Program-made: the position numbers and the translations under genes | Shown here: positions 1-64,000 of the stretch, one piece after another | Layout of the letters: each line of letters begins with the position of its first letter | How positions within the stretch are numbered: the stretch's first letter is position 1 | The notes under the pieces: generated by a model | What the model was told of the DNA's origin: nothing | What the model saw: the letters and a program-made list of their open reading frames with translations, nothing else | The model's database searches: none | Source: Moritella sp. JT01 | GTDB taxonomy: Bacteria > Pseudomonadota > Gammaproteobacteria > Enterobacterales > Moritellaceae | Length of the DNA: 64,000 nucleotides | Direction: 5' to 3' | NCBI RefSeq assembly: GCF_001574435.1 | Contig: NZ_LOCN01000018.1 | Location: 1 to 64,000 of the forward strand

Positions 1-260
1 GGAATGCAGGCCTAGAAGCCTGATGATATCAGGCTTGACCGCTTAACCAACCGCTTACGATGATAGTAGGGATATTTTATCTCATCACTATGCCGATTTT
101 GTTGAGAGAGGTTTATTTTGGGGTTTAGAACTAGCGCTTACTGAGCGTACGGTTTGGGCTTAGATTCTGATTTTTTGGCTAGGTGTAAACAGACTAATTA
201 AGTTGCTTTGATTAGTCTATTCTATCCTGTTTTAGGCACAAACACGTCCGAGCCTAAGCT
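1..260. other. Island-edge non-coding DNA with two hairpins
   Basis: No convincing gene is visible. A perfect 9-bp inverted repeat with a 3-nt loop lies at 16-24/28-36 (AAGCCTGAT and ATCAGGCTT). A second, 8-bp inverted repeat lies at 191-198/211-218 (AGACTAAT and ATTAGTCT, 12-nt loop). The second could end transcription of the minus-strand operon that stops at 261, but neither is followed by a clear T-run on that strand. The stretch could also hold the far boundary of the accessory island; I could not match it to a tRNA or a direct repeat. Confidence 0.35.
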
Positions 261-905
261 TTATTTTCTCCGGTTAGCTTCAGCACTAAGTAAAATCAGC
301 TCAGTATTAGACCCATGGTAATTCAGCCAATTATCAGTAAGAACAGAATCTCGTAATATTCCACGCTGATCTGAATCATTAACATCAGGATCTTGCAGTT
401 CTACAGTTTCATAACACAAATTATTATGTTCAAGAAAGTTACTCAGTACTTCATCGAAGGAAACATTACTATACGAAGCGTGACTGTTATCATAGCTTAG
501 TGACGTATTTAAAATAGGACATAAAGCTCCTCTGGAAACAACTTTAGTTTTAAACTGTATAACACTATTTTTTACTGCCCTTCGAAATGAACCAGACACG
601 ACCATCTTCTTGGTATAAGGCTTAATGCAGTGTCGCCAGCTAATTATTTCTTTAAAATCATTATTTTGGATTATCGATAAGCATTTATTTCTATGAACAT
701 CTAGACAGACTTCAATATCACGGATACCACAGCCAACTTTTTCATCGTATTCACTATGCAACGTAAACAATGCTTCAAAGAACTTTTTATCTTCAAGAGA
801 CAGTAGAGCTCCAGCAGGATATAGCTTGATGCGACTTCGCACTTCGTCTTCACAAGCTTTACGAGTCCGAAAGTTAAATTTTCCAAATGAAATAGGTTTA
901 GCCAA
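261..905 (-). CDS. DUF3223 (DCL-family) protein with altered HNH-like motif
   Basis: This 214-residue protein has the layout I associate with DUF3223: a central GCGI strand near residues 58-61 followed by a WRHC segment (90-93), then a C-terminal HNH-like part with CP at 129-130, SFDEVLSNFL near 149-158 and a final W..YH near 193-197. The usual H-x-D-H of that part reads H142-A-S-Y here, so a second histidine and an acidic residue appear lost. It is the last gene of the minus-strand accessory block, about 80 bp after the HEPN gene. DUF3223 proteins are suspected nucleic-acid binders or nucleases. The function here is unknown and the altered motif may mean it is not catalytic. Confidence 0.6.
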   Translation of the reverse strand: MAKPISFGKFNFRTRKACEDEVRSRIKLYPAGALLSLEDKKFFEALFTLHSEYDEKVGCGIRDIEVCLDVHRNKCLSIIQNNDFKEIISWRHCIKPYTKKMVVSGSFRRAVKNSVIQFKTKVVSRGALCPILNTSLSYDNSHASYSNVSFDEVLSNFLEHNNLCYETVELQDPDVNDSDQRGILRDSVLTDNWLNYHGSNTELILLSAEANRRK

Positions 906-987
906 AATTTACTCCTATAGAACTAACGCCTCTCATTAACCGTATTAGTTGTTATTGATCTTCAGCGTTTTATCAAAATAGTAACAG

Positions 988-1665
988 CTATAAGCAATCC
1001 AATACTTCCCATTGTTCAGGCTTATAATACGCTGTAGAATATAATTTTTTATATGGTTCAATAGCATTCTTATAAGGCCATGAATCAAAGATTAGATTCA
1101 TGCAATCTAATACAGACTGATAAACCCATAAAGCAAAAGCCTTCGTGTTTACGACACTTTCCCAATCATAAGTAAGCTTTTTATCAACTTTAAAACCATT
1201 AGAATTAAGCTTTGCAATTAATTTTTGTTCACTCTTAGGTGCATGTATACCCGACGAGCTAATGTCTAGTACTGATGCTTTAGGGTGTGCTAATTGATTA
1301 CGAATATCAATGGCCAAAAGAAATTTTTGATATGGCCTACAGCTACCTTTATCAAACTGACTACCGACTAGCCCTTCATAAGCACAAATGAATTTTTTAG
1401 GTATTGATAATCTTTTTTCTTCGGCTAGCGCTATACAAATAGACATATTAACGATTGAGTTAAATTGCCCATGAGCTCTCAAACCATCCCCTATTTGTAC
1501 TAATTCATTTAAGAAAGCTTCCATTGCTGATATAGAAGCTGTTATCGAATACATAGAATTTCGATTGTTATTAAATGAGGTAGAAATATGAGTTCTAGCA
1601 TCATTTAAAAAAGCTGGGGCTTTTATTAAATAAGCATGCGCTTTATCTTCCAAATTAAACTCCAA
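988..1665 (-). CDS. HEPN-domain protein (putative RNase or toxin)
   Basis: The protein has 225 residues, is predicted all-helical and soluble, and has no signal peptide. It carries R122-N-Q-L-A-H127, matching the RN-x(2-4)-H active-site motif of HEPN ribonucleases, preceded by a conserved-looking acidic helix (SAMEAFLNELV, residues 46-56). HEPN proteins cut RNA in abortive-infection and toxin-antitoxin systems, although some lone members are only structural. It follows the ABC-3C ATPase by 123 bp on the same strand and precedes the DUF3223 gene by 82 bp, so it may be a second effector or an independent cargo gene. The HEPN call rests on the motif and fold pattern; no closer family was recognised. 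Confidence 0.55.
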   Translation of the reverse strand: MEFNLEDKAHAYLIKAPAFLNDARTHISTSFNNNRNSMYSITASISAMEAFLNELVQIGDGLRAHGQFNSIVNMSICIALAEEKRLSIPKKFICAYEGLVGSQFDKGSCRPYQKFLLAIDIRNQLAHPKASVLDISSSGIHAPKSEQKLIAKLNSNGFKVDKKLTYDWESVVNTKAFALWVYQSVLDCMNLIFDSWPYKNAIEPYKKLYSTAYYKPEQWEVLDCL

Positions 1666-1788
1666 GTTTGTTTAATGTAATATAGTAAGTCAAACCAAAT
1701 GGAAATCTGTTTACCTCTAAATCAGCACCTAACATAAAGCATCTGAATTATCTTATTGGAAACCTTGTCTCAATATTTCCCTTATATA

Positions 1789-3558
1789 TTACAATTGGCC
1801 TAAAAACATTGGTTGCTCAAACCCCTCGAAAGTAGCTAACCAATTTTTATCATTCTCACCAATTTCATATTTGTAAGTAGTTGTTGAGAAAATGATTTGT
1901 ATTTTTTTCTCTGCTGCTAACACTTTAAGAGCTTTAATATAATAATTCAAATCTTCATTACCAATATCATGTTGTTTCGGTGTATCTAATATTAAAAATC
2001 TAATTCCTCTAGGGTTTAACTTAATAATCTCCTCAAAGAGTGCCGCATGGTAAGATAATACGATTCGAACCTTAGTACTACCTGTAAAAACTGACAGTTT
2101 TTCATCTCCAAAGATAGCTTTAAAACCTTGCTCAAAACTGATAATTTTAGAGATATTTTTTGTCTTAATTAATTCGATCCATTTTTCTATAGTCGTTTTA
2201 AAATTACTCTTAAATCTAGTCATCTCTATAGATGTAGTGCTTGGAGCTGATGAAAGAGCATCTTGTTTATTTAATGCATCTTCTCTATTATTTTCAGCAC
2301 TGATGTATCGCTCTTCAAGGTCAACTAAATTTTCGAGCTCTTTTTTCTGAACTTCCAGCTCGACTATTTCAGATAAAATTGCATGCATTGAATCGACAAG
2401 TGTTGTTAAACTATCATTTTTAAACACATTGTCTCTATCTGCATTCAACATTTCAATATCCTTTAATCTATCAGTTAATTTTTCATTTAGAATATCTATA
2501 CTGACTCTGGAATGATGAACACTAATCTCTAAATCTTTAATTTGATCTCTTAAATATAATAAATTTTTCCCATAAGATTCTGAACTGCCTAAAAATAACC
2601 CACAACCAGGAGTAGAACAAATTTCAGAAAACGATGAAAAAATTCTTTTAGATTCTTCATTCAATGAGAGCGTATTTATTTCTGCTTCGATCTCTGTTTT
2701 TATTGAAGTAATACTTAAACTTTTTCTTTCCAAAAGAGATAATTCATTCTTAATTTCTCTTGCTTCTTTCATTTTTAATGAAATTATCTTATCAATATTA
2801 TCCGTTGCATCTACTTTTAGATTTTTACTCGATTTAGAGTTTTCTATTTGAGTTTTATATATTTCAATTTGTTCGTCTATTTCTTCAATTGAAGAGTAAC
2901 TTACTTGTGACGATTTCAGCGCTCTTTCATAAACGGATTTAATTCGATACACTTTTTCATGAGCACTCTGAACATCATTTTTTGCATTTAAACGAGACCT
3001 CTTTTTATCAAATGAATTCTTTACTGGAAAGTTAGCACTCAAACGAACAATTTCTTCAAATTGATCTTTAATAAAATGATTGCCTAATGATTTATAGAAG
3101 TCACTGTATCCGTTACTCTGATCTAAATAAAAAAGAGGTAGCACACAAGATATGAATGGGGCAGTTGGCTGATCTCTCACTGTAACGAGTTGTGGATAAT
3201 CGTAGCCTAATAACTCAAATAAATATTGACTAAAATCACCTTCACTATAAAACCGCTGCGTTGTGCCTAGAGGTTCTGTAACGATAATTTCGAAGTTGTC
3301 CTCTTCTATATATGGTCGCTCTAACTTAAAAGTATCCCCTTGAATAGAAACAGTCAGAACAGCTTTTAAGCAGTGTCCATATATATCTTTCCTAAACTTA
3401 CATGGGTTACCTAAGCAGAATGCTATAGATTGAACAATCGGTGTTTTTCCTGAACCATTAGGACCATATATCTGTGTTATAGAATCTGCAAATTTCAGTT
3501 CACCAGAACCCCATCCAGAAGGTCCTCTTGCAAATATCCGTAAGCTTTCTAGTTTCAT
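1789..3558 (-). CDS. SMC/Rad50-like ATPase of an ABC-3C system
   Basis: This 589-residue ATPase has an N-terminal Walker A (GPNGSGKT, 32-39), a long coiled-coil-like middle (about 185-445) and a C-terminal ABC half. A C-x4-C pair at 314/319 (CSTPGC) sits at the apex of the coiled coil like a zinc hook. The Walker B reads FLILDTPKQHD (521-531): Asp is present but the usual catalytic Glu is replaced by Thr. Its start overlaps the stop of the preceding middle-component gene by four bases (ATGA), implying translational coupling. In ABC-3C systems this ATPase is thought to sense invading nucleic acid or nucleoprotein and to license the effector. It is clearly AT-richer than the genes downstream of the island. 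Confidence 0.75.
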   Translation of the reverse strand: MKLESLRIFARGPSGWGSGELKFADSITQIYGPNGSGKTPIVQSIAFCLGNPCKFRKDIYGHCLKAVLTVSIQGDTFKLERPYIEEDNFEIIVTEPLGTTQRFYSEGDFSQYLFELLGYDYPQLVTVRDQPTAPFISCVLPLFYLDQSNGYSDFYKSLGNHFIKDQFEEIVRLSANFPVKNSFDKKRSRLNAKNDVQSAHEKVYRIKSVYERALKSSQVSYSSIEEIDEQIEIYKTQIENSKSSKNLKVDATDNIDKIISLKMKEAREIKNELSLLERKSLSITSIKTEIEAEINTLSLNEESKRIFSSFSEICSTPGCGLFLGSSESYGKNLLYLRDQIKDLEISVHHSRVSIDILNEKLTDRLKDIEMLNADRDNVFKNDSLTTLVDSMHAILSEIVELEVQKKELENLVDLEERYISAENNREDALNKQDALSSAPSTTSIEMTRFKSNFKTTIEKWIELIKTKNISKIISFEQGFKAIFGDEKLSVFTGSTKVRIVLSYHAALFEEIIKLNPRGIRFLILDTPKQHDIGNEDLNYYIKALKVLAAEKKIQIIFSTTTYKYEIGENDKNWLATFEGFEQPMFLGQL

Positions 3559-4049
3559 AAGCCATCAAGCTCCATTTGTTTTTCCTTACATCTGTTTTTA
3601 TAACTTCTTTGAATAAGCAATAAATTAAAAGATAAATCAGATTCTACTTTTGGATCTAGTGCTTTTGATATAACATCTTTACCTAAACTTGTTGCTTTAA
3701 CTTTCCCTTTTCGATTATCAACTTCAACTAAGCTCGATGCTTCCAAAAAATTAAGTGCCGTTACTGTTCTAATTCGCAAATGAGCAGACCAACCTAGATG
3801 CTGTGATGAACCTTTGAATGCCTTTATGGAACGCTCTATACATTCTCCAACTATCTGTCCTAGTTCTGATACATTTGGTTTTCTGATATCTTTTGACATT
3901 AATAGAATAATCATAGAGATAAACGGCAGTTGAAATAACGCGTCATTATTCAATTGATAAGGTTTTAAAGTCGTGTCTTCGTCCAACGTAATTGAGAGTC
4001 TGAGCTTCTTCCCTAACTCAAAAAACTCATCTATATTCGAAATTTTCAT
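3555..4049 (-). CDS. ABC-3C middle component
   Basis: This small protein of 164 residues is encoded between the nuclease effector gene and the ATPase gene, one base after the former and overlapping the latter by four. The C-terminal half (about 90-130) looks like a winged helix, with a recognition-like helix (VTALNFLEASSLVEV) followed by a basic beta wing (DNRKGKVKATSLG). Middle components of ABC-3C systems bridge the ATPase and the effector C-terminal domain. The assignment is mainly by position, size and this winged-helix pattern. No catalytic motif is seen. Confidence 0.6.
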   Translation of the reverse strand: MKISNIDEFFELGKKLRLSITLDEDTTLKPYQLNNDALFQLPFISMIILLMSKDIRKPNVSELGQIVGECIERSIKAFKGSSQHLGWSAHLRIRTVTALNFLEASSLVEVDNRKGKVKATSLGKDVISKALDPKVESDLSFNLLLIQRSYKNRCKEKQMELDGL

Positions 4050-4050
4050 T

Positions 4051-5232
4051 TTACTGTGACCTTACTATTACAGAAAATAAACCGCCTAATATTATATTTC
4101 GACTCAAACCAATAAAAATATCGACTCCTTTAAATTTAAGAGCAACGTCATTAACAGACTCTTGCAGCTCATCGAAAGTAATTATATGGTGATTTTTAAT
4201 TGATTTTACTAACGCTGAATTTAATGTCATCAAATCAAAATCAGGGAGAATATGCCTATTATCACGATACCAACAGTCCCACTCAGCTTTACATTTCGCA
4301 GCATATTCAATTGCTCCAATCGGTACTTCAGAACGTTCTAATAACCTCTGTATTATTGAAACATTTTTCAATGCATTTATATCACCGCCATCTTTAAGAC
4401 TTTGGAAGGCAGTTTTAGATAAGCTCAATATTCCTAATAAGTCTTCAATCCCAACGCCAGCTAACCGATCTAATTGTTCTTCATTGATAGCATTAGAAAG
4501 TATGCCCATAGATTTACTTTCTATTAGCAATAATAGACTGTTTATTATTTCTTTCGCTTCAACATTTTTCAGGTCAATTTCACTATATTGATGTATTGTC
4601 TCTCTAGCTAACGAATCAAAACCTCGCCCTTCTACATTTAAATAATCTACACCAGATTCGATAACTAATTTCGAAATTAAGGATTTAATTTCATCTGTAG
4701 AATAAACCTGTTCATCATCACAGAAACACTGGGGAAAATGCTCAAGTAACTTATCTAATGTTTTATTTGAAAAATCACTTTCATCTAAAGCTTCCAATAG
4801 AGTATATACTTCATCTTTCAAATGGATATTAGTTAAAAAAACTACTTTTTCACATGAATCTTTAAAATTAACAGTATGTATTAAAAGTTTCCCAGAAAAA
4901 CTATCTGTGATTTTATTGACAACAACATCTATTTCTTCTTTTTTATTTCTATTATTTACTCCAAACAACTCAATTAGAGACCACTGTGCATTCCGCTTAT
5001 CTTTCGTTTTGACTTGTATGAAATGGTAGTATGTTTTTCCATTAATTACTTTTCTAATAACAAAATCATCATGCCAATCACAAAAGACACGATCTACCTC
5101 TTTATTATTAAGAATTTCTAAACTTGCTAACCCAGCAGCCCTGGTTTGTACTTTATATCTTGATAAAGTATCTCTACCATTTTGCTCTCTTGGAGCTACG
5201 TCATGAAGTTTAACCAAAGCTGTTCGACCCAC
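4051..5232 (-). CDS. DUF4297-type nuclease effector of an ABC-3C system
   Basis: The N-terminus matches the DUF4297/Cap4-type double-stranded DNA endonuclease domain: HDVAPREQ near 10-17, a basic helix (20-40), D52 and D55/D56, then Q73-V-K75 in FIQVKTK, which is the D...QxK form of the PD-(D/E)xK active site. The same domain is the DNase of Cap4 in CBASS. The remaining 290 residues are helical and presumably carry the ABC-3C C-terminal domain that docks on the middle component. This is the first gene of the operon, 41 bp downstream of an 8-bp tandem repeat. The likely role is cutting DNA when the ATPase is triggered, as an anti-phage or anti-plasmid response. Target and trigger are unknown. 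Confidence 0.72.
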   Translation of the reverse strand: MGRTALVKLHDVAPREQNGRDTLSRYKVQTRAAGLASLEILNNKEVDRVFCDWHDDFVIRKVINGKTYYHFIQVKTKDKRNAQWSLIELFGVNNRNKKEEIDVVVNKITDSFSGKLLIHTVNFKDSCEKVVFLTNIHLKDEVYTLLEALDESDFSNKTLDKLLEHFPQCFCDDEQVYSTDEIKSLISKLVIESGVDYLNVEGRGFDSLARETIHQYSEIDLKNVEAKEIINSLLLLIESKSMGILSNAINEEQLDRLAGVGIEDLLGILSLSKTAFQSLKDGGDINALKNVSIIQRLLERSEVPIGAIEYAAKCKAEWDCWYRDNRHILPDFDLMTLNSALVKSIKNHHIITFDELQESVNDVALKFKGVDIFIGLSRNIILGGLFSVIVRSQ

Positions 5233-5274
5233 CTTTTATAATAGAAATACTTTATTAATCTGAATATAAAAAAA

Positions 5275-5309
5275 TATAACCATATAACCATATAACCATA
5301 TAACCATAT
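5275..5309. repeat. 8-bp tandem repeat (TATAACCA), 4.4 copies
   Basis: Four perfect consecutive TATAACCA units (5275-5306) are followed by a partial fifth. They lie 43 bp upstream of the ABC-3C effector start, in the only promoter region available to the operon. Such tracts can expand or contract by slippage and so change promoter spacing. Nothing else of note is seen in 5233-5525. Confidence 0.8.
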
Positions 5310-5525
5310 GATTAAATTGCTTATAGTGTCATTTATCACAGACAAAACCAATACTGTATTTTTATACATACTATCTCTATTGAGATATGGTGATTAGTCT
5401 TTTCAACTAAATACTATTTCAAAGTATATTCAATGGAATAACAAACATTGAACTCAACTACATTTACCCTATGATACATCATTAAACTGTATATAAAACC
5501 AGTAACCCTTAAGAAGGGCTGATTC

Positions 5526-5834
5526 ATGTCTATTAAATCCATTACCAACGGCTATGAAGTCGATTGTCGCCCACAGGGTCGAAACGGTAAGCGCTACAGA
5601 AAAAAGTTTACGACGAAAGGCGAAGCACAAAAGTACGAACGCTGGCTGTTGTCGACTCAGAATCAAAAAGACTGGGTTGAAAACTCTGCCGATAAACGCC
5701 CCCTGCTTGAGCTGATAAACCTTTGGTATCACTACCATGGCCAGCAGCTTAAGATTGGTGTAGCAAAACATAAAAACCAATTGATAACCAATTCCTATCA
5801 ATGTGTACAATTCAATCGATTTCATAAACCTTAA
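5526..5834 (+). pseudogene. Truncated phage integrase (P2-type tyrosine recombinase, N-terminus only)
   Basis: The first 75-80 residues match the arm-binding N-terminus of P2/K139-type tyrosine recombinases: MSIKSI..GYEVDCRPQGRNGKRYRKKF, then KYERWLL and ELINLWYHYHGQ. Such proteins normally run to about 330 residues. Here similarity stops near GQQLKIG (about 5758), and the last 25 codons are unrelated sequence to a stop. The whole catalytic domain (R..H..Y) is missing, so the gene cannot be active. It is a remnant of the element that probably brought in the neighbouring defence genes. The gene points into the conserved chromosome. Confidence 0.8.
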
Positions 5835-5877
5835 TACATGCGTTAAATTTAACCCTTACCTTCTTTAGGAGTTGAAT

Positions 5878-6801
5878 ATGAACCGCATAACCCAAAATAC
5901 CTTAACTAATATTGCCAGTTGCAACGCGAGTATGCCGATTAAGGATGCGGCACTGGTGGTTGAAGGCGGTGGTCAGCGCGGTATTTTCACAGCTGGTGTA
6001 TTAGACAGTTGGTTAGCACAAGATTTTAACCCGTTTGCATTATTGATTGGTACGTCTGCAGGCGCGCAAAATTTATCAAGCTACATGACCAGACAATCTG
6101 GCCATGCAAAACGCTCTATCATGCAGCTATCCAAGCATCCTGAATTCTTTAATATGAAGCGAACACTGATGGGACGTAATACGGTTAACCTAGATTGGTA
6201 TTTTGACAAAGTTAATGATGCGGAGCACCAACTCAATATGGATTGCGCACAAGCACAACTAAAAAACCGTCAACTGCTCTTTTCTGCAACCAACATCAGT
6301 GGGTTAAGCCCTACTTTTTTTGAGCCCACCGCTGATAATTGGCTTACCATGTTAAAAGCATCGAGTGCATTACCTTATTTATATAAAAAAGGTGTCGCAA
6401 TTGGCGATGAACATTATGTCGATGGCGGGGTATCACTGCCAATTCCTATTCAAGAAGCGTATCACCGCGGCGCTAAAAAAATCATTGTGATCCGCACCGT
6501 ACCAGCACACCATAATACCCGTTCACCGTGGGCCCACAAGCTGAAATCTTGGGTATGCAGTTCGCAACGCTGCCCGAAAGTACTGGATATTATTACTGGC
6601 CATGAGAATTCATATAGTGACGCAATCGATTTTATACATAGCCCACCAGATGATGCCAAAATCATCGAAATTGCCCCACCCGAAGCTTTGGAGAGTCGGA
6701 TTTTAGGGAGCAGTGACGAAGCATTAGCAGCCGATTATCAAATGGGCTATGAAATGGGCACTCAATTTTTAGCAAGTCACCATGTCGCCTTGTTTAAGTA
6801 A
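5878..6801 (+). CDS. yjjU: Patatin-like phospholipase (YjjU family)
   Basis: This serine lipid hydrolase of the patatin family has 307 residues. Visible motifs are the oxyanion loop GGGQRG near residue 29, the nucleophile elbow GTSAG near residue 60, and the catalytic-dyad Asp in DGG near residue 185. The protein closely resembles E. coli YjjU throughout, including VVEGGGQRGIFTAGVLD. The ATG at 5878 is preferred over an upstream TTG because AGGAG at 5867-5871 sits six bases before it. No signal peptide is seen, so it should be cytoplasmic. It converges on dadA with a 2-bp gap. The natural lipid substrate is not known. Confidence 0.88.
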   Translation: MNRITQNTLTNIASCNASMPIKDAALVVEGGGQRGIFTAGVLDSWLAQDFNPFALLIGTSAGAQNLSSYMTRQSGHAKRSIMQLSKHPEFFNMKRTLMGRNTVNLDWYFDKVNDAEHQLNMDCAQAQLKNRQLLFSATNISGLSPTFFEPTADNWLTMLKASSALPYLYKKGVAIGDEHYVDGGVSLPIPIQEAYHRGAKKIIVIRTVPAHHNTRSPWAHKLKSWVCSSQRCPKVLDIITGHENSYSDAIDFIHSPPDDAKIIEIAPPEALESRILGSSDEALAADYQMGYEMGTQFLASHHVALFK

Positions 6802-6803
6802 CA

Positions 6804-8072
6804 TTAATGACCATAACGGTAAACATCCAAATCACGGCTATCAATATCAGGAATAACACCACTAACCACATCGGCAAGATAGCGAGCCGAACCACATGCC
6901 ATCGTCCAGCCCAATGTGCCATGGCCACAATTAGTAAATAAATTAGCCACTGGCGTCTTGCCAATAATAGGCGTGCCATCGGGTGTCATTGGCCGTAATC
7001 CCGTCCAGAACTCAGCTTTGCTCATGTCGCCAGCATTGGGAAATAAATCGTTTATCACCATCGCGATGGTGTCTTTTCGAGAAGCCGTCAAATCTAAATT
7101 ATAACCCGCTAGCTCTGCGGTACCGGCAACACGAATTCGTTGGTCAAAGCGCGTCATCGCCACTTTATAGGTTTCATCCATGACGGTTGATACTGGCGCT
7201 TGCGCACTATCAACAACAGGCACAGTCAACGAATAACCTTTTACCGGATAAATAGGCAGGGCTAACCCGAAAGGTGACAAAATTGATGATAATAATGCCG
7301 ATGAATAACAACCCATTGCCACGACATAAGCATCTGCAGTTAATTCCCCAACGCTGGTATCCACCGAACTGATTTTGCCGTCATTGTGATTGAGCTTATT
7401 GACGGTTACCCCAAATTTAAATTTAACACCCGCCGCTTGTGCTAATGCCGTAAGCTGCTGGCAGAACTGATAACAGTCACCAGTTTCATCATCGGGTAAA
7501 CGTAATCCCCCCACAATTTTATCTTTAACGCCAGCTAATCCAGGTTCGACCGCGATACAGCCCGCAACATCTAACGCTTCATATGACGTGCCACTATCCG
7601 CCAATATTTTAATGTCTTTCGCTATTCCAGATAACTGGGATTCATGACGAAATACCTGCAAGGTACCCTTTTGCCGACCTTCATAGTGAATATCTTGCTG
7701 CTGACGTAACTCAATCAAACAGTCCCGACTGTAATTAGCAATCCGTAACATCCGCGCTTTATTTATTTCATAGCTCTGTTGATTACAGTTAGCTAACATT
7801 TTTGCAGCCCATAAATATAAATCAGGTGATAGTCCTGGTTTTATTTTTAATGGCGCATGTTTTTGCGCCAACCATTTGATGGCTTTCACCGGAATACCAG
7901 GTGCAGCCCAAGGCGAAGAATAACCGTAAGAAATCTGCCCTGCATTGGCAAAACTTGTTTCCTCTGCCCCCCTTGCCTGACGATCAATGACAGTCACCTC
8001 ATGGCCAGCTTGTGCCAGATACCATGCCGACGTTAATCCAATAACTCCACAACCTAATACCATTACTTTCAT
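6804..8072 (-). CDS. dadA: D-amino acid dehydrogenase, FAD subunit
   Basis: This 422-residue flavoprotein oxidatively deaminates D-amino acids (D-alanine typically) to 2-oxo acids and ammonia, passing electrons to the membrane quinone pool. The N-terminal FAD-binding Rossmann motif (VLGCGVIGLTSAWYLAQAGHEVTVIDR) and the C-terminal CGHGTLGWTMACGS region are typical of DadA. The ATG at 8072 places the Rossmann fold at the very N-terminus as in homologues; a longer open frame to 8195 would add an unrelated 41-residue tail overlapping the divergent gene. The neighbouring LysR gene transcribed away from it probably regulates it. No alanine racemase follows. Confidence 0.9.
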   Translation of the reverse strand: MKVMVLGCGVIGLTSAWYLAQAGHEVTVIDRQARGAEETSFANAGQISYGYSSPWAAPGIPVKAIKWLAQKHAPLKIKPGLSPDLYLWAAKMLANCNQQSYEINKARMLRIANYSRDCLIELRQQQDIHYEGRQKGTLQVFRHESQLSGIAKDIKILADSGTSYEALDVAGCIAVEPGLAGVKDKIVGGLRLPDDETGDCYQFCQQLTALAQAAGVKFKFGVTVNKLNHNDGKISSVDTSVGELTADAYVVAMGCYSSALLSSILSPFGLALPIYPVKGYSLTVPVVDSAQAPVSTVMDETYKVAMTRFDQRIRVAGTAELAGYNLDLTASRKDTIAMVINDLFPNAGDMSKAEFWTGLRPMTPDGTPIIGKTPVANLFTNCGHGTLGWTMACGSARYLADVVSGVIPDIDSRDLDVYRYGH

Positions 8073-8197
8073 TTTATACCGACTATCACCAATAAATAAT
8101 ACGGCAAGCATAAGGATGTTACATTTACTTAACAATCCATAAGTATTAACATCAGCCTTTAGATAAACTAAACGCAAGATCGAGATTGGAGCCATTG

Positions 8198-9238
8198 ATG
8201 ATAAAAATTAACGATAATCTATTATCCGGTTTAGCGACATTTACGGCGACGGCCAGTTGCACTAGCTTTACGCAAGCAGCCGAAAAATTACATATAACTA
8301 CAGGTGCTATTAGCCAACAAATAAAACAGTTGGAACAAAACCTTAAATTGACCCTATTTGAACGCCATTCTCGTGGTATTCGTTTAACTTCAGCGGGATA
8401 TCAATTACATCAAGTCGTCGAACAAAGTTTAACGGATATTGGCGATGTCATTAGCCAGTTACAACAAGTTAACCGCCATGCTGGTGAGGTGCATCTTAAA
8501 CTCACCCCCTCTTTTGCATATAAATGGTTAGTCCCCCGCTTACAAGATTTCTATCTGCAATTCCCCGATATCAAGATCCATACCTTTGCCGAAGGTGCGT
8601 TGGTGGATCATACAGATACTAATTTCGATCTAGCAATCGATTATGGCCAAAGCCCCTATCAGTCGAGTGATAAAAAGATTAACGCTGAATTGTTATTAGC
8701 AGAGCAGTTGTTACCTGTGATGAGCCCGCAATATATGGCTAAGTTTGACTGGGATATGACGAATAATAATAACCCAATTAACAATAGTGACAGCTGTAAT
8801 GTCTGGCAGACAATTACGCTTTTACATGATGCGATGCCTTGGCTGCATGCCGATAAAGACGCTGAATGGCAATTTTGGTTACAGCAAATGTCTCTCGAAA
8901 CGCCAAAAACAACACAAGCAAACACAGGAAAGAATGCGCTCAGTAAACACGGGCATTATTTTAATCGTACGGATATGGCAATTGCAGCCGCAGCCGCAGG
9001 ATTAGGAGTTGCATTAGCCCGCTGCGCACTGCTTGATAATGATTTAACCACAACGGGTCTAGCCAAAGCTGGTTTAGCCTCGCCTTTCAGTCCTATCGAT
9101 GCACAAGCTGGATATTACTTGATCCAACATCATCACTCGCCCGCGATTGAATGTTTTAAAGTCTGGTTAAAACAACAAGCCGCTTTACAAAATACCAAAA
9201 AGGACGAGAGAATAACTACCAATAATTCTCGGAGCTAA
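8198..9238 (+). CDS. LysR-type transcriptional regulator (GcvA-like)
   Basis: The protein has an N-terminal winged helix-turn-helix (about 10-65; FTQAAEKLHITTGAISQQIKQLE) and a LysR effector domain (about 90-300) with an SFAYKWLVPRL segment typical of the GcvA/AmpR branch. The start is taken at ATG 8198 because GGAG (8188-8191) lies six bases before it; an in-frame TTG at 8186 would swallow that site. A low-complexity insertion near residues 190-200 (NNNNPINNSD) lengthens it compared with normal LysR proteins. It is divergent from dadA with a 125-bp gap, so D-amino acid metabolism is the likely target. Its 3' end overlaps fpr by 23 bp. Confidence 0.85.
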   Translation: MIKINDNLLSGLATFTATASCTSFTQAAEKLHITTGAISQQIKQLEQNLKLTLFERHSRGIRLTSAGYQLHQVVEQSLTDIGDVISQLQQVNRHAGEVHLKLTPSFAYKWLVPRLQDFYLQFPDIKIHTFAEGALVDHTDTNFDLAIDYGQSPYQSSDKKINAELLLAEQLLPVMSPQYMAKFDWDMTNNNNPINNSDSCNVWQTITLLHDAMPWLHADKDAEWQFWLQQMSLETPKTTQANTGKNALSKHGHYFNRTDMAIAAAAAGLGVALARCALLDNDLTTTGLAKAGLASPFSPIDAQAGYYLIQHHHSPAIECFKVWLKQQAALQNTKKDERITTNNSRS

Positions 9239-9989
9239 AATGGCCCGTACTGCGACGTGAGTGTTTTTGATAGTCGAGCTGCTTTAGCACCTCACTGGTG
9301 TCTTTAACCATACTCGGATTACCACATAAATAGAAAAAACTACGTTCTGGTGTTAATGGTACACCCGCTACTTTGGCCAATTCACCGGCCTCGAGTAAGG
9401 CAGGGATCCGACCGCGTAATGTTTCTTTTCTCTGTTCTCGGGACACCACTGGTACATAATGAAACTTACCCTGATATCGCGCTTCAAGTTGCTTAATTTT
9501 ATCCTGATAAACTAACTCGGCAGACGTTCTCACTGCATGTACTAATACCACATTATCAAAACGCTGCTGAGTATCCATTTCATCAAGTAACGATAGAAAA
9601 GGGCCAATCGCAGTGCCTGTAGACAACAACCATAGATCTTTTGTATAACGCGGGATCTCATCCAGCGTCATAAATCCGGCAGGACTTTTCCCCACATATA
9701 GGTCATCGCCGACCTGTAATTTATCTAAGCGTGGTGATAATTTCCCATCAGGCACAGTGATAATCAAAAATTCCATCACCTGTTGACCCTGCGCCTGATT
9801 AGGTGAGTTAACAAATGAGTAAGCCCGACGAGTCCATTCATCAGCGTCATCGTACAGTGCTAACTTAGTGAACTGACCTGCGGTATAATGAGATATTTCG
9901 GCGGTGACCTGTAAACTGAATTCGCTATCAGTCCAATTGATACGCCCAGTAACTTCGCCCTTAATTAGACCATGTGGTATTTCCTTCAT
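9216..9989 (-). CDS. fpr: Ferredoxin/flavodoxin-NADP+ reductase
   Basis: This FAD enzyme of 257 residues transfers electrons between NADPH and flavodoxin or ferredoxin, supporting radical enzymes and oxidative-stress defence. Motifs include the FAD-binding RRAYSF near residue 55, the STGTAIGPF NADP-binding segment near residue 112, FYLCGNPSMV near residue 225, and the C-terminal aromatic residue (W257) that stacks on the flavin. Length fits bacterial Fpr. It converges with the LysR gene, whose last 23 bp overlap its end. Confidence 0.92.
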   Translation of the reverse strand: MKEIPHGLIKGEVTGRINWTDSEFSLQVTAEISHYTAGQFTKLALYDDADEWTRRAYSFVNSPNQAQGQQVMEFLIITVPDGKLSPRLDKLQVGDDLYVGKSPAGFMTLDEIPRYTKDLWLLSTGTAIGPFLSLLDEMDTQQRFDNVVLVHAVRTSAELVYQDKIKQLEARYQGKFHYVPVVSREQRKETLRGRIPALLEAGELAKVAGVPLTPERSFFYLCGNPSMVKDTSEVLKQLDYQKHSRRSTGHFSSENYW

Positions 9990-10161
9990 TACGACCTCAC
10001 AAATATAGATTGAGCATAATAGAAATAGTGCAAGAAGTATGAAAACAACGTGTTGAATACACGAAGAATTATAATTAGTTATGAGTTATAAATTTATGGT
10101 ATTTCCCATTTTGCTCTTATTATTCCAATAATACAAACACAAGTCATCGCAAGGAGCCAAT

Positions 10162-10323
10162 ATGCTTATTAACAAACTCATTATGCTACTGGTATGTTTA
10201 TTTATACTATTGTCCGTCTTCACAAGTGGATTAATATCATCAGCATTAGATCTCGCCGCATTTTCATTATTAATCACTTATCTATTAAGGAAAAAGAAAG
10301 CAGAAAAAAAAGTAAACTCATAA
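10162..10323 (+). CDS. Small 53-residue membrane protein
   Basis: An ATG at 10162 follows a textbook ribosome binding site (AAGGAG, 10151-10156, five bases before). The 53 residues comprise a hydrophobic N-terminal helix (LINKLIMLLVCLFILLSVF), a short linker, a second hydrophobic stretch (LDLAAFSLLITYLL) and a lysine-rich cytoplasmic tail (RKKKAEKK). A strong Rho-independent terminator begins two bases after the stop. The combination of good initiation site, membrane-like composition and dedicated terminator makes this a real gene. I do not recognise a family; small two-helix proteins of this sort often modulate membrane enzymes or transporters. Confidence 0.65.
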   Translation: MLINKLIMLLVCLFILLSVFTSGLISSALDLAAFSLLITYLLRKKKAEKKVNS

Positions 10324-10324
10324 A

Positions 10325-10352
10325 AAAAGAGAGGTGATAGAACCTCTCTTTT
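10325..10352 (+). terminator. Rho-independent terminator
   Basis: An 11-bp perfect stem (10325-10335/10342-10352, core GAGAGGT/ACCTCTC) with a 6-nt loop has A- and T-tracts at either end. It directly follows the 53-residue membrane protein gene and could also serve yeiH on the other strand. Confidence 0.85.
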
Positions 10353-10360
10353 AAACGCTT

Positions 10361-10380
10361 TATCTATCTATCTATCTATC
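10361..10380. repeat. Tetranucleotide repeat (TATC)5
   Basis: Five perfect TATC units lie between the terminator and the stop of yeiH (10394). The tract is downstream of both convergent genes, so length changes should not affect expression. Confidence 0.9.
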
Positions 10381-10393
10381 TATAACAATACGA

Positions 10394-11341
10394 CTACATA
10401 AAAAACAAAATATAAACCAGTGAACTGACACTAATCGCAATCCAAAGTAACACACCTAGCAGTAATGGTTTTATACCTGCATCTCTGATTTTTTGTACCG
10501 TGATACCCGCACCGATCAAGAACAAACACATGACTAATACTTGCTTAGATACACTGAAAATACCTTGATAAAACACCTGATAGTCCGGCAGTACATACGC
10601 AATGAAGATAGCGAAACAATAAAATAAGATGAAAAACGGTATCGTTAATTTTTTACTGTCACCTTTAAATAATAAGGCACTAATAAACGCCACAGGTACG
10701 ATCCACAAGGCGCGGGCCAATTTTAAAGTGGTCGCCGTTAATAATGCTTCATCACCATAAGCAGAAGCAGCACCTACAACAGATGACGTGTCGTGAATAG
10801 CAATCGCACTCCATACCCCAAATGCATGCTGACTCATCTCCAGTAAATGACCTATAACAGGAAATAGAAATAATGCCACAGAGTTAAGAATAAATACTAC
10901 CGCTAATGCCAACGAGGTCTGATCATTTTTAGCATTGATGGCTGGTGCAACAGCAGCAATCGCACTTCCCCCACAGATTGCTGTACCTGCAGAAATTAAA
11001 TACCCGGTTTTTTTTTCAATTTTAAGCACTTTAGTCAGGATCCAACCTAATATTAACGTAAAGAAGATAGACGTAACGATAATACCAATCCCATCTTTAG
11101 TCGCTATTATCGCGTCTTCTAAGTTAATACCAAAGCCTAAACCGACAATCGAATACGCCAATGTTTTTTTGGTGATTGCACTTAAATCGATACTTTGAGG
11201 GACAAGACCTAATGTGGCCAGTGTAAAGCCTAATACTAAAGCCACTGGTGATGAGATAAGCGGCGTTAGACACAGCAAGCCGATAGTAATAAACAATAGG
11301 TCGGTTTTTTTCAATGAATAATTGGTGAATAATTTAAACAT
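10394..11341 (-). CDS. yeiH: YeiH-family putative sulfate exporter (UPF0324)
   Basis: This inner-membrane protein of 315 residues has about ten hydrophobic segments and the family hallmark [19 protein letters not shown] near residue 110, plus [16 protein letters not shown] near residue 180. Family members are annotated as putative sulfate exporters and are often regulated by a LysR protein (YeiE in E. coli), which is not found here. The ATG at 11341 is chosen because GAGAG lies 7 bp upstream on this strand; a longer frame to 11368 adds nine residues without a binding site. The upstream 300 bp hold AT-rich DNA with an IR GTTCA-N7-TGAAC at 11420-11436. Confidence 0.85.
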
Positions 11342-11642
11342 GGTGGACTCTCTCTTTCTAAGAGCCAATAGTATAGCCTGCCCTATAAGTTAAAAACATT
11401 AGAATGAAATTAACCTATTGTTCATAAAAACTGAACATTTAATATTTAACATTTAACAAGTAAATGAAATCACAGTTAACTTGATCACACTTTTAAGTTT
11501 ACATGTAAAAAAACCGAACTTTTAACGATAATGACTGACTTATTATAGAGTAATCGTGTATTACATTAAGGTAATCCCAGTTAAACGACGATCGTGACCG
11601 CGTTTATCCCGTAACAATAATTATCTCTTGTGAGGTTGTGTG

Positions 11643-11966
11643 ATGAAAAAGCCAATTGATAAACCTAGGTTAGATACCGACAATCAAGTCTTAACCGAAA
11701 TTGAACTAAGTGCGTTACGAGAAGAATTCGGCATGAATAAAACACATTATGATATTCATGACTTAATACTGGCAGACATTCCACCTGAGATGCTTAAAGC
11801 GTTACTACAAGCCGATTCAATTTCTATTATAGCGAGACGTGATCAACAGGAATTACGCTTTCCATTACATTTAACGAACGATGGCTACCAGAATAGTTTA
11901 CAAGGGCCTGCAATAGCAGATATTAGCCCTCAATTTAATCAGCATAAGCTTCATAAATTTCAATAA
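11643..11966 (+). CDS. Hypothetical 107-residue protein
   Basis: The protein is soluble and acidic with no signal peptide. The segment LLQADSISIIARRDQQELRFPLHLTND resembles, from memory, the N-terminal part of some Vibrio PilZ-type proteins, but no PilZ RxxxR or D/NxSxxG motif is present. The start is ATG 11643, seven bases after GAGG (11632-11635); a GTG directly before it is in frame. The last 32 bp overlap the end of the convergent HD-GYP gene. Because it faces a c-di-GMP hydrolase gene, a c-di-GMP-linked role is conceivable but not shown. Confidence 0.6.
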   Translation: MKKPIDKPRLDTDNQVLTEIELSALREEFGMNKTHYDIHDLILADIPPEMLKALLQADSISIIARRDQQELRFPLHLTNDGYQNSLQGPAIADISPQFNQHKLHKFQ

Positions 11967-13053
11967 ATTCAGGTAGATTAGAGATTAAAGAATTGATGCA
12001 ATCAGGGTCAAACATAATGCCTGAGTTATCTTTCATATAGGTAACAACATCATCAATATTCCAAGCCTGTTTATATAAACGTTTACTTAACAACGCATCA
12101 AACACATCTGCGACCATTACTATCCGAGCTTCTAACGGAATAGCATCCCCTTTTAATCCCATCGGATAACCATTACCATTAAAATGTTCATGATGGTGAA
12201 GAATAATATTTTTTAAAAAACGATATTCTTCAACATGCCGTAGATTCTCAGGAAAGTATCCAAGTACACCATTAATAATATCAACCCCATGCCTACAATG
12301 CTGATTCATAATTTCACGTTCTTCAGGGCTAAAGATCGTACAACTAAATAAAATCTCATCAGGGATCTTATATTTACCAATATCATGAAAAGCCGCATAC
12401 GATTCGATACAACGAATAAACTCGTGGGAAATACCTTTCTCTTTACTTAAGAGATAAGCAAGTTTTGAGCTATAACATTTCATTCTATGTAGATGCCCTT
12501 TTGTTTCAGGATCTTTGGCATGACCCATATCTAATGCGATCGCGAGTGAAGTACTAATATACTGCTTTTTTTCAAATTGACGAACCATGAGTGAACGGAT
12601 AATCGCGGCTAGAAATAACATATCTTGCTGTATCGAGTACTCAGCAAAAAAATTTAGCTCAGAGGCATTAAAAAACACCATCGCAATCGCATTCCCTTTA
12701 AACATCAAAGGATAAGAAAAGCTACTACGGTGGCCATTATTCAATAAGAAAAGGGTTCTTGAATTTAATGTTAAATTTGATAAATCATTCACCACACGTT
12801 CTGATTTTGACTTTACCATTTTGGGGATACCGCCCTTCTTATTTACTTTTTTTGTAAAAAGCTCATCATTGTTATCGACGACAAGCCTATCACGGACAAA
12901 ATAATTAGACGCTTGATTATCTTTAATCAAAATAACAGAAAATCGAGATAGCCCTTGATAACTATTAATCGCAATGTTGTAGAGCATATCAAGGTGGATC
13001 TCGGTATCCTCATCGTGGTTAAAAATCTGACTTATTTTACTATAATTAAGCAT
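11935..13053 (-). CDS. HD-GYP domain cyclic-di-GMP phosphodiesterase
   Basis: The protein has a GAF-like N-terminal sensor (about 15-150) and a C-terminal HD-GYP domain (about 165-360). Active-site signatures are all readable: AAFHDIGKYKIPDEIL with the metal-binding HD pair, HCRHG, HHHEHFNGNGYPMGL containing the GYP triplet, and ARIVMVADVFDAL. This implies an active enzyme hydrolysing c-di-GMP to pGpG or GMP. There is no receiver domain, so activation must come through the GAF region or protein contacts. It is single-gene, convergent with a small hypothetical gene. Confidence 0.88.
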   Translation of the reverse strand: MLNYSKISQIFNHDEDTEIHLDMLYNIAINSYQGLSRFSVILIKDNQASNYFVRDRLVVDNNDELFTKKVNKKGGIPKMVKSKSERVVNDLSNLTLNSRTLFLLNNGHRSSFSYPLMFKGNAIAMVFFNASELNFFAEYSIQQDMLFLAAIIRSLMVRQFEKKQYISTSLAIALDMGHAKDPETKGHLHRMKCYSSKLAYLLSKEKGISHEFIRCIESYAAFHDIGKYKIPDEILFSCTIFSPEEREIMNQHCRHGVDIINGVLGYFPENLRHVEEYRFLKNIILHHHEHFNGNGYPMGLKGDAIPLEARIVMVADVFDALLSKRLYKQAWNIDDVVTYMKDNSGIMFDPDCINSLISNLPEFIEIYEAYAD

Positions 13054-13564
13054 ACATCAATCCTATCAGGCATGAATCAAGGTAATTGCTGGTCCTCTTC
13101 CAAAGCCAAAACACTTTACTTTGGGCACACAAAACACCGCCATTTAAATACCTATTAATGTATAGGCATTCCTATGATTAATATATACGATTGTAAAAAT
13201 ATGACTGCTATTTAATTTATTTTTGTTAATTACATCAAACTATTATCGCCATAAATTCCTAGTAAATGGCAAATCAGTCAACTTTCTATTAGTAAAAAAT
13301 CACATAATGATTATCTGTGATAGCGAATACGACGAACATAACCTACACCGTGTTCAGGTATCTACGGCAGAACATAAGCGCAAGTACCATACTTTAGCTA
13401 TCCATAAACACAAAAATCAATAATGAAACGAGTAGATCAGCAAGTTATATTATTGAGGGTTCTGTAGTGGACGTTCACCTGTAATCACGATTACATCAAC
13501 TTTTACAACACATTGGAATGCTATAGTAATGATCGACGTTTACTTTCATTCTTGAGGAAACCTT
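13054..13564. other. Intergenic, no convincing gene
   Basis: This 511-bp AT-rich stretch holds the promoters of the HD-GYP gene (leftward) and the DUF465 gene (rightward). A 66-codon open frame (13223-13423, TTG start) has no ribosome binding site and no recognisable family, so it is not called. No strong inverted repeats or tandem repeats are seen. Confidence 0.5.
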
Positions 13565-13828
13565 ATGCTAAATGAGAATCATGCACTTATCTTTGACTTT
13601 CCAGAATTAAAACAAGATATCGTTTATTTGAATTATAAAAATGAAATGTTCAGAGAGAAATCAAAGCAATACCACATATTAGATTATGATATTCGCCAGT
13701 TGGAAATGGATGGCAGCCCTACTGATGATGCGCATATGACACAGTTAAAATTACGACGAGCCAAGTTAAAAGATGTGTTGTATCAGCAATTAAAGCAACA
13801 TCATGACGAAGTGCTATCAGCATCTTAA
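13565..13828 (+). CDS. YdcH/DUF465 family small protein
   Basis: This 87-residue, helix-rich, charged protein matches DUF465: HALIFDFPELKQDI at the start, then YHILDYDIRQLE and MTQLKLRRAKLKDVLYQQLKQ in the second half, forming a helical hairpin. Homologues are common in proteobacteria and uncharacterised. GAGGAAACC lies upstream of the ATG. It is monocistronic. Confidence 0.85.
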   Translation: MLNENHALIFDFPELKQDIVYLNYKNEMFREKSKQYHILDYDIRQLEMDGSPTDDAHMTQLKLRRAKLKDVLYQQLKQHHDEVLSAS

Positions 13829-13988
13829 AACGATGAAGCGGATCGAAGGGTTCGCTTTTTTACTGCTAAAAATTAACTGAGTTAAAGTGATACTGTATAT
13901 TTAGACATCCATCGAGAATACGTTACTATCGATTTCTAATAATAATTTCGTCATTAGATATCAATATACGGTAACGAGAACGAAGGGA

Positions 13989-14651
13989 ATGTCAATGTCA
14001 CTGCCAATTTTATACTCACTACAAAACTGTCCTTATGCGATGCGCGCACGACTGGGCTTATTACTCGCCCAGCAGCCGGTCATGTTACGCGCCGTGGTCA
14101 TGAAAAATAAACCCACAGAAATGTTAGCGGTTTCACCGAAGGCAACAGTACCGGTATTAGTACTCGATGACGGTACTGTGATTGACGAAAGCTTAGATAT
14201 TATGATTTGGGCGCTGCATCAAAGTGATCCATTAAACTTACTACACAGTGAAGATCCAGAAGCTTATTCAGCAATGTTAGCGCTGATTAACATTCACGAT
14301 ACCGTATTTACTTCAGCCTTAAGTAAGTACAAATATGCAGTACGTTATCATGAAGATAATGAAGCTGAATTACGAAACCAATGTGCTGACTATGTAACAA
14401 TGCTCGAATTACGCCTCAGTCAGCATGCTTATTTAATGGGAGAGAACGCCAGTTTAGCCGATTACGCTATTTTACCGCTGATCCGTCAATTTGCTCGTGT
14501 AGACCGCCAGTGGTACCTGCAAGCGCCCTTACCACATTTACGAAATTGGCTTAATCAACATTTACAAGATCAACGGTTTGCCAAAGCAATGGCAAAATAC
14601 CCACAGTGGTTAGAAAACAAAGAAGCGTTTTTATTTGGTCATGCCGATTAA
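13989..14651 (+). CDS. Glutathione S-transferase family protein (glutaredoxin-2-like)
   Basis: The protein is 220 residues. It has a thioredoxin-fold N-terminal domain (about 5-80) with CPYAMRARLGL near residue 14, cis-Pro in KATVPVLV and ESLDIMIW glutathione-binding residues, then an all-helical C-terminal domain. The CPYA motif has only one cysteine, so it fits a GST or monothiol-type activity better than a dithiol glutaredoxin. The substrate is unknown. A bidirectional terminator follows. Confidence 0.82.
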   Translation: MSMSLPILYSLQNCPYAMRARLGLLLAQQPVMLRAVVMKNKPTEMLAVSPKATVPVLVLDDGTVIDESLDIMIWALHQSDPLNLLHSEDPEAYSAMLALINIHDTVFTSALSKYKYAVRYHEDNEAELRNQCADYVTMLELRLSQHAYLMGENASLADYAILPLIRQFARVDRQWYLQAPLPHLRNWLNQHLQDQRFAKAMAKYPQWLENKEAFLFGHAD

Positions 14652-14659
14652 AGACAAAA

Positions 14660-14693
14660 AAGGGCAAACATAATATCGATTATGCTTGCCCTT
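14660..14693. terminator. Bidirectional Rho-independent terminator
   Basis: AAGGGCAA (14660-14667) pairs with TTGCCCTT (14686-14693); an inner CATAA/TTATG pairing extends the stem. It is flanked by A-runs on the left. It separates the convergent GST gene and the RND pump operon. Confidence 0.8.
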
Positions 14694-14732
14694 ATCGTCA
14701 GTATTAACGTCAATTAGATCTACAACGAATAG

Positions 14733-17700
14733 TTAAGCAACATCTTTCACTATATGCACATCCTTTACTTGTCTAGCTGATTGTTCTGATAGTAATGTTG
14801 CTGATTGCTCAGCTAATTCCGCCTCTAACATCGCTTCAACATGACCCGGTGAATGCGTTGCACCCGAAATCAAACGGTACATCGCTGGAATAACCAATAA
14901 AGTAACTAACGTCGCAAACGCCATACCAAAGAACACGACAGTACCCACAGCAACACGACTTTCTGCACCCGCACCAGTGGATAATATCAATGGCATTGAG
15001 CCCGCTAACGTTGTGAATGCAGTCATTAGAATTGGACGTAAACGACGTGCAGACGCATCAATAATGGCTTGCTCTAGAGCGACACCGCGATCACGTAGCT
15101 GGTTGGCAAATTCAACGATTAGAATACCGTTCTTCGTGACCATACCAATCAACATGATCATACCAATCTGACTGTAAATATTCAGGCCAACGCCCATGAA
15201 ATACAGGCCTAAGAAACCACCCAGTACCCCCATTGGCACAGTGAACATCACCACCATCGGATTAATAAAGCTTTCAAACTGCGCCGCTAATACTAAATAA
15301 GCCACCAGCAGAGCTAAACCAAATACAATTAAGATACTGCTTTGGTTTTCTTTAAAATCTTTTGATTCACCAGAGTAAGCAATGGAAATATCACTCGGTA
15401 ATGATTCTATCGCTTGTGCATCTAAGAAATCCAATACTTCACCTAAGGTATAACCGTCACCCAAACTGCCGCTTAAGGTAATCGATTTTTGCTTATTGCT
15501 ATGTGATAAACGACTTGCTGAAGCCACTTCTTCGATTGTGGTAATGGTATCCAACGTAATCAGATCACCATTGGCACTACGAATATAAATTTGGCTTAGA
15601 TCGTTGACGTTGTTAAAGCTGTTTTCATCACCACGCAGGTAAACATCATACTCTTCACCACGTTCGATATAGCTGGTTTCACTGCGACCACCAAGCATGA
15701 TCTCTAACGTTGTTGATACTTCATCAACGCTGATACCAAGCTCTCCAGCCCGCTCTTTATCAATACTCACCACCAGCTCAGGGGTTTTTTCGGAATAATC
15801 GAGATCACCACCAACCAATACACCTGCATCTTCGGCTTTTTGTTTTAGTAATTCCGCCCACTTTTCTAATTCCGAATAATCAGAACCACCGAGTACGTAT
15901 TGCACTGGGTCACTCGAACCGCCACGGAAACCAGGCATTATTGGACGAACCATCACATCGGGAATATCTTTTAACGCTTTTGCCACCATGCCTAATGCTT
16001 CACCAGCACTGACACTACGATCAGCCCAATCTTCAAGAATAATGATCACAAAACCGGTTTGGTCCCCGGCACGACCACCAAATGCAGGCGCCTCCGTGCT
16101 AAAGGATTTGATAACACCTTGCCCAACTAAAGGTAATAAACGCGCTTCAACAATATCCATGTTTGCAGTCATACGGTTAAAGCTCGTGCCTTCCGCGCCT
16201 TTGACAAACGCAAATAATACCCCGCGATCTTCTTGCGGTGATAGCTGTGACGGTACTTGCTTCATCAAGAAAAAGCTGCCAGCAACACAAGCAATAATAA
16301 CCACAGGCGCTGCCAAACGATATTTAATGGCCTTAACAACAATGCCACGATAACCGTTTTCTAACCGTTGAAATAATCCTTCCATCCACAAGCTAAAACG
16401 ACTGGTTTTTTGTTCTGTTTTTAACATTTTGCTGGCAAGTACCGGCGTTAGTGTCAGTGCAATCAATGAGGAGAAAATCACTGACATTGCTAACAATACC
16501 GAAAACTCAGTAAATAACAGACCCACCATACCATCCATAAAGGAGATAGGCAGGAACACCATCACCAATACCATAGTGGTCGCGACTACCGCAAAACCAA
16601 CTTCTCGCGTACCTTTATAAGCAGCAAGCAGTGGCTTCTCACCTTGCTCAATGTGATGAAAAATATTCTCGATCACGACAATGGCATCATCCACAACCAG
16701 ACCAATCGATAGAATAAGTGCCATTAAGGTAATTAAGTTAATTGAAAAACCAAAATAGTACGCGGCAATAAATGACGAGATTAACGATACCGGTACGGTA
16801 ACCGCGGGAATCAAGGTTGCACGCGCCTGACCAATAAAGATATATAAGACGAGTACAACTAAACCACCCGTGATGAATAGCGTGCTGTACACTTCCGAAA
16901 TAGATTGGTCAATAAACACCGTTGAATCGTAATCAACCGCTAAGCTCATGCCTTCCGGTAAGAAGCTTTGCATCTTATCAACTTCCGCATGCACTGCATT
17001 CGCAACATCGAGTGGATTCGCATCCGATTGCGCGACAATGCCTAAACTAAGATTAACGATACCATTGCTTTTAAATGACGAGCTTTCATTCTTAGCCCCG
17101 ACATAGACTTGTGCCACATCGCGTAAATAAACAGGTGAACCGTCACTTGCAGTACGTACTACAAGGTATTCAAAGTCTTGTGGTTGGGCATATAATCGCG
17201 CCGTACGCACTGACATTACCGTGGTATCATTACGTACTTCACCACCTGGGTTTTCAACATTTTCAGTTTTCAATGCATTGATGATATCACTGGTTGTTAC
17301 TGCTCGGCCGGCCATTAAATCAGGGAACAATTTAACGTACATAACCTGATATAAACCACCCGATAAACCGACCGAACTCACACCCGAGATCAAGCTAAAG
17401 CGATCTTCTAATACCCGCTGAGCGTAATCAGTCAGCTGAGTTCTATCCATTTCCGTTGAGTTTAAATTGATATAAACCGAGGGTTCACCATTGCCATTAT
17501 CTTTTGATACGATGGGGTCGTCAGCTTCATCTGGCAGGCTGCGCTGCGCTTTTGCAACCGCATCACGAATATCACTAACGCCTTCTGTTAAGTTCCAGCC
17601 CAAATCAAAGGTAACAGTAATACGCGACATACCATTACGGGTTACAGACCTCACTTCATCGATACCACTAATACCGGTAATTTGGTCTTCGATGACCGAC

Positions 17701-17891
17701 GTGATCTGACTTTCCATAATGGATGCAGCCGCACCTTCATAACGCGTCATTACGCTCACAACAGGGCTTTCAACATCCGGCATTTCACGTACAGCAAGTT
17801 TACTAAACGACACGGCACCAAAAACACAAAGCAATAAACTTAATACAATGGCGACGACCGGTCGTTTAACTGACGTATCAGACAACCACAT
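14733..17891 (-). CDS. RND efflux transporter permease (AcrB/HAE1-like)
   Basis: The 1052-residue length and content are typical of a hydrophobe/amphiphile efflux RND pump: an N-terminal TM helix, two large periplasmic loops, two blocks of TM helices, the proton-relay pair in SIGLVVDDAIVVIENI, the TKNGILIVEFANQL segment with the relay lysine, and a FTVPMGVLGG segment. It exports drugs, detergents or bile-like compounds from the inner leaflet or periplasm. It overlaps the stop of the adaptor gene by one base (TAATG), so the two are translationally coupled. No outer-membrane channel gene is adjacent; a TolC encoded elsewhere must serve. Confidence 0.92.
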   Translation of the reverse strand: MWLSDTSVKRPVVAIVLSLLLCVFGAVSFSKLAVREMPDVESPVVSVMTRYEGAAASIMESQITSVIEDQITGISGIDEVRSVTRNGMSRITVTFDLGWNLTEGVSDIRDAVAKAQRSLPDEADDPIVSKDNGNGEPSVYINLNSTEMDRTQLTDYAQRVLEDRFSLISGVSSVGLSGGLYQVMYVKLFPDLMAGRAVTTSDIINALKTENVENPGGEVRNDTTVMSVRTARLYAQPQDFEYLVVRTASDGSPVYLRDVAQVYVGAKNESSSFKSNGIVNLSLGIVAQSDANPLDVANAVHAEVDKMQSFLPEGMSLAVDYDSTVFIDQSISEVYSTLFITGGLVVLVLYIFIGQARATLIPAVTVPVSLISSFIAAYYFGFSINLITLMALILSIGLVVDDAIVVIENIFHHIEQGEKPLLAAYKGTREVGFAVVATTMVLVMVFLPISFMDGMVGLLFTEFSVLLAMSVIFSSLIALTLTPVLASKMLKTEQKTSRFSLWMEGLFQRLENGYRGIVVKAIKYRLAAPVVIIACVAGSFFLMKQVPSQLSPQEDRGVLFAFVKGAEGTSFNRMTANMDIVEARLLPLVGQGVIKSFSTEAPAFGGRAGDQTGFVIIILEDWADRSVSAGEALGMVAKALKDIPDVMVRPIMPGFRGGSSDPVQYVLGGSDYSELEKWAELLKQKAEDAGVLVGGDLDYSEKTPELVVSIDKERAGELGISVDEVSTTLEIMLGGRSETSYIERGEEYDVYLRGDENSFNNVNDLSQIYIRSANGDLITLDTITTIEEVASASRLSHSNKQKSITLSGSLGDGYTLGEVLDFLDAQAIESLPSDISIAYSGESKDFKENQSSILIVFGLALLVAYLVLAAQFESFINPMVVMFTVPMGVLGGFLGLYFMGVGLNIYSQIGMIMLIGMVTKNGILIVEFANQLRDRGVALEQAIIDASARRLRPILMTAFTTLAGSMPLILSTGAGAESRVAVGTVVFFGMAFATLVTLLVIPAMYRLISGATHSPGHVEAMLEAELAEQSATLLSEQSARQVKDVHIVKDVA

Positions 17892-18955
17892 TAGTTAGTC
17901 TCCTGTTGACCAGTCAAATCATTTACTTTAAGCCCATTACGCATATTAACTAAGCCTTGAACAACGATACGGTCACCAATCTCTAAACCGCTTTCAATCA
18001 GTACTTGATCAACAATACGCGCACCTAACGATACTTGAGTACGCGTCACACGCGCATCTTCACCAACCACATACACAAAACGTTTGGTACCCGAATACTC
18101 CAGCGCTTGTACTGGAATGATAGGTTCGTTAATCGCAGGAAAAACCACACTTGATGACATCATCATCCCCGGTTTAAGGCGATTATCTTTGTTATCAAAG
18201 TGCACACGAACACGTAGATTTAATGTTTCTGCATTAATGCGAGAATCAATAGCAACCACTTCACCTTTAAAGCGGTTATCAGGCCATGCTCGGCTCGTCG
18301 CAGTAACAACCATACCTGTTGATAATTGCGACAAATAACGCTCAGGCACTGCAAGATCCAATTGCATCATCGATAAGTCATCCAGAGTTAATAGTTCGGT
18401 GCCCACCGACACCATTTTTCCTCGGCTAAAATCTAACAAACCAACCGTACCGGCGAAAGGTGCAGTTAAATAATGATCATCCACATTCGCTTGTGCTGCC
18501 GCTAAACGTGCCTTTGCAATCGCCACTAATGCCGTTTGTGCATACACTTCGGTTTGCGTGATCGCATTACTTTTTACCAATGTTGCATATTCATTGAGCT
18601 TACGTTGTTCATCAGTAAAATAAGCGTTTGCCTCCATCAATGCAGCTTGTGCTTTACTGTCATCAAGTTGCACTAATAGCTGCCCTGCTTTCACGGTTTG
18701 GTTGGCTCGAATCTTAATACTGTCGACTTTACCTGCCACTTCTGGTGCCACGCTAACAAATTGATCTGACTGTAATTTACCAATCAATGAAATAGATTGT
18801 GAAACTTCGTGGTATTGCACGGTATCCGTATATACAGAAACCACACGTTCAGCACCTTTTCCAGTATTGCCGCCTTTGGCATGAACGGGAACCGTATAGC
18901 TAGCGAAGCTAAAAATAAGAGCGCTAATTATCGTGAGGGAAGTACGTTTATACAT
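17891..18955 (-). CDS. RND efflux periplasmic adaptor (membrane fusion protein)
   Basis: This adaptor of about 354 residues links the RND permease to an outer-membrane channel. It has an N-terminal signal sequence (MYKRTSLTIISALIFSF...VHA), a biotinyl-lipoyl-like half (VAPEVAGKVDSIKI), a short helical hairpin (about 100-150), a second lipoyl half (LTAPFAGTVGLL) and a beta-barrel. The ATG at 18955, with AAGAG just upstream, puts the signal peptide at the N-terminus; the open frame extends 42 codons further without support. A perfect palindrome CGATTAATTAATCG (19126-19139) lies about 170 bp upstream and could be a regulator site. No TetR gene is adjacent. Confidence 0.9.
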   Translation of the reverse strand: MYKRTSLTIISALIFSFASYTVPVHAKGGNTGKGAERVVSVYTDTVQYHEVSQSISLIGKLQSDQFVSVAPEVAGKVDSIKIRANQTVKAGQLLVQLDDSKAQAALMEANAYFTDEQRKLNEYATLVKSNAITQTEVYAQTALVAIAKARLAAAQANVDDHYLTAPFAGTVGLLDFSRGKMVSVGTELLTLDDLSMMQLDLAVPERYLSQLSTGMVVTATSRAWPDNRFKGEVVAIDSRINAETLNLRVRVHFDNKDNRLKPGMMMSSSVVFPAINEPIIPVQALEYSGTKRFVYVVGEDARVTRTQVSLGARIVDQVLIESGLEIGDRIVVQGLVNMRNGLKVNDLTGQQETN

Positions 18956-19125
18956 TATATCTCTTCTATAAAAATGAGCGTGGCAGCTTTCATCCATGAA
19001 TAGCGCGTCTAAAATTTTGATATCGTATAATACCGTAAAATAGGCAGGGAAATATGGAGGAAATGAGGAGATTGGGGTCAACGAGTGTAAAGTTTGTCAG
19101 GATTGAAAAGAACGCTAGTCGATAT

Positions 19126-19139
19126 CGATTAATTAATCG
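19126..19139. promoter_or_regulatory. 14-bp perfect palindrome upstream of RND operon
   Basis: CGATTAATTAATCG lies in the 300-bp space between the adaptor gene and the downstream end of the HD oxygenase gene. Its position suits an operator for the efflux operon, but no cognate regulator is evident nearby. Confidence 0.3.
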
Positions 19140-19254
19140 TTTTACCCAACACGAAACAATAAATATAATACTGAGTTAAAAGACGTGTAATAAAATGATT
19201 ACACGTTGAGTATATATAACTACAAGGTAATACTAATCAAAGTGAATGAATACG

Positions 19255-19794
19255 CTACACTACAAACTGCTGCGCAATACGTAAGTAATGCGTTAAATCA
19301 GGATGTTCTAATTCGACATGTTTACCAAGATCATCAAACAAACGGACTTGTAATGCATCTTTATAAAACGGTTCTTGTTCGAAAGCTGTAATTTCTTTCG
19401 TATTCATAGGCCCGCCTTGTACGGTAAGTGTATCTTGCGATGCTTGACTCAGTTGACCATGATATTTTGGTTTTACAGCGCACATATAACGCTTTGCTTG
19501 CACATGCAGCGCTATACCATCAATGATTTGTTTCGGAAAATACGGCGCTAAAAATTTAGCCCCTACATCTTCATGATAACCATCAATGCCGTTCTCGGTA
19601 ATGTCTTCAGGTAATTCTAAGATCAAATGGCCAAAATCATGCAATAAGGCGGCGGTAATGATCGCGTCACAGCTATTTTTTTGCTCGGCATAATAGGCCG
19701 ATTGCAGCATATGTTCACCCATTGAAATGTGTTCGCCATAAGCCACATGACCATTTTCTTCGAACTGCTGTTTAATAAACGCCATAATATCCAT
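19255..19794 (-). CDS. HD-domain mixed-valent diiron oxygenase (PhnZ/TmpB-like)
   Basis: This 179-residue protein has the PhnZ metal ligand set with constant spacing: H28, H52-D53, H56, H74, H97 and D154, each 6-7 positions before its PhnZ counterpart (H34, H58, D59, H62, H80, H104, D161, from memory). E21 matches PhnZ E27, but the gating tyrosine is at 19 rather than at the position equivalent to PhnZ Y24. Such enzymes cleave the C-P bond of 1-hydroxyphosphonates. It overlaps the preceding dioxygenase gene by one base (TAATG). This pairing is that of TmpA/TmpB, where TmpB turns hydroxylated 2-trimethylaminoethylphosphonate into glycine betaine and phosphate. It is often misannotated as a phosphohydrolase. 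The substrate here is inferred. Confidence 0.72.
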   Translation of the reverse strand: MDIMAFIKQQFEENGHVAYGEHISMGEHMLQSAYYAEQKNSCDAIITAALLHDFGHLILELPEDITENGIDGYHEDVGAKFLAPYFPKQIIDGIALHVQAKRYMCAVKPKYHGQLSQASQDTLTVQGGPMNTKEITAFEQEPFYKDALQVRLFDDLGKHVELEHPDLTHYLRIAQQFVV

Positions 19795-20897
19795 TATTTA
19801 ATCTCCACGTTACCCTGTAATTTCGTCTCTAACTTAGTCTCAATTACCGCTAAGGTACTTTTTAAAGAATCAATATCGGCATAACAACCTTGTAGGTGAC
19901 GCGCCCCTTCTGCTGCTACTTCTCGGCCATGTAAAATACGCTCATTATTAAAGATCATCAGTTCGCCCGGTTGCAAGGTACACAAGAATTTACATTCTTC
20001 ACTGTGCAAAAGTCGGCTGAAATTTTGATACGCTTCATAAAATGCAGCCATCTCTGTAAACGGTAATTTAATCGCTTGGATAGCGCGGTTATTTAAGCGG
20101 ATTCGCTCTAGCTCACCGCTATTGTTTAACTCAATGATATAACCGGCATGTTCAAGATGCGTCTCATCATTCTTAAAGCGATAAGTCACTGGCGTCGAGG
20201 TTAATAACTCATACTGCTTTGGAAAACGTTGTTGTAATAATTGCGCGGCATAAAATCCATCCGTTAACGCGGTTATTCCGCCCTGTTCAGCACTCACTAA
20301 GCAATGTAATAACTGTAATGTCGGTACTGGATGGCGATAAGCATTATCGGTATGCAGGCTTAACGGTTTTGGGGTATAGGCTAAATTAACCGGATTTTCT
20401 TCAGAGATAACGTCGAAATGACAGCCATAATTGGTGTCGCGAACAAAACCAAACTGCGCCACAACATCTAATAACTGTTTATCTACATTAGGTACATCTT
20501 GTAGAAATGCGACACCAAATTGATTCACAGCACGTAACCAGTCACGTTTAATCGTATTACTATTCAGCACATCTGGATAGCTAAAGGTGATGCCTGATGC
20601 GGCTAACTGCCCATCCCACAATACTCGATCCGCCTTGTCCTCACAACGCTGCATACTGTCTAGGAAGTCTTGACTGTAATGACTGCAATGTCCATCTTGC
20701 CAAGTGATCACTAAACTATCATCTTCAATAGTCACCACTTCGGGTTTTATCGCTAAATCTAAATCAAGGATCTCTTGCAAGCGTTGCCCAGACGAATGTA
20801 AACAGTCGTTGCAACGACAATTATCTTTTAACCAAAAATAATGAAAAGGCTGATTATTATAAATAAGGTGAGAAGCGTGTAGTGTAAACATAGACAA
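19794..20897 (-). CDS. Gamma-butyrobetaine hydroxylase-like 2-oxoglutarate dioxygenase (TmpA-like)
   Basis: The protein has 367 residues. The N-terminal domain carries the GBBH-type zinc cluster (NCRCNDCLH, C27, C29, C32 and H34), and a TauD-type dioxygenase domain follows with the Fe ligands in LSLHTDN (HxD) and the distal His in RILHGREV, plus 2-oxoglutarate-binding Arg downstream. It should hydroxylate a trimethylammonium compound using O2 and 2-oxoglutarate. Coupling to a PhnZ-like gene suggests 2-trimethylaminoethylphosphonate as substrate rather than gamma-butyrobetaine (TmpA was itself misannotated that way). No carnitine genes are nearby. An IR TATCTA-N5-TAGATA lies upstream at 20981-20997. 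Confidence 0.75.
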   Translation of the reverse strand: MSMFTLHASHLIYNNQPFHYFWLKDNCRCNDCLHSSGQRLQEILDLDLAIKPEVVTIEDDSLVITWQDGHCSHYSQDFLDSMQRCEDKADRVLWDGQLAASGITFSYPDVLNSNTIKRDWLRAVNQFGVAFLQDVPNVDKQLLDVVAQFGFVRDTNYGCHFDVISEENPVNLAYTPKPLSLHTDNAYRHPVPTLQLLHCLVSAEQGGITALTDGFYAAQLLQQRFPKQYELLTSTPVTYRFKNDETHLEHAGYIIELNNSGELERIRLNNRAIQAIKLPFTEMAAFYEAYQNFSRLLHSEECKFLCTLQPGELMIFNNERILHGREVAAEGARHLQGCYADIDSLKSTLAVIETKLETKLQGNVEIK

Positions 20898-20980
20898 GTC
20901 CTGTTATCCAAAAAACACCAATGCAATAAGATCATCATAATCCCTTACTGCACTGATTTATTGATAAATTAATCGATACC

Positions 20981-20997
20981 TATCTACACAATAGATA
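20981..20997. promoter_or_regulatory. Short dyad in the divergent tmpA-like promoter region
   Basis: TATCTA (20981-20986) and TAGATA (20992-20997) are separated by five bases, midway in the 245-bp gap between the dioxygenase gene and the divergent cupin gene. It may be a shared operator. It is short and AT-rich, so it could be chance. Confidence 0.25.
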
Positions 20998-21142
20998 AGT
21001 ATTTATGACGCATATTCTAGACTGGGTATGTGACAGTTTTATGCGGTTATTATTTCGATAATATGAAACCTTGTCATTGTCATTAAAATTAAATAATTCG
21101 ATGCTAGTTTAATGGTGTATTCAACTAAAATAGAGCACTAAC

Positions 21143-21826
21143 ATGACACCTATTGTTTCAAAAACGGTTACAAATACTGTTCCAAATTATCTCACCCCTG
21201 ATATCGCGTCAGACCTGACTTTATTGGATATTCCTATTATTGAAGCCACTGCAGAAAGCCTAAAAGGTTATGGTTTTTTTGTCGATAACCCTGAGTCTTT
21301 TGACATCGAAATTACACGCTGGCCAGCCCAAGGCTGGCGAAAAGTCGATGAAGATACAGGTGATGAAGGTGGGGTGACTGAAGGGACCTTTATTAGTACT
21401 TGGAAAGGTGATTACTTATTTGGTCGAAATAAAGCCGTCGATGGTCATTATATTATCGGTTATAACCAACGCCCAGAAATCGCTGTAGATACCCATAATG
21501 ACAAACCAAGCCAGCTGATCTTATGGCACGCCAACTATCATCCCGATGGTGGTCAGATGTTTTATCCTAAATCTAACCAGCCATTCTTAGTGCCACTGGC
21601 ACTGCCTGGCGATGACGTGAAACCACAAGATTTTGTGTGCTTTTATTTCAGTGGTGAACGCGGCGCCTATATACATGCCGATATTTGGCACGAAGGCGTA
21701 TTTGCCATTGAAGGAGAACAAGAATTCTCCGATAAACAAGGGGCCGTACATGCCCGTGTATCGGTTGATTTTGGCAAAGAGTTTAACTGCTTATTACGTG
21801 TTGATTTAACTCAGTTACCAACATAA
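21143..21826 (+). CDS. Cupin-like protein related to the ureidoglycolate lyase family
   Basis: The 227-residue soluble protein has a C-terminal half resembling the ureidoglycolate lyase fold: PFLVPLALPGDD..P, then AYIHADIWHEGVFAI in place of the usual GVNYHRGVWHHPLLA, and VHARVSVDF. Candidate metal ligands are the His residues of IHADIWHEG. Typical AllA is about 160-170 residues, so this is longer, with an N-terminal extension containing YGFFVDNPESF and WPAQGW. It is transcribed away from the TmpAB-like pair and might act on a betaine or phosphonate intermediate; allantoin degradation is unlikely since no other allantoin genes are seen. Catalytic role unknown. Confidence 0.5.
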   Translation: MTPIVSKTVTNTVPNYLTPDIASDLTLLDIPIIEATAESLKGYGFFVDNPESFDIEITRWPAQGWRKVDEDTGDEGGVTEGTFISTWKGDYLFGRNKAVDGHYIIGYNQRPEIAVDTHNDKPSQLILWHANYHPDGGQMFYPKSNQPFLVPLALPGDDVKPQDFVCFYFSGERGAYIHADIWHEGVFAIEGEQEFSDKQGAVHARVSVDFGKEFNCLLRVDLTQLPT

Positions 21827-21852
21827 TACACCGTGATTTTTAAACATGATAT

Positions 21853-22488
21853 TTAACGGTACAGCGCATCCACGTCGCCATTTTTAATACGCATATTCAC
21901 ACGTAATAGAGCATGTTGGGCAATCTTTAGTACGTCTTTCATGCTCTCATAACAATCCTGTTCATTATTGCCGTAAGCAAAAAAGTTTAGCGTCACTTGA
22001 TGACCCATGCCACCAGTATCTGGTTTATCTCCGAGTGCTAAATAACATGTTGGTGATTGCGATAAACCAATCGCGCCAGCGTTGAAGCTAGGTTTCATCG
22101 ACGATGCCATTGATTGAATATTATTCATTAACCAATTAATGCTTTTGGCCTGACAATTTTCGGGAATATCTCGAAACAAGATCATTAACCGTGCGCTGCA
22201 TTTTTTCGCATATGGATATTGTTGATCTCGGTTATCTTCTACCGCATTAAATACACAATCGTTACTTTCCAATAGCGAGCTTGAACCATTTACCCACTCA
22301 ATTAAGCTATAAAACTGTTCAACAAAGTCCCATGTATTAAATGGCAGCAGATCTTCTAATGCACTACGGATCAACTTAGGCTGTCGTTTAAAGTCCATGT
22401 ATACACTCGACTCATCCGATACCATATTCGTCCACGGATGCGATCTTAACGCTGAGTTATCAATTTTTTTGGAAATAAAAACGTCCAC
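21853..22488 (-). CDS. Hypothetical protein, 211 residues
   Basis: I do not recognise a family. It starts with GTG (22488), preceded by a weak AAAGG. The sequence is soluble, without a signal peptide or membrane segment, with mixed alpha/beta character, six cysteines and a glycine-rich stretch (ALGDKPDTGGMGHQVTLNFFAYGNN) in the C-terminal third. It ends 27 bp from the convergent cupin gene and is 44 bp downstream of the DUF3859 gene on the same strand, with which it may be cotranscribed. Confidence 0.6.
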   Translation of the reverse strand: MDVFISKKIDNSALRSHPWTNMVSDESSVYMDFKRQPKLIRSALEDLLPFNTWDFVEQFYSLIEWVNGSSSLLESNDCVFNAVEDNRDQQYPYAKKCSARLMILFRDIPENCQAKSINWLMNNIQSMASSMKPSFNAGAIGLSQSPTCYLALGDKPDTGGMGHQVTLNFFAYGNNEQDCYESMKDVLKIAQHALLRVNMRIKNGDVDALYR

Positions 22489-22532
22489 AATTGCTGCCTT
22501 TGTTGGTTATACATAATAATGATGGTTGGATT

Positions 22533-22928
22533 TTAGCAGTGTTCGAGGGATATATTAAAAGTTTTATCGGCTAAGATTTTATTATCGAGTTCAATAGTCA
22601 TCCGCCAGTCACCACATTTATCTGTAATCGGCTGCCACACCGTATCACCTAAGTAAAATTGCCAATCGTTATTCGTCACATGGACTTCCCCAGTAAATGG
22701 CATACGCACATTGCCTTCAGCATCTAAAATACCTGGGTGTGCAATACAAAAACGGATCTTGGCACCACGGGCTTTTTTAATATTAACTATAAAGCCAAAC
22801 TCAATATCAATTTCGGCAGGAATATTTGTCGTGAACTGCTGAATACTCGGTAAGTCTTTTGATTTACTCTGCCATTGAGAATGAATGCCATATGTTTGCA
22901 TTTTAGTGACGGGTTTGTATTTAGCCAT
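22533..22928 (-). CDS. DUF3859 domain protein
   Basis: This 131-residue beta-rich protein matches DUF3859: IDIEFGFIVNIKKARGAKIRFCIAHPGI in the middle and MPFTGEVHVTNNDWQFYLGDTVW near residue 80, with a closing GDWRMTIEL. The predicted fold is a beta-sandwich without a signal peptide. The function of the family is unknown. Confidence 0.75.
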   Translation of the reverse strand: MAKYKPVTKMQTYGIHSQWQSKSKDLPSIQQFTTNIPAEIDIEFGFIVNIKKARGAKIRFCIAHPGILDAEGNVRMPFTGEVHVTNNDWQFYLGDTVWQPITDKCGDWRMTIELDNKILADKTFNISLEHC

Positions 22929-23036
22929 TGCTTCACCTAGGGATAATCAGAAATTAATGCGATCAATAACACCGTATAATACCGATGACGAACGCTTGTG
23001 GGAAGATGTAAATACCACCCCACAATGACGAATTAA

Positions 23037-24938
23037 TTATTTTTTTCCCAAGCAACTTAAAAATATCGCGGTATTAAACGGCTTTTGCATAAAGTAAATA
23101 TCGGGATGACATGCACTATCAACTATCTCATTTTTATTATTAGCCGATAAAATAAAATATTGGGTTTGCGCATTCGCTTGAATACATTTCATTTTGGCAA
23201 TTAATTCCAAGCCATTCATCTCATCTAACTGATAATCAACAATCACAACATCGGGTTCTGCATTCACAAATTGGGTTAACGCCATTTTAGAGTTATTCAC
23301 GCAGACAGTATTAAACTGTTTTTCTGCCAGCATCGCATTACATACTTCCAGATTAAAGCTATTATCGTCGACAATTAAAATATGCATCTCACGGTAATGT
23401 ATCGGATTTAATCGTTGTGATAATCTTGATGGATCAAACTGACATGGAAAGTGAAGCATGATTTTAGTACCTTCATTTTTAACACTGTGCAGCCTTAGCT
23501 TGCCACCGATCTGAGCTAATAATTGGTTACAGGTATAAAGTCCTAACCCAATACTCGAGACATGTTTGAGCTTCGATTTAGCATCCACAGTGAAAGGATT
23601 AATAAGTAATTCTTTGGTTAATGTTGACATGCCAAGTCCAGAGTCTTGGATCAAAATACGTATATAATAACCACGAATTATTGACTCCTCGTTAAAACCT
23701 GCGCGCTGACAAATATCAATATGGCAACGTACAGCTTTACCCGTACTGTATTTCAATGCGTTATTAATCATGTTGGTGATAACTTGAAATAATTTAGCGC
23801 TATCTACACTGATTACTGCTGGTAACGTCTCACTGACATGAAAATCTAATGTTTTACCAGCAGGTATGCTCAACTTGTTATAATAATCTTGGATGTTACC
23901 TATGCATTGCAAGGTATTGACCGGAGTGCTGTCTAATACTAAAGCCCCTGCAGTTGACTTGCTGTAATTCAAGGTGTTTTCTGCTACTGAATACAGTAAA
24001 TTAGCCGACCACTGCATCTTATCAATAAGTACACTATGTTCATCACTGATTTGAGGCATATCCCTTAACATTTGACTATAACCTAATAACGCATTAATCG
24101 GCGTTCGAATTTCATGATTAATACTTGAAACCATCGCGACATTTAGTTTGTTTTCCCTCGTAATACGTTGAAATAAACGCTTATTCTCTAATTTAAAATA
24201 CAGCAACACAAAAATAAGCGAACAGATAAATATCAAGGATAATATGACGCAAAAAAACTCAATGATCATTGACGGTGACGCCCGCGAGCCGATACTTAGC
24301 GTATAATCAAAGTTATACTCTGGGAGGCTAATTTTAAGTTTGGTATTATAACTAAACAACCCAGATATCATACTTGTTGATTGCATCATACAGTTTTGAT
24401 TCTTAACAGAGAGTTGTGATGAAGAATATTGCAAACAAGTATCGTTCAATTTATTGATGTTAAATAACAGGCGCTTTATTGGTGTACCATAAAATAAATA
24501 CGGCATATGGGGAGCACTGATATTCACACCGATCAATTCATAGTTATCAAGTGTCCCTCTAAGCTTGCCATGTTCATCTAAAATAGTTTTTAATTGTTCC
24601 AATTTAGGTGCAAACTTTTCATCCGAAATATAACCTAGCGTCATCTCAGGTGTTAAGGTAAAAATTAGCGCTTCTCTTGCGCCCAACAATTCTCGGGTAA
24701 AAATAGAAAACTCGTTTTTTTTTACCCTTACTGATGATTTAAAAAAAGATTTAACCGCATTAATAATAAGTTTATGTTGTAAATGCTTTTCTTGACTAAA
24801 CGCCATTAGAGTAACCACTTTTTTATCATGATTACGTTTAAATTCTTCTAAACTATGACTGACAAATAAAGTAACAAGCACCGTAGTAAATAAAACACAA
24901 ACACAAATATAACTGTGAATATTAAATTTATAATTCAT
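23037..24938 (-). CDS. Hybrid sensor histidine kinase (HK-REC) of a split phosphorelay
   Basis: Domain order: TM helix near residues 8-28, periplasmic sensor of about 190 residues with a Cys pair (LNDTC...NQNC), second TM helix, HisKA with SSINHEIRTPINALLGYSQM, an HATPase_c domain with N, G1 and G2 boxes (LIQDSGLGMS, SSIGLGLYTC), and a C-terminal receiver (ILIVDDNSFN, VIVDYQLDEMNG, MQKPF). The start at ATG 24938 overlaps the HPt gene by 11 bp; an upstream frame start at 24977 lies inside that gene. The chain implied is kinase His, its own receiver Asp, the separate HPt His, then the REC-EAL protein encoded just upstream. The stimulus is unknown. Confidence 0.88.
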   Translation of the reverse strand: MNYKFNIHSYICVCVLFTTVLVTLFVSHSLEEFKRNHDKKVVTLMAFSQEKHLQHKLIINAVKSFFKSSVRVKKNEFSIFTRELLGAREALIFTLTPEMTLGYISDEKFAPKLEQLKTILDEHGKLRGTLDNYELIGVNISAPHMPYLFYGTPIKRLLFNINKLNDTCLQYSSSQLSVKNQNCMMQSTSMISGLFSYNTKLKISLPEYNFDYTLSIGSRASPSMIIEFFCVILSLIFICSLIFVLLYFKLENKRLFQRITRENKLNVAMVSSINHEIRTPINALLGYSQMLRDMPQISDEHSVLIDKMQWSANLLYSVAENTLNYSKSTAGALVLDSTPVNTLQCIGNIQDYYNKLSIPAGKTLDFHVSETLPAVISVDSAKLFQVITNMINNALKYSTGKAVRCHIDICQRAGFNEESIIRGYYIRILIQDSGLGMSTLTKELLINPFTVDAKSKLKHVSSIGLGLYTCNQLLAQIGGKLRLHSVKNEGTKIMLHFPCQFDPSRLSQRLNPIHYREMHILIVDDNSFNLEVCNAMLAEKQFNTVCVNNSKMALTQFVNAEPDVVIVDYQLDEMNGLELIAKMKCIQANAQTQYFILSANNKNEIVDSACHPDIYFMQKPFNTAIFLSCLGKK

Positions 24939-25221
24939 CTTCAATCGCTGCAACTTGCCCGTGAATGTTATCAGCAAGACAATGTAACTGCCGAAGCGTA
25001 GCCATCATATTTATCTGTTCATCAAGAGAAAGAGATAGATAGCGGCATATTCCTTTAAGCTGATGCTTTAGCGCATTGAGCTTATCATCATTGTCAACTA
25101 AGGCCGTTTGCTGGTGAATATTAACTAACTCTTCGACCAATGCTCGGTATAAAGGCAAGCGTCTTTCTTCGCTATACCCCCAAAAAAAGTGGCGTAGACT
25201 GTCACGAATATCAATGTTCAT
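24928..25221 (-). CDS. Stand-alone HPt phosphotransfer protein
   Basis: This 97-residue all-helical protein carries H53 in LKHQLKGICRYLSL, the H-x-L-K-G signature of histidine phosphotransfer domains. It overlaps the REC-EAL gene by 11 bp and the hybrid kinase gene by 11 bp, so all three are tightly coupled. It should ferry phosphate from the kinase receiver to the REC-EAL response regulator. It is an HPt that BvgS- or VieS-type kinases normally carry in the same polypeptide. Confidence 0.75.
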   Translation of the reverse strand: MNIDIRDSLRHFFWGYSEERRLPLYRALVEELVNIHQQTALVDNDDKLNALKHQLKGICRYLSLSLDEQINMMATLRQLHCLADNIHGQVAAIEDEL

Positions 25222-26413
25222 TAATAGCAGTATCCTTATGCACGTAACGATGAACCCAAGCTTTTAAATAGCGGCCTTCAATTGGCGGACTATATAAGTA
25301 TCCTTGCGCTATATCACAGCCAAGTTCGGCTAAAATATTAAGCACACTTTCAGTCTCAATACCTTCAGCAACGACACTCACAGACATTTTTTTAGCTAAG
25401 GCGATCGTAGACTCAACAATGAGGTGGTGTTGTTCATTGGTATCAATATCACACACAAAAGAGCGATCAATTTTGATTTCATTAAAAGGGATGGTATCTA
25501 AGCGTTCATAGGTCGAATAACTTTTACCAAAATCATCCAGTGAAATACTGATATCATTAATAATCAGTCGTGCAATAGCGTTTAATACGCTGGCTTGATT
25601 AATAATCTCTTGTGACTCGGTCAGTTCTAAAATTAACTTGATGTCCGCATGCGCTTGTTTATGCCGGATGATATAATCAATTAAATTATCACTGATCAAG
25701 TCTTCCGCCGTGACATTAATCGACAGTGTATAAGCCGACAACATCTTTTCATGTGCCCAGAATTTAAATGCTTTAGTGATAATGATCTTAGTAAAATCAA
25801 CATTCAATCCTGCTTTATCAATCAAAGGTAAAAACGTATCGGGATAAATATAACCATTTTCATCGTACATTCTGGCTAACACTTCAAAGCCTATGATACA
25901 TTTACTTTTTATATCCACTTGAGGTTGAAAACAAAGTAATATTTGTTCATCTTCAAGCAGCTTATCTATATCATAACCAGGTACACTTTCGGGTGGTTTC
26001 ACTCGTATTTCATTGCCATACTGATTTTGTAAGCGTGTCACTTGCGCTAAAATAAAGCCCACATTAATCGGTTTTTCAAAGACCCCAACTAAATTCAGTT
26101 TCAAGCTACTAACAATACTACCGACTAACCCAAGAGTCCGTTTATCCGAAGAGCTAATAACGGCAAGTGGGATATTGGAATAACATGCGTGTACAGATAA
26201 AAAGTTAATCACCTCCATTCCATCGCTGTTATTCATTTTCAAATCCAATATCAGTAAATCAATATTACCTTCGGTAGCAACAATGGTTTCAATACCTTGA
26301 TTTGCATCTTCAGCTTCAAACATCTGAAAATCATATTCAAAGGTACTCTCGACAAGATCGGCTTTAATCGCTTCTCGGACAAATTTTTGGTCATCGACAA
26401 TCAAAATATTCAT
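25211..26413 (-). CDS. Response regulator with EAL phosphodiesterase domain
   Basis: A receiver domain (residues 1-130; VDDQ with D7/D8, phospho-acceptor D57 in LLILDLKM, K in FEKPI) is followed by an EAL domain (about 150-400). The EAL motif reads FEVLAR, which fits the ExLxR consensus, and LELTESQ, SLDDFGKSYS and VVAEGIET are intact, so c-di-GMP hydrolysis is plausible. Architecture is that of PvrR/VieA, but without VieA's C-terminal HTH. ATG 26413 is preferred over a frame start at 26437. It lies 10 bp after the XRE regulator stop and overlaps the HPt gene. Confidence 0.88.
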   Translation of the reverse strand: MNILIVDDQKFVREAIKADLVESTFEYDFQMFEAEDANQGIETIVATEGNIDLLILDLKMNNSDGMEVINFLSVHACYSNIPLAVISSSDKRTLGLVGSIVSSLKLNLVGVFEKPINVGFILAQVTRLQNQYGNEIRVKPPESVPGYDIDKLLEDEQILLCFQPQVDIKSKCIIGFEVLARMYDENGYIYPDTFLPLIDKAGLNVDFTKIIITKAFKFWAHEKMLSAYTLSINVTAEDLISDNLIDYIIRHKQAHADIKLILELTESQEIINQASVLNAIARLIINDISISLDDFGKSYSTYERLDTIPFNEIKIDRSFVCDIDTNEQHHLIVESTIALAKKMSVSVVAEGIETESVLNILAELGCDIAQGYLYSPPIEGRYLKAWVHRYVHKDTAINEH

Positions 26414-26423
26414 AATTACTCCG

Positions 26424-27374
26424 CTATATACCGACATTCGTAGGCTGTATTTCTCGTGTTGGTATAACTGAAAGCATCAGCATATTTCGGTTTGCCATGA
26501 CTTCAGAACGACTCATAATAAACGAATAATTCTGAATGATTTTAGATTGGTGTTCGATTGGTTTGACTTTAAACATGGGGATTTTCATCTGCATCAATTT
26601 TTGTTTCAATTTGCTATCACAAATACTAAAACTTAAATATTCAATCGCTTTATCTGTCGCTAGCTGATTAAGGTAGACAGACATCATATGATTATCAATT
26701 TGTGGGGAGACACCAAAAGAAGAGAGTACGACCAATACATTCGCTCGGTCTTTTTTCGAAATATTCAGTAATTCCAGAATACCTATGCTGCTATTCATAA
26801 ATTCAAATAATGCTTTCGTGGTTACCTTGCAAAATAAGCAATGTCCCACTAATTGGTTCAAACTACAAAAAGCAGATACTAAAGTGAGTGGTTTTAGCGA
26901 CTCTGTAGTCGTAATTTTTTGACGTGTTGGAAATAAGCGGGGATTACCCTCATACATCAAACAAAGCTCTAACATCGACTCAAAGTCTGCATGCTCAGGT
27001 AGCATTGATTGAGTATAGTATTGCTCATTCTTATAATAAGGGTGAGTAACTTTATCATTCTTGACGCAAGACGAAAGTTGAATAAAAGATGAACTTTCTT
27101 TTACAAAATCTGCATTTGAACTGTAGATATTAAACAAATCATCATCAAATATCTCTGCTATTTCTGACTGTTTCGTTAAAGAAGGTGTGTTGATACCACG
27201 TTCCCAACGACTGATTGAGATAGTATCTAAGCTATCAAAGGAATGGCTTCTCTCATTTAATAAAGCACGTAAGCCCTCTTGGGAAAGGTCATGTTCTGTG
27301 CGTACTTTCCTTAAAAAACTTGAGAATACCCTCATTATTACAGCTTTTTGATAAGAGTATATTTTATATACCAT
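26424..27374 (-). CDS. XRE-family HTH regulator
   Basis: The N-terminal helix-turn-helix spans about residues 15-75 (FLRKVRTEHDLSQEGLRALLN...ISISRWERGINTPSL). The remaining 240 residues have no domain I recognise, although several Cys (SSCVKN, ALCLMYEG) could bind a ligand. The start at 27374 follows GGAAG five bases upstream; an ATG at 27323 gives a shorter form closer to the HTH. It is the first gene of the four-gene phosphorelay operon and the leading candidate for autoregulating it, and faces gbpA across a 344-bp gap. Confidence 0.75.
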   Translation of the reverse strand: MVYKIYSYQKAVIMRVFSSFLRKVRTEHDLSQEGLRALLNERSHSFDSLDTISISRWERGINTPSLTKQSEIAEIFDDDLFNIYSSNADFVKESSSFIQLSSCVKNDKVTHPYYKNEQYYTQSMLPEHADFESMLELCLMYEGNPRLFPTRQKITTTESLKPLTLVSAFCSLNQLVGHCLFCKVTTKALFEFMNSSIGILELLNISKKDRANVLVVLSSFGVSPQIDNHMMSVYLNQLATDKAIEYLSFSICDSKLKQKLMQMKIPMFKVKPIEHQSKIIQNYSFIMSRSEVMANRNMLMLSVIPTREIQPTNVGI

Positions 27375-27718
27375 CTTCACTTCCAATTATATCGAATGCC
27401 GTTATAACAAACCTAATTACTTTCATTATTCAACGTCACCAAGTTAAAAATAAAAATGCCACCAAACAATAGATTTATAAATATATGCTCATGCAGGCAC
27501 TAATTCCACAGTAATAATTTTAATTTTATTTTAATAAATGCCTACATGCGAAGCATGCATAAATATTGACATCTCAACTAGGCATATGTTTATACATATG
27601 TATAAAATATTACTCTGGTGGTAGATATAACGGCTCGTTATGCTACATCACGCAACAATCGGGCATCAAATATGCTCTATACCTGCACATTTTTAATTGA
27701 TGAACATGGAGTTTCAAT
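27375..27718. promoter_or_regulatory. Divergent promoter region between XRE operon and gbpA
   Basis: The 344-bp AT-rich region contains two CATATG units (27583-27588 and 27595-27600) separated by six bases, the second embedded in the 14-bp palindrome TATACATATGTATA (27591-27604). They lie about 115-135 bp before gbpA and 210-230 bp from the XRE gene. They could be operators for the XRE protein or another regulator. Position and symmetry are the only evidence. Confidence 0.35.
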
Positions 27719-29140
27719 ATGAGAAAAATAATATTAACGTCACTCAGTGCCTTAGCTATATCCGCAGCTTTAGCACCAACATTCGCTATTGCACACGGGT
27801 ATGTAGCAGGTGCATTTCCTTCTCGCGTTAATTTATGTCATGCAGACAATGGAGCTAAAAATGATTGTGCAAATGCTTCATACGATAGACAAAGCTTAGA
27901 AGCGCCAAAAGGCTTTCCAGCTACAGGTCCTGTAGACGGTAAGATCGCATCTGCACAAAAAGGCGGGTCATTTGATGTGCTTGATCTGCAATCATCAAAC
28001 AAATGGTATAAAACTAAAATCCAAGCGGGTTTTAATGATTTTCACTGGTTTAGCACAGCTAACCATAAAACCACCGATTATGTTTATTACATCACCAAGC
28101 CTGATTGGGACCAAAACGCACCACTAACCCGCGCATCTTTTGATTTAGCCAATCCTTTCTGTGTCATTGATATGGGCGGCCAACAACCACTGAAAAATTT
28201 AGGCAAGGCACACAGCTGTAACGTACCAGCGCGCAGTGGTTATCAGGTTATTCTTTCCGTTTGGACGATCGACGATACCGCGAATGCGTTCTATAATGTT
28301 ATCGATGTAGAATTTGAAGACGGTGTAACCCCACCACCACCCGATGTTTGGGAGCAAAGCACCACGATTGCACCACAAGAAGACTTAGCCGTCGGTGATA
28401 AAGTAAAAGCCCGCTTCTTTGATTCATCGGTAGGTTCATTCACCACTGAAACCATCATTGAAATTAACTCAGCTGCCAATGGTAAAAAAAATACGTGGTC
28501 TTACAACCTAGCCACTGCAATTAATGCGAATCAAACCGATGCGCAAGCGGGTGCAAAAAGTGACAACGATATGTTTACCCCTCTTTATGGTAATAACCCT
28601 ATCTACTTAAAAGCGGACTCTAAGCTTAGCTCTGTCGAAGTTGATATCATTAAAGGTGACGTTCCTGTTGATGACAGCATTACCGTTTTAGGTCTAGAAG
28701 ATGAATATATAATTGACAACAATACTGTTAATGTCTCGTTTAGCATTGAAGCTGTCGGTAACTTAAATGTCACCAATACTATCTTTGATGCAAATAATAA
28801 AGCCATCGCATCAAAATCTAAAAATGTTAATGACACTGTTGAGCACTTTACAATATCACTCAACAATGCAACCGCAGGCACGTTTAAACTGGTCTCAATT
28901 GCCAACTCGAACGATAACAGCAACCTATCATTACAAGAATCAAATAGCTTCAAAATCCTTGATGCTGACATCCCTGGTGACTGCCAAGATATTCAAGCAA
29001 TTGATATCAGCAAGCAATACAAACCAGGTAATGAAGTTTCTTACCAAGGTAATGTTTACCGTGCAGAACGTTGGACAGATGTCGGCAGAACACCTGATAC
29101 ACAGTATTCAGGTTGGGTATTAGTCGGGCCGTGTGCATAG
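27719..29140 (+). CDS. gbpA: GbpA-like secreted chitin-binding LPMO (AA10)
   Basis: This 473-residue secreted copper enzyme starts with a signal peptide ending AIA25, giving mature N-terminal H26, the first His-brace ligand; H116 (in NHKTTDY) is the second. Domain order is AA10 (26-200), GbpA domain 2 (about 210-320), a third beta-domain (320-415) and a C-terminal CBM5/12- or CBM73-like module with YKPGNEVSYQGNVYRAERW...GW. It should cleave crystalline chitin oxidatively and promote attachment to chitin and mucin. Vibrio GbpA is about 485 residues. It is followed by a terminator and is divergent from the c-di-GMP phosphorelay operon. Confidence 0.92.
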   Translation: MRKIILTSLSALAISAALAPTFAIAHGYVAGAFPSRVNLCHADNGAKNDCANASYDRQSLEAPKGFPATGPVDGKIASAQKGGSFDVLDLQSSNKWYKTKIQAGFNDFHWFSTANHKTTDYVYYITKPDWDQNAPLTRASFDLANPFCVIDMGGQQPLKNLGKAHSCNVPARSGYQVILSVWTIDDTANAFYNVIDVEFEDGVTPPPPDVWEQSTTIAPQEDLAVGDKVKARFFDSSVGSFTTETIIEINSAANGKKNTWSYNLATAINANQTDAQAGAKSDNDMFTPLYGNNPIYLKADSKLSSVEVDIIKGDVPVDDSITVLGLEDEYIIDNNTVNVSFSIEAVGNLNVTNTIFDANNKAIASKSKNVNDTVEHFTISLNNATAGTFKLVSIANSNDNSNLSLQESNSFKILDADIPGDCQDIQAIDISKQYKPGNEVSYQGNVYRAERWTDVGRTPDTQYSGWVLVGPCA

Positions 29141-29217
29141 CACTAGGTTAACCCTTGTGAATAAGTCCTTATACACAAGTCATTAAAACATTATCCTTTT
29201 AAAAAGAGGTCAACTTG

Positions 29218-29250
29218 AAAAACAGCGTAAATCATATTTTCGCTGTTTTT
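29218..29250 (+). terminator. Rho-independent terminator after gbpA
   Basis: A 10-bp stem (29218-29227/29241-29250, core AACAGCG/CGCTGTT) is followed by a run of T to 29253. It lies 78 bp past the gbpA stop. Confidence 0.85.
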
Positions 29251-29275
29251 TTTCGTGTCAAAAGAAGGAAAGCAG

Positions 29276-29794
29276 ATGAGTAAACTCACCCAAAAATTTG
29301 ATATAACCGCGAAATATCTTCATTGGATTTCAGCTTTCGTTATCTTGTGGGCAAGTATATCAGGGTTATACATTGCCTTTTTCGAGCTAGAAATGCATAT
29401 TAAATCCGAAATATTAAGTTTCAACGTATCGATAACAACGGTATTTATTCCACTATTTTGTTGGCGTATTTACCACCGAATAAAACAAGGTACACCCCAA
29501 GCACATCCCGCGATGTCTACATTAGAAGTCAAACTCGCCCACGTCGGACATACCTTACTCTATGTACTGGTTTCATTGGTTCTAGTCAGTGGCGTATTGA
29601 TGATGGATCATGATGTGACTGTGTTTCAATTATTTACCATCCCACAACTGCTTCAACAGCAAAGTAGTATTCAGTTTTTTGAAACGGTACATTTGTATAC
29701 CTGCCGATTATTAGCTGCATTAGTCGTGTGTCACTTAGCCGCGTTAATAAAGCATGAAATGATGGGCAGACGTATTTTGAAAAGAATGATTTAA
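29276..29794 (+). CDS. Cytochrome b561 family protein
   Basis: This 172-residue membrane protein has four hydrophobic helices and the histidine pattern of bacterial cytochrome b561 (YLHWISAFVILWA, HVGHTLLYVL, HLYTCRLLAALVVCHLAALIKHE). It probably carries electrons between quinol and a periplasmic partner, or acts as a superoxide oxidase like CybB. ATG 29276 follows AAGGAA; an upstream GTG at 29255 is in frame but lies in the gbpA terminator tail. Confidence 0.85.
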   Translation: MSKLTQKFDITAKYLHWISAFVILWASISGLYIAFFELEMHIKSEILSFNVSITTVFIPLFCWRIYHRIKQGTPQAHPAMSTLEVKLAHVGHTLLYVLVSLVLVSGVLMMDHDVTVFQLFTIPQLLQQQSSIQFFETVHLYTCRLLAALVVCHLAALIKHEMMGRRILKRMI

Positions 29795-29915
29795 GTCATG
29801 GAGGATGGTCCTACGCGAAATAGCGTTTTACCCGTAGTCGTAGACAAACTCAAGTCGATGAACTACGTGGTGAATGTAGTTGATGACGGAAGCAAATAAA
29901 CTGTACTATTTAATA

Positions 29916-29947
29916 TCGTTCCGTATTCATATTAAGTTACGGAACGA
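29916..29947. terminator. Convergent hairpin (bidirectional terminator)
   Basis: A 10-bp perfect stem (29916-29925/29938-29947, TCGTTCCGTA/TACGGAACGA) with a 12-nt loop lies between cytochrome b561 and the end of arsR. A bulged ATA/TAT extends it by three pairs. Confidence 0.65.
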
Positions 29948-29964
29948 ATATCAGTAATAAATAA

Positions 29965-30282
29965 TTACTGTTCAGATTCTGCAGCATTGCTCTTCACTTC
30001 ATCAATACAGCACTCATCTTGTAAAAAACCAATCACAGATTGTAATTTTTCATACTCTGCCACGCAGTACAAAGTACGTCCTTCACGGCGCTGAGAGATT
30101 AATCCAGCAGATGCTAGACTAGAAATATGATGCGATAATGTCGAACCTGGAATTGATAACCGTTCTTGTAAACCACCAACCGCAACCCCCTGATAACCCG
30201 CACGGATAACACATTTAAAAATAGTTAATCGTGTGGGATGCCCAAGTTCTTTCAGTGCTTTCGCAATAATATCAATATCCAT
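29965..30282 (-). CDS. ArsR-family metalloregulatory repressor
   Basis: This 105-residue winged-helix protein has LGHPTRLTIFKCVI at the start, an HTH near 35-60 (IPGSTLSHHISSLASAGLI), a wing (RREGRTLYCV) and a Cys pair in the C-terminal tail (DECCIDEV), suggesting thiol-based metal(loid) sensing. ATG 30282 follows GGTGGAG; the open frame continues 29 codons upstream but would swallow its promoter. A dyad TATATTTC-N10-GAAACATA lies 32-57 bp upstream and matches one in front of the permease gene at 58732, which is the likely target along with its own gene. Confidence 0.87.
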   Translation of the reverse strand: MDIDIIAKALKELGHPTRLTIFKCVIRAGYQGVAVGGLQERLSIPGSTLSHHISSLASAGLISQRREGRTLYCVAEYEKLQSVIGFLQDECCIDEVKSNAAESEQ

Positions 30283-30313
30283 GTTTATATCTCCACCTAA
30301 CCCTCTAATAACA

Positions 30314-30339
30314 TATATTTCGATATTAGCAGAAACATA
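30314..30339. promoter_or_regulatory. Candidate ArsR operator at arsR promoter
   Basis: Dyad TATATTTC (30314-30321), 10-bp spacer, GAAACATA (30332-30339), ahead of arsR. Fifteen of 16 arm positions match the dyad at 58745-58770 upstream of the ArsP-like permease. Confidence 0.6.
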
Positions 30340-30377
30340 TTCACAGCGCCAATAGATAACGTATAACAACAGACAAG

Positions 30378-31346
30378 TTAATCAGGGCGATTAGTGGTAC
30401 TTGTATTGTCGGTTACTTTAAGAGCCAGCTTTACACTGATCTCTTGCTTTAATTCATCAAGCCACTCATAGCGTTTACGATACATTGCACGTTTACTACG
30501 TTTAATATCTTCCGGTGATTTTCTCACTTCAAGCAGATCAAGTTGATACAGATTTTTATTGTATTTAGTCGCACCTAGCGACTCCCAGTGCTTGTTATAA
30601 TTTGTTTTAATTTTATCATTATTACTATTATAACGTTTTGAACTGTACATATGCGCTTCGTTAGTCACAAGTTGAAGCAACTTTACATCCCAAACATTAG
30701 CTATAATAGTCAGTATTTTAACCATAAGATCTTTAGGTCTCTGACCAAAATGCTGCTTAGTAAAATATTTGATTTTATCGTTAATTTCAGGGGTACTTTT
30801 CGGACCTTGAATACCACCAACCGTAATAGTTCGGCCAACAATAGGATCATCAAAAACGCTGAAAGTGATAGAATAAAAAAGATTACCATTCGGCTCCCAC
30901 AGCTTCATGCACAAATCACCTTCTTTATGATTTGGTGCATAATAGCTAAGCGTCACACGATATTCATCTTCTCCAACCGTAAATTTGGTTACTTCAATAC
31001 CCTGACTTTGTTCATAGATAGCGAATCCAGTGTGTGCCGGTAAGCATTGGCTAATAAATCGATAATGTCCAATAACTAATTTAGTTCGGCGCGCAATACC
31101 ATTACCAAGGTGAAGATAAGGGCGAAATATTTTACCCAAAAAACGTACATCTTGCTTTAATAATAACTCGAGATAACGGCTATCAATACCCTGTTGAAAC
31201 TGACGGAAATACGGATAATAAATCCTTGCCCGCAATACAAACTTAGAACGATAGCTTTTCGGTTTCTTTTTCACATTAGAAAACTGATTTTCGCTCAAGT
31301 CTGGGTAGGCTAGCCAACTTAACTCTCGGATACTTTTGCTGTGCAT
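30378..31346 (-). CDS. DUF535 (VirK/YbjX family) protein
   Basis: This 322-residue protein matches VirK/YbjX: long N-terminal helical part, YYPYFRQFQQGID, GDLCMKLWEPNGNLFYSITFSVFDD, GGIQGPKSTPEINDKIKYFTKQHFGQRPKDL, then KRAMYRKRYEWLDELKQEI near the end. VirK homologues affect virulence and peptide resistance in enterics; the biochemical function is unknown. ATG 31346 with AAGG upstream is preferred over a GTG at 31370. A paralogue lies at 44579-45517 in this window. Confidence 0.85.
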   Translation of the reverse strand: MHSKSIRELSWLAYPDLSENQFSNVKKKPKSYRSKFVLRARIYYPYFRQFQQGIDSRYLELLLKQDVRFLGKIFRPYLHLGNGIARRTKLVIGHYRFISQCLPAHTGFAIYEQSQGIEVTKFTVGEDEYRVTLSYYAPNHKEGDLCMKLWEPNGNLFYSITFSVFDDPIVGRTITVGGIQGPKSTPEINDKIKYFTKQHFGQRPKDLMVKILTIIANVWDVKLLQLVTNEAHMYSSKRYNSNNDKIKTNYNKHWESLGATKYNKNLYQLDLLEVRKSPEDIKRSKRAMYRKRYEWLDELKQEISVKLALKVTDNTSTTNRPD

Positions 31347-31425
31347 TCTTGATACCTTAATTATGGACACTACTCATAAATAATTGTCATATATACACCC
31401 AAAATACCTAATCGGAAATAAAAAT

Positions 31426-31455
31426 ACTGTAAGCGTATGTCAATACACTTACAGT
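31426..31455. terminator. Strong hairpin between DUF2237 and DUF535 genes
   Basis: ACTGTAAG (31426-31433) pairs with CTTACAGT (31448-31455) and GTAT/ATAC extends it across one C-A mismatch. Reading the minus strand, it is followed by ATTTTTATTT, so it likely terminates the DUF2237 gene before DUF535. Confidence 0.75.
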
Positions 31456-31502
31456 CTCAAAGGTATTTACAGTGAAAATACTAAGGTAATATCCTGAATT
31501 GA

Positions 31503-31880
31503 TTAACTCAAATCCATTGCATAGCGTTTAAGTAACGCCATAGGCACGATCTCTAATGCGTGAATATGGGTTCTTTTCAAATAAACTCTGGGCGCCATAT
31601 TATCTTCTAACGCCTGTAACCAACGCGCTGCACACAAACACCAACGGTCACCCGCCCGTAAGCCTTTAAAATCCGAGTCAGGTACAGGGGTTGATAAATC
31701 ATTGCCTTTAAAACGAGAATATTCTAAAAATTCGGCCGAGGCTTCAATGCATACCGTATGCGAGCCGACATCTTGACTGCAAGTATTGCAGGCTCCATCA
31801 CGATAAAAACCGGCGACAGGATCTTCACCACACAATTCCAATTGCTCACCAAATACATTGACTGAATCATACATTTCCAT
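31503..31880 (-). CDS. DUF2237 family protein
   Basis: This 125-residue protein matches DUF2237 almost throughout: CGEDPVAGFYRDGACNT, DVGSHTVCIE, EFLEYSRFKGNDLSTP and GDRWCLCAARW, with conserved cysteines at several of these. The fold and function are unknown; the Cys-rich signature hints at metal or cofactor binding. It stands alone upstream of a terminator. Confidence 0.9.
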   Translation of the reverse strand: MEMYDSVNVFGEQLELCGEDPVAGFYRDGACNTCSQDVGSHTVCIEASAEFLEYSRFKGNDLSTPVPDSDFKGLRAGDRWCLCAARWLQALEDNMAPRVYLKRTHIHALEIVPMALLKRYAMDLS

Positions 31881-32059
31881 TACGAACGCCTTTTATGATT
31901 AGAATTAAAGTTAAGCCCAAGCTAATAACACTAGCACTTATTATTTTAGCCGTCTATTAGGCTAATCTGATGATCTAATAACGATTCCATAAGCAATCGC
32001 GTATAATGGACTTTTAATGCGTTATCACGCATAGATACTACTCACGGCATAGGAAGATC

Positions 32060-32698
32060 ATGGAACTCATTTATAACGGCCCTGTTGATGGCCCACTATT
32101 TGTATTCGCTCACGGTGCTGGCGCGCCTGCCACTGCTGACTTTATGGAAGCAATCGCCAAAGGATTAGCCTTACACGGTATTCGTGTTGCTCGTTTCAAC
32201 TTTCCTTATATGCAACAACGTGTTGATAACGGTACTCGCCGACCACCAGAGCGTGCACCTAAATTAATCGCCCAGTACCAACAGCTTATTGCCAGCATTG
32301 ACCAACCTATGGTTATTGGGGGGAAATCAATGGGTGGGCGCATGGCAAGTTTAGTCGCATCCGATCCGACGACAGATACGTTGACCGTAAATTCTAAAAT
32401 AAAAGGCATCGCCTGTTTAGGTTTTCCTTTCCATCCAGCGAATAAACCTGAATCACTACGTACCGAACATTTCCCGTTAATTAGACAAGCGGTTTTCATT
32501 GCTCAGGGTGAACGCGACAAGTTAGGTACTAAAGAAGAAGTCGATAGCTATGGATTACCAGATAACATTGAATGGCTATGGTTAGAAGACGGTGATCATG
32601 ATTTAAAACCCAGAGTAAAAAGTGGTTTTACTCATCAAGCACACATGAAGAAAACCATCGATAATATGGCGGCGTTTATTAAGCAGGTATTAGCATAA
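32060..32698 (+). CDS. Alpha/beta hydrolase (KANL3/Tex30-like)
   Basis: The protein has 212 residues and one alpha/beta-hydrolase domain. Nucleophile elbow GGKSMGGRMAS near residue 95, an FAHGAGAPATADFM oxyanion-type loop near residue 17 and the catalytic His in EDGDHDLKPR near residue 176 are visible. Homologues are annotated as dienelactone hydrolase-like or KANL3/Tex30 hydrolases with no known substrate. AGGAAGATC precedes the ATG. Confidence 0.85.
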   Translation: MELIYNGPVDGPLFVFAHGAGAPATADFMEAIAKGLALHGIRVARFNFPYMQQRVDNGTRRPPERAPKLIAQYQQLIASIDQPMVIGGKSMGGRMASLVASDPTTDTLTVNSKIKGIACLGFPFHPANKPESLRTEHFPLIRQAVFIAQGERDKLGTKEEVDSYGLPDNIEWLWLEDGDHDLKPRVKSGFTHQAHMKKTIDNMAAFIKQVLA

Positions 32699-32720
32699 GC
32701 GTCTTAATCACTTTAGCCAG

Positions 32721-33185
32721 CTAATCAGGGATCACAGCGCAAGTATCATATTTAACTCTGTTCATTGATATTTGCGTTTTAAAGTTTTTCACATTCGGGT
32801 CACTGTACAAGTGGCGTTGGCAAAAACCGTCATAATCCTGCATATTTTCAACCGTCACCAATAATACAAAATCAATTTCACCAGTAACTTGATAACACTC
32901 TCTGACTTCAGGAGCGGTGCGAATATGTTTGATAAAGCCATCATTCAAGTCTAACCTATCTCGTTCCATCTCCACATTCACAATCATGTGTAAACATGCA
33001 CCGAGTTTATCTTGGTCTAGTAATACAACTTGGCTGGCTATAATGCCTTCACTTTTTAACTTCTTGACGCGCTTAAAACAAGCCGGTGGCGATAGGCCAA
33101 TCATAGAGGCTAATTGTAAATTACTCACTGAAGCATCTTGCTGTAACTGGCGTAAAATTGTTTTATCAATGCTATCGAGAAACAT
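32721..33185 (-). CDS. Lrp/AsnC-family transcriptional regulator
   Basis: The protein has 154 residues, with an N-terminal HTH (SNLQLASMIGLSPPACFKRVKKLKSEGII) and a C-terminal RAM ligand-binding domain (ECYQVTGEIDFVLLV). Such regulators bind amino acids and control amino-acid transport or metabolism genes. It is divergent from the nucleoside-recognition membrane protein at 33319, its most likely target. Confidence 0.88.
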   Translation of the reverse strand: MFLDSIDKTILRQLQQDASVSNLQLASMIGLSPPACFKRVKKLKSEGIIASQVVLLDQDKLGACLHMIVNVEMERDRLDLNDGFIKHIRTAPEVRECYQVTGEIDFVLLVTVENMQDYDGFCQRHLYSDPNVKNFKTQISMNRVKYDTCAVIPD

Positions 33186-33318
33186 AATTAACTAAACCTC
33201 AGTAAATAAGAAATATATACCCATATTTGTACCCGATTATTGAAATGATTTCTAGCGACTTGAATATAATAGACTGCATAAAAACACTTATTCATTTCGC
33301 AACCATGGAAACGGTCAC

Positions 33319-34260
33319 ATGCTAACAACCTTAAAATCTTTATTCCTCGATGTCTGGCGCGTTTATCTCACATTGCTTAAAGTCATGGTTCCTGCGCTTA
33401 TTATCGTCAAGATACTAGATATGATTGGCGGTACTCAATGGTTAGGTAAACTACTCGCGCCGTTGATGAGTTTAGTTGGCTTGCCAAAAGAAATGGGGCT
33501 GGTATGGGCAACCGCCATGCTCACCAATATTTATACGGGCATGGCGGTGTTTTTTGATTTAGCAGGCGACAATCCACTCACCGTCGCCCAAGTGTCAGTC
33601 CTTGGCATCATGATGCTACTGGCGCATGCATTACCTATTGAAGGTGCGGTCGCTAAGTTATCGGGGATATCTTGGCGCGTGACCTTACCCCTGCGGATTG
33701 GCTGTGGTTTTATACTGGGTATGATCACCAATCAAGTCTATTTATTGGGAAACTGGCAGCAACAACCTGCCGTTATCGTTTGGCAACCTACGCCCGCATC
33801 CTCAAGCCTATTTGATTGGGGTATAGCCCAATTAACCATGCTGGCTTCTATCTTCTTTATCATTGCTGCCCTGATGATATTACTGCGCTTATTAAAATGG
33901 TGTGGTATTGAAAAACTGATTCAGACCTTGTTATCACCGTTTTTGAAAGCGCTAACCATAGGTAAAGGAACCACTAATGTCTGTGTGATTGGCTTAGTAT
34001 TAGGCTTGAGTTTTGGTGCCGGATTATTAATTGATGAGGCGCGTACAGGCAAGATCAGTAAGCGTGATATTTTTCTGGCCGTCTGCTTTTTAGGCTTAAC
34101 GCACAGCATTATTGAAGATACCATCTTGATCTTATTATTGGGTGCCGATCTGATGTCTATTTTATGGGGACGCTTGCTGTTTGGTTTTATTGTCATTGCG
34201 ATTTTAGCGCGTTTCATCGAGCAGGAATCACCGTCCTGCTCGATCACTAAAACCAGTTAA
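33319..34260 (+). CDS. Nucleoside-recognition (Gate) domain membrane protein
   Basis: The protein has 313 residues, about eight hydrophobic helices and two Gate-like regions (LMSLVGLPKEMGLVWATAML near residue 50; LIDEARTGKISKRDIF near residue 240). The family includes spore maturation SpmA/SpmB and nucleoside-transport Gate domains; bacterial single copies are uncharacterised transporters. It is divergent from the Lrp-type regulator gene and ends 19 bp from the ChaN gene. Confidence 0.75.
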   Translation: MLTTLKSLFLDVWRVYLTLLKVMVPALIIVKILDMIGGTQWLGKLLAPLMSLVGLPKEMGLVWATAMLTNIYTGMAVFFDLAGDNPLTVAQVSVLGIMMLLAHALPIEGAVAKLSGISWRVTLPLRIGCGFILGMITNQVYLLGNWQQQPAVIVWQPTPASSSLFDWGIAQLTMLASIFFIIAALMILLRLLKWCGIEKLIQTLLSPFLKALTIGKGTTNVCVIGLVLGLSFGAGLLIDEARTGKISKRDIFLAVCFLGLTHSIIEDTILILLLGADLMSILWGRLLFGFIVIAILARFIEQESPSCSITKTS

Positions 34261-34278
34261 AAAGACTTCTTAACGCAT

Positions 34279-35307
34279 TTATTCAATACACGTTAACTTA
34301 TCATTACGCTTAGATAAGCCTTTAAATGACGCCATCATATTCGCTTCTTTCACGAATTGTTTGGGTGGCGTAATAACCTGCAGGCGATAGTCACTTGTCG
34401 CTTTCTCTGCGATGGTGAGCTCAGCATTTACATCAACAGGGGTGACAATAACCACTTTTAATTCAGGTGCGCGTGCAAGGATACTCGCAGCCGTTCCCAG
34501 ACCATTTTCGGTATGAAATTTACCCGCGATGTGCATCACTTGTTTATTCGGATTACGCGCTAAATAGTTAACAATACTCTCCGCCATGGTTTCATCCCAC
34601 GTCACTTGTGAAGCAAATTTATTGTCGTTTTGACTTTCATCTCCATGATGCATCGACGCCATAAAGTGGGTTTTGTACGGCGAGTCTTGGATATTAATAT
34701 TCGCAGCTAACCAAGTGCGTTCATCCGCTGGTAATTTATCAACATAGCTGATGCCTTCTTTGGCGATACAGCGGATAATATTTTTAGGTGCATTAGCCGC
34801 GATAATATCAATTTTATTGGCTTTGGCTAACTCCACTAACGGGCGATAATCACTGGTATAATTTGGCCATGCATTACCCTGTTTTATTAACGTTCCCTCC
34901 CCTATTTCACCCGCCAAGTAAGCATTAACAATCGCTTGTTTATCACGGGTAAATTGCTCCATCGACAACGTTACATTGTCATTATCTGCAATCATGCTTT
35001 GTAATAATTCAGTTTGAAAACGATGAATACCAGTATGAGTATGCCATTCACCCACCAGCACAACATCGGCATCTTGGATGTCAGCAACAAAGCGTTTTAA
35101 GTTAATATCCTGACCAGAGGGAGACTGTAAGTTATATTCAAAGTAAGTAGTCACTTCCGATGAAATGTTATCTTTAACAACCTCTTTAAATGATGGAGAG
35201 GTTGCACAACCCGCAAGTACGGAAACAAGCATGACACTCATTACACTGCGTTTATAATTTTTGAATACATTTGCTGATGGAGAACATAGTTGAGAAAAAA
35301 TAAACAT
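34279..35307 (-). CDS. ChaN family (iron-regulated) lipoprotein
   Basis: This 342-residue lipoprotein has a lipobox (VSVLAGC) about 30 residues into the chain, and a ChaN domain with VVLVGEWHTHTGIHRFQTELLQ and a C-terminal IAGKFHTENGLGTA. In ChaN-type proteins these histidines bind heme at the outer membrane. The start at ATG 35307 has AGGGTG six bases upstream and a positively charged signal (KNYKR); the frame extends 33 residues further. It converges with the Gate gene. Confidence 0.83.
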   Translation of the reverse strand: MFIFSQLCSPSANVFKNYKRSVMSVMLVSVLAGCATSPSFKEVVKDNISSEVTTYFEYNLQSPSGQDINLKRFVADIQDADVVLVGEWHTHTGIHRFQTELLQSMIADNDNVTLSMEQFTRDKQAIVNAYLAGEIGEGTLIKQGNAWPNYTSDYRPLVELAKANKIDIIAANAPKNIIRCIAKEGISYVDKLPADERTWLAANINIQDSPYKTHFMASMHHGDESQNDNKFASQVTWDETMAESIVNYLARNPNKQVMHIAGKFHTENGLGTAASILARAPELKVVIVTPVDVNAELTIAEKATSDYRLQVITPPKQFVKEANMMASFKGLSKRNDKLTCIE

Positions 35308-35435
35308 ATAACACCCTAATAATAACGACCACCAATAGTAATACATCTCATTTGCAATAACAAACCGCGTATTATATCGCTCTTTAAATAAGCAACGTTC
35401 ATGCAAGCGCTCGCGACGTACTAAACCTTACCAGA

Positions 35436-36659
35436 CTAGGCTGGAAGATTATTTCGTGATGAACGAGGAAGACTGGTTGGCTGTGACCCCGGCAACTTGA
35501 TCGTGAGTGTAATAATAAGCGAGATGACTAATAGCCCTAACATAAGATAGAAGGTTGCCGCAAACCCACCGAACACTGATGCAACGATAGAACCAATGAT
35601 ACTGCCAATACCAAAACCAAGGTAAATTAAGCCATAGTTTTTTGTCAGGTTGTTTAAGCCGAAGAAATCACTGATCAATGATGGGAACACGGTGATAGTG
35701 CCACCAAAACTAAAAGCGATACATACCAAGGCAAAGTAGAAACTGAACATACTTTGCTCAGCAAAAAGTAATGCAGATACGCCAGCTAAGCAGATAAACA
35801 GTGCAATTGCGATCACTTTAATACGACTAACACTATCTGAAAGCACCCCTAGTACTAAACGACCACTTAGATTAGCAATGGCAATAATCGCAACCGAACT
35901 TGCAGCAACCGCCATAGGTAAATGCTCATAACCCTCGCCGATATCTTTAGCGACACCAATAACATACAAACCGCTCATGCAAACTGTTAAAAACACCAAT
36001 GCCAGCATCCAAAACTGTGAGCTTTTCACAGCCTCTGCGAGGGTGTAATCACGAACAGGCGTTGCATCTGCCATTTGTGGTTCTTGCTTGGGTGCGTCTT
36101 TCATCATTAGACCACCAATAATAACCATGACCATGGCAATTAACCCCCAAGTATTAAAGGTACTTTCTAATCCACTATTGGTTAGGAAATACATATTAAT
36201 ATATTTAAAACCAAGACTGCCTAAACCGTATGCACCAATGGCACACGCAGAGACCAAACCTTTACGCTCGGGAAAGAGTTTCACACAATTAGATAGAGTC
36301 ATCAGGTAACCAGTACCATCGGCAAAGCCCACTAACAAACCCGCGAATACATACAGTAAGATCAGGTTCGAAGCATAGGCGGTTAGCGATAAGCTCGCAC
36401 CCAGTAATAAACCCGCGCAAATGGTCACTTTACGCACACCGAAACGTTCTTGCAGTTTGCCAGATAATGATGATGCAATGGCTAACGATAAACTTAAAAT
36501 ACCAAAAGAAAAAGCCACACGGCTAACCGGCACAGATAACTTATCTGCCAGTTGTGAATTAAATAGACTCCACGTATACACCGACCCTAATGCAAATTGG
36601 GTGATGATAGTGCCAAGCAACGTAAATAGTCGATCTCGGTTTGATATTTGAGTCGTCAT
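35436..36659 (-). CDS. yhjX: YhjX-type MFS transporter (OFA family)
   Basis: This 407-residue, 12-helix major-facilitator transporter aligns from memory with E. coli YhjX over nearly its whole length: GTIITQFALGSVYTWSLFN, FPERKGLVSACAIGAYGLGSLGFK, MKDAPKQE, FGGTITVFPSLISDFFGLNN and YGLIYLGFGIGS. YhjX is induced by pyruvate through YpdA/YpdB and is in the oxalate/formate antiporter family. The ypdB-like and ypdA-like genes lie directly upstream, and a YpdB-type operator sits 113-143 bp before the start. GGAG is eight bases upstream. The transported compound is probably a small carboxylate. Confidence 0.9.
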   Translation of the reverse strand: MTTQISNRDRLFTLLGTIITQFALGSVYTWSLFNSQLADKLSVPVSRVAFSFGILSLSLAIASSLSGKLQERFGVRKVTICAGLLLGASLSLTAYASNLILLYVFAGLLVGFADGTGYLMTLSNCVKLFPERKGLVSACAIGAYGLGSLGFKYINMYFLTNSGLESTFNTWGLIAMVMVIIGGLMMKDAPKQEPQMADATPVRDYTLAEAVKSSQFWMLALVFLTVCMSGLYVIGVAKDIGEGYEHLPMAVAASSVAIIAIANLSGRLVLGVLSDSVSRIKVIAIALFICLAGVSALLFAEQSMFSFYFALVCIAFSFGGTITVFPSLISDFFGLNNLTKNYGLIYLGFGIGSIIGSIVASVFGGFAATFYLMLGLLVISLIITLTIKLPGSQPTSLPRSSRNNLPA

Positions 36660-36771
36660 AGGTAAATCTCCAACGAATTGAAAAGCATGAAGGCGACGGT
36701 ATTGATCACCTTGTTAAGCCACTAAAATACGGGGTCCGCAGGAGATAACAATAGGCGGAAAACAATAAAAA

Positions 36772-36802
36772 ATGAGATGCAATGAGTACGGTATGAAGTG
36801 CA
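36772..36802 (-). promoter_or_regulatory. YpdB (PyrR)-type operator upstream of yhjX
   Basis: Read on the minus strand, TGCACTTCAT-N11-TGCATCTCAT closely resembles the E. coli YpdB site GGCATTTCAT-N11-GGCATTTCAT, with each half matching 8 of 10 and the same 11-bp spacing. A third, weaker copy (TGTAATTCAT, 7 of 10) lies at 36813-36822 and enters the ypdB coding end. The site is 113-143 bp upstream of the yhjX start. Confidence 0.7.
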
Positions 36803-36817
36803 ATATAACGGTATGAA

Positions 36818-37540
36818 TTACAATTTCATTAATTCACGAAATGCTTTTATATTGCTGCGACTGACGGGTATTTCACTGCCGATGTCACGCACTTTGAGTT
36901 GATAGGTACAGTTCAGCCAAGGGATGATCTCCTGAATTTTATCTATGTTTACACAGTAAGAACGATGACTGCGAAAAAAGCGCGGTTCAGGTAAGCGATT
37001 GATTAATTCACTCATGGTAAAAGGGACAATAAAAGCATCTTCTTTAGTAAACACATTAGTCACCTTCTCATTAGCTACCGCATAATAAATATCATCGATG
37101 GCGGTAACGAAAATACGGTTATCCTTAATCAAATTAATGGTTTTAGCTCTGACTTCTTCAGGCTGGATGGCTTGGCATTGGTGAGTCGCTTCTAACTTGG
37201 CTAATAGCCCAATAATACGCTTTTCATTCAGTGGTTTTAATAAATAATCAAAGGCCTCTAGTTCAAATGCATCCACTGCAAATTCTTTATAAGCGGTGGT
37301 AAACACAATATGTGGTTTTTCAGAAAATTGATGGATATTACGTGCGAGTAACATACCATCAATTGACGGTACATTAATGTCTAAAAAAGCGATATCGACC
37401 TTATTAGTTTGCAGATACTTAAAGGCTTCTAAACCATCATCAAAGGTAGCGATAATCTCGATATTACTATAGCGTTCAATTAAATATGTCAGTTCTTCCC
37501 TTGCTAAATATTCATCTTCGACGATCAGGGCTTTCAACAT
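36818..37540 (-). CDS. ypdB: LytTR-family response regulator (YpdB/PyrR)
   Basis: The protein is 240 residues with a receiver domain at the start (LIVEDEYLAREEL, D in IAFLDINVPS, K in LLKPL) and a C-terminal LytTR DNA-binding domain (FRSHRSYCVNIDKIQEI, ending IPVSRSNIKAFRELM). It should activate yhjX through the operator at 36772-36802 upon phosphorylation by YpdA. The start at ATG 37540 (GAAAGG 6-7 bases upstream) leaves a 26-bp gap after ypdA. Confidence 0.92.
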   Translation of the reverse strand: MLKALIVEDEYLAREELTYLIERYSNIEIIATFDDGLEAFKYLQTNKVDIAFLDINVPSIDGMLLARNIHQFSEKPHIVFTTAYKEFAVDAFELEAFDYLLKPLNEKRIIGLLAKLEATHQCQAIQPEEVRAKTINLIKDNRIFVTAIDDIYYAVANEKVTNVFTKEDAFIVPFTMSELINRLPEPRFFRSHRSYCVNIDKIQEIIPWLNCTYQLKVRDIGSEIPVSRSNIKAFRELMKL

Positions 37541-37566
37541 GCTGTTACCTTTCCTTTCTATTCTAT

Positions 37567-39243
37567 TCAATTCAATTCATTGACGTAAAATACTATTTCA
37601 GTGCCTTGCTCAAGACGTTTAATATACAAACCCTCACCATATAATAATAAGATCCGCTGATGCACATTCATTAAACCAATATGATGGCTTTCCATCGTGC
37701 CGTTATAGAGCTTATCAATGACGTGTTGGCTAATTCCTATCCCAGTATTTTGAATAGTGATTTTGAAGCGTTGCGCATCGCGCTTTACCGAAATATTGAC
37801 TTTACCGGGCTGGCAAGAAGGTTGAATACCATGCTGAATTGCATTCTCTACCAAGGGTTGAATCAATAAACAAGGAATAGTTGGATGCACATCATCAACA
37901 TCAAATATAACTTCGAGCTTATCACCAAATCGAGCTTGCTCAATAGCGACATAATCTCTTACTTGTTGTAATTCTTCTTGGATATCGATCAAGTCATTAT
38001 TACGTTCTAGGTTATAACGTAAAAAGTCGGCTAAATTGGCTATCAATTGACGGGCTTTATCGGGATTAATACGTACTAGTGTGGAAATGGCATTCAAAGT
38101 ATTGAACAAAAAGTGTGGGTTAATTTTACTTTGTAATGCAGAAAGCTCTGCTTTACTCGCCATGGTTTTCAACTGCTCAAGACGTGAAACTTCCATTTGA
38201 GTGGAAATCAGTTGCGATAAGCCGATGGTCATTTCACGTAATGACGGTCGAATACGGTGTGGTTGGCGATAAAATATTTTAAACGTACCGCTAACTACGC
38301 CGCTTTCCCACAATGGGATAATTAACAGCGAATGAAAGCCGTGTACATTAAGATTATTACTAATTATTTGTTCGCCCGTATTAACCGCCTGCTGGGTCAT
38401 TTCACTGATCTTGTGGTAAGTATCCAAGTAGTTTTTTTGACCAATACCAACATAAGCCAATACGTCTTTTACATCGGTAATAGCGACGGCGTCTGCATTC
38501 GTTTCTTTACGAATAATACTGCATACTTTGGTCAGCGAGTCGCGGTGATTATTGCGAAAGTAAGGTAAGGTTTTATTGGCGATATCGAGGGCAAGTTTTG
38601 CTTGTTTGGCGGCGATTAAATCTTTTTCGTCATCTAAATCTTGAACCAATTTGATAATAAGCCCAATGCATACAGCACCACCAATCATCGGCACGCTAAT
38701 GTGTTCAACAATCGTGTACGCGAGTTCCTTATCTTCAGATAGGATCACAATTAAAATCATGGTTAAAATCTCGCAGAGCATACCGACAATAATGCCCCAT
38801 TTTGCGTAAGATTTTTTGTGGCATCGAAAATGGATCCAAGTTGCTAATAATCCCGCAATCGTACTGGAAATTAAACAAGCTAATGATGTTGGTCCGTCCA
38901 TGTCGATAATATAGCGGTGTAAACCTGAAATAATGCCCGCAGGAATAGCCACCCAAGGACCAAAAATGATCCCACCAGATAAGACGGCAATAATGCGAAC
39001 ATTGATGAGAGACCCTTCAACATTGACACCCGTGTAGTTACTAAAAACAGCAAATAGAATGAAAAGTACCGAGATGAGGGCTGTTTCAACGGGGTTTCGT
39101 CGGGTTTTGATAACAATATGTTGGAATAAATTGGTGCGTGTTAAGAAAAATAATGCCATGAGCATCAGTGCTGCGCGCTCAAATACCGCCAGCAACATCA
39201 TAAATTGTTCGGTGTACACAGAGAAAAGCCTTAATTTCATCAC
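37567..39243 (-). CDS. ypdA: LytS-type pyruvate-sensing histidine kinase (YpdA/PyrS)
   Basis: This 558-residue membrane kinase matches E. coli YpdA closely from MLLAVFERAALML on: a five- to six-helix 5TM_5TMR_LYT sensor (NVRIIAVLSGGIIFGPWV), GAF-like region, His-kinase part with SKINPHFLFNTLNAI (His phospho-acceptor), and a C-terminal ATPase (VENAIQHGIQP, NTGIG). E. coli YpdA responds to extracellular pyruvate. Two methionines open the frame (39243 and 39240). It is transcribed together with ypdB and upstream of yhjX. Confidence 0.9.
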   Translation of the reverse strand: MMKLRLFSVYTEQFMMLLAVFERAALMLMALFFLTRTNLFQHIVIKTRRNPVETALISVLFILFAVFSNYTGVNVEGSLINVRIIAVLSGGIIFGPWVAIPAGIISGLHRYIIDMDGPTSLACLISSTIAGLLATWIHFRCHKKSYAKWGIIVGMLCEILTMILIVILSEDKELAYTIVEHISVPMIGGAVCIGLIIKLVQDLDDEKDLIAAKQAKLALDIANKTLPYFRNNHRDSLTKVCSIIRKETNADAVAITDVKDVLAYVGIGQKNYLDTYHKISEMTQQAVNTGEQIISNNLNVHGFHSLLIIPLWESGVVSGTFKIFYRQPHRIRPSLREMTIGLSQLISTQMEVSRLEQLKTMASKAELSALQSKINPHFLFNTLNAISTLVRINPDKARQLIANLADFLRYNLERNNDLIDIQEELQQVRDYVAIEQARFGDKLEVIFDVDDVHPTIPCLLIQPLVENAIQHGIQPSCQPGKVNISVKRDAQRFKITIQNTGIGISQHVIDKLYNGTMESHHIGLMNVHQRILLLYGEGLYIKRLEQGTEIVFYVNELN

Positions 39244-39419
39244 ATAAAAGATATTTACGCTGTGATTGTACCCTCGATATCAACTTCACTCTATTAATTG
39301 TTTGATTTTAAACATAATACTCTACATTATATTCAGAGTGATCAATGACATAGCCAAAATGGCGTTCGTCATCATCCCTGCTGCAACGCTTTAGGCTTAT
39401 TTATCTAGACGTTAGGACA

Positions 39420-40109
39420 TCAACTGGCAAATGAATTCACTTCATCATCGGTTAAATAACGCCACAGCCCGACTTCAACATCCAACTGTATCGCGCCAAT
39501 TTTTTCGCGATGTAAGCTCACCACCCGATTCCCTACAGCTGCAAACATACGCTTCACTTGATGAAATTTACCTTCGGTAATTGTCAGTAATACTTCTTTC
39601 GGTGATACAACCTCTAAGATTGCCGGACGTGTTAATTGCTGCTCACCTTGTAATAGTACGCCATGGGCAAATTTAGCGGCAACATCATCGCTAATTGAGC
39701 GAGATAAGCCAACACGATAGATCTTTTGGCAATGCTTGGTTGGGGTAATAATATTAAATGACCAACGCCCATCATCTGTTACCAATACGAGCCCAGTCGT
39801 ATCTGCATCTAAGCGCCCTGCAACATGTAATTCGGATGCATTAGCGACATCGATATAATTAAATAATGACGGGTAAGCTTCATCGATATTAGAGCAAATA
39901 GTATCAGCAGGTTTATGCATGAGGATATAACGAGACGCTCTTGCTGTCAGCGTCTTGCCATTTAAACAGATATGATTGTTTTCATGCACCTGCGTTGCCA
40001 CATCACAAACGACTGCGTTATTAACCGCGACACAACCACCACTTATCATAGCGGTTGCTTCGGTTCGGCTTAACTCAGTACTTTTACAAACAAATTTATC
40101 AAGGCGCAT
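39420..40109 (-). CDS. rsuA: 16S rRNA pseudouridine(516) synthase RsuA
   Basis: The 229-residue enzyme isomerises uridine 516 of 16S rRNA. An N-terminal S4 RNA-binding domain (MRLDKFVCKSTELSRTEA) is followed by the synthase domain with catalytic Asp in GRLDADTTGLVLVTDDG, KIYRVGLS and GKFHQVKRMF. Length and order are typical of RsuA. It stands alone. Confidence 0.9.
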   Translation of the reverse strand: MRLDKFVCKSTELSRTEATAMISGGCVAVNNAVVCDVATQVHENNHICLNGKTLTARASRYILMHKPADTICSNIDEAYPSLFNYIDVANASELHVAGRLDADTTGLVLVTDDGRWSFNIITPTKHCQKIYRVGLSRSISDDVAAKFAHGVLLQGEQQLTRPAILEVVSPKEVLLTITEGKFHQVKRMFAAVGNRVVSLHREKIGAIQLDVEVGLWRYLTDDEVNSFAS

Positions 40110-40396
40110 TAAACTAAATTCTTTATCAGATAAAGAGCGCTATTATCCTTGTTCAGCAGTAATAATCAAATTAGTGTAAAAACTCACAATCCGTACGAGG
40201 TAACATTACGCGACAATGATTCTGGTACTACTCGATATAATTGAATGATCCTAGCTTTATTATTCTGTTCTTCATTGTGAAAATATTCGTTGAGACATAC
40301 GCTTAAAATACCTCTAAAGGGGTTGTTAAATGATTAATGAAATACTCAATTTATATTTAAATCAACGTGAAAACTAATCATTAAAAGGAATTTAAT

Positions 40397-41218
40397 ATGT
40401 CGGCATATCAAGTACAAAACCAATGGGGTGGTACTTCAGCACCTTGGCAGCAAGGTTCAACATGGGTTCTAGGTGGTCGTGACAATCAGCTTGTAGTTAA
40501 CATAGACATCGAATCGAATGATAACGGTGAAACGTTTACCGGTGTTATCAATTACAAGAACGAAGGACCTATTGATTTTAGAGCCACTGCTGAATACGGT
40601 AATGCTTATCGCGCTCAAGTACGATGGGGTGGCGCTTCGGGTGACTGGCATGAAGATGGCATCTGGACCATTGGCGGCCGAGATAACCAAAAATGCATCA
40701 AGCTTAACGTAGAAACGAATAACAATACCGAAAACCTTGTTGGTATTATGGTTTATAACGGGGAAGGTCCTATTGGCTTTAAAGGCAATTTAACCTCTGC
40801 GTATACGGTTAAAAACCAATGGGGTGGTACTTCAGCGCCTTGGCACGAAGGTGGCACTTGGGTATTAAGCGGTCGTGATAATCAAAATGTTGTCTCTATG
40901 GATATCACCTCTCCCGATAATGGAAAAACATTCGAAGGTACGATGGTGTACGAAGGTGAAGGTGCTATTGGTTTTAAAGCTACACACATAATTGGCAATA
41001 CATTTGAAGTATACAATCAATGGGGTGGCACTTCAGCCCCTTGGCATCGTGGTGGCGATATGATCATCGGAGGCAGAAATAATCAACTCGTAATTCAATT
41101 AAAATTCACATCAGACAATGAAGGAAAACAATTAGTTGGTGAAATGACTTATCGTGGTGAAGGTGCAATTGGTTTTAAAGCCGAAATAGAGTTTAGTCGT
41201 GCGCTTGTAACTGAGTAA
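40397..41218 (+). CDS. OAA-type high-mannose lectin with four repeats
   Basis: The protein has 273 residues in four tandem repeats of about 67 residues, each opening near W-G-G-x-S-x-x-W and closing GEGxIGFKAT. It belongs to the Oscillatoria agardhii agglutinin homologue (OAAH) family, compact beta-barrel lectins that bind the branched core of high-mannose glycans; four-repeat members such as BOA form two barrels. Repeat 2 has SGDW in place of SAPW, so one sugar site may be altered. There is no signal peptide, so export is unexplained. An AAAGGA precedes the ATG. Repeats 1, 3 and 4 share near-identical DNA (GGGGTGGTACTTCAGC and variant), suggesting recent duplication. Confidence 0.9.
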   Translation: MSAYQVQNQWGGTSAPWQQGSTWVLGGRDNQLVVNIDIESNDNGETFTGVINYKNEGPIDFRATAEYGNAYRAQVRWGGASGDWHEDGIWTIGGRDNQKCIKLNVETNNNTENLVGIMVYNGEGPIGFKGNLTSAYTVKNQWGGTSAPWHEGGTWVLSGRDNQNVVSMDITSPDNGKTFEGTMVYEGEGAIGFKATHIIGNTFEVYNQWGGTSAPWHRGGDMIIGGRNNQLVIQLKFTSDNEGKQLVGEMTYRGEGAIGFKAEIEFSRALVTE

Positions 41219-41232
41219 ACATAATTAGTCTG

Positions 41233-41263
41233 CTTGCCCTTTAGCATGTGCAGAGAGGGCAAG
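41233..41263. terminator. Hairpin after lectin gene
   Basis: CTTGCCCT (41233-41240) pairs with AGGGCAAG (41256-41263), 15-nt loop, 14 bp after the lectin stop, followed by TTATATT. Confidence 0.65.
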
Positions 41264-41328
41264 TTATATTAATTACATCTAGCTTACTACGCTAAATACA
41301 CGGTTTTAAACAATAAACACCCACTCAT

Positions 41329-42249
41329 TTATAATAGCGACTCCAATCTTGGATTTAAGTGTACCTGCAACACTTCTAACACCTTTTTCCTTAACCACTG
41401 TAACGCTGGATCACGATCATTACGTAGGTGCCAAGACATGGATATCGGACCGGGTTCTAAATCAAAAGGTAACTTACGTACAACTAACTGGCCAGACTTA
41501 ACGCTGTCTAAGATCACAGGCAGCGGAATAGTCGTGATCAAATTGGTATTTTCAAGTAGCTTCGGCAAGTTATAGCAGTGATTCACAGTCATCGCGATAC
41601 GCCGCTCCAGACCTTGCTTGCTCAATATCGTATCAACACCTCCTGACGCATCACCTGACAATGACATCAATAAATGCTCCGCTTGCGCAAATGTTGTTAA
41701 GTCTAATGTTTGATTTACCAACGGATGTTCTGCCCGCATCGCACAGACAAAATGATTATCAAACAACCATTGCGTTTTCACTCGCTCATTACTGCCTTCG
41801 TAATAATCGAGCACCATATCAACATCGGCATCCAGCAATAGCCGTTCTCCGTTTACAGCATAGGGTACTGCGTGAATATTAATGTCAGGCGCTTGCTCCT
41901 CAATCAATTGCCGTAATGGCAGCCAAAATATATCAACCATCCAATCTGTAAGCGCAATACGAAAAGTGCGTTTAATACCACGAATATCAAATGCCTGCTG
42001 CTGAGAAGCACTTCTAATTGAATGTAACGGCGCTTCAATCTCTCGCCACATCGATTCCGCAAAAGGTGTCGGTCTTATCCCTCGCCCTTTTTTAACAAAT
42101 AATGGGTCCTGCCAAACATGGCGCATTCGAGAAACTGCATTCGACACAGATGGCTGTGTCATTGATAACCGTTGTGCTGCAAGCGTAATGGATTGCTCTT
42201 GCATGATGGCATCAAAAATAACCATCAAATTTAAATCTAGGTTGGCCAT
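41329..42249 (-). CDS. LysR-type regulator (LeuO-like)
   Basis: The protein is 306 residues with an N-terminal winged HTH (LNLMVIFDAIMQEQSITLAAQRLSMTQPSVSNAVSRMR) and a LysR effector domain. N-terminal NLDLNLMVIFDAI and PLFVKKGRGIRPT place it in the LeuO/NodD-like branch. The ATG at 42249 places the domain like its relatives. It is divergent from the broken oxidoreductase gene at 42397, probably its original target. Confidence 0.83.
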   Translation of the reverse strand: MANLDLNLMVIFDAIMQEQSITLAAQRLSMTQPSVSNAVSRMRHVWQDPLFVKKGRGIRPTPFAESMWREIEAPLHSIRSASQQQAFDIRGIKRTFRIALTDWMVDIFWLPLRQLIEEQAPDINIHAVPYAVNGERLLLDADVDMVLDYYEGSNERVKTQWLFDNHFVCAMRAEHPLVNQTLDLTTFAQAEHLLMSLSGDASGGVDTILSKQGLERRIAMTVNHCYNLPKLLENTNLITTIPLPVILDSVKSGQLVVRKLPFDLEPGPISMSWHLRNDRDPALQWLRKKVLEVLQVHLNPRLESLL

Positions 42250-42396
42250 ATCTCTGTATTGATTAAGTAAGGAATACAACCAGTGTAATTTAACATATTG
42301 ACAACATCAATATGTATCATCCAAACAATCAATTAGACGATATTAATTATTTTTGGCAAATTAACTACATCAACGAAACAAGACAAGGAAGGCATC

Positions 42397-43332
42397 ATGA
42401 AAGCTATTTATATCGAACAATACGGAAATGCAGACCAACTTACTTTAGGTGAATTAACCAAACCTGAAATTGCAGATAACCAAGTGCTAATTAAAGTACA
42501 TGGCGCGGCGGTTAATCCTGTCGATTGGATGGTACGAGAAGGATTTTTACAAAGCAGTGGTGAGCACCAATTACCTTTAATATTGGGGTGAGATGCGGCT
42601 GGTGAAATAGCGGAAATGGGCAAAGATGTTAACAATTTCAGCATCGGTGATGCCGTTTTTACTTATGCCCCAATTGCAAAACAAGGTGCTTACGCAGAGT
42701 ATATTGCCGTTGATAGTAACCTTGTTGCAACAAAACCAAAATCGATAGATACCCTAACAGCTGCCGCAGTACCACTGGCAGCAACAACAGCTTGGCAGTC
42801 TCTTGTATATGGCTGTAAATTAAAGGCTGGCGACAGGGTTCTTATTCATAACGCATCAGGAGGTGTCGGCAGCTTTGCAGTTCAAATTGCCAAATCACTT
42901 GGTGCTTATGTCATCGGCACCGCGTCTGCATCGAAAGCAGATTTTGTAAAAAATTTAGGCGTCGACGAATTCATTGATTACCGTACTCAACGCTTTGAAG
43001 ATGTGATTGATGAAGTAGATAGCGTACTTGCCGCCGTCGGTGGTGATGATATTTTACAACGTTCATTACAAGTCATTAAAAACGATGGTGAGTTAGTGTC
43101 TTTATTGGATGACGTCAATATCGCCCAGGCGGCAGAAAAAAACGTCAATGCACAGCGTTGGTGGGTGACACCTAACGCGGCCGATCTTCAAAGCATTGCG
43201 ACACTCATTGATAATGGCCAAATGAGCGTACACATAGATAAGATATTTCCATTAGAAGATGTTAAGCAAGCACATGCGTTAAGTGAGTCACAACGCGCGC
43301 GTGGTAAGATCGTGCTACAAATTATCGATTAA
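42397..43332 (+). pseudogene. Zinc-independent quinone oxidoreductase-like gene with a nonsense TGA
   Basis: This is a medium-chain alcohol dehydrogenase/quinone oxidoreductase with the cofactor-binding GDRVLIHNASGGVGSFAVQIAK segment, AVPLAATTAWQSL and ARGKIVLQ. The frame is interrupted by a single TGA (42589-42591) after PLILG, and the reading continues unchanged as DAAGEIAEMGKD. Homologues normally read PLILGWDxxG, so TGG (Trp) became TGA. About 311 residues in total would be intact. The break leaves 64 residues before the stop, and restart could only occur at an internal methionine without a good site. It may be a recent loss, or a sequencing difference. Confidence 0.85.
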
Positions 43333-43652
43333 TCCGCACCAACGAGCTTATAAGACACGACATATAGCTGCTCAATCCCGGGATAAATATCTTGGATCAC
43401 ACCTTTAAGCACTGCTAATGTCATGTTTTCTTGCTCAGCATGGTAATCAGCCAACTCAGTAAATAAAATGGGATCTACGGAGAGGATGGATAGTTGGCAA
43501 AATTCACGTCCACCTTCTAACGTAGAAACGGTCACCGTCGAACCTGGGACATAAAATTTTTCTGTTTCATCACGAATAGTAATGGTCTTTTTTCCAGAAA
43601 GAATATCGGTTTCAAAACGTTCGAAAAAGGTCATTGTGGTTGGTTGTGTCAT
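43329..43652 (-). CDS. yqfB: N4-acetylcytidine amidohydrolase YqfB (ASCH domain)
   Basis: This 107-residue ASCH-domain protein matches E. coli YqfB: TFFERFETDILSGKKTITIRDE, HAEQENMTLAVLKGVIQDIYPG and YVV at the end. YqfB hydrolyses N4-acetylcytidine to cytidine and acetate, with Lys, Thr and Glu as active residues (all in the motifs named). It converges with and overlaps the broken oxidoreductase by four bases. Confidence 0.9.
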   Translation of the reverse strand: MTQPTTMTFFERFETDILSGKKTITIRDETEKFYVPGSTVTVSTLEGGREFCQLSILSVDPILFTELADYHAEQENMTLAVLKGVIQDIYPGIEQLYVVSYKLVGAD

Positions 43653-43748
43653 GCGGAGTTCAACAATAAAAAAGAAGAGCTGACTATTATATCAAGAGAA
43701 AAGCGAATTAGACTAATATTAATAGCTAAAGGCAAGTGAAGAAAAACA

Positions 43749-43770
43749 CGGTGACTCTATTCAGTCACCG
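43749..43770 (-). terminator. Rho-independent terminator after the PACE gene
   Basis: CGGTGACT (43749-43756) pairs with AGTCACCG (43763-43770), 6-nt loop, followed on the minus strand by TGTTTTTC. It lies 15 bp past the PACE stop. Confidence 0.8.
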
Positions 43771-43784
43771 TCTTTTGAAGAGAT

Positions 43785-44207
43785 CTATTGGGCTGCCATC
43801 TCAGGCACTGGAAATAGCTTATCGTATGCCAAGTTATAGATATAAGCGTAAAACAAATAGAAAACAACCATGCCGATATCAAGCACAAACGCATCCCATA
43901 AGCTTAAGTCTAAAAACCACGCCATAAACGGGATAGTTAAAAACAGTAAGCCGCCTTCAAAACCGATGCTATGCACAATACGGATCAGGGTTGTTTTCGT
44001 CACGGTTCCCATTTTTTTCAACATGTATTTATCAAAACCAATGTTGTATACATAGTTCCAACCCGTCGCCACAACCGAAAACAATACGCCCATAGCACCG
44101 ACATGACCAAGCTCAAAACCTAACTGGCTTAATATACCCATAATCGCCACTAGGCCAATTATCTCAAATAAAATCGCGTGTCTAATACGGTCTAATCTTG
44201 TTCTCAT
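43785..44207 (-). CDS. PACE family efflux transporter (AceI-like)
   Basis: The protein is 140 residues with four TM helices in two PACE repeats: RTRLDRIRHAILFEIIGL and GTVTKTTLIRIVHSIGFEGGLL are the hallmark starts of the two halves; the E in FEIIGL fits the functional Glu of AceI. The family expels chlorhexidine and polyamine-like cations. It stands alone with its own terminator. Confidence 0.87.
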   Translation of the reverse strand: MRTRLDRIRHAILFEIIGLVAIMGILSQLGFELGHVGAMGVLFSVVATGWNYVYNIGFDKYMLKKMGTVTKTTLIRIVHSIGFEGGLLFLTIPFMAWFLDLSLWDAFVLDIGMVVFYLFYAYIYNLAYDKLFPVPEMAAQ

Positions 44208-44578
44208 CTTTAGTCCTCCACATCATCAATCTGTATGTCACAATCATTATCGTAATCATACTTTTATAAATATTTATTATGACGGCTATTCTATAGCGAA
44301 AAAACATAACTAAAAGTCAGTTTCCATCTGTTTTTCGGATACATTAAGCGGCAGTTCCCCCCTAACCTTACAAACACATACAAAAGATAATTAGTTAAAA
44401 GCACTATTTTTAGTATAATAACCCTGCATAACGGTAAGGTTAAATGAAATTAATGTGGCGCTAGATTCCATATAAATTCGACATTAAAGGTGTTAATATC
44501 GTAAGATACAAATATTGAACAATGTAATAAACCTCACTTTAAAATCTAAATAATAGCCCAACTAGGAATAACAAACTG
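44208..44578. other. Intergenic region between PACE and DUF535 genes
   Basis: This 371-bp divergent promoter region holds a TATAAT at 44414-44419, with TTAGTT 17 bp upstream, as a possible promoter for the rightward DUF535 gene. No gene or strong inverted repeat is seen. Confidence 0.35.
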
Positions 44579-45517
44579 ATGTCTACAACTAACATCTTTG
44601 ACTTCGCCGATCTTATTTACCCTAATGCTAAAGGTATGAGAAAAATACAAAAAAAAGGGCGATTCTATTTTTGGGCCGTAACAAACAGCAAAGCTGTCAA
44701 TGCGATGGTGACTCTTTTTTCCCGTGAAAATTTAAAACTCATATTAAAGAACACCCCCGAGGTCATAGAAAAGCCGCTAAAACCTTATCTTTGTGTTAAC
44801 TGGTCAAGTACGGAACGTGTTAAGTACTTAACACAACATTACCAGTTTATTGATGAGACTTTTGGGAAACACGCGAGTGCGGTTGTTTCTGATGAAGGTA
44901 TTACCATCTTAGAGTTCAAAAGCTTAAGCGAACAAACATATCGAATTCAGCTACACCGAGGCACAAGACGAGAAGGTGGTATTGGCATTCGTTTAGTTAA
45001 CGAACAGGACCAAAGTGTCTATGCTTTAGCCTGTAATATCTCTGGCACACATACTAAAACAATGCATATTGGTATGTTGCAAGGTCCTCGTGATGCAGTA
45101 GAAAATCGCCATGCGCTGATTAAAGAGCTAACCAAATCAGTACATGGTTTACGCACTAAATCATTATTGGTTGAAATGGCGTTAATGCTGTCCCGTATTT
45201 TAGGGGTCAGTGAAGTAAAAGCGATTTCCAATAAAGGTCATATCTATCAAGCAATACGCTATATAGGCTCTAAACGAAACTCAGTAACCTTTGATTACGA
45301 TGGTTTGTGGGACGAGTTTGAAGCGACAAAAATCGACCCATACATGTTTGGATTGTCAGTGTTTACCCCACGAAAAGATCCACTGACATTGAAAAAAACC
45401 AAACGTAAAATGTACACTAAGCGATACCAATGGCTAGATGACGCTGAAATAGAGATGACGGCAAATTTAGCGCCTTGGCTGGTGAATCCAATAATAAAAA
45501 ACGATCAAGCTGCCTAA
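44579..45517 (+). CDS. DUF535 (VirK/YbjX family) protein, second copy
   Basis: This 312-residue VirK/YbjX protein is a paralogue of the one at 30378-31346, with the same landmarks: GMLQGPRDAVENRHALIKELTKSVHGLRTKSLL, HIYQAIRYIGSK and KRKMYTKRYQWLDDAEIEM. It is better conserved in the LQGP..LTK.HGLR.K motif than the first copy. Function is unknown. A long terminator that overlaps the convergent GNAT gene lies just after it. Confidence 0.87.
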   Translation: MSTTNIFDFADLIYPNAKGMRKIQKKGRFYFWAVTNSKAVNAMVTLFSRENLKLILKNTPEVIEKPLKPYLCVNWSSTERVKYLTQHYQFIDETFGKHASAVVSDEGITILEFKSLSEQTYRIQLHRGTRREGGIGIRLVNEQDQSVYALACNISGTHTKTMHIGMLQGPRDAVENRHALIKELTKSVHGLRTKSLLVEMALMLSRILGVSEVKAISNKGHIYQAIRYIGSKRNSVTFDYDGLWDEFEATKIDPYMFGLSVFTPRKDPLTLKKTKRKMYTKRYQWLDDAEIEMTANLAPWLVNPIIKNDQAA

Positions 45518-45536
45518 GAACATAACCAACAGCTAG

Positions 45537-45572
45537 ATACAAGTTCACAACATTAAGCTTGTGAACTTGTAT
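45537..45572. terminator. 14-bp-stem terminator overlapping the GNAT 3' end
   Basis: ATACAAGTTCACAA (45537-45550) pairs perfectly with TTGTGAACTTGTAT (45559-45572), 8-nt loop. The right arm encodes the last residues of the minus-strand GNAT protein, whose stop (45553) is in the loop. Confidence 0.8.
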
Positions 45573-46074
45573 TGAGTTTATAAATCCGATCTGCATATAA
45601 AACACCACCTATGCTATATGCTTGTGCTATTACTTCATTAAGCTTAAAACCGCACTTCGCCAATACCTTTTCTGAAGCACTATTACCTTCTGTGACAATA
45701 CCTTGAAATACAGAAATAAGGTGCACGCGCATTGCCCAAGCGATAACACCCAGTAATGACTCAGTGGCATAGCCCAGACCAAAGTATTCTGGTAATAACA
45801 GGTAACCTACTTCTGCAGATCGGCCATCATAATCAAATCCCGTGATTCCAACCGCTGTATTTGTGTCAACATCCGTGATCACCAAACACAGCCAAGCACC
45901 AGAAGTGACAGACCATCGAGGTAAACGCGATTCAAACTTAACGCGAATATCATCGTCACTTGGTTGATCAAAACATTTTTCAATCACACGTGATTCTGTA
46001 TGTAAACGCAAAAACAACGGCCAATCTTGCGTAGTCATCTGCCGCATAGTTAAACGTGAGGTCGTGATCTGCAT
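45553..46074 (-). CDS. GNAT family N-acetyltransferase (RimJ/RimL-like)
   Basis: The protein is 173 residues, with the RimJ/RimL-type pattern (TTSRLTMRQM at the start, GYLLLPEYFGLGYATESLLGVIAWAM and NSASEKVLAKCGFKL). Such enzymes transfer acetyl from acetyl-CoA to protein N-termini or small amines. ATG 46074 follows AAGGAG; a longer frame to 46089 has none. The last codons lie inside the terminator stem shared with the convergent DUF535 gene. Confidence 0.85.
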   Translation of the reverse strand: MQITTSRLTMRQMTTQDWPLFLRLHTESRVIEKCFDQPSDDDIRVKFESRLPRWSVTSGAWLCLVITDVDTNTAVGITGFDYDGRSAEVGYLLLPEYFGLGYATESLLGVIAWAMRVHLISVFQGIVTEGNSASEKVLAKCGFKLNEVIAQAYSIGGVLYADRIYKLNTSSQA

Positions 46075-46170
46075 ATTACTCCTTACCACATCATGTGATT
46101 TAACTGACTAACTAGGCCGATATCATATATTTCAAATGACATTTTTACAAAGTAAACCTAAGTACCTAGT

Positions 46171-46494
46171 TTATAGAGTAAACCGGAGTACCAAAAAAAC
46201 ACACATACCAATAAAAACCACAGCTAAGGTGTTCTTTATCTTTAAACTTAATAACACGGTCAATAGACCCGCATATAAAAAGGGACTATTAAAAAATGCC
46301 ATCTCACTGCTTTGATGACCTAGAAATACAATCGGCACCCACATTGCGGTTAATACAGCGGGGGCTGTAAAGCTTAGTGCACGCTTTATTCTTGGGCTTA
46401 ATTCAAATGAAACACTGCGAGATAAAAACAAATACCGACATGAAAATGTAATACATGTCATCCCACCTAATACTAGCCAGAAATGCTCCATCAT
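46171..46494 (-). CDS. azlD: AzlD branched-chain amino acid export subunit
   Basis: The protein has 107 residues, four TM helices and GMTCITFSCRYLFL plus a RALSFTAPAVLTAMWVPIVF segment typical of AzlD. It works with AzlC, which begins upstream and ends one base before this start, to export branched-chain amino acids. Confidence 0.85.
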   Translation of the reverse strand: MMEHFWLVLGGMTCITFSCRYLFLSRSVSFELSPRIKRALSFTAPAVLTAMWVPIVFLGHQSSEMAFFNSPFLYAGLLTVLLSLKIKNTLAVVFIGMCVFLVLRFTL

Positions 46495-46495
46495 G

Positions 46496-47212
46496 TTACT
46501 CCTTAATTGAGGTGAAATAGCCCGCTAACATGCCACAAATAGTTGCAATAAAAAGTGCTGAATCAGGTATGTAAATGGATAATACTAAGGCACTAAAACC
46601 ACTCACAATGGCAGCAATGAGTATTGGTAAATCTTTAATTGACGGGATAACGATGGCAATAAAGGTCGCGGCTATCGCAAACTCTAACCCTAAACTTTCT
46701 AGGTTCGGAATGTATTGTCCCGCAACAATGCCTGCAAACGTTGAGACATTCCAAACGATATAAAACGTAATACCAGCGCTTATCGCATATATCGCAGAGA
46801 AGGTCTTATGTTTTTCGATATAAGCACAAGTCACTGCAAACATTTCATCCGTGAGAAAAAAGGCAATACAACTTCGTGATAAAAAAGAACGCTGCCGAAC
46901 ATGCTCTCTAAACACGGCTGAATACAAAAGATGACGAGAACTGATCACAAAAGTAGATGAGAAAATAGATGAGATGGCTCCCCCAGCCCCCATAATAGTA
47001 ATACTAGCCAGTTGTGCAGCGCCAGCAAAAACCAATAAAGACATTAACTGAGCCTGGATAGCAGTCAATCCTATGTTAATTGCTAACGAACCGCATAAGA
47101 TCCCCCAGGGTACTGTCGCCAGAGCCAACGGCATAATATCTATCACCGCACTATTAATTATTTTTACATCACCAGTTATAGGGCGGTAAGCAAGACCAGT
47201 TTCATTTAGCAT
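46496..47212 (-). CDS. azlC: AzlC branched-chain amino acid export subunit
   Basis: The protein has 238 residues and seven hydrophobic helices, with IMPLALATVPWGILCGSLA, FAGAAQLASITIMGAGG and FLTDEMFAVTCA, all typical of AzlC (exports leucine and analogues with AzlD). The AraC-type gene upstream probably controls both. Confidence 0.88.
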   Translation of the reverse strand: MLNETGLAYRPITGDVKIINSAVIDIMPLALATVPWGILCGSLAINIGLTAIQAQLMSLLVFAGAAQLASITIMGAGGAISSIFSSTFVISSRHLLYSAVFREHVRQRSFLSRSCIAFFLTDEMFAVTCAYIEKHKTFSAIYAISAGITFYIVWNVSTFAGIVAGQYIPNLESLGLEFAIAATFIAIVIPSIKDLPILIAAIVSGFSALVLSIYIPDSALFIATICGMLAGYFTSIKE

Positions 47213-47256
47213 AAGTAAACTCCTTCAATATTTAGAAGTAGCTTAAAGTTAAAGTG

Positions 47257-48114
47257 CTAAGGCATCTTGTACAAAACTGCTTGTTTTTGAAATTTTCTCG
47301 GGGATGTACCTATCGCTTTTTTAAAATGTCGATTGAAATGACTCTGGTCGTGAAAACCACAATCAGCCGCCACTTGCACAGGTTTAACACCAAGCATTAA
47401 CAATGTTTTAGCCTTCTTTAATCGCATCTGTATCTGATAACCATGAGGGGCAATATGAAACGACTTTTTGAATTGGCTAATGAAATGAAACTGACTTAGC
47501 CCAGCCATAGTAGCCAGCGTTATAAGTGACACATCCTCTTCAGGATACGCATCAAGATATTCTCTCACTAGCAATAATCTCTGTTTACTGCCCGATATAT
47601 CACTAGGTGTATTTCTCATCGATGAATGCCGAAGGGTCATGTTCATCATGATGCTGTATAAAATTGTTTCAATGAGTAACTTTGAGGCATTACTATCGAT
47701 CTGAGTAAAGAGTAATCTTAATTGCGCTGATAACTGTGGGTCTTTAACCACAGCATGACTAAAATAAGGCGCATGAAACTGACCATCATAAAGATCATTC
47801 GTCATATTCTCAAAATGTAACGGATGAGGATACATAGCCCGATACCGCCAACCGTCTTGTGTCGCAGACTCCCCCGTATGGACATCATCGGCATTCACAA
47901 AAATAATCGAGTTCTCATCCGCAATATGGGTACTGCCAGTGCGGTCAAACCGTTGTGCACCTTTATCTATAACACCTATCGTATAACCTTCATGTACGTG
48001 TTTAGAAAATGTCTGTTCTTGATAATCAGCATCGACAATTTCCAACCCGTTAAAGGCATCTACAATTTTAAATTCAGCTTTTTCCTTGCTGACTTGAGAC
48101 ATCTTATTACTCAT
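47257..48114 (-). CDS. AraC-family regulator with cupin sensor
   Basis: This 285-residue regulator has an N-terminal cupin-like sensor (HEGYTIGVIDKGAQRF, about 40-110) and a C-terminal AraC double HTH (SLITLATMAGLSQFHFISQFKKSFHIAPHGYQIQMRLKKAKTLL, then QVAADCGFHDQSHFNRHFKKAIG). It lies 44 bp upstream of azlC on the same strand, so it likely governs the azlCD exporter in response to an amino acid. Confidence 0.85.
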   Translation of the reverse strand: MSNKMSQVSKEKAEFKIVDAFNGLEIVDADYQEQTFSKHVHEGYTIGVIDKGAQRFDRTGSTHIADENSIIFVNADDVHTGESATQDGWRYRAMYPHPLHFENMTNDLYDGQFHAPYFSHAVVKDPQLSAQLRLLFTQIDSNASKLLIETILYSIMMNMTLRHSSMRNTPSDISGSKQRLLLVREYLDAYPEEDVSLITLATMAGLSQFHFISQFKKSFHIAPHGYQIQMRLKKAKTLLMLGVKPVQVAADCGFHDQSHFNRHFKKAIGTSPRKFQKQAVLYKMP

Positions 48115-48176
48115 CCTATTATTGCATTACTTTATAGTACAATATTGCTCATATTTTTAAAGCTATCGTTAATTTT

Positions 48177-49055
48177 CTATTCACTCACCTGCGCAAGGGT
48201 AAATTCAACAAAGCGTCGATTAGCCAAAGACAAATACCCATCTTTACGCCACGCAAGTGCCAGATCCAAATAAATAGGTGGATCAAACGGTATGCCTTTA
48301 ACGTCCGCTTCTTGATCTGTGACTAACTCCAATAACGCAGTAATGGCAAATTCATTTTTAACAATATTAAGGATCATGGTGATCAAGTTTGTTTCAAAAG
48401 AATAATTTGCGGTCATATTATTGTCTTTACACAGGCCATCAATCACTTCACGATGAAAATAGCCCGCCTTAAACATCACTAACTCATGGGTAAAAAAGTC
48501 TGCATAGGTCACCGATTTAGCATCTGCCAAGGCATGATTTTTACCGACTGCAGCCACCATTTGTGGACGAATAAAACGCTGAACTTGCAAACTATCAGGC
48601 ACATGATCATCGACGATCACGCCTAAATCTAATTCACCTGAAAGTAATTTCTCTTTAATCGTTTGCGTGCCCCCCTCCATAATGCTCAAGTTTAAATTGG
48701 GGTACTTAAACTTAAAGGCCATTAATATCTCGGGAAAGAAATACGAGCCCATCATCCCCGGAATACCGATACTCACCTCTCCTTGCTCTAAACCTCGCAA
48801 ATCACTTAACGCAGTTTCAGCATCGCTAATACGGGCAAGAATACCTTTACTGTGTTCAAGCAGTACTTCCCCTTCTTTGGTCACGACCACGCCTTTGCTG
48901 CTGCGGATCAATAATGGCATACCTATTTGATCTTCAAATTTACGCATGGCAATACTCAGCGCAGATTGGGCAATACCAAGATGCTCGGCCGCCTTGGTAT
49001 AACTGCCCTGTGCAACAATCGTGGCAAAATAATGCAGTATTTTAGAATTAAGCAT
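48177..49055 (-). CDS. LysR-type transcriptional regulator
   Basis: The protein is 292 residues with an N-terminal winged HTH (LHYFATIVAQGSYTKAAEHLGIAQSALSIAMRKFED) and a LysR effector domain. It is divergent from the MFS gene at 49195, across a 139-bp gap, so that transporter is the likely target. Confidence 0.86.
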   Translation of the reverse strand: MLNSKILHYFATIVAQGSYTKAAEHLGIAQSALSIAMRKFEDQIGMPLLIRSSKGVVVTKEGEVLLEHSKGILARISDAETALSDLRGLEQGEVSIGIPGMMGSYFFPEILMAFKFKYPNLNLSIMEGGTQTIKEKLLSGELDLGVIVDDHVPDSLQVQRFIRPQMVAAVGKNHALADAKSVTYADFFTHELVMFKAGYFHREVIDGLCKDNNMTANYSFETNLITMILNIVKNEFAITALLELVTDQEADVKGIPFDPPIYLDLALAWRKDGYLSLANRRFVEFTLAQVSE

Positions 49056-49194
49056 AACTAAAATAGATACCTTCTATGATATTTATATATTTTTCATATT
49101 AGCATTAGATCGCTAGTCTATAAGCATTGTTAGTACTGCATGACTCTAATAAAGCAGAACATGCCATTACCTTAGCTATTACTAGGACAGATCA

Positions 49195-50415
49195 ATGATT
49201 GCACTGCATTCTCAAGATTATAAAAAAGTAACCTTAGGGCTTGGACTGGGCTCATTTCTGGTGTTTTGTAACTTATATTATTTTCAGCCTTTGCTGCCGT
49301 ATTTCATGGTTAAATTCAACGCCACCGAATTACAGGTTAACTGGTTATTTTCCAGCACCACCTTAGCTATCGCCTTATCACTGCTGCCTTGGGCAATCTT
49401 ATCTGAAATAATTGGCCGCAGACCGATCATGCGTTGCAGTTTAATACTGATCCCCTGTATTAACTTTTTAATGTTTATTAGCGTAGATCTACACACTTTA
49501 ATATTACTGCGTGCTGTGCTTGGCATTGCACTGGCAGGATTTATTGCCGTGGCAGTGGCGTATATGGCAGAAGAATTAGAGCCACCAGCAATGTTGATCG
49601 CAATGGGCGGTTACATCAGTGCCAATACTTTAGGCGGTATTATTGGTCGTATATATGGCGGCGTCATGACCGATGCAATCGGCTTACAGTGGACGACGCT
49701 TGCGATGTCGATAATCAGTGGCATAGCACTGCTTATTATATTTCCGCTAATATTAAAACAACACCACTTTATCGACCGACAAGGCAGGTTACAGCATCAT
49801 GTAGTACAAATAGTCAGGCATATTAAAAACCCGAATCTGATTTTTGCTATGTTGATTGGAGGGCTCAATTTTTCGGTATTCATTAATATTTTTTCAGTGA
49901 TGGGATTTAAATTATCTGCCGCGCCCATATCCTTACCCGCTAGCTTATTATCACTGATGTTCTTGTGTTATCTCAGCGGTACCTTATCAGCAAAGTTCAG
50001 TGGCCGCTGGTTGCATAACCACTCCTTATTCAGCGGGCTATTACTCGGGATCGGCATTAGCCTGGTCGGGCTCATCATCCTATCGCTACAAACGATGCTG
50101 ACAATCATTATCGGTTTATTAGTATTAAGCGCTGGCGCATTCTTTATTCATGCTCTCGCTTACAGCCATATTGGCCGCAGTGCGACACAAGGTAAATCAA
50201 CCGCAACCGCACTATACCTTGTCATGTACTATTCAGGCGGTAGTGTCGGTGGCTTTATTCTTATTTACTGCTGGCAAATCGGGGGATGGTGGGCGGTACT
50301 TGCTGCGACAAGTATTATTTATACCCTGATGGTGAGCTTGGTCTTTGCACTTAAATTTGTGTCTCGCCGTTCACTCTATGTCACGAGTAACGAAATTGAC
50401 TCTTGTCAGGCGTGA
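49195..50415 (+). CDS. MFS transporter (YnfM-like)
   Basis: The 406-residue, 12-helix transporter has the MFS loop motif GRRPIMR between helices 2 and 3 and an AEELEPPAMLIAMGGYISANTLGGIIGR segment like YnfM/arabinose efflux-type proteins. It likely expels a small compound sensed by the divergent LysR regulator. Substrate unknown. Confidence 0.85.
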   Translation: MIALHSQDYKKVTLGLGLGSFLVFCNLYYFQPLLPYFMVKFNATELQVNWLFSSTTLAIALSLLPWAILSEIIGRRPIMRCSLILIPCINFLMFISVDLHTLILLRAVLGIALAGFIAVAVAYMAEELEPPAMLIAMGGYISANTLGGIIGRIYGGVMTDAIGLQWTTLAMSIISGIALLIIFPLILKQHHFIDRQGRLQHHVVQIVRHIKNPNLIFAMLIGGLNFSVFINIFSVMGFKLSAAPISLPASLLSLMFLCYLSGTLSAKFSGRWLHNHSLFSGLLLGIGISLVGLIILSLQTMLTIIIGLLVLSAGAFFIHALAYSHIGRSATQGKSTATALYLVMYYSGGSVGGFILIYCWQIGGWWAVLAATSIIYTLMVSLVFALKFVSRRSLYVTSNEIDSCQA

Positions 50416-50529
50416 CTAACTATTTCTTTATTATTGCCTAAAAAGCAAAAGTAGTTTGCTTAAAGGGTTATTGTTGGTTCATTAAACAAAACATAGAATA
50501 GCCCCATCTTAACGAATGAGGCACAAACC

Positions 50530-51507
50530 ATGAAAGCAATGATCATCAAAGAAATCGGTTCAAGCGACGTTTTTCAATTAGTAGAAAAAGCAAAACCAAC
50601 ATTAAAATCAGGCCACATGGTTGTTGAAGTAAAAGCAACAAGCGTAAACCCGCTTGATACTATGTTACGTTCAATTGAACTGCCTTGGTCTGCAAACTTA
50701 CCAGAAATACTACACGGTGATGTTGCTGGTATCGTTGTTGAAGTCAGTGAAGACGTATCAAACTTCAACCTTGGTGACGAAGTTTACGGTATGGCTGGCG
50801 GCATTAATGGTGTTGACGGTGCACTCGCAGAATTCATGTTAGTTGATGCGCGTTTAATGGCGCAAAAACCTAAAACATTGACGATGAAACAAGCCGCTGC
50901 ATTACCACTAGTTGCTATCACATCATATGAAGCGCTAGTAAACAAAATGAATGTACAAGCTGGCGATAACGTACTGATTCATGGTGCAACGGGTGGCGTA
51001 GGTCACATCGCAGTACAACTTGCTAAAGTACTTGGCGCAACGGTTACATCGACTCACTCACCTGCAAACGCTGAGCTCGCAAAAACAGTGGGTGCAGACA
51101 ACTTAGTGGATTTCACGACAGAAACAGTGGCTGACTATGTACAAGCACATACCGGCGGTACTGGCTTTGATAAAATCTTTGATACTGTGGCAGGCGAAAA
51201 CATCCAGAAATCATTTGAAGCAGCGAAATTCAATGGTCACGTAGCCACAATTTTACCCATTGAAAACGTACTACAAGTGGCACTAAAAAGCTTGTCATTC
51301 CACAGTGTGTTAATGCTAATCCCATTATGTCACGGCATTAACCACGAGTCACATGGCCGCATCTTAACTGAAATTTCAGCACTGGTAGATGCAGGTAAGA
51401 TCATGCCAATTATTGATGACAGCAACTATTCAATTTGGGAAGTTGCACAAGCACACGATCACTTAGGATCAGGAAAATCGGTTGGTAAAGTAACCCTAAC
51501 AGCGTAA
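50530..51507 (+). CDS. Quinone oxidoreductase-type alcohol dehydrogenase
   Basis: The medium-chain dehydrogenase of 325 residues has the nucleotide-binding GDNVLIHGATGGVGHIAVQLAKVLG near residue 140, a VNPLDTMLR segment near residue 38 and no zinc-binding Cys cluster, so it is a zinc-free NADPH:quinone reductase type. Closest in the window is the broken gene at 42397; the two share family but not close identity. It has a bidirectional terminator after it. Confidence 0.87.
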   Translation: MKAMIIKEIGSSDVFQLVEKAKPTLKSGHMVVEVKATSVNPLDTMLRSIELPWSANLPEILHGDVAGIVVEVSEDVSNFNLGDEVYGMAGGINGVDGALAEFMLVDARLMAQKPKTLTMKQAAALPLVAITSYEALVNKMNVQAGDNVLIHGATGGVGHIAVQLAKVLGATVTSTHSPANAELAKTVGADNLVDFTTETVADYVQAHTGGTGFDKIFDTVAGENIQKSFEAAKFNGHVATILPIENVLQVALKSLSFHSVLMLIPLCHGINHESHGRILTEISALVDAGKIMPIIDDSNYSIWEVAQAHDHLGSGKSVGKVTLTA

Positions 51508-51540
51508 TTATACTGACTGTTTTAATACCCGCAATAGCGC

Positions 51541-51588
51541 AAAAGCACCACAGCAACTGTTATCGACAGGAAAAGTTGTGGTGCTTTT
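51541..51588. terminator. Bidirectional terminator
   Basis: AAAAGCACCACA (51541-51552) pairs with TGTGGTGCTTTT (51577-51588), 12 pairs; an inner AACT/AGTT extends it across a bulge. It is followed by T-run and separates convergent genes. Confidence 0.85.
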
Positions 51589-51612
51589 TTGTTTCTATAT
51601 GCCTATAAAAAC

Positions 51613-52221
51613 CTAGATTGCGACTCGTGCAGCGACAGCCAGTAAGACCACGCCAGTGACCTTATCAATCTTGTGCACATTATTTTTTAATTTAGCAAGC
51701 AATGACGACTGCGATAATACAATCGCAATGATGCAATACCACAAGGTATCAATACTAAATACAGTCCCCACCATGATCAGATTGTGTAACCAACTCGCAT
51801 CCGCTTCGACAAATTGACCGAACAAAGCTAAAAAGAAAATCGCTAATTTAGGATTCAGAAACGCGATCATAAAACCTTGTACGATACTCTCTTTTAAGGT
51901 TACCGTATCCTCTTGCTGGTCCACATCATCCAATGCAGGTTTTGAGGTTAACGCCTTGTAAGCCAAGCGCAGTAACATAGCAACGCCCGCATATTTAATC
52001 ACACTAAATAACCACGGTGTTTGTTGGATCACAATCGCCAAACCGACCACTGTTAACGAGGCATACACACCGACACCCACACCATGAGCAATACTGGCTG
52101 CAACACCATTAACACGGCCACCAGAGATAGTATGCTTTAACACAACCGCCAAACTCGGACCCGGCGTCATCGCCCCCATCACACAAATCAGCGCTAAAGA
52201 CATCCACGCAGTTAATTCCAT
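51613..52221 (-). CDS. LysE family translocator
   Basis: The protein has 202 residues and six TM helices with the RhtB/LysE pattern (MGAMTPGPSLAVVLKHTISGGRVNG, FMIAFLNPKLAIFFLALFGQFV). Members export amino acids or homoserine lactones. The start ATG has GGAG just upstream. The LysR gene upstream on the same strand may regulate it. Confidence 0.88.
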   Translation of the reverse strand: MELTAWMSLALICVMGAMTPGPSLAVVLKHTISGGRVNGVAASIAHGVGVGVYASLTVVGLAIVIQQTPWLFSVIKYAGVAMLLRLAYKALTSKPALDDVDQQEDTVTLKESIVQGFMIAFLNPKLAIFFLALFGQFVEADASWLHNLIMVGTVFSIDTLWYCIIAIVLSQSSLLAKLKNNVHKIDKVTGVVLLAVAARVAI

Positions 52222-52317
52222 TCCAACTCCTCGTTTATTATATTGTTATATAAGGTTAATCAGTTGCCCTTATCTACCCTCATATTAATACAGCCAAAGC
52301 ATGAGTTAAAATTGCAT

Positions 52318-53274
52318 TTACGACTTATTGGCATGTATTAATTTCATACCTAGGATTTTAGTACGCTCAAGGTGCTTGTTTAGGAAGGGAAAACATAACT
52401 CTCTGAACCAAGTATGCTCTGGGTCTTGATGGTGTTTCGCATGCCATAACAAGTAATATTGCTGCGGTTTAAGCGTAATAGGAAGTCGCATGACCCGAAG
52501 ATCGTATGTTTGTGCAAAATCAGCCGCAATGTGTAGTGGCGTCGTCAATAAGGTATCCGTTTTTAATAACAGTTCAATCGCCGATTGAAAGAAGGGTACC
52601 GATGCAAAAACCTGGCGCTGCTCACCCAATGCCGATAAGGCTAAATCAACGGAGCTGTCTTTATCGCCACCCCCACTGATCAATACATGCTTCGCATTAA
52701 TATACTCGGTCACCGATAATTCATCACTCAAACACAAAGGGTGCTGACGGCGACATACAACCACCAGCTGATCTTCACCGATACTTTTTCCATGTAAGTT
52801 CTCAGGCACAAGATCCGTAATCGTGCTCACTAGATCCAGCGGCATGTCAGCCAACTCAGTTAGCTTGTCTTTATGCCACAATTGATATTCAACACTGGCA
52901 CTAGCAGCATTGGCAGCAAGCTCACAACATATTGACGGTAAGATCGCTTGCGCGACATAATCACTCGAGGCTAAAGTAAATTTACGTTGGCATTGGCTGG
53001 GATCCATCTTACTCGGTAAATACAAATTATCTAACGTCTGCATCAATACGGGTAATTGCGCTTTTAACGCTTCGCCCTTACGCGTCAATACAAACTGATT
53101 GCCCTCTCTGATCACGATCTTGTCATGAAACGCCGCGCGAATTTGCATTAAGGTTTTACTCATTGCCGATTGAGTGACATTGAGCTGTCGTGCAGATTCG
53201 GTTAAATTACGCGTTTGTAATATCGCAATTAACGCCGGTAATAATTTGTAGTTATTCAAAAGAGCACTCGCCAT
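52318..53274 (-). CDS. LysR-type transcriptional regulator
   Basis: The protein has 318 residues, with an N-terminal winged HTH (LPALIAILQTRNLTESARQLNVTQSAMSKTLMQIR) and a LysR effector domain. It lies 97 bp upstream of the LysE gene on the same strand and is divergent from the MsrA-like gene at 53513 across 238 bp; either could be its target. Confidence 0.84.
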   Translation of the reverse strand: MASALLNNYKLLPALIAILQTRNLTESARQLNVTQSAMSKTLMQIRAAFHDKIVIREGNQFVLTRKGEALKAQLPVLMQTLDNLYLPSKMDPSQCQRKFTLASSDYVAQAILPSICCELAANAASASVEYQLWHKDKLTELADMPLDLVSTITDLVPENLHGKSIGEDQLVVVCRRQHPLCLSDELSVTEYINAKHVLISGGGDKDSSVDLALSALGEQRQVFASVPFFQSAIELLLKTDTLLTTPLHIAADFAQTYDLRVMRLPITLKPQQYYLLWHAKHHQDPEHTWFRELCFPFLNKHLERTKILGMKLIHANKS

Positions 53275-53512
53275 ATAAGATCATCAACTAACTATCATAA
53301 CGTAGATTTTCTTTTTCAGACAACGTCCTCAAAGCCTATGATCCGTTTCATGTCACCTCATTTCGAGGCAGAGCAATCAGATTTATAAAAAATAATTGAG
53401 TAAAACCTCATTCCGTCACATTCAAATGGTCCATAATTAAATGGGTTTAAACCTTACTTCGCATTCAGTTAACCGTGGGGTTTGTCATATAGATAAGATT
53501 TAACAAGGAAGG

Positions 53513-54052
53513 ATGATGGATAATACAATTAAAACAATCGGTCTCAGCGGCACATGTTATTGGTGTACAGAGGCTATCTTTTTATCTTTGCACGGAGTGA
53601 CAAAAGTAGAACAAGGTTGGCTGTCTTCCGTTGGTGAACACGACTGGTTTTCAGAAGGGATTATTGTTACTTATATGCCCGAAGTCATCAGCTTAAAAAA
53701 TCTAATTTCCATTCACTTACATACCCACAGCAGTACCAACATCCATTCGATGCGAGATAAATACCGGAGTGCGGTATATGCAATGGAACCCTACCAAATG
53801 ACCGAAATAAAACACAACCTCGCATTACTCCAAGATGAATTTGACACGCCCTTGATCACTCGCGCTTATACATTTAACCAATTCAAACTGTCTGACGAAT
53901 CCATTCAAAACTATTACTACAGCGATCCAAAACGGCCATATTGCAAGAATATCATTACCCCAAAATTAAAAAACTTGCTCGATAGCCATGCCCATTTAAT
54001 GAATAAAAATAAATTATCAATAGAGCATAACAAAACTATATTGCTTTCATGA
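53513..54052 (+). CDS. Peptide methionine sulfoxide reductase MsrA-like protein
   Basis: The 179-residue protein is an atypical MsrA. It keeps SGTCYWCTEAIF (catalytic C15 and Glu20), DKYRSAVY near residue 82, and a PYCKNIITPKL segment near residue 141 holding a potential resolving Cys, but has SIQNYYY where classical MsrA reads YHQxYY, and GWLSSVGEH instead of GYxGG. It would reduce methionine-S-sulfoxide in proteins, or a related thioether oxide. ATG 53513 or the next ATG (53516) both fit the AAGGAAGG site. Confidence 0.72.
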   Translation: MMDNTIKTIGLSGTCYWCTEAIFLSLHGVTKVEQGWLSSVGEHDWFSEGIIVTYMPEVISLKNLISIHLHTHSSTNIHSMRDKYRSAVYAMEPYQMTEIKHNLALLQDEFDTPLITRAYTFNQFKLSDESIQNYYYSDPKRPYCKNIITPKLKNLLDSHAHLMNKNKLSIEHNKTILLS

Positions 54053-54198
54053 ATATAATTGACAGCGTTCACAATATAAAGATAACCATGTGATATTACT
54101 CAAAAATATCGACTGACGCTATGGTAAGACTTTAAGGATATACTAATCTCGAAAAGTCGAAGCTAATAAATATTGTTCCAGTTTTGGTCGTGGATGAA

Positions 54199-54306
54199 AT
54201 GGCTAAAAGACCATCAACAATAGAGACCAAGCTACCCATTATTGTGTGGTCGACGACTTTACTATACCTTTCATTGTACGCTCAGGGTTTTAATAACGTT
54301 AATTAA
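54199..54306 (+). CDS. Possible 35-residue membrane peptide before yceI-type gene
   Basis: An open frame of 35 codons from ATG 54199 ends 11 bp before the yceI-type start. It has a basic N-terminus (MAKRPSTIETK) and one hydrophobic helix (LPIIVWSTTLLYLSLYA). No good ribosome binding site precedes it, so it may be a remnant or chance. Its stop sits at the binding site of the next gene, so coupling is possible. Confidence 0.25.
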   Translation: MAKRPSTIETKLPIIVWSTTLLYLSLYAQGFNNVN

Positions 54307-54317
54307 GGAACATAAAC

Positions 54318-54881
54318 ATGAAAACTAAAATCTTCTTAACCTTCATATTGCTTTCATTTCAGTCATTTGCCGCAGACAAATTTAATATAGTGAGTGACTT
54401 ATCATCGGTAAGTTTTGCCACGATTAAAAAACAATTTGTGGTTGAACCAGCAACCATCAGTGGACTAACGGGCAGCTTGGATGAACGCGGTAAATTTGAA
54501 GTTAAAGTGCCAGTAATAAATGTAGATACAGGTGTTTCAATCCGTAATGATCGCCTTAATTCACTATTTTTTAACTCTGCAATAAATCCAACCATTTCGA
54601 TTAGCGGACAATTTGAATTAGCCGCCTTTAAGCAAGATATCGGAAAAGCGATTGTACCTGCCGCTGTGTCTTTCTACGGTAAGACAAAGACATTTAACTT
54701 TCCTGTCATCATTACTAAAACTAAGAATGCCATCACTGTCAGTTCGTATGCCCCCGTTATCGTGAGAGCCAGTGATTTTAGTATCCCAACAGAAAACTTA
54801 ACCAGACTTTCTGCTACGGTTGGTGGTCTTGCCCTTTCTGATATTATCCCATTAAATATTAATCTTGTATTTAAAAAATAA
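54318..54881 (+). CDS. YceI family periplasmic protein
   Basis: The 187-residue protein has a signal peptide (MKTKIFLTFILLSFQSFA, ADK follows) and a YceI lipocalin-like barrel (FNIVSDLSSVSFATIKKQFVVE..ISGLTGSLDERGKFEV, FFNSAINPTISISGQF). Family members bind isoprenoids or related lipids in the periplasm. TTAAGGA precedes the ATG. A strong terminator follows. Confidence 0.84.
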   Translation: MKTKIFLTFILLSFQSFAADKFNIVSDLSSVSFATIKKQFVVEPATISGLTGSLDERGKFEVKVPVINVDTGVSIRNDRLNSLFFNSAINPTISISGQFELAAFKQDIGKAIVPAAVSFYGKTKTFNFPVIITKTKNAITVSSYAPVIVRASDFSIPTENLTRLSATVGGLALSDIIPLNINLVFKK

Positions 54882-54906
54882 TTATCTATAACAAATGCTT
54901 GAACAA

Positions 54907-54936
54907 GATTAAGGCTTGTTGAAATAAGCCTTAATC
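54907..54936. terminator. Bidirectional terminator
   Basis: GATTAAGGCTT (54907-54917) pairs with AAGCCTTAATC (54926-54936), 11-bp stem with an 8-nt loop, between the convergent yceI-type and AraC genes. Confidence 0.85.
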
Positions 54937-54990
54937 ATTAAAGCTAAACAGTGACTACGGTAGTCGTTTACCCTTTCCAGTCCTTTATAT

Positions 54991-55770
54991 TTAAACTGAC
55001 TGTCTCATATATTGTTTCGGTGGTCTGCCTAACGTCTTCTTAAAAAAGGTAATAAAGGCACTGACCGACTCATAGCCTAAATCTTCTGATATCCGTTGTA
55101 CCGATTCATTTGATGATAATTTTTGCAATGCCATTACTAGGTGAAGTTGCCCACGCCAACGCCCAAATGTCATCCCGACCTCTTGCTTCACCAATCGAGA
55201 AAATGTTCTTTCACTCATCGCAAATAACGACGCCCACTCCCCGACTGTTTTACGATCCCCAGGATTAGCCAATAACAGATGAGCAATCTTATTGAGTCTC
55301 GTTTCTGCCGGGATAGGAAAATCAAAGTGCTCTTTCGGCATACAGATCAGTTCATCAATCAATACTTGCGTGAGTCTCACGGTCGCGTCATCAGATGCAT
55401 AGTCCTGCTTCTTACTTGCCAAGCTAATAATAAGTTCGCGTAATAACGGAGAGATCGATAGTGTGCAACTTTTATCGGGTATGCCGGGAATATCAGGATC
55501 AACAAATAAAATACAAACATCTGAACTTAACGAAATATGATTACTGTGTAATACTTGGCTTGGGATCCATACCGCACAATTGGCAGGTACCATCCAGATA
55601 GCACCAGCGATCCTACAACGAACAAAACCGGTTAGTGGCATCACCAGCTGGCACTTCATGTGTTGATGAAAAGGCATTTCTATATGCCCAAAACTCGAAG
55701 TACGTAATGCATTGACGGTTTCAGTGTACCTGTCTGAATCAAAATTGACAGAATTAGGAGATAAGGTCAT
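54991..55770 (-). CDS. AraC-family regulator
   Basis: The 259-residue protein has a cupin-like sensor (GHIEMPFHQHMKCQLVMPLTG and an AVWIPSQVLHSN loop) and a C-terminal AraC double HTH (TVGEWASLFAMSERTFSRLVKQEVGM, VQRISEDLGYESVSAFITFFKKTLG). It is divergent from the CynX-like MFS gene (96-bp gap) and is its likely regulator. Confidence 0.87.
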   Translation of the reverse strand: MTLSPNSVNFDSDRYTETVNALRTSSFGHIEMPFHQHMKCQLVMPLTGFVRCRIAGAIWMVPANCAVWIPSQVLHSNHISLSSDVCILFVDPDIPGIPDKSCTLSISPLLRELIISLASKKQDYASDDATVRLTQVLIDELICMPKEHFDFPIPAETRLNKIAHLLLANPGDRKTVGEWASLFAMSERTFSRLVKQEVGMTFGRWRGQLHLVMALQKLSSNESVQRISEDLGYESVSAFITFFKKTLGRPPKQYMRQSV

Positions 55771-55866
55771 ACCTTGTCCGAATTTAGCAATAAAATGTCA
55801 ATATACACAAATTCAGCATGCTTGAATAGAGATAATATAGTGGCATAGCTTCAAGAGGACAGAAAT

Positions 55867-57102
55867 ATGTCACATAATAATGCACGAAAAATTGTTCATC
55901 CCGCACTGGTTATTATCGGTATTTTACTTATTGCCAGTAATCTACGAGGACCCATAACGGGCATTGGACCAATTTTAGAATTCATCTCTACCGATCTTGC
56001 TTTATCCGCAACACAAGCAGGTATGCTAACCACATTACCATTGCTCGCCTTTGCTATTTTTTCACCGATATCATCGGGGTTAGCACGCAAGATAGGACTT
56101 GAACCATCATTAATGCTAGCACTACTCGCCATCACCAGCGGTATTATCATTCGCTCTGCAGGCTCAACGCTCACCCTGTACTTAGGCACTTGTGTTATCG
56201 GCATCGGCATCGCGATAGGCAATGTACTCTTACCTAGCCTGTTAAAACGCGACTTTCCCAATAAAGTACCCACATTAACCGCTATTTACGTATTGGTGAT
56301 GGGCGTTGGCGCAAGTATCAGTTCTAGTACAACAATCCCGATGCTTAACCTGGCTGATACACTTAATGTTACCGTCGTTCCAAATTGGGCATTCGCATTA
56401 GCTGGTACAATTATACTTCCGGTGGTAACCATGTTGATTTGGTTACCACAAATGAGCAGCCATACTAGACCCGCTATTGATACACCAGAAATTGACAGTC
56501 ATAGCTACCTGTGGCGATCTGCGGCCGCATGGCAAGTCTCTGGATTCTTGGCACTTAACTCATTTATTATGTACGCCTTTATCGCTTGGCTACCCAGTAT
56601 TTTGGTTGATAGTGGCTACTCTGAGCATCAAGCAGGTTATATCCACGGTCTCCTGCAGCTCTCAACCGCTGCACCCGCTATCGTATTAATCCCGTTAATG
56701 GCAAAACTAAAAGACAAACGTTTACTTAGCTTAATAATGACGGTTTTAGCATTCATTGGGATTATTGGATTACTCATGATGCCCCAACACGCTATTATCT
56801 GGGTAATGATGTTTGGTTTTAGCTGTGGAGGTGGATTTATTCTAGGCTTGTCATTTGTAGGCCTACGGACCCATGATGCGCATCAAGCCGCTGCATTATC
56901 GGGGATGGCGCAATGCATTGGTTACCTATTTGCAGCAACTGGTCCAATTATTTTTGGTTCACTGCATGAAATGACAGGTAGCTGGGAAATGCCATTAATG
57001 ATCACTGCAGGCATTAGTATTATATGGGCAAGTTTAGCCATTCAAGCAGGTAAATCAGAGATCATTACGCAACCGATTAATCCAATGATCAATCAATCTT
57101 AG
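55867..57102 (+). CDS. MFS transporter (CynX/NimT family)
   Basis: The 411-residue, 12-helix transporter has the CynX-type N-terminus (IIGILLIASNLRGPITGIGPIL...TDLALSATQAGMLTTLPLLAFAIFSP) and a GLRTHDAHQAAALSGMAQCIGYLFAATGPI segment. The family includes cyanate and 2-nitroimidazole transporters. Cyanase genes are absent. An AraC gene is divergent. Confidence 0.88.
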   Translation: MSHNNARKIVHPALVIIGILLIASNLRGPITGIGPILEFISTDLALSATQAGMLTTLPLLAFAIFSPISSGLARKIGLEPSLMLALLAITSGIIIRSAGSTLTLYLGTCVIGIGIAIGNVLLPSLLKRDFPNKVPTLTAIYVLVMGVGASISSSTTIPMLNLADTLNVTVVPNWAFALAGTIILPVVTMLIWLPQMSSHTRPAIDTPEIDSHSYLWRSAAAWQVSGFLALNSFIMYAFIAWLPSILVDSGYSEHQAGYIHGLLQLSTAAPAIVLIPLMAKLKDKRLLSLIMTVLAFIGIIGLLMMPQHAIIWVMMFGFSCGGGFILGLSFVGLRTHDAHQAAALSGMAQCIGYLFAATGPIIFGSLHEMTGSWEMPLMITAGISIIWASLAIQAGKSEIITQPINPMINQS

Positions 57103-57128
57103 CTAATGCTTTAACTTCGTGATGACGG

Positions 57129-57168
57129 AAGCAATCGGTGGTGAGATTCTTAACCATCCCGATTGCTT
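57129..57168. terminator. Convergent terminator
   Basis: AAGCAATCGG (57129-57138) pairs with CCGATTGCTT (57159-57168), 10-bp stem with a 20-nt loop, between the MFS and pilin genes. Confidence 0.75.
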
Positions 57169-57202
57169 GCATAATGCATAACAGATCATTGGACCAAAAA
57201 AA

Positions 57203-57727
57203 TCAGCAACCGTCCGTTTTAACGGTAAATACTTGAGTCGAGCTAGTGTGTAGGTACTCTGCATAGCACGAATTATTTATTAAATTACCCGTGCCATAAC
57301 CAATACGCGAATGACCATTGTCTTCATATACGCTAACGTCAGCATAAGTCGCTGCTCTTGTCGTATTATTTTTAGTTACATGATCAGGAGTACCTAACGC
57401 AAGAAAGGTTTCAATAAAGTAGAGGTTTGGCGTTGTTGCTTCACTTTTAGTTTCTGGGTATCCACGATAAAACTGATAATCACCATAGTCTGTTTCTATT
57501 GTGATATCCGAGCCCAACTTATTCTTAATTTGAGCTTTCATATGCAGTAGATTTACTGTTTCCTGAAGGCTACCGTAAAAATTTTCAACCGCTGCTTTTT
57601 TCGCATCGCCACGTAAATTAATAAAACGAGGGATTGCAGTGGCTGCAAGTACGCCAAGAACAATAATAGTAATAACTAATTCTATGAGTGTAAAACCGCT
57701 ATTTCTTTGTGAATGAATAAAATCCAT
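57203..57727 (-). CDS. Orphan type IV pilin-like (MSHA-type) prepilin
   Basis: The 174-residue protein has a short leader ending G, then FTLIELVITIIVLGVLAATAIPRFINLRGDAKKAA, the classic prepilin peptidase site with Glu at +5. The globular part has two Cys near the C-terminus (NSCYAEY, TDGC) that could form the D-loop disulfide. It resembles MSHA-type pilins. No assembly genes are adjacent, so it is either a spare subunit or a minor pilin for machinery elsewhere. Confidence 0.83.
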   Translation of the reverse strand: MDFIHSQRNSGFTLIELVITIIVLGVLAATAIPRFINLRGDAKKAAVENFYGSLQETVNLLHMKAQIKNKLGSDITIETDYGDYQFYRGYPETKSEATTPNLYFIETFLALGTPDHVTKNNTTRAATYADVSVYEDNGHSRIGYGTGNLINNSCYAEYLHTSSTQVFTVKTDGC

Positions 57728-57802
57728 TTTTTGTCCCTGCTGAATTTTTAAACGGTTAGCACTATAACATAACTAGTGCCGCCCACTTTATTAAAATACA
57801 GG

Positions 57803-58732
57803 TTAAAAAATAAACTGGTAAAGGGAACCAGCCCCAACAGCCATGCCTAAAACCACAAATAAAAACGCGGCGATCATCTGGTTTTTAAAGATAGATTTAA
57901 GTAAAATCACTTCCGTTAAACTCGCACCAGCACTACCAATGATTAACGCCATTACCGCACCTAGACCCATGCCTTTGGCTGCTAATGCCGCACTTAATGG
58001 AATAACCGCTTCTGCTCGAATATACAGTGGAATGCCAATCACAGCCGCAATGGGGATCGCAAACGGGTTATCTTCACTGGCCAGACTCGCCACAAGTTCT
58101 GTTGGCATGAAGCCATAAATCATGGATCCCAGCGCAATACCACCGATTAAATAAGGCAACACTTTGTGAAAGTCAGCCCAGGTGCTGAGCCAGATTTTCA
58201 TCCACTTGCTTACCGGTGCTTGTTTACCGCCACAGGTAGATGCACAGCCTTGCGACTTTGCTACAAGTACAGGCTCAATATACGCTTGTGGTTTGACGTA
58301 TTTTTCAAAGCCCAATTTCTCCAAAGTATAACCAGCAATAACCGATACACCCATTGCGATAGTAAAGTAAAACACAGTCACTTTAATACCAAAGGTGACT
58401 GCAAACAGGCCGATAATAACGGGGTTTAATAGCGGACTGGCGAATAAGAACACCAACATAGTACCGAACCCTGCTTTAGCGCGTAACAAACCTTTCAAAA
58501 AAGGAATTGTTGAACATGAGCAGAACGGCGTGATCGCCCCTAACAAACCAGCAACGATATAACCCTTACCGTGCTTACCACTCAAGATACTTTGGATCTT
58601 GGCTGGCGGAATATACTCTTGCAACACACCGACTAGATAACTAATCAATAAAAAAAGTACCGTTAACTCTACGGCTAAGAAACCAAACATACCTAAGGTA
58701 TCCATCACCATTGCTTGTGTAATGTTAAACAT
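57803..58732 (-). CDS. ArsP/SO_0444-like permease
   Basis: This 309-residue membrane protein has about eight TM helices and the family motif PFCSCSTIPFLKGLL with FGTMLVFLFASPLLNPVIIG. A Cys-containing cytoplasmic loop (SQGCASTCGGKQ) suggests metal(loid) or thiol binding. Relatives export methylarsenite (ArsP) or Cu/Zn (SO_0444). Two near-identical dyads upstream match the ArsR operator at 30314-30339, so it is probably repressed by that distant ArsR protein. Confidence 0.82.
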   Translation of the reverse strand: MFNITQAMVMDTLGMFGFLAVELTVLFLLISYLVGVLQEYIPPAKIQSILSGKHGKGYIVAGLLGAITPFCSCSTIPFLKGLLRAKAGFGTMLVFLFASPLLNPVIIGLFAVTFGIKVTVFYFTIAMGVSVIAGYTLEKLGFEKYVKPQAYIEPVLVAKSQGCASTCGGKQAPVSKWMKIWLSTWADFHKVLPYLIGGIALGSMIYGFMPTELVASLASEDNPFAIPIAAVIGIPLYIRAEAVIPLSAALAAKGMGLGAVMALIIGSAGASLTEVILLKSIFKNQMIAAFLFVVLGMAVGAGSLYQFIF

Positions 58733-58744
58733 AATTTAAATCTC

Positions 58745-58770
58745 TATATTTCTAGAATATTGGAAATATA
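58745..58770. promoter_or_regulatory. Candidate ArsR operator 1 (permease promoter)
   Basis: TATATTTC (58745-58752), 10-bp spacer, GAAATATA (58763-58770), perfect 8-bp arms, 13-38 bp upstream of the permease start. Confidence 0.65.
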
Positions 58771-58794
58771 AGCTTCAAAATAAATTATGTCAAG

Positions 58795-58820
58795 GATGTT
58801 TCTATAAATATGGAAATATA
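58795..58820. promoter_or_regulatory. Candidate ArsR operator 2 (permease promoter)
   Basis: GATGTTTC (58795-58802), 10-bp spacer, GAAATATA (58813-58820). A 23-bp core (58799-58821) matches operator 1 at 19 positions, exactly 50 bp apart. Confidence 0.6.
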
Positions 58821-58833
58821 AAATGTGTGAGCA

Positions 58834-59015
58834 TCAACTTATTGCAGAATGATACAGTCTTAGTTGACGCTTTATTCTTTCGCTTAAAGCATTAATTCGA
58901 ATCGGTTTAGTAATGTAATCATCAGCCCCTAAAGCAAATGAATTTATTTCAGAAAAAAATAATACAACATTTCTCGTAACTGCGAGTCATCATCTACGAT
59001 AACAATGTCTAACAT
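58834..59015 (-). pseudogene. Decayed response-regulator receiver gene
   Basis: The minus strand from ATG 59015 (GGAAG six bases upstream) reads MLDIVIVDDDSQLREMLYYFF, the start of a receiver domain, then hits a stop. In another frame it continues EINSFALGADDYITKPIRINALSERIKRQ, the end of a receiver with the conserved Lys. The middle of the domain, with the phospho-acceptor Asp, is missing, so a deletion of about 55 residues plus a frameshift has occurred. It is a remnant of an OmpR/CheY-type gene. Confidence 0.75.
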
Positions 59016-59054
59016 ATACTTCCGATTTCTTTTATTATGCATAAATAACGAATT

Positions 59055-59084
59055 AAAAAACGGCCTCAATCAAGACCGTTTATG
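59055..59084 (-). terminator. Rho-independent terminator after assT
   Basis: On the minus strand, AAACGG-TCTTGATTGAGG-CCGTTTTTT: stem at 59058-59063/59076-59081 extended by CT/AG across a mismatch, followed by a T-run. It lies 24 bp past the assT stop. Confidence 0.75.
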
Positions 59085-59107
59085 TTAAAAACATTAATAA
59101 CTGACGA

Positions 59108-60703
59108 TTAATACTCTATATTATTCATTTTTATAGGCTCTAGATTCCACGCATGCCCACACCAGTTAGAACGACTATTGTTATTATCGATCTTCGCTTC
59201 AAATAATTTCGTCCCAGTATTATTGATAACTTGAATGATATTTTCAGTATTACCTGTTGCCGTTGCATAATTAATTACATAATTAGTACCTGACTGTATA
59301 ACGCTAGAACAAATGCTCGAGTAAACCCCATCATCGTAGCTCGAGATTACCTCAGTTTCCATCATATCTTCTTTAGCAAGACTGTATGTCTGAACTAGAC
59401 TAGTACCATTCACTGCCGCTCTTGTATCCGGATTTGTAGAGTTATTAAAGAGCAAAAGATCACCATTTGAATCAAGTGACAAACTATGCTGTCCGATTGG
59501 GTACTCACCATTTTTAGAAGATAAATTGTAGCTATCCAATTTATACTGACTATTTGCCCAAGTTCGAGTTGCGTCGCCCAAGACCCAAATGATGTCACCT
59601 GTTTGATAATCAAACTTCATCACAAAGCTATTTCGAAGTGAGACAATCACAGAGTCATCAGAAGCACTATATATAGCGGAATTCATATGTGACCAGTCAG
59701 AATTAGCAAAAAATCCGGTATCATCTCCTCCCTCTTTTTCAATATGCGTTTTAATAATATCGCGCATATTCCAAGAGTTTAAAACCGTCGCATCATCTTT
59801 AACATCAGCAAGCAATGTACCTTTCTCTTGTCCAAGACTAGTGTCTTTTATACCATGAAGTTCAACAAGGTAGCTGTCCGTTTTACCTGCATTGATATTA
59901 TGATGGAAAACTAAATCAGAGTAGCCAGGAAGCGTTAATTTATCTTCTTTTCGAGTACCATCTAGTTGAATAGTTTGAAGGTTATTACATTGTTTCCCAC
60001 TTTCACAGCTGTAAAAACTACGGTTTTCAACATCAACGCCATCACCCAGCAATATCTTTCCTTTAGTAAAGGTACTTGCAGTGGCATTATTTTTGTTACT
60101 TAAATCTGAATAATCAAGCATCCACCTTACTTCACCATCCAGATCCATGATAACTGGCGAACTTAAAGATTTTAGGTAAAAATAATCATCTGCATAAGTC
60201 GTATTAGAGTCAGCTTTTTGTGTCACACGAATACTTTCAAAGGTTGAATTGAAATCATCAATTGTCGTTGTTGTGTCATTAGGCGCTATAAATCTTGGCG
60301 TTGATATACTGATTGATTTAGGTATAGACTTGGGTACACCGGCATCATCATAATGAATAGTTATGTCCACTTGATTGGTATAATCTGCGTATAAGGCAAA
60401 AATAGGCAGTCTCAAAACACCATTATCTATCGTTAACGACGTTATATCGTACGAAGCCTTAACTGCACTACTTATTGCATTTACTTTCGGGGTGATCTCA
60501 AATTCGACTTTACTTATGTTATCAATAATATCATCTAATCCATTACCACTTATATCTACTGAAGAAATAAATGTAGAGTCATTATTATCATTTTCAACAA
60601 TTGTAAAGCTGTTTGAATTTGCGTAAGAATTAGCGCTTAATGCACCGATTGCAAGAGAGATTGAAGTTACGAGAAATTTACGTAAGTTTTTTTTTGCTTC
60701 CAT
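59108..60703 (-). CDS. assT: Arylsulfate sulfotransferase (AssT-like)
   Basis: The 531-residue periplasmic enzyme has a signal peptide (MEAKKNLRKFLVTSISLAIGALSANSYA) and a small N-terminal beta domain followed by a six-bladed propeller. Catalytic histidines are in LVFHHNINAG, NSDWSHMNSAIY and GQHSLSLDS, plus an Arg in SLRNSFVMKF. It transfers sulfate between phenolic compounds without PAPS. In E. coli, DsbL/DsbI partners are adjacent; none are here. The last residues (GHAWNLEPI) match the family's C-terminus. ATG 60703 is chosen as the signal peptide start. Confidence 0.85.
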   Translation of the reverse strand: MEAKKNLRKFLVTSISLAIGALSANSYANSNSFTIVENDNNDSTFISSVDISGNGLDDIIDNISKVEFEITPKVNAISSAVKASYDITSLTIDNGVLRLPIFALYADYTNQVDITIHYDDAGVPKSIPKSISISTPRFIAPNDTTTTIDDFNSTFESIRVTQKADSNTTYADDYFYLKSLSSPVIMDLDGEVRWMLDYSDLSNKNNATASTFTKGKILLGDGVDVENRSFYSCESGKQCNNLQTIQLDGTRKEDKLTLPGYSDLVFHHNINAGKTDSYLVELHGIKDTSLGQEKGTLLADVKDDATVLNSWNMRDIIKTHIEKEGGDDTGFFANSDWSHMNSAIYSASDDSVIVSLRNSFVMKFDYQTGDIIWVLGDATRTWANSQYKLDSYNLSSKNGEYPIGQHSLSLDSNGDLLLFNNSTNPDTRAAVNGTSLVQTYSLAKEDMMETEVISSYDDGVYSSICSSVIQSGTNYVINYATATGNTENIIQVINNTGTKLFEAKIDNNNSRSNWCGHAWNLEPIKMNNIEY

Positions 60704-60806
60704 TTTAAATAAACACCTATAGTTATATTCGTACACAAATATGAATGAACACATATATTATATACTTATAAAAACACCCATTTATATATGCGTTTATTAT
60801 ACTTTT

Positions 60807-60838
<32 letters not shown>

Positions 60839-60917
60839 CTTGGATAACATTCATAAATATATACGTATTCCGAACATTAAATAATTAAAGTTAATTTAAA
60901 TGGATAACAATAACTGA

Positions 60918-62876
60918 CTAATTCTGCTTTGATGTTTTATTATTATACATCTTATTATCTATATCACGTAATAGGTCCTGAAGTGATGTCGTTTTCGAAC
61001 GCTTTAATGAAATGCCAGCAGACACTGATATATCAAGTTTCTCCCCCGTTTCTTTAATATTAAAACTGAATCGCTGTAAATGCTTGAATGACTCTGATAC
61101 TTCAGGCTCGATTTTATTAAGGGTAAGTACAAACTCGTCCCCGCCAATACGATATGCTTTTCCAGGCCAATTACGTTGAATATGTTGAGCAAGCGCTACG
61201 AGCACCAGATCACCTACATGATGACCGTAATTATCATTAATACTTTTGAAATTATTAATATCCATATAGACAAAAACACACTCACTTTTAACCCCAGATT
61301 TGAATCTACGAGTCAGTGCTCGTCGGTTGCCTAGTTTAGACAACAAATCTGTAGTCGCTTGAATATATAGATAATAGGTGAATAAAAGTAATAATATAAC
61401 AACGCAAGCAAAAGATAATTGAGTCAATCGTATGTATTTTTTCTCAGCTAACAAAGCAGACTTCCAATCAGGTTGCAGCCCATGAAAGTTGACTACGTTC
61501 TTCACATTGACGAGAGGAAGCGCTTCGGAAAACAGCATCGCATAATCTTTCCCCAACGCTGTACGTTGGAAGGCCATAGACACACCCGTGTAGATTTCGG
61601 TAGATATAGATTTAGCCTGAGATACAGGCAGTATTCTACGCTCTGTTGTCATTAATTTATTGAAATTACCTTCACCTATTGGGATGTAATCTACATCTCC
61701 ATTAAGTAAAGCTTCAATCATCTTATCTTGGCTTGAAAATCTATATAAAGGTTTTTTAGGTAATAGCTGTGTAATAACATCTTCGAAGTAATCAGCCTCT
61801 ACAACACCTATCCGCTCACCAACTAATTCAGATACTTTATGATATTGATTTTTTTTGTAACCTGCACGACTGATCAATAGTAAATGAGGCTTGTAATAGG
61901 GTTCACTAAAATAGAATTTATCTTTACGAGAATCAGTGATGACCATCGCCCCTAGCATATCAATTGATTTTTTATCTAAGTCGTTATAAATATCTAGCCA
62001 AGATTCATCAACGCCATTCACTAATTGGCACTTAAACCCGAGTATAAAACAAACTCTCTTAACAAGAGAAAAACTCAATCCATTGATTGGGGCGCTGCCA
62101 TCTTGTTGTAAATCTTCAACTTTAAATTGGATGACATGATTGATATTCACACTACTACTCGCGAGCTTTTGTCGCAGCGACTTTAGTCTAACATCGTACT
62201 CATTTTTATTAATAATATTCGCGACCTGATGCTGTAACTCATTTTCACTGAGCAGACGGTTAATCTCATCAAGTAGAACGGCATTTTTTCCATGTTTAGT
62301 CGCAATCGAAACGGGGGTGATATCAAACACACTTGACACTCTCTCTGCTTTAAAACCTTTATTAAGTGCAACCTCAAGCCTCCCAGAATTGCCAATAACG
62401 GCGTCTACATCGTCATGTTGAAGGTAATCAAATGCAGTATCAATATCATGATAAGTATCAAAAGACTTGTTATAAAACTGTAATTTTAGAAAATCATGAT
62501 ATGTAGACCCACTAGGTGTTAAAAATTTATTGACCGTTGATTTATTAAATTTATTTTTTGTGAAAATGTACGATAAATCGGTATGCACAGGGGCTGTAAA
62601 ATCCAGAAAAGATGATCTTTCAGATGTATATGTGATATCAGCAGTAAAATCCAAATACTCTGTATTCAACAAATACAATATATCATCGTAGTTTTCATAA
62701 TAATGAAAATTAAAGTTGATCAATAATTCATCTGCTATTTTTTTAAAAGTAAACTCACTGATCTTGTCACTTCTAATTATACCGACATTATAGGTTTCAT
62801 TTTTAGCAAAGGCATAATCAATATTGAGTAACAAAATTAAATATAAAATAGCAAAAAGATTCATAGTATACGCCAT
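60918..62876 (-). CDS. Diguanylate cyclase with tandem periplasmic SBP domains
   Basis: This 652-residue membrane protein has a signal/TM start (MNLFAILYLILLLNIDYAFA), two tandem family-3 solute-binding (Venus flytrap) domains (about 28-235 and 245-470) as in BvgS, a TM helix (LTQLSFACVVILLLLFTYYLYI) and a GGDEF domain with DINNFKSINDNYGHHVGD and RIGGDEFVLTL. The GGDEF motif is intact, so it should make c-di-GMP in response to an amino acid-like ligand. Its ATG (62876) overlaps the stop of the upstream EAL gene (TGATG), so both are translationally coupled. Confidence 0.9.
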   Translation of the reverse strand: MAYTMNLFAILYLILLLNIDYAFAKNETYNVGIIRSDKISEFTFKKIADELLINFNFHYYENYDDILYLLNTEYLDFTADITYTSERSSFLDFTAPVHTDLSYIFTKNKFNKSTVNKFLTPSGSTYHDFLKLQFYNKSFDTYHDIDTAFDYLQHDDVDAVIGNSGRLEVALNKGFKAERVSSVFDITPVSIATKHGKNAVLLDEINRLLSENELQHQVANIINKNEYDVRLKSLRQKLASSSVNINHVIQFKVEDLQQDGSAPINGLSFSLVKRVCFILGFKCQLVNGVDESWLDIYNDLDKKSIDMLGAMVITDSRKDKFYFSEPYYKPHLLLISRAGYKKNQYHKVSELVGERIGVVEADYFEDVITQLLPKKPLYRFSSQDKMIEALLNGDVDYIPIGEGNFNKLMTTERRILPVSQAKSISTEIYTGVSMAFQRTALGKDYAMLFSEALPLVNVKNVVNFHGLQPDWKSALLAEKKYIRLTQLSFACVVILLLLFTYYLYIQATTDLLSKLGNRRALTRRFKSGVKSECVFVYMDINNFKSINDNYGHHVGDLVLVALAQHIQRNWPGKAYRIGGDEFVLTLNKIEPEVSESFKHLQRFSFNIKETGEKLDISVSAGISLKRSKTTSLQDLLRDIDNKMYNNKTSKQN

Positions 62877-64000
62877 CACAATTGCGCATTATTAATAAAG
62901 GTTATGTTTTCAATTGGCTTTGGCTTAGAAAAAAAGAACCCTTGAACAAAATGAATATTCTCTTTTTCCATCAATTCAACTTCACTTTGTTTTTCAACAC
63001 CTTCGACGACTATCTTAGCCCCTAGCACTCTTACAATCTGACATGTTAACGAGAACAGTTCCGCACCTATTTTATTATAAGTATTCATTGTTAGCGTGCG
63101 ATCAATCTTAACGATATCAAATTTGTATGTAGACAAATAACCTAATGAGGAATAACCAGAACCAAAATCGTCTAACGCAATTTGAACCCCTAAAGCTCTA
63201 AATTTTTCAATTGTTTTAGCTGTATTAAACTCATCTTTAATCAATACATCTTCGGTTATTTCTAATATTATACTAGAGAAAGGGATAGCTACTTTTTCAA
63301 TTTCTTCTTTTACGGCATGAAAAAAATCTGTTCGAATAAATGTCACAGGAGATACATTAATTGAAACTGTAATACCAAATTCTTTAATGATCGCGGCGGT
63401 TTCAGTCAATGCCCGATGCAATACCCAAAAGTCTAGTACTGAAGCCAATCCTACTTTATTAAAATCATCTATAAATATTGGTGGTGTTATTTTACCCTGA
63501 CGATCTCTATGCCGAATCAAGGCTTCGATAGACACAATATTTTTAGTGATCAAATCATATTGTGGTTGATAAAATAATACAAAGTCCCCACTACGCTGTA
63601 GTTTATTGATGCGATTCTGAGCAAGAATATTCTGATTCATTGCTGGTAGCATGCCACCTATCGATTTACTTTCGTCCAATTTGTCATAATTAAAATAGTT
63701 ATCCGAAATAGACTTGGAAAACACAACATTTACCATTTTGATACCATCCATTCGACGAAAAAATGGGTAGTAGATAAAGATACCGAAAATGACAATTACC
63801 GCTTGTAATACAACGGCGTTCACATCTCCATCTGTCGATAAATAGCCACTGTATAATGTCGGTGTCATCCAACTAATTGGAATAGTAACAGGAGCGACTA
63901 AGCCTAATGTCGTCACTAAATAGGCAAGGGACAGAGACAATATGGGAACCATAATAAAGGGAATGATTAAAATTGGGTTAAACATGACAGGCAAGCCATA
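62876..64000 (-). CDS. PTS EIIC-EAL fusion protein, 5' truncated by window
   Basis: The open frame continues past the window end (codons for Y-G-L-P precede), so the TTG at 63994 is not the start. The visible N-terminal 85 residues are the C-terminal part of a lactose/cellobiose-family PTS EIIC (GLPVMFNPILIIPFIMVP, PISWMTPTLYSGYLSTDGD, FGIFIYYPFFRRMDG). They are joined to an EAL domain (about 135-370) with intact signatures (VSIEALIRHR, LEITEDVLI, DDFGSGYSSLGYL, VEGVEKQ). The protein is probably a membrane c-di-GMP phosphodiesterase sensing sugar. It is coupled to the downstream GGDEF gene. Confidence 0.87.
   Translation of the reverse strand, partial: YGLPVMFNPILIIPFIMVPILSLSLAYLVTTLGLVAPVTIPISWMTPTLYSGYLSTDGDVNAVVLQAVIVIFGIFIYYPFFRRMDGIKMVNVVFSKSISDNYFNYDKLDESKSIGGMLPAMNQNILAQNRINKLQRSGDFVLFYQPQYDLITKNIVSIEALIRHRDRQGKITPPIFIDDFNKVGLASVLDFWVLHRALTETAAIIKEFGITVSINVSPVTFIRTDFFHAVKEEIEKVAIPFSSIILEITEDVLIKDEFNTAKTIEKFRALGVQIALDDFGSGYSSLGYLSTYKFDIVKIDRTLTMNTYNKIGAELFSLTCQIVRVLGAKIVVEGVEKQSEVELMEKENIHFVQGFFFSKPKPIENITFINNAQL

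Follow-up and report, generated by a model that had tools for sequence, protein, structure and literature searches.

The window analysed here, a 64-kb stretch of Moritella DNA, carries on its minus strand a gene for an Fe(II)/2-oxoglutarate-dependent oxygenase followed by a gene for an HD-domain protein. An initial annotation had likened the two to TmpA and TmpB, which raises the question of whether the pair breaks down a phosphonate and, if so, which one. For the enzymes of Leisingera caerulea, hydroxylation followed by cleavage of 2-(trimethylammonio)ethylphosphonate (TMAEP, M3AEP) has been described (PMC10574752, PMC8177086), and TmpA/TmpB are treated together with phosphonate and glycine betaine in PMC10574752, PMC11203657 and PMC8177086. 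The following features of the locus are considered:

19794..20891, minus strand: tmpA-like Fe(II)/2-oxoglutarate hydroxylase; the ORF extends to a TTG at 20897 (367 aa from the TTG)
19255..19794, minus strand: tmpB-like HD-domain mixed-valent diiron oxygenase, 179 aa, ATG start
20892..21013, minus strand: tmpA leader with a deletion scar (about 20957-20960); a phnS2-like gene lies here in 6 sister genomes
21014..21043, minus strand: putative PhoB box and -10 hexamer upstream of tmpA (CATAAAACTGTCAC, 10 bases, TAGAAT)
21143..21826, plus strand: divergent gene that matches ureidoglycolate lyase (PF04115) in part and shares the tmpA intergenic region

Gene pair and upstream region across Moritella

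Comparison across the genus shows that the tmpA start that is kept is the in-frame ATG at 20891, and we therefore place the coding sequence at 19794-20891. The one-base overlap of the two minus-strand genes proposed in the initial annotation is confirmed: the tmpA stop codon TAA and the tmpB start codon ATG have one A in common (TAATG). The same overlap is found in six of the seven genus genomes that carry tmpA, and in the seventh (L020) tmpB starts two bases behind the stop. The proposed GBBH-like Fe/2-oxoglutarate dioxygenase fold is likewise borne out by Pfam, which assigns GBBH-like_N and TauD domains to the tmpA product and an HD domain to that of tmpB. Both genes are under purifying selection, with dN/dS values of 0.095-0.150 for tmpA (six comparisons in the genus) and 0.038-0.067 for tmpB (seven comparisons). 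Values this low mean that they are not chance ORFs.

The HD gene is present in 8 of 11 genus genomes and the oxygenase gene in 7. Directly upstream of tmpA, six of these seven have a further gene on the same strand. The copy that was tested (L018) scores 447.9 bits against the PhnS2 model, above the cut-off of 392.75, and the remaining copies share 91-93% identity with it. The source genome lacks this tmp-linked phnS2-like gene: relative to the nearest sister, a stretch of about 1.07 kb containing the gene is absent, and the two aligned blocks flanking the gap overlap by four bases at the junction. As a result of this deletion, the upstream region now abuts tmpA. The module has also been reduced elsewhere in the genus. 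In G002 both tmpA and the tmp-linked PhnS2-type gene are absent and tmpB is intact, the syntenic place in G007 holds no trace of the PhnS2-type gene, tmpA or tmpB, and among the 11 genomes G003 and G009 gave no match to the module. The divergent PF04115-like gene is present in all eight tmpB-bearing genomes and as a fragment in G007, with no match in G003 or G009. Apart from an RND-type pump downstream, no transporter gene adjoins tmpAB in the source genome. Several sister genomes have a kynureninase-like gene beside tmpB, which we considered as a phosphonate aminotransferase and rejected, its scores being far below the PhnW cut-offs.

A PhoB-like pattern, searched with one mismatch allowed, has a single match in the window, a perfect one upstream of tmpA, where 0.02 would be expected. 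Genome-wide there are six matches, and the reversed control gave none. Two of the others, each with one mismatch, lie at an operon for 2-aminoethylphosphonate (AEP) described below, one precedes a gene for a PstC-like permease (a partial match of 45 bits, below the cut-off), and the remaining two precede a HAMP-domain gene and a chromate-transporter gene. An eight-genome alignment shows that the tmpA upstream region is conserved in the genus, with a degenerate core in L020 and L024. Scored with a position weight matrix built from E. coli sites, the window has a weak site, whose score is equalled in 12% of 300 shuffles, and L018 and L019 have strong ones (0.3% of shuffles). The pattern of sites suggests that tmpAB is likely to be under PhoB control and induced by phosphate starvation.

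The deletion of the binding-protein gene in the source strain, the loss of tmpA in G002 and of the whole module in G007, and the lack of matches in G003 and G009 could all be read as signs that the pair is decaying and no longer works in this strain. However, both ORFs are intact, dN/dS against the nearest sister is 0.15 for tmpA and 0.04 for tmpB, and the promoter-like region upstream of tmpA has been kept, all of which make decay extremely improbable.

The oxygenase groups with TmpA

In a sequence search of the PDB, the oxygenase matched TmpA (6npb) best, at 220 bits, followed by human BBOX (166 bits) and DfmD (139.9 bits). Residues, numbered from the TTG, were placed using the ligand and cage numbering of BBOX. 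The iron ligands H182, D184 and H323 and the 2-oxoglutarate-binding R333 are all kept, as is the trimethylammonium cage of Y157, F161, Y174 and Y339. N171, N270 and R271 occupy the positions of the TmpA residues reported to bind the phosphonate, N187, N287 and R288 (PMC9296572), so that the overall set Y-F-N-Y-N-R-Y is that of TmpA. Human BBOX1 shares most of the cage residues but has Ala at the position of R271, Trp181 in place of Phe161 and no counterpart to the HD partner found here. DfmD (9j0j), from dehydrofosmidomycin biosynthesis, is a related oxygenase that acts on TMAEP; however, it catalyses a biosynthetic rearrangement rather than a hydroxylation, and one of the two phosphonate-binding Asn residues is replaced in it by Ser (PMC9296572).

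We asked how this residue set is distributed among relatives, of which 80 of 172, among the matches listed, were used for locus comparison. After removal of rows L097 and L127, 81 oxygenase rows were aligned. Two are from the PDB, 60 come from genomes in which the fetched locus also holds an HD gene (6 of these are duplicates, and one is the second oxygenase of L060), and 19 come from loci without one. Among the matches listed, Arg at the R271 position is found in 60/60 HD-linked rows and the set Y-F-N-[YF]-N-R-Y in 54/60. The corresponding counts among the listed rows without an HD gene are 8/19 and 0/19, the call for part of the enzymes covering only about 1.5 kb on each side; G271 and G118 have an HD relative elsewhere.

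A careful tree was built from 48 of the 81 rows, after human BBOX and other long-branch sequences had been set aside along with duplicates and near copies. In it, a branch with support of 99/94 places the window protein, TmpA and the oxygenases with an HD partner on one side and the rows labelled HD-less on the other. In a quick tree of 75 rows the TmpA side has support of 90, with Dongia L084 and the HD-less L117 unresolved at its base; there the HD-linked label requires three changes, and human BBOX falls outside. The phylogeny thus places the oxygenase in the HD-partnered TmpA clade and not with the HD-less GBBH-like enzymes, in favour of the identity first proposed for the pair. Among the matches listed, its nearest relative outside the genus in the 48-row tree is from the Osedax symbiont Rs2. 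A scan of viral contigs for relatives of the oxygenase found none.

Profile scores are less informative. The oxygenase scores 349.4 bits against the NCBIfam TmpA model NF049936, below the equivalog cut-off of 400, and 313.3 bits against the carnitine_bodg model TIGR02409, below both its cut-off of 414.75 and the protein's own TmpA score. The HD protein reaches 199.6 bits against the TmpB model NF049941 (equivalog cut-off 300), which is also missed by its relatives L025 (234 bits) and L052 (239 bits), and 146 bits against the HMP-dioxygenase PhnZ1 model (cut-off 300). L123, which has no HD gene in its stretch, passes the TmpA model at 403 bits, and the carnitine model is passed, at 478 bits, by L060, a 589-aa protein in which TmpA and TmpB are naturally fused. 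We therefore rejected the NCBIfam scores alone as a discriminator. None of 10 HD-less enzymes scanned with the carnitine model reached its cut-off, and these are thus not proven GBBHs.

These observations bear on whether the oxygenase might instead be a gamma-butyrobetaine hydroxylase of the carnitine pathway that lies beside an HD protein by chance. Its GBBH-like_N and TauD domains, its carnitine_bodg score and its retention of the BBOX-like N-terminal zinc ligands C27, C29, C32 and H70, a CCCH site absent from crystallised TmpA, are all compatible with such an enzyme. However, that score falls short of the cut-off and of the TmpA score, Arg replaces the Ala of BBOX, and the protein groups with TmpA. 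The start of tmpB also overlaps or lies within two bases of the tmpA stop in all seven tmpA genomes, and the PhoB-like site and the PhnS2 linkage speak against a carnitine enzyme as well. We set the carnitine assignment aside on score, residues and tree, and consider it barely credible.

The TmpA-type assignment does not imply identity with the L. caerulea enzyme, from which the window protein has diverged to 36% identity. At 16 positions where 95% or more of 44 other partners agree, the genus has a different residue, and two of these fixed changes, P186A and D189H, lie directly after the iron motif and also distinguish the protein from L. caerulea TmpA.

The HD protein belongs to the TmpB clade

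In the PDB, the HD protein matches TmpB (6npa) best, at 146 bits, with PhnZ next at 100 bits; identity to L. caerulea TmpB is 44%. All diiron ligands of PhnZ and TmpB are present (H28, H52, D53, H56, H74, H97 and D154). They had been said to align at a constant offset. This is exact for TmpB, the alignment to which has a single gap, at the Tyr loop; against PhnZ the offset stays at 6 as far as H80 and is 7 beginning with H104.

The gap reflects a shortened gating loop. This loop has the form YxxE in PhnZ (Y24, E27) and TmpB (Y30, E33) (PMC8177086), whereas in all eight genus HD proteins it is YxE (Y19-G-E21), with the loop Glu, E21, retained. The one-residue shift of the gating Tyr noted in the initial annotation is therefore real. 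Within the TmpB clade, among the matches listed, YxE is limited to the eight genus proteins; the remaining 48 rows have YxxE. However, 12 further HD rows outside the clade, again among the matches listed, also have YxE, so the short loop is a tolerated variant and neither a proof nor a clear sign of another substrate, as the shift had been taken to suggest.

In a quick tree of 99 HD rows, the window protein falls within a 56-row TmpB clade with SH-aLRT support of 95 (no bootstrap; among the matches listed). Its nearest outside relative in this tree, among the matches listed, is that of Marinomonas MED121 (support 90), and thus differs from the Osedax symbiont recovered for the oxygenase. The TmpB clade includes 55 rows from genomes, and in 50 of them, among the matches listed, the locus also holds a scored oxygenase gene. 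L097 has an oxygenase gene as well, which was dropped for length, and L024, L064, L070 and L090 lack one.

AlphaFold models of the HD protein and the oxygenase have mean pLDDT values of 95.2 and 91.3, respectively. For the HD model, the match to 6npa has a Z score of 27.2 (168 residues at 1.8 A) and that to PhnZ one of 26.0; for the oxygenase model, the values are 38.7 for 6npb (349 residues at 2.1 A) and 36.7 for BBOX. The two predicted models support the folds only, and folds alone leave the rival explanations unseparated.

The L. caerulea enzymes thus share with the window pair their folds, iron, 2-oxoglutarate and diiron ligands, aromatic cage, phosphonate ligands, loop Glu and organization as a two-gene operon (PMC10574752). 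The HD diiron fold and ligands are also common to the PhnY/PhnZ systems, both that of HF130_AEPn_1, which acts on AEP, and the Gimesia type, which acts on methylphosphonate, and these follow the same logic of hydroxylation and then cleavage (PMC8177086, PMC10574752). A PhnY/PhnZ-type pair for plain AEP would accord with the homology of the HD protein to PhnZ and with the AEP-type binding-protein gene upstream of tmpA in sister genomes. However, PhnZ branches outside the TmpB clade, with L137 and L138, the partner here is a GBBH/TauD-type oxygenase with a trimethylammonium cage, and AEP is already served by PhnW and PhnX of the same genome. Score, residues and tree all led us to set this reading aside as very unlikely.

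Companion phosphonate genes and the proposed pathway

Elsewhere in the source genome lies an AEP operon encoding PhnS2, PhnT2, PhnU2 and PhnR, with PhnW, PhnX and a TIGR03329 protein encoded divergently. All seven genes score above an NCBIfam cut-off. This core PhnS2 is 66-69% identical to the tmp-linked protein and occurs in 10 of 11 genus genomes, G003 giving a weak match only. The tmp-linked (six) and core (seven) PhnS2 rows have 70 fixed differences. None of these points clearly to a cation cage, and we therefore draw no claim about substrate from them. TIGR03329 is the aminophosphonate-oxidoreductase family of FAD oxidoreductases. Characterised PbfD enzymes oxidise N-methyl-AEP (PbfD1 also the dimethyl form) but not trimethyl-AEP; for the latter, a single pathway is named, in which two oxygenases lead to trimethylglycine (PMC10590968). 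A search of the 11 genus genomes for PhnJ of C-P lyase gave no hit, and its control recovered E. coli (1 of 14). The source genome also has six strong matches and one weak match to BCCT carriers.

Similar companions occur at some loci outside the genus. In Sneathiella L081, tmpA and tmpB lie beside genes for PhnW, PhnS2 and PhnT2, and Sneathiella L064 and L090 have such neighbours likewise, with tmpB alone. A neighbour resembling FAD/GcvT demethylases, below all cut-offs, is present in L081, L090 and L045. By a crude neighbour test, most of the 80 loci (among the matches listed) have no such phosphonate neighbours; the neighbours were called with a simple longest-ORF caller, some of whose ORFs are antisense. 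In Marinomonas L025 and the Osedax symbiont L052, similar-looking alkaline-phosphatase-type genes lie beside tmpA and tmpB.

Taken with R271 in place of the BBOX Ala, the PhnS2 linkage, the PhoB-like site and the AEP operon support the TmpA/TmpB reading. We consider it probable that the pair is an oxidative phosphonate module of this type that converts TMAEP to phosphate and glycine betaine, with PhoB probably controlling its induction. Under phosphate starvation, PhoB would induce the operon. The TmpA-like enzyme would use Fe(II), 2-oxoglutarate and O2 to hydroxylate C1 of TMAEP, and the TmpB-like HD diiron enzyme would then use O2 to cleave the C-P bond of the resulting alpha-hydroxyphosphonate, giving phosphate and glycine betaine. 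In most tmpA-bearing relatives of the genus, the operon starts with its own PhnS2-type binding protein, which probably hands the substrate to a shared transporter, PhnT2/PhnU2 of the separate AEP operon. In the source strain, from which the tmp-linked PhnS2 is gone, the core PhnS2 or a betaine-type carrier would have to serve. The PhnS2-type gene upstream of tmpA and the PhoB-like site are described here from Moritella loci.

A pair derived from TmpAB could instead act on a phosphonate with another N-substituent, such as dimethyl-AEP or a choline-phosphonate analogue from lipids or glycans, which would still be hydroxylated and C-P-cleaved. Such a shift would be in keeping with a loop that is genus-specific within the TmpB clade, with the 16 genus-fixed changes in the oxygenase, two of them near the iron, and with both proteins scoring under their equivalog cut-offs. 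The retained zinc site leaves room for it, the phosphatase-type genes of L025 and L052 might also hint at it, and PMC11203657 discusses specificity alongside differences in where conserved residues lie. However, the phosphonate contacts reported for TMAEP and the aromatic cage are kept, only 2 of 48 conserved HD columns are altered in the genus (V23I and I54F), and the TIGR03329 enzyme, if PbfD-like, already covers methylated AEPs short of the trimethyl form, given the range reported for PbfD (PMC10590968). We therefore regard a shifted substrate as rather unlikely.

Within the TMAEP reading, it is possible, although we propose it only tentatively and with some doubt, that the shortened YxE loop makes TmpB control the access of O2 to its diiron site differently, and that the phosphate-starvation operon supplies a dedicated, permease-less PhnS2-type protein that binds a quaternary ammonium phosphonate and docks on the AEP transporter encoded in the separate operon to allow TMAEP uptake. 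A targeted literature search found no TMAEP uptake system, and in literature on Moritella and phosphonate the pathway was not seen in titles or abstract openings.

The route itself is already known, and the Moritella pair is a diverged, gammaproteobacterial variant of enzymes described from an alphaproteobacterium, L. caerulea. To that route the present analysis adds a linked binding-protein gene that the source strain has lost, a PhoB-like site, an accompanying AEP operon and a gating loop shortened throughout the genus. In our sample, the motif Y-F-N-Y/F-N-R-Y combined with a neighbouring HD gene separates TmpA-type from GBBH-like enzymes where the NCBI models fail. The role of YxxE spacing and the entry of TMAEP into the cell become testable questions.

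TMAEP is an analogue of choline, and its breakdown would give the host, which is probably marine, both phosphate and the osmolyte glycine betaine; PMC8316502 and PMC10574752 mention the abundance of TMAEP-type phnZ relatives in the sea. With TmpAB, PhnW and PhnX, and an aminophosphonate oxidoreductase, one organism may handle AEP together with its methylated forms without C-P lyase. If the proposed docking is true, the use of an extra binding protein would represent a modular widening of a phosphonate transporter.

Divergence and rearrangement of the tmp genes

Synonymous divergence between the window's operon (19255-20897) and its nearest sister locus, L018, is 0.26 for the oxygenase gene tmpA, whereas it reaches 0.69 for the HD-domain gene tmpB. 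Because the two genes differ in this way, the comparison hints at recombination within the operon. In another genome of the genus, G002, tmpB is intact (L024:9248-9802) although tmpA has been lost; the remaining gene has a dN/dS of approximately 0.06 and is now immediately preceded by the former upstream region. A natural fusion of TmpA and TmpB (589 aa) is encoded in a gammaproteobacterial metagenome-assembled genome (L060:6774-8540) and is comparable to PhoF, described in PMC10574752 as a fungal fusion of PhnY with PhnZ.

The divergent PF04115-like gene

One neighbouring gene is kept alongside tmpB in all eight genus genomes that carry tmpB:

Window 21143-21826, divergent to the tmp operon: PF04115-like gene

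This gene is reduced to a fragment in G007, which lacks tmpB, and no match to it was found in G003 or G009, both also without tmpB. The co-occurrence may be explained by physical linkage.

Variable neighbours of the operon

PrnB-like and kynureninase-like genes lie near the operon in five of the eight genus genomes (L020-L024) and are absent from the window's tmp locus. The L021 PrnB-like protein matches PF08933 with 626 bits, and a kynureninase-like PLP enzyme adjoins it close to the operon (L021:6780-9152).

Outside the genus, two loci encode alkaline-phosphatase-type proteins, which perhaps free the phosphonate from an ester:

L025:8572-9849, Marinomonas, beside tmpA/tmpB: weak family match
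L052:1866-3101, Osedax symbiont, beside tmpA/tmpB: likeness to the L025 protein

A chemotaxis-type gene also adjoins tmpB in the Osedax symbiont. Within the genus, a methyl-accepting chemotaxis gene sits beside the operon in five of eight genomes (L020-L024; in L020 at 10096-11979) and possibly encodes a chemoreceptor for the substrate of the pair.

Follow-up and report, generated by a model that had tools for sequence, protein, structure and literature searches.

A rare dyad shared by an ArsR repressor gene and an unlinked ArsP-type permease gene in Moritella sp. JT01

The window analysed in this work is a stretch of 64,000 nucleotides from Moritella sp. JT01. The window carries an arsR gene and a permease gene that are 28 kb apart, and the promoters of both genes contain closely matching dyads. 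This raises the question of whether the ArsR repressor controls a permease gene to which it is not linked. The features concerned are as follows.

29965 to 30282, minus strand: arsR, encoding an ArsR/SmtB repressor of 105 aa (HTH_20 and NF033788 above cut-offs; Cys73, Cys91, and Cys92 invariant)
30314 to 30339, minus strand: predicted arsR operator dyad (28.4 bits, independent matrix)
30323 to 30328, minus strand: likely arsR -10 box TAATAT, located mid-dyad (sequence reading)
30347 to 30352, minus strand: likely arsR -35 box TTGGCG, 18 bp from the -10 box (sequence reading)
57803 to 58732, minus strand: permease of 309 aa, Pfam ArsP_1 (PF03773), with conserved cysteines
58745 to 58770, minus strand: predicted proximal permease operator dyad (32.9 bits), overlapping the -10 box
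58765 to 58770, minus strand: permease -10 box TATATT, identical with the first hexamer of the proximal dyad
58788 to 58793, minus strand: permease -35 box TTGACA, 17 bp from the -10 box
58795 to 58820, minus strand: predicted distal permease operator dyad (26.5 bits), directly upstream of the -35 box

Genes and dyads of the window

The arsR product carries the winged-helix ArsR domain (HTH_20, 43.9 bits, cut-off 27) and matches the metalloregulator model NF033788 (64.5 bits, cut-off 55). The start codon of arsR is the ATG at 30282 on the minus strand, which lies 31 bp from the dyad and is preceded by a plausible ribosome site. The ArsR orthologues begin with the same first residues as the product of this ATG, and a longer open reading frame with a TTG start is without support from the orthologues. 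Cys73, Cys91, and Cys92 are kept in 78 of 78 orthologues, which marks a conserved thiol site that is predicted to act as the sensor.

The permease belongs to the ArsP_1 family (PF03773, 163.3 bits, cut-off 32.3). Its Cys71 and Cys73 (TPFCSCS) and the loop pair Cys163/Cys167 are conserved among 84 sequences. The permease scored far under the cut-offs of every named NCBIfam exporter, where arsenic_eff (NF037962) gave 20.8 bits against a cut-off of 100. An arylsulfotransferase (ASST) gene is located upstream of the permease gene (59108-60754), and a gene for a GbpA-like chitin-binding lytic polysaccharide monooxygenase is located at 27719-29140. The genome also carries a second, more distant ArsP_1 permease (L025, G000:C12:39145-39972) in an open frame of 664 codons, and an ArsR-type HTH match lies about 2 kb from it.

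The dyad upstream of arsR is TATATTTC-N10-GAAACATA and the proximal dyad of the permease is TATATTTC-N10-GAAATATA. The earlier note on this DNA had claimed that both dyads agree at 15 of 16 arm bases with the same spacing and that the permease has another dyad at exactly 50 bp upstream of its first, and both claims hold. The note had also proposed a scan of the whole genome, where many hits would argue against the link. Few matches were obtained. When the 4.84 Mb genome was scanned for TATATTTC-N10-GAAAYATA, the sites at 30314 and 58745 were the sole perfect matches, and allowing up to one mismatch added the dyad at 58795 alone. The reversed pattern that served as the control has zero matches in the genome at one mismatch. 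A looser pattern gave 16 strand matches in the genome compared to 30 for its reversed control, and thus the genome holds no hidden excess of dyads.

A weight matrix was derived from 156 sites, all of them in permease promoters from genera other than Moritella. The dyads at 58745, 30314, and 58795 scored 32.9, 28.4, and 26.5 bits respectively, and the next best site within the window scored 8.5 bits. The best score in a random sequence of 5 Mb was 14.8 bits. The genome outside the window was covered by pattern scans whose matches were then scored with the matrix, and no further target above 9.1 bits was identified among the matches to two looser patterns. The three dyads of the window are the only strong sites found in the genome by these scans.

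The arms of the dyads are AT-rich, and at three mismatches the number of matches in the window is near the chance expectation. Both observations would fit a chance resemblance between two AT-rich dyads. However, the three dyads are unique genome-wide, they are conserved across the genus, and the independent matrix places them 12 to 18 bits over the best random site. The probability of a chance match is negligible, and this origin is ruled out by the genome counts and the independent matrix. The link between the dyads is real and far above chance.

Conservation of the dyads and linkage of the genes

An ArsR orthologue is present in 11 of 11 Moritella genomes and the permease in 10 of 11, with the genome of the window counted. 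Wherever both genes are on one contig, about 19 to 69 kb separate them, which indicates that the split between arsR and the permease gene is old in Moritella. Across the arsR promoters of 11 congeners, bases within the dyad agree with those of the window in 97% of cases and bases outside it in 60%. The permease promoters of Moritella show 80% identity inside the dyads and 48% outside. By reading, a TTGGCN-N18-TARTAT layout is recognisable in the arsR promoters of several congeners. One congener (G008) carries an extra copy of the system, in which both dyads lie between a second permease gene and a divergent gene for a 65% identical ArsR. This extra copy (L262:1-3648) adjoins genes that by eye resemble those of contractile phage tail and baseplate, which suggests that it lies on mobile DNA.

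Eighty permease loci from Vibrio, Aliivibrio, Photobacterium, Shewanella, Colwellia, Pseudoalteromonas, and other genera were compared. The statement of the earlier note that an ArsR gene is often next to this permease family is borne out by these loci, where the orthologue is present in 66 of 80 and the dyads are common to both genes. The pairs are mostly divergent with the intergenic region in common and usually two dyads in it. No other neighbour gene is widely conserved around the permease in the 80 loci. In 73 of 78 permease promoters from genera other than Moritella, the distance between the best two dyads is 48-52 bp. An exception is one lineage (L251, L252, and L253) whose two dyads have a distance of only 25 bp and share one base. 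No dyad accompanies the second permease homologue of one genome (G050, L261).

The permease promoter layout of two boxes and two dyads is kept in most of 90 orthologous promoters. TATATT or TATAAT occupies the -10 place in 69 of 90, and at least 69 of 90 agree with TTGACA at four or more of its six bases when read 22 or 23 bases ahead of the dyad start.

Genomes whose permease is without an intact neighbouring ArsR have ArsR elsewhere. All 11 of the separate arsR copies that could be oriented bear the dyad, with scores of 20-36 bits. Among 395 order-level genomes, ArsR is present in 76 of 76 genomes with the permease and in 22 of 319 without it, an association that is inflated by relatedness. 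No permease-bearing genome without this ArsR was found among those 76. The suggestion of the earlier note that the separated genes keep the same operator extends beyond the window, as each gene retains the dyad in Moritella and in several other genera.

Proposed regulation and inducer

The dyads, their conservation, the co-occurrence of both genes, the overlap with the promoters, the invariant cysteines, and the ars genes behind the same operator elsewhere can be read directly from the sequences. We infer the binding of ArsR, its inducer, and the substrate that is transported by the permease. ArsR would almost certainly control both arsR and the unlinked permease gene, because the same rare dyad is located at both genes and is conserved in relatives where the genes usually adjoin. 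We assign a probability of about 0.82 to the full reading, where ArsR would repress its own gene and the unlinked permease gene via the dyads, would be released by a trivalent arsenical, and would descend from an ancestral pair that has split.

In this proposal, a dimeric ArsR would bind the 26-bp dyad with the consensus TATATTTCGATAATACTAGAAATATA. It would repress its own gene via the single dyad and the permease gene via the two dyads that flank the -35 box, where the proximal one covers the -10 box. Occupation of the proximal dyad by a dimer would obstruct RNA polymerase. Repression by occlusion is the simplest mechanism since the -10 box of the permease is inside the proximal dyad, and the distal dyad may provide cooperative or looped repression. 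The cluster of Cys73, Cys91, and Cys92 would bind a trivalent arsenical, for which methylarsenite or a similar organoarsenical is the most likely candidate and arsenite a possible one. The release of ArsR would then allow the permease to be made, which would pump the arsenical out of the cell. The layout in Moritella would have arisen from a divergent arsR-permease pair whose genes parted while both kept the operator.

The dyads might instead be bound by another regulator, either another ArsR or an unrelated factor, with arsR merely a fellow target. The genome does carry three other canonical ArsR-type genes, yet those three loci are without such a dyad (all of their dyad scores are at most 1.1 bits), and control by another ArsR of the genome was rejected on these scores. 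The dyad also tracks this one ArsR subfamily across genera, orders, and plasmids, whether or not the genes are adjacent, and control by another regulator is very improbable. A separate ArsR of the same genome is located beside an Acr3-like gene, which was named by eye, and the dyad is absent there.

The nature of the signal is a separate matter. ArsR/SmtB proteins sense many ligands, and the same repressor and operators could respond to mercury, antimony, tellurite, persulfide, or oxidants sensed by the cysteines, with the permease handling that ligand. The arsR product has a weak match to the sulfur sensor BigR (43.1 bits, cut-off 155), and among named families the permease comes closest to a Cu/Zn exporter and to SaoE, with scores that fall far short of both cut-offs. 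However, ArsR is assigned to neither BigR nor CmtR by their models, and the same ArsR and operator precede arsD, arsA, acr3, arsC, or arsH in genomes and plasmids. A signal other than an arsenical is unlikely, with a chance that is clearly higher than that of another regulator.

The inducer is most likely a trivalent arsenical, as arsH or arsD-arsA-acr3-arsC stand behind this ArsR and operator in other genomes. One genome (G145) has an arsR2-arsD-arsA-acr3-arsC cluster, as assigned by Pfam matches, that is headed by the same ArsR gene with the same dyads in front of it. In enterobacterial plasmids, the same ArsR is followed by arsH, and p1658/97 also carries an ECF sigma factor gene and arsD. 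The metal(loid)-inducible unit predicted by the earlier note is supported by these ars genes and by the three invariant cysteines. An arsenical inducer is likely given the ars genes behind the same ArsR and dyads together with the response of a biosensor from Shewanella putrefaciens 200. The biosensor consists of ArsR (Sput200_1227) and the arsP promoter (Sput200_1226), and methylarsenite elicits a strong response and arsenite a weak one (PMC12124457). Methylarsenite is the favoured inducer, and the three cysteines could also hold arsenite.

Known systems and a third target

The system is of a known kind that consists of an arsenical-responsive ArsR and an ArsP-type permease, and its layout is unlinked. 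Among described systems, the closest is that of S. putrefaciens, a methylarsenite-responsive ArsR/ArsP pair in which ArsR (SpArsR) is beside the arsP permease and methylarsenite relieves repression (PMC12124457). The C-terminal pair Cys101/102 of SpArsR, as given in a secondary account (PMC13236881), resembles Cys91/92 of the window ArsR. The arsP-type pairing with a common promoter region was likewise found in the relatives of the window genes (66 of 80 loci). SpArsR reportedly needs Cys83 and Cys101 (work of Chen, Nadar and Rosen in 2017), whose spacing of 18 is equal to that of Cys73 and Cys91 in the window ArsR. We infer from the layout and the cysteine positions that the window pair may be orthologous to the S. 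putrefaciens 200 pair. The systems may differ in their sensor sites, as SpArsR is described in the literature as being without the third site cysteine, whereas the family of the window ArsR has three invariant cysteines. The window genes are 28 kb apart, unlike the adjoining SpArsR and arsP genes, and the double operator is known here from sequence alone.

AfArsR of Acidithiobacillus ferrooxidans (Cys95/96/102) has a C-terminal vicinal cysteine pair at the aligned place. The best PDB match of the window ArsR is 6j05, whose cysteine pair at residues 95/96 aligns with Cys91/Cys92. In contrast to AfArsR, the third cysteine of the window ArsR is at position 73 and not C-terminal to the pair, and the gene neighbourhoods are not alike. 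The SO_0444-type Cu/Zn exporter and SaoE share the Pfam family ArsP_1 with the window permease, but the permease scored only 90.1 bits against NF033936 (cut-off 300) and 80.2 bits against NF040736 (cut-off 325) respectively.

The clusters of the enterobacterial plasmids p1658/97 and pK-1L-1 comprise permease, arsR-arsH, ECF sigma factor, arsD, and glutathione synthase genes. They carry the ArsR subfamily of the window with its three cysteines intact, together with the same operators, where the dyads scored 24-34 bits on the two plasmids scored (L278 and L279). Unlike the window genes, the plasmid genes form a cluster on mobile DNA that includes arsH and glutathione synthase, and the plasmid permease is longer (377 aa compared to 309 aa). 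The ArsR-permease pair on enterobacterial plasmids (L278, L279, L283, and L284) is accompanied by the antibiotic-resistance genes mph(A), sul1, and tet(A).

The findings provide a precise predicted operator for a widespread ArsR subfamily of marine bacteria and multidrug-resistance plasmids, and a probable case of a regulator that is kept in step with its target gene after separation. The operator can also reveal candidate regulon members away from arsR, for example, a glutathione-synthetase-like gene. This gene is of the eukaryotic type (PF03917 and PF03199) and is directly downstream of arsR in four congeners (G003, G005, G007, and G010), where it has its own dyad pair around a TTGACA box (L155-L158, L263, and L264). 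It is a putative third target of ArsR in these congeners. G005 is without the permease and has kept arsR and the glutathione-synthetase-like gene. No such gene was found in the genome of the window (E<=0.001), and a second glutathione-synthetase clade (L159-L162, L102, and L107) has no dyads upstream. Of 48 glutathione-synthetase-like genes of the eukaryotic type that were checked across the order, 17 have this arsR within 15 kb, and in some genomes the gene directly follows the permease gene.

The three-cysteine ArsR subfamily could govern a dispersed organoarsenical-defence regulon of gammaproteobacteria through the 26-bp dyad, with an ArsP-like exporter and a glutathione-synthetase-like enzyme whose genes can part while the operator is kept. 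We regard this broader proposal as tentative and give it somewhat less than even odds. If true, the export and the thiol supply of the regulon would be induced together. No earlier description of the shared operator was found in searchable papers. The neighbourhood of glutathione synthetase and permease genes had been noticed before, as a figure legend of PMC6429310 marks both genes in ars and arr modules of Shewanella and Aeromonas. At several loci (L249:1802-2344 and L283:7190-7735), arsR and the glutathione-synthetase-like or arsD genes also have an ECF sigma factor gene between them or close by.
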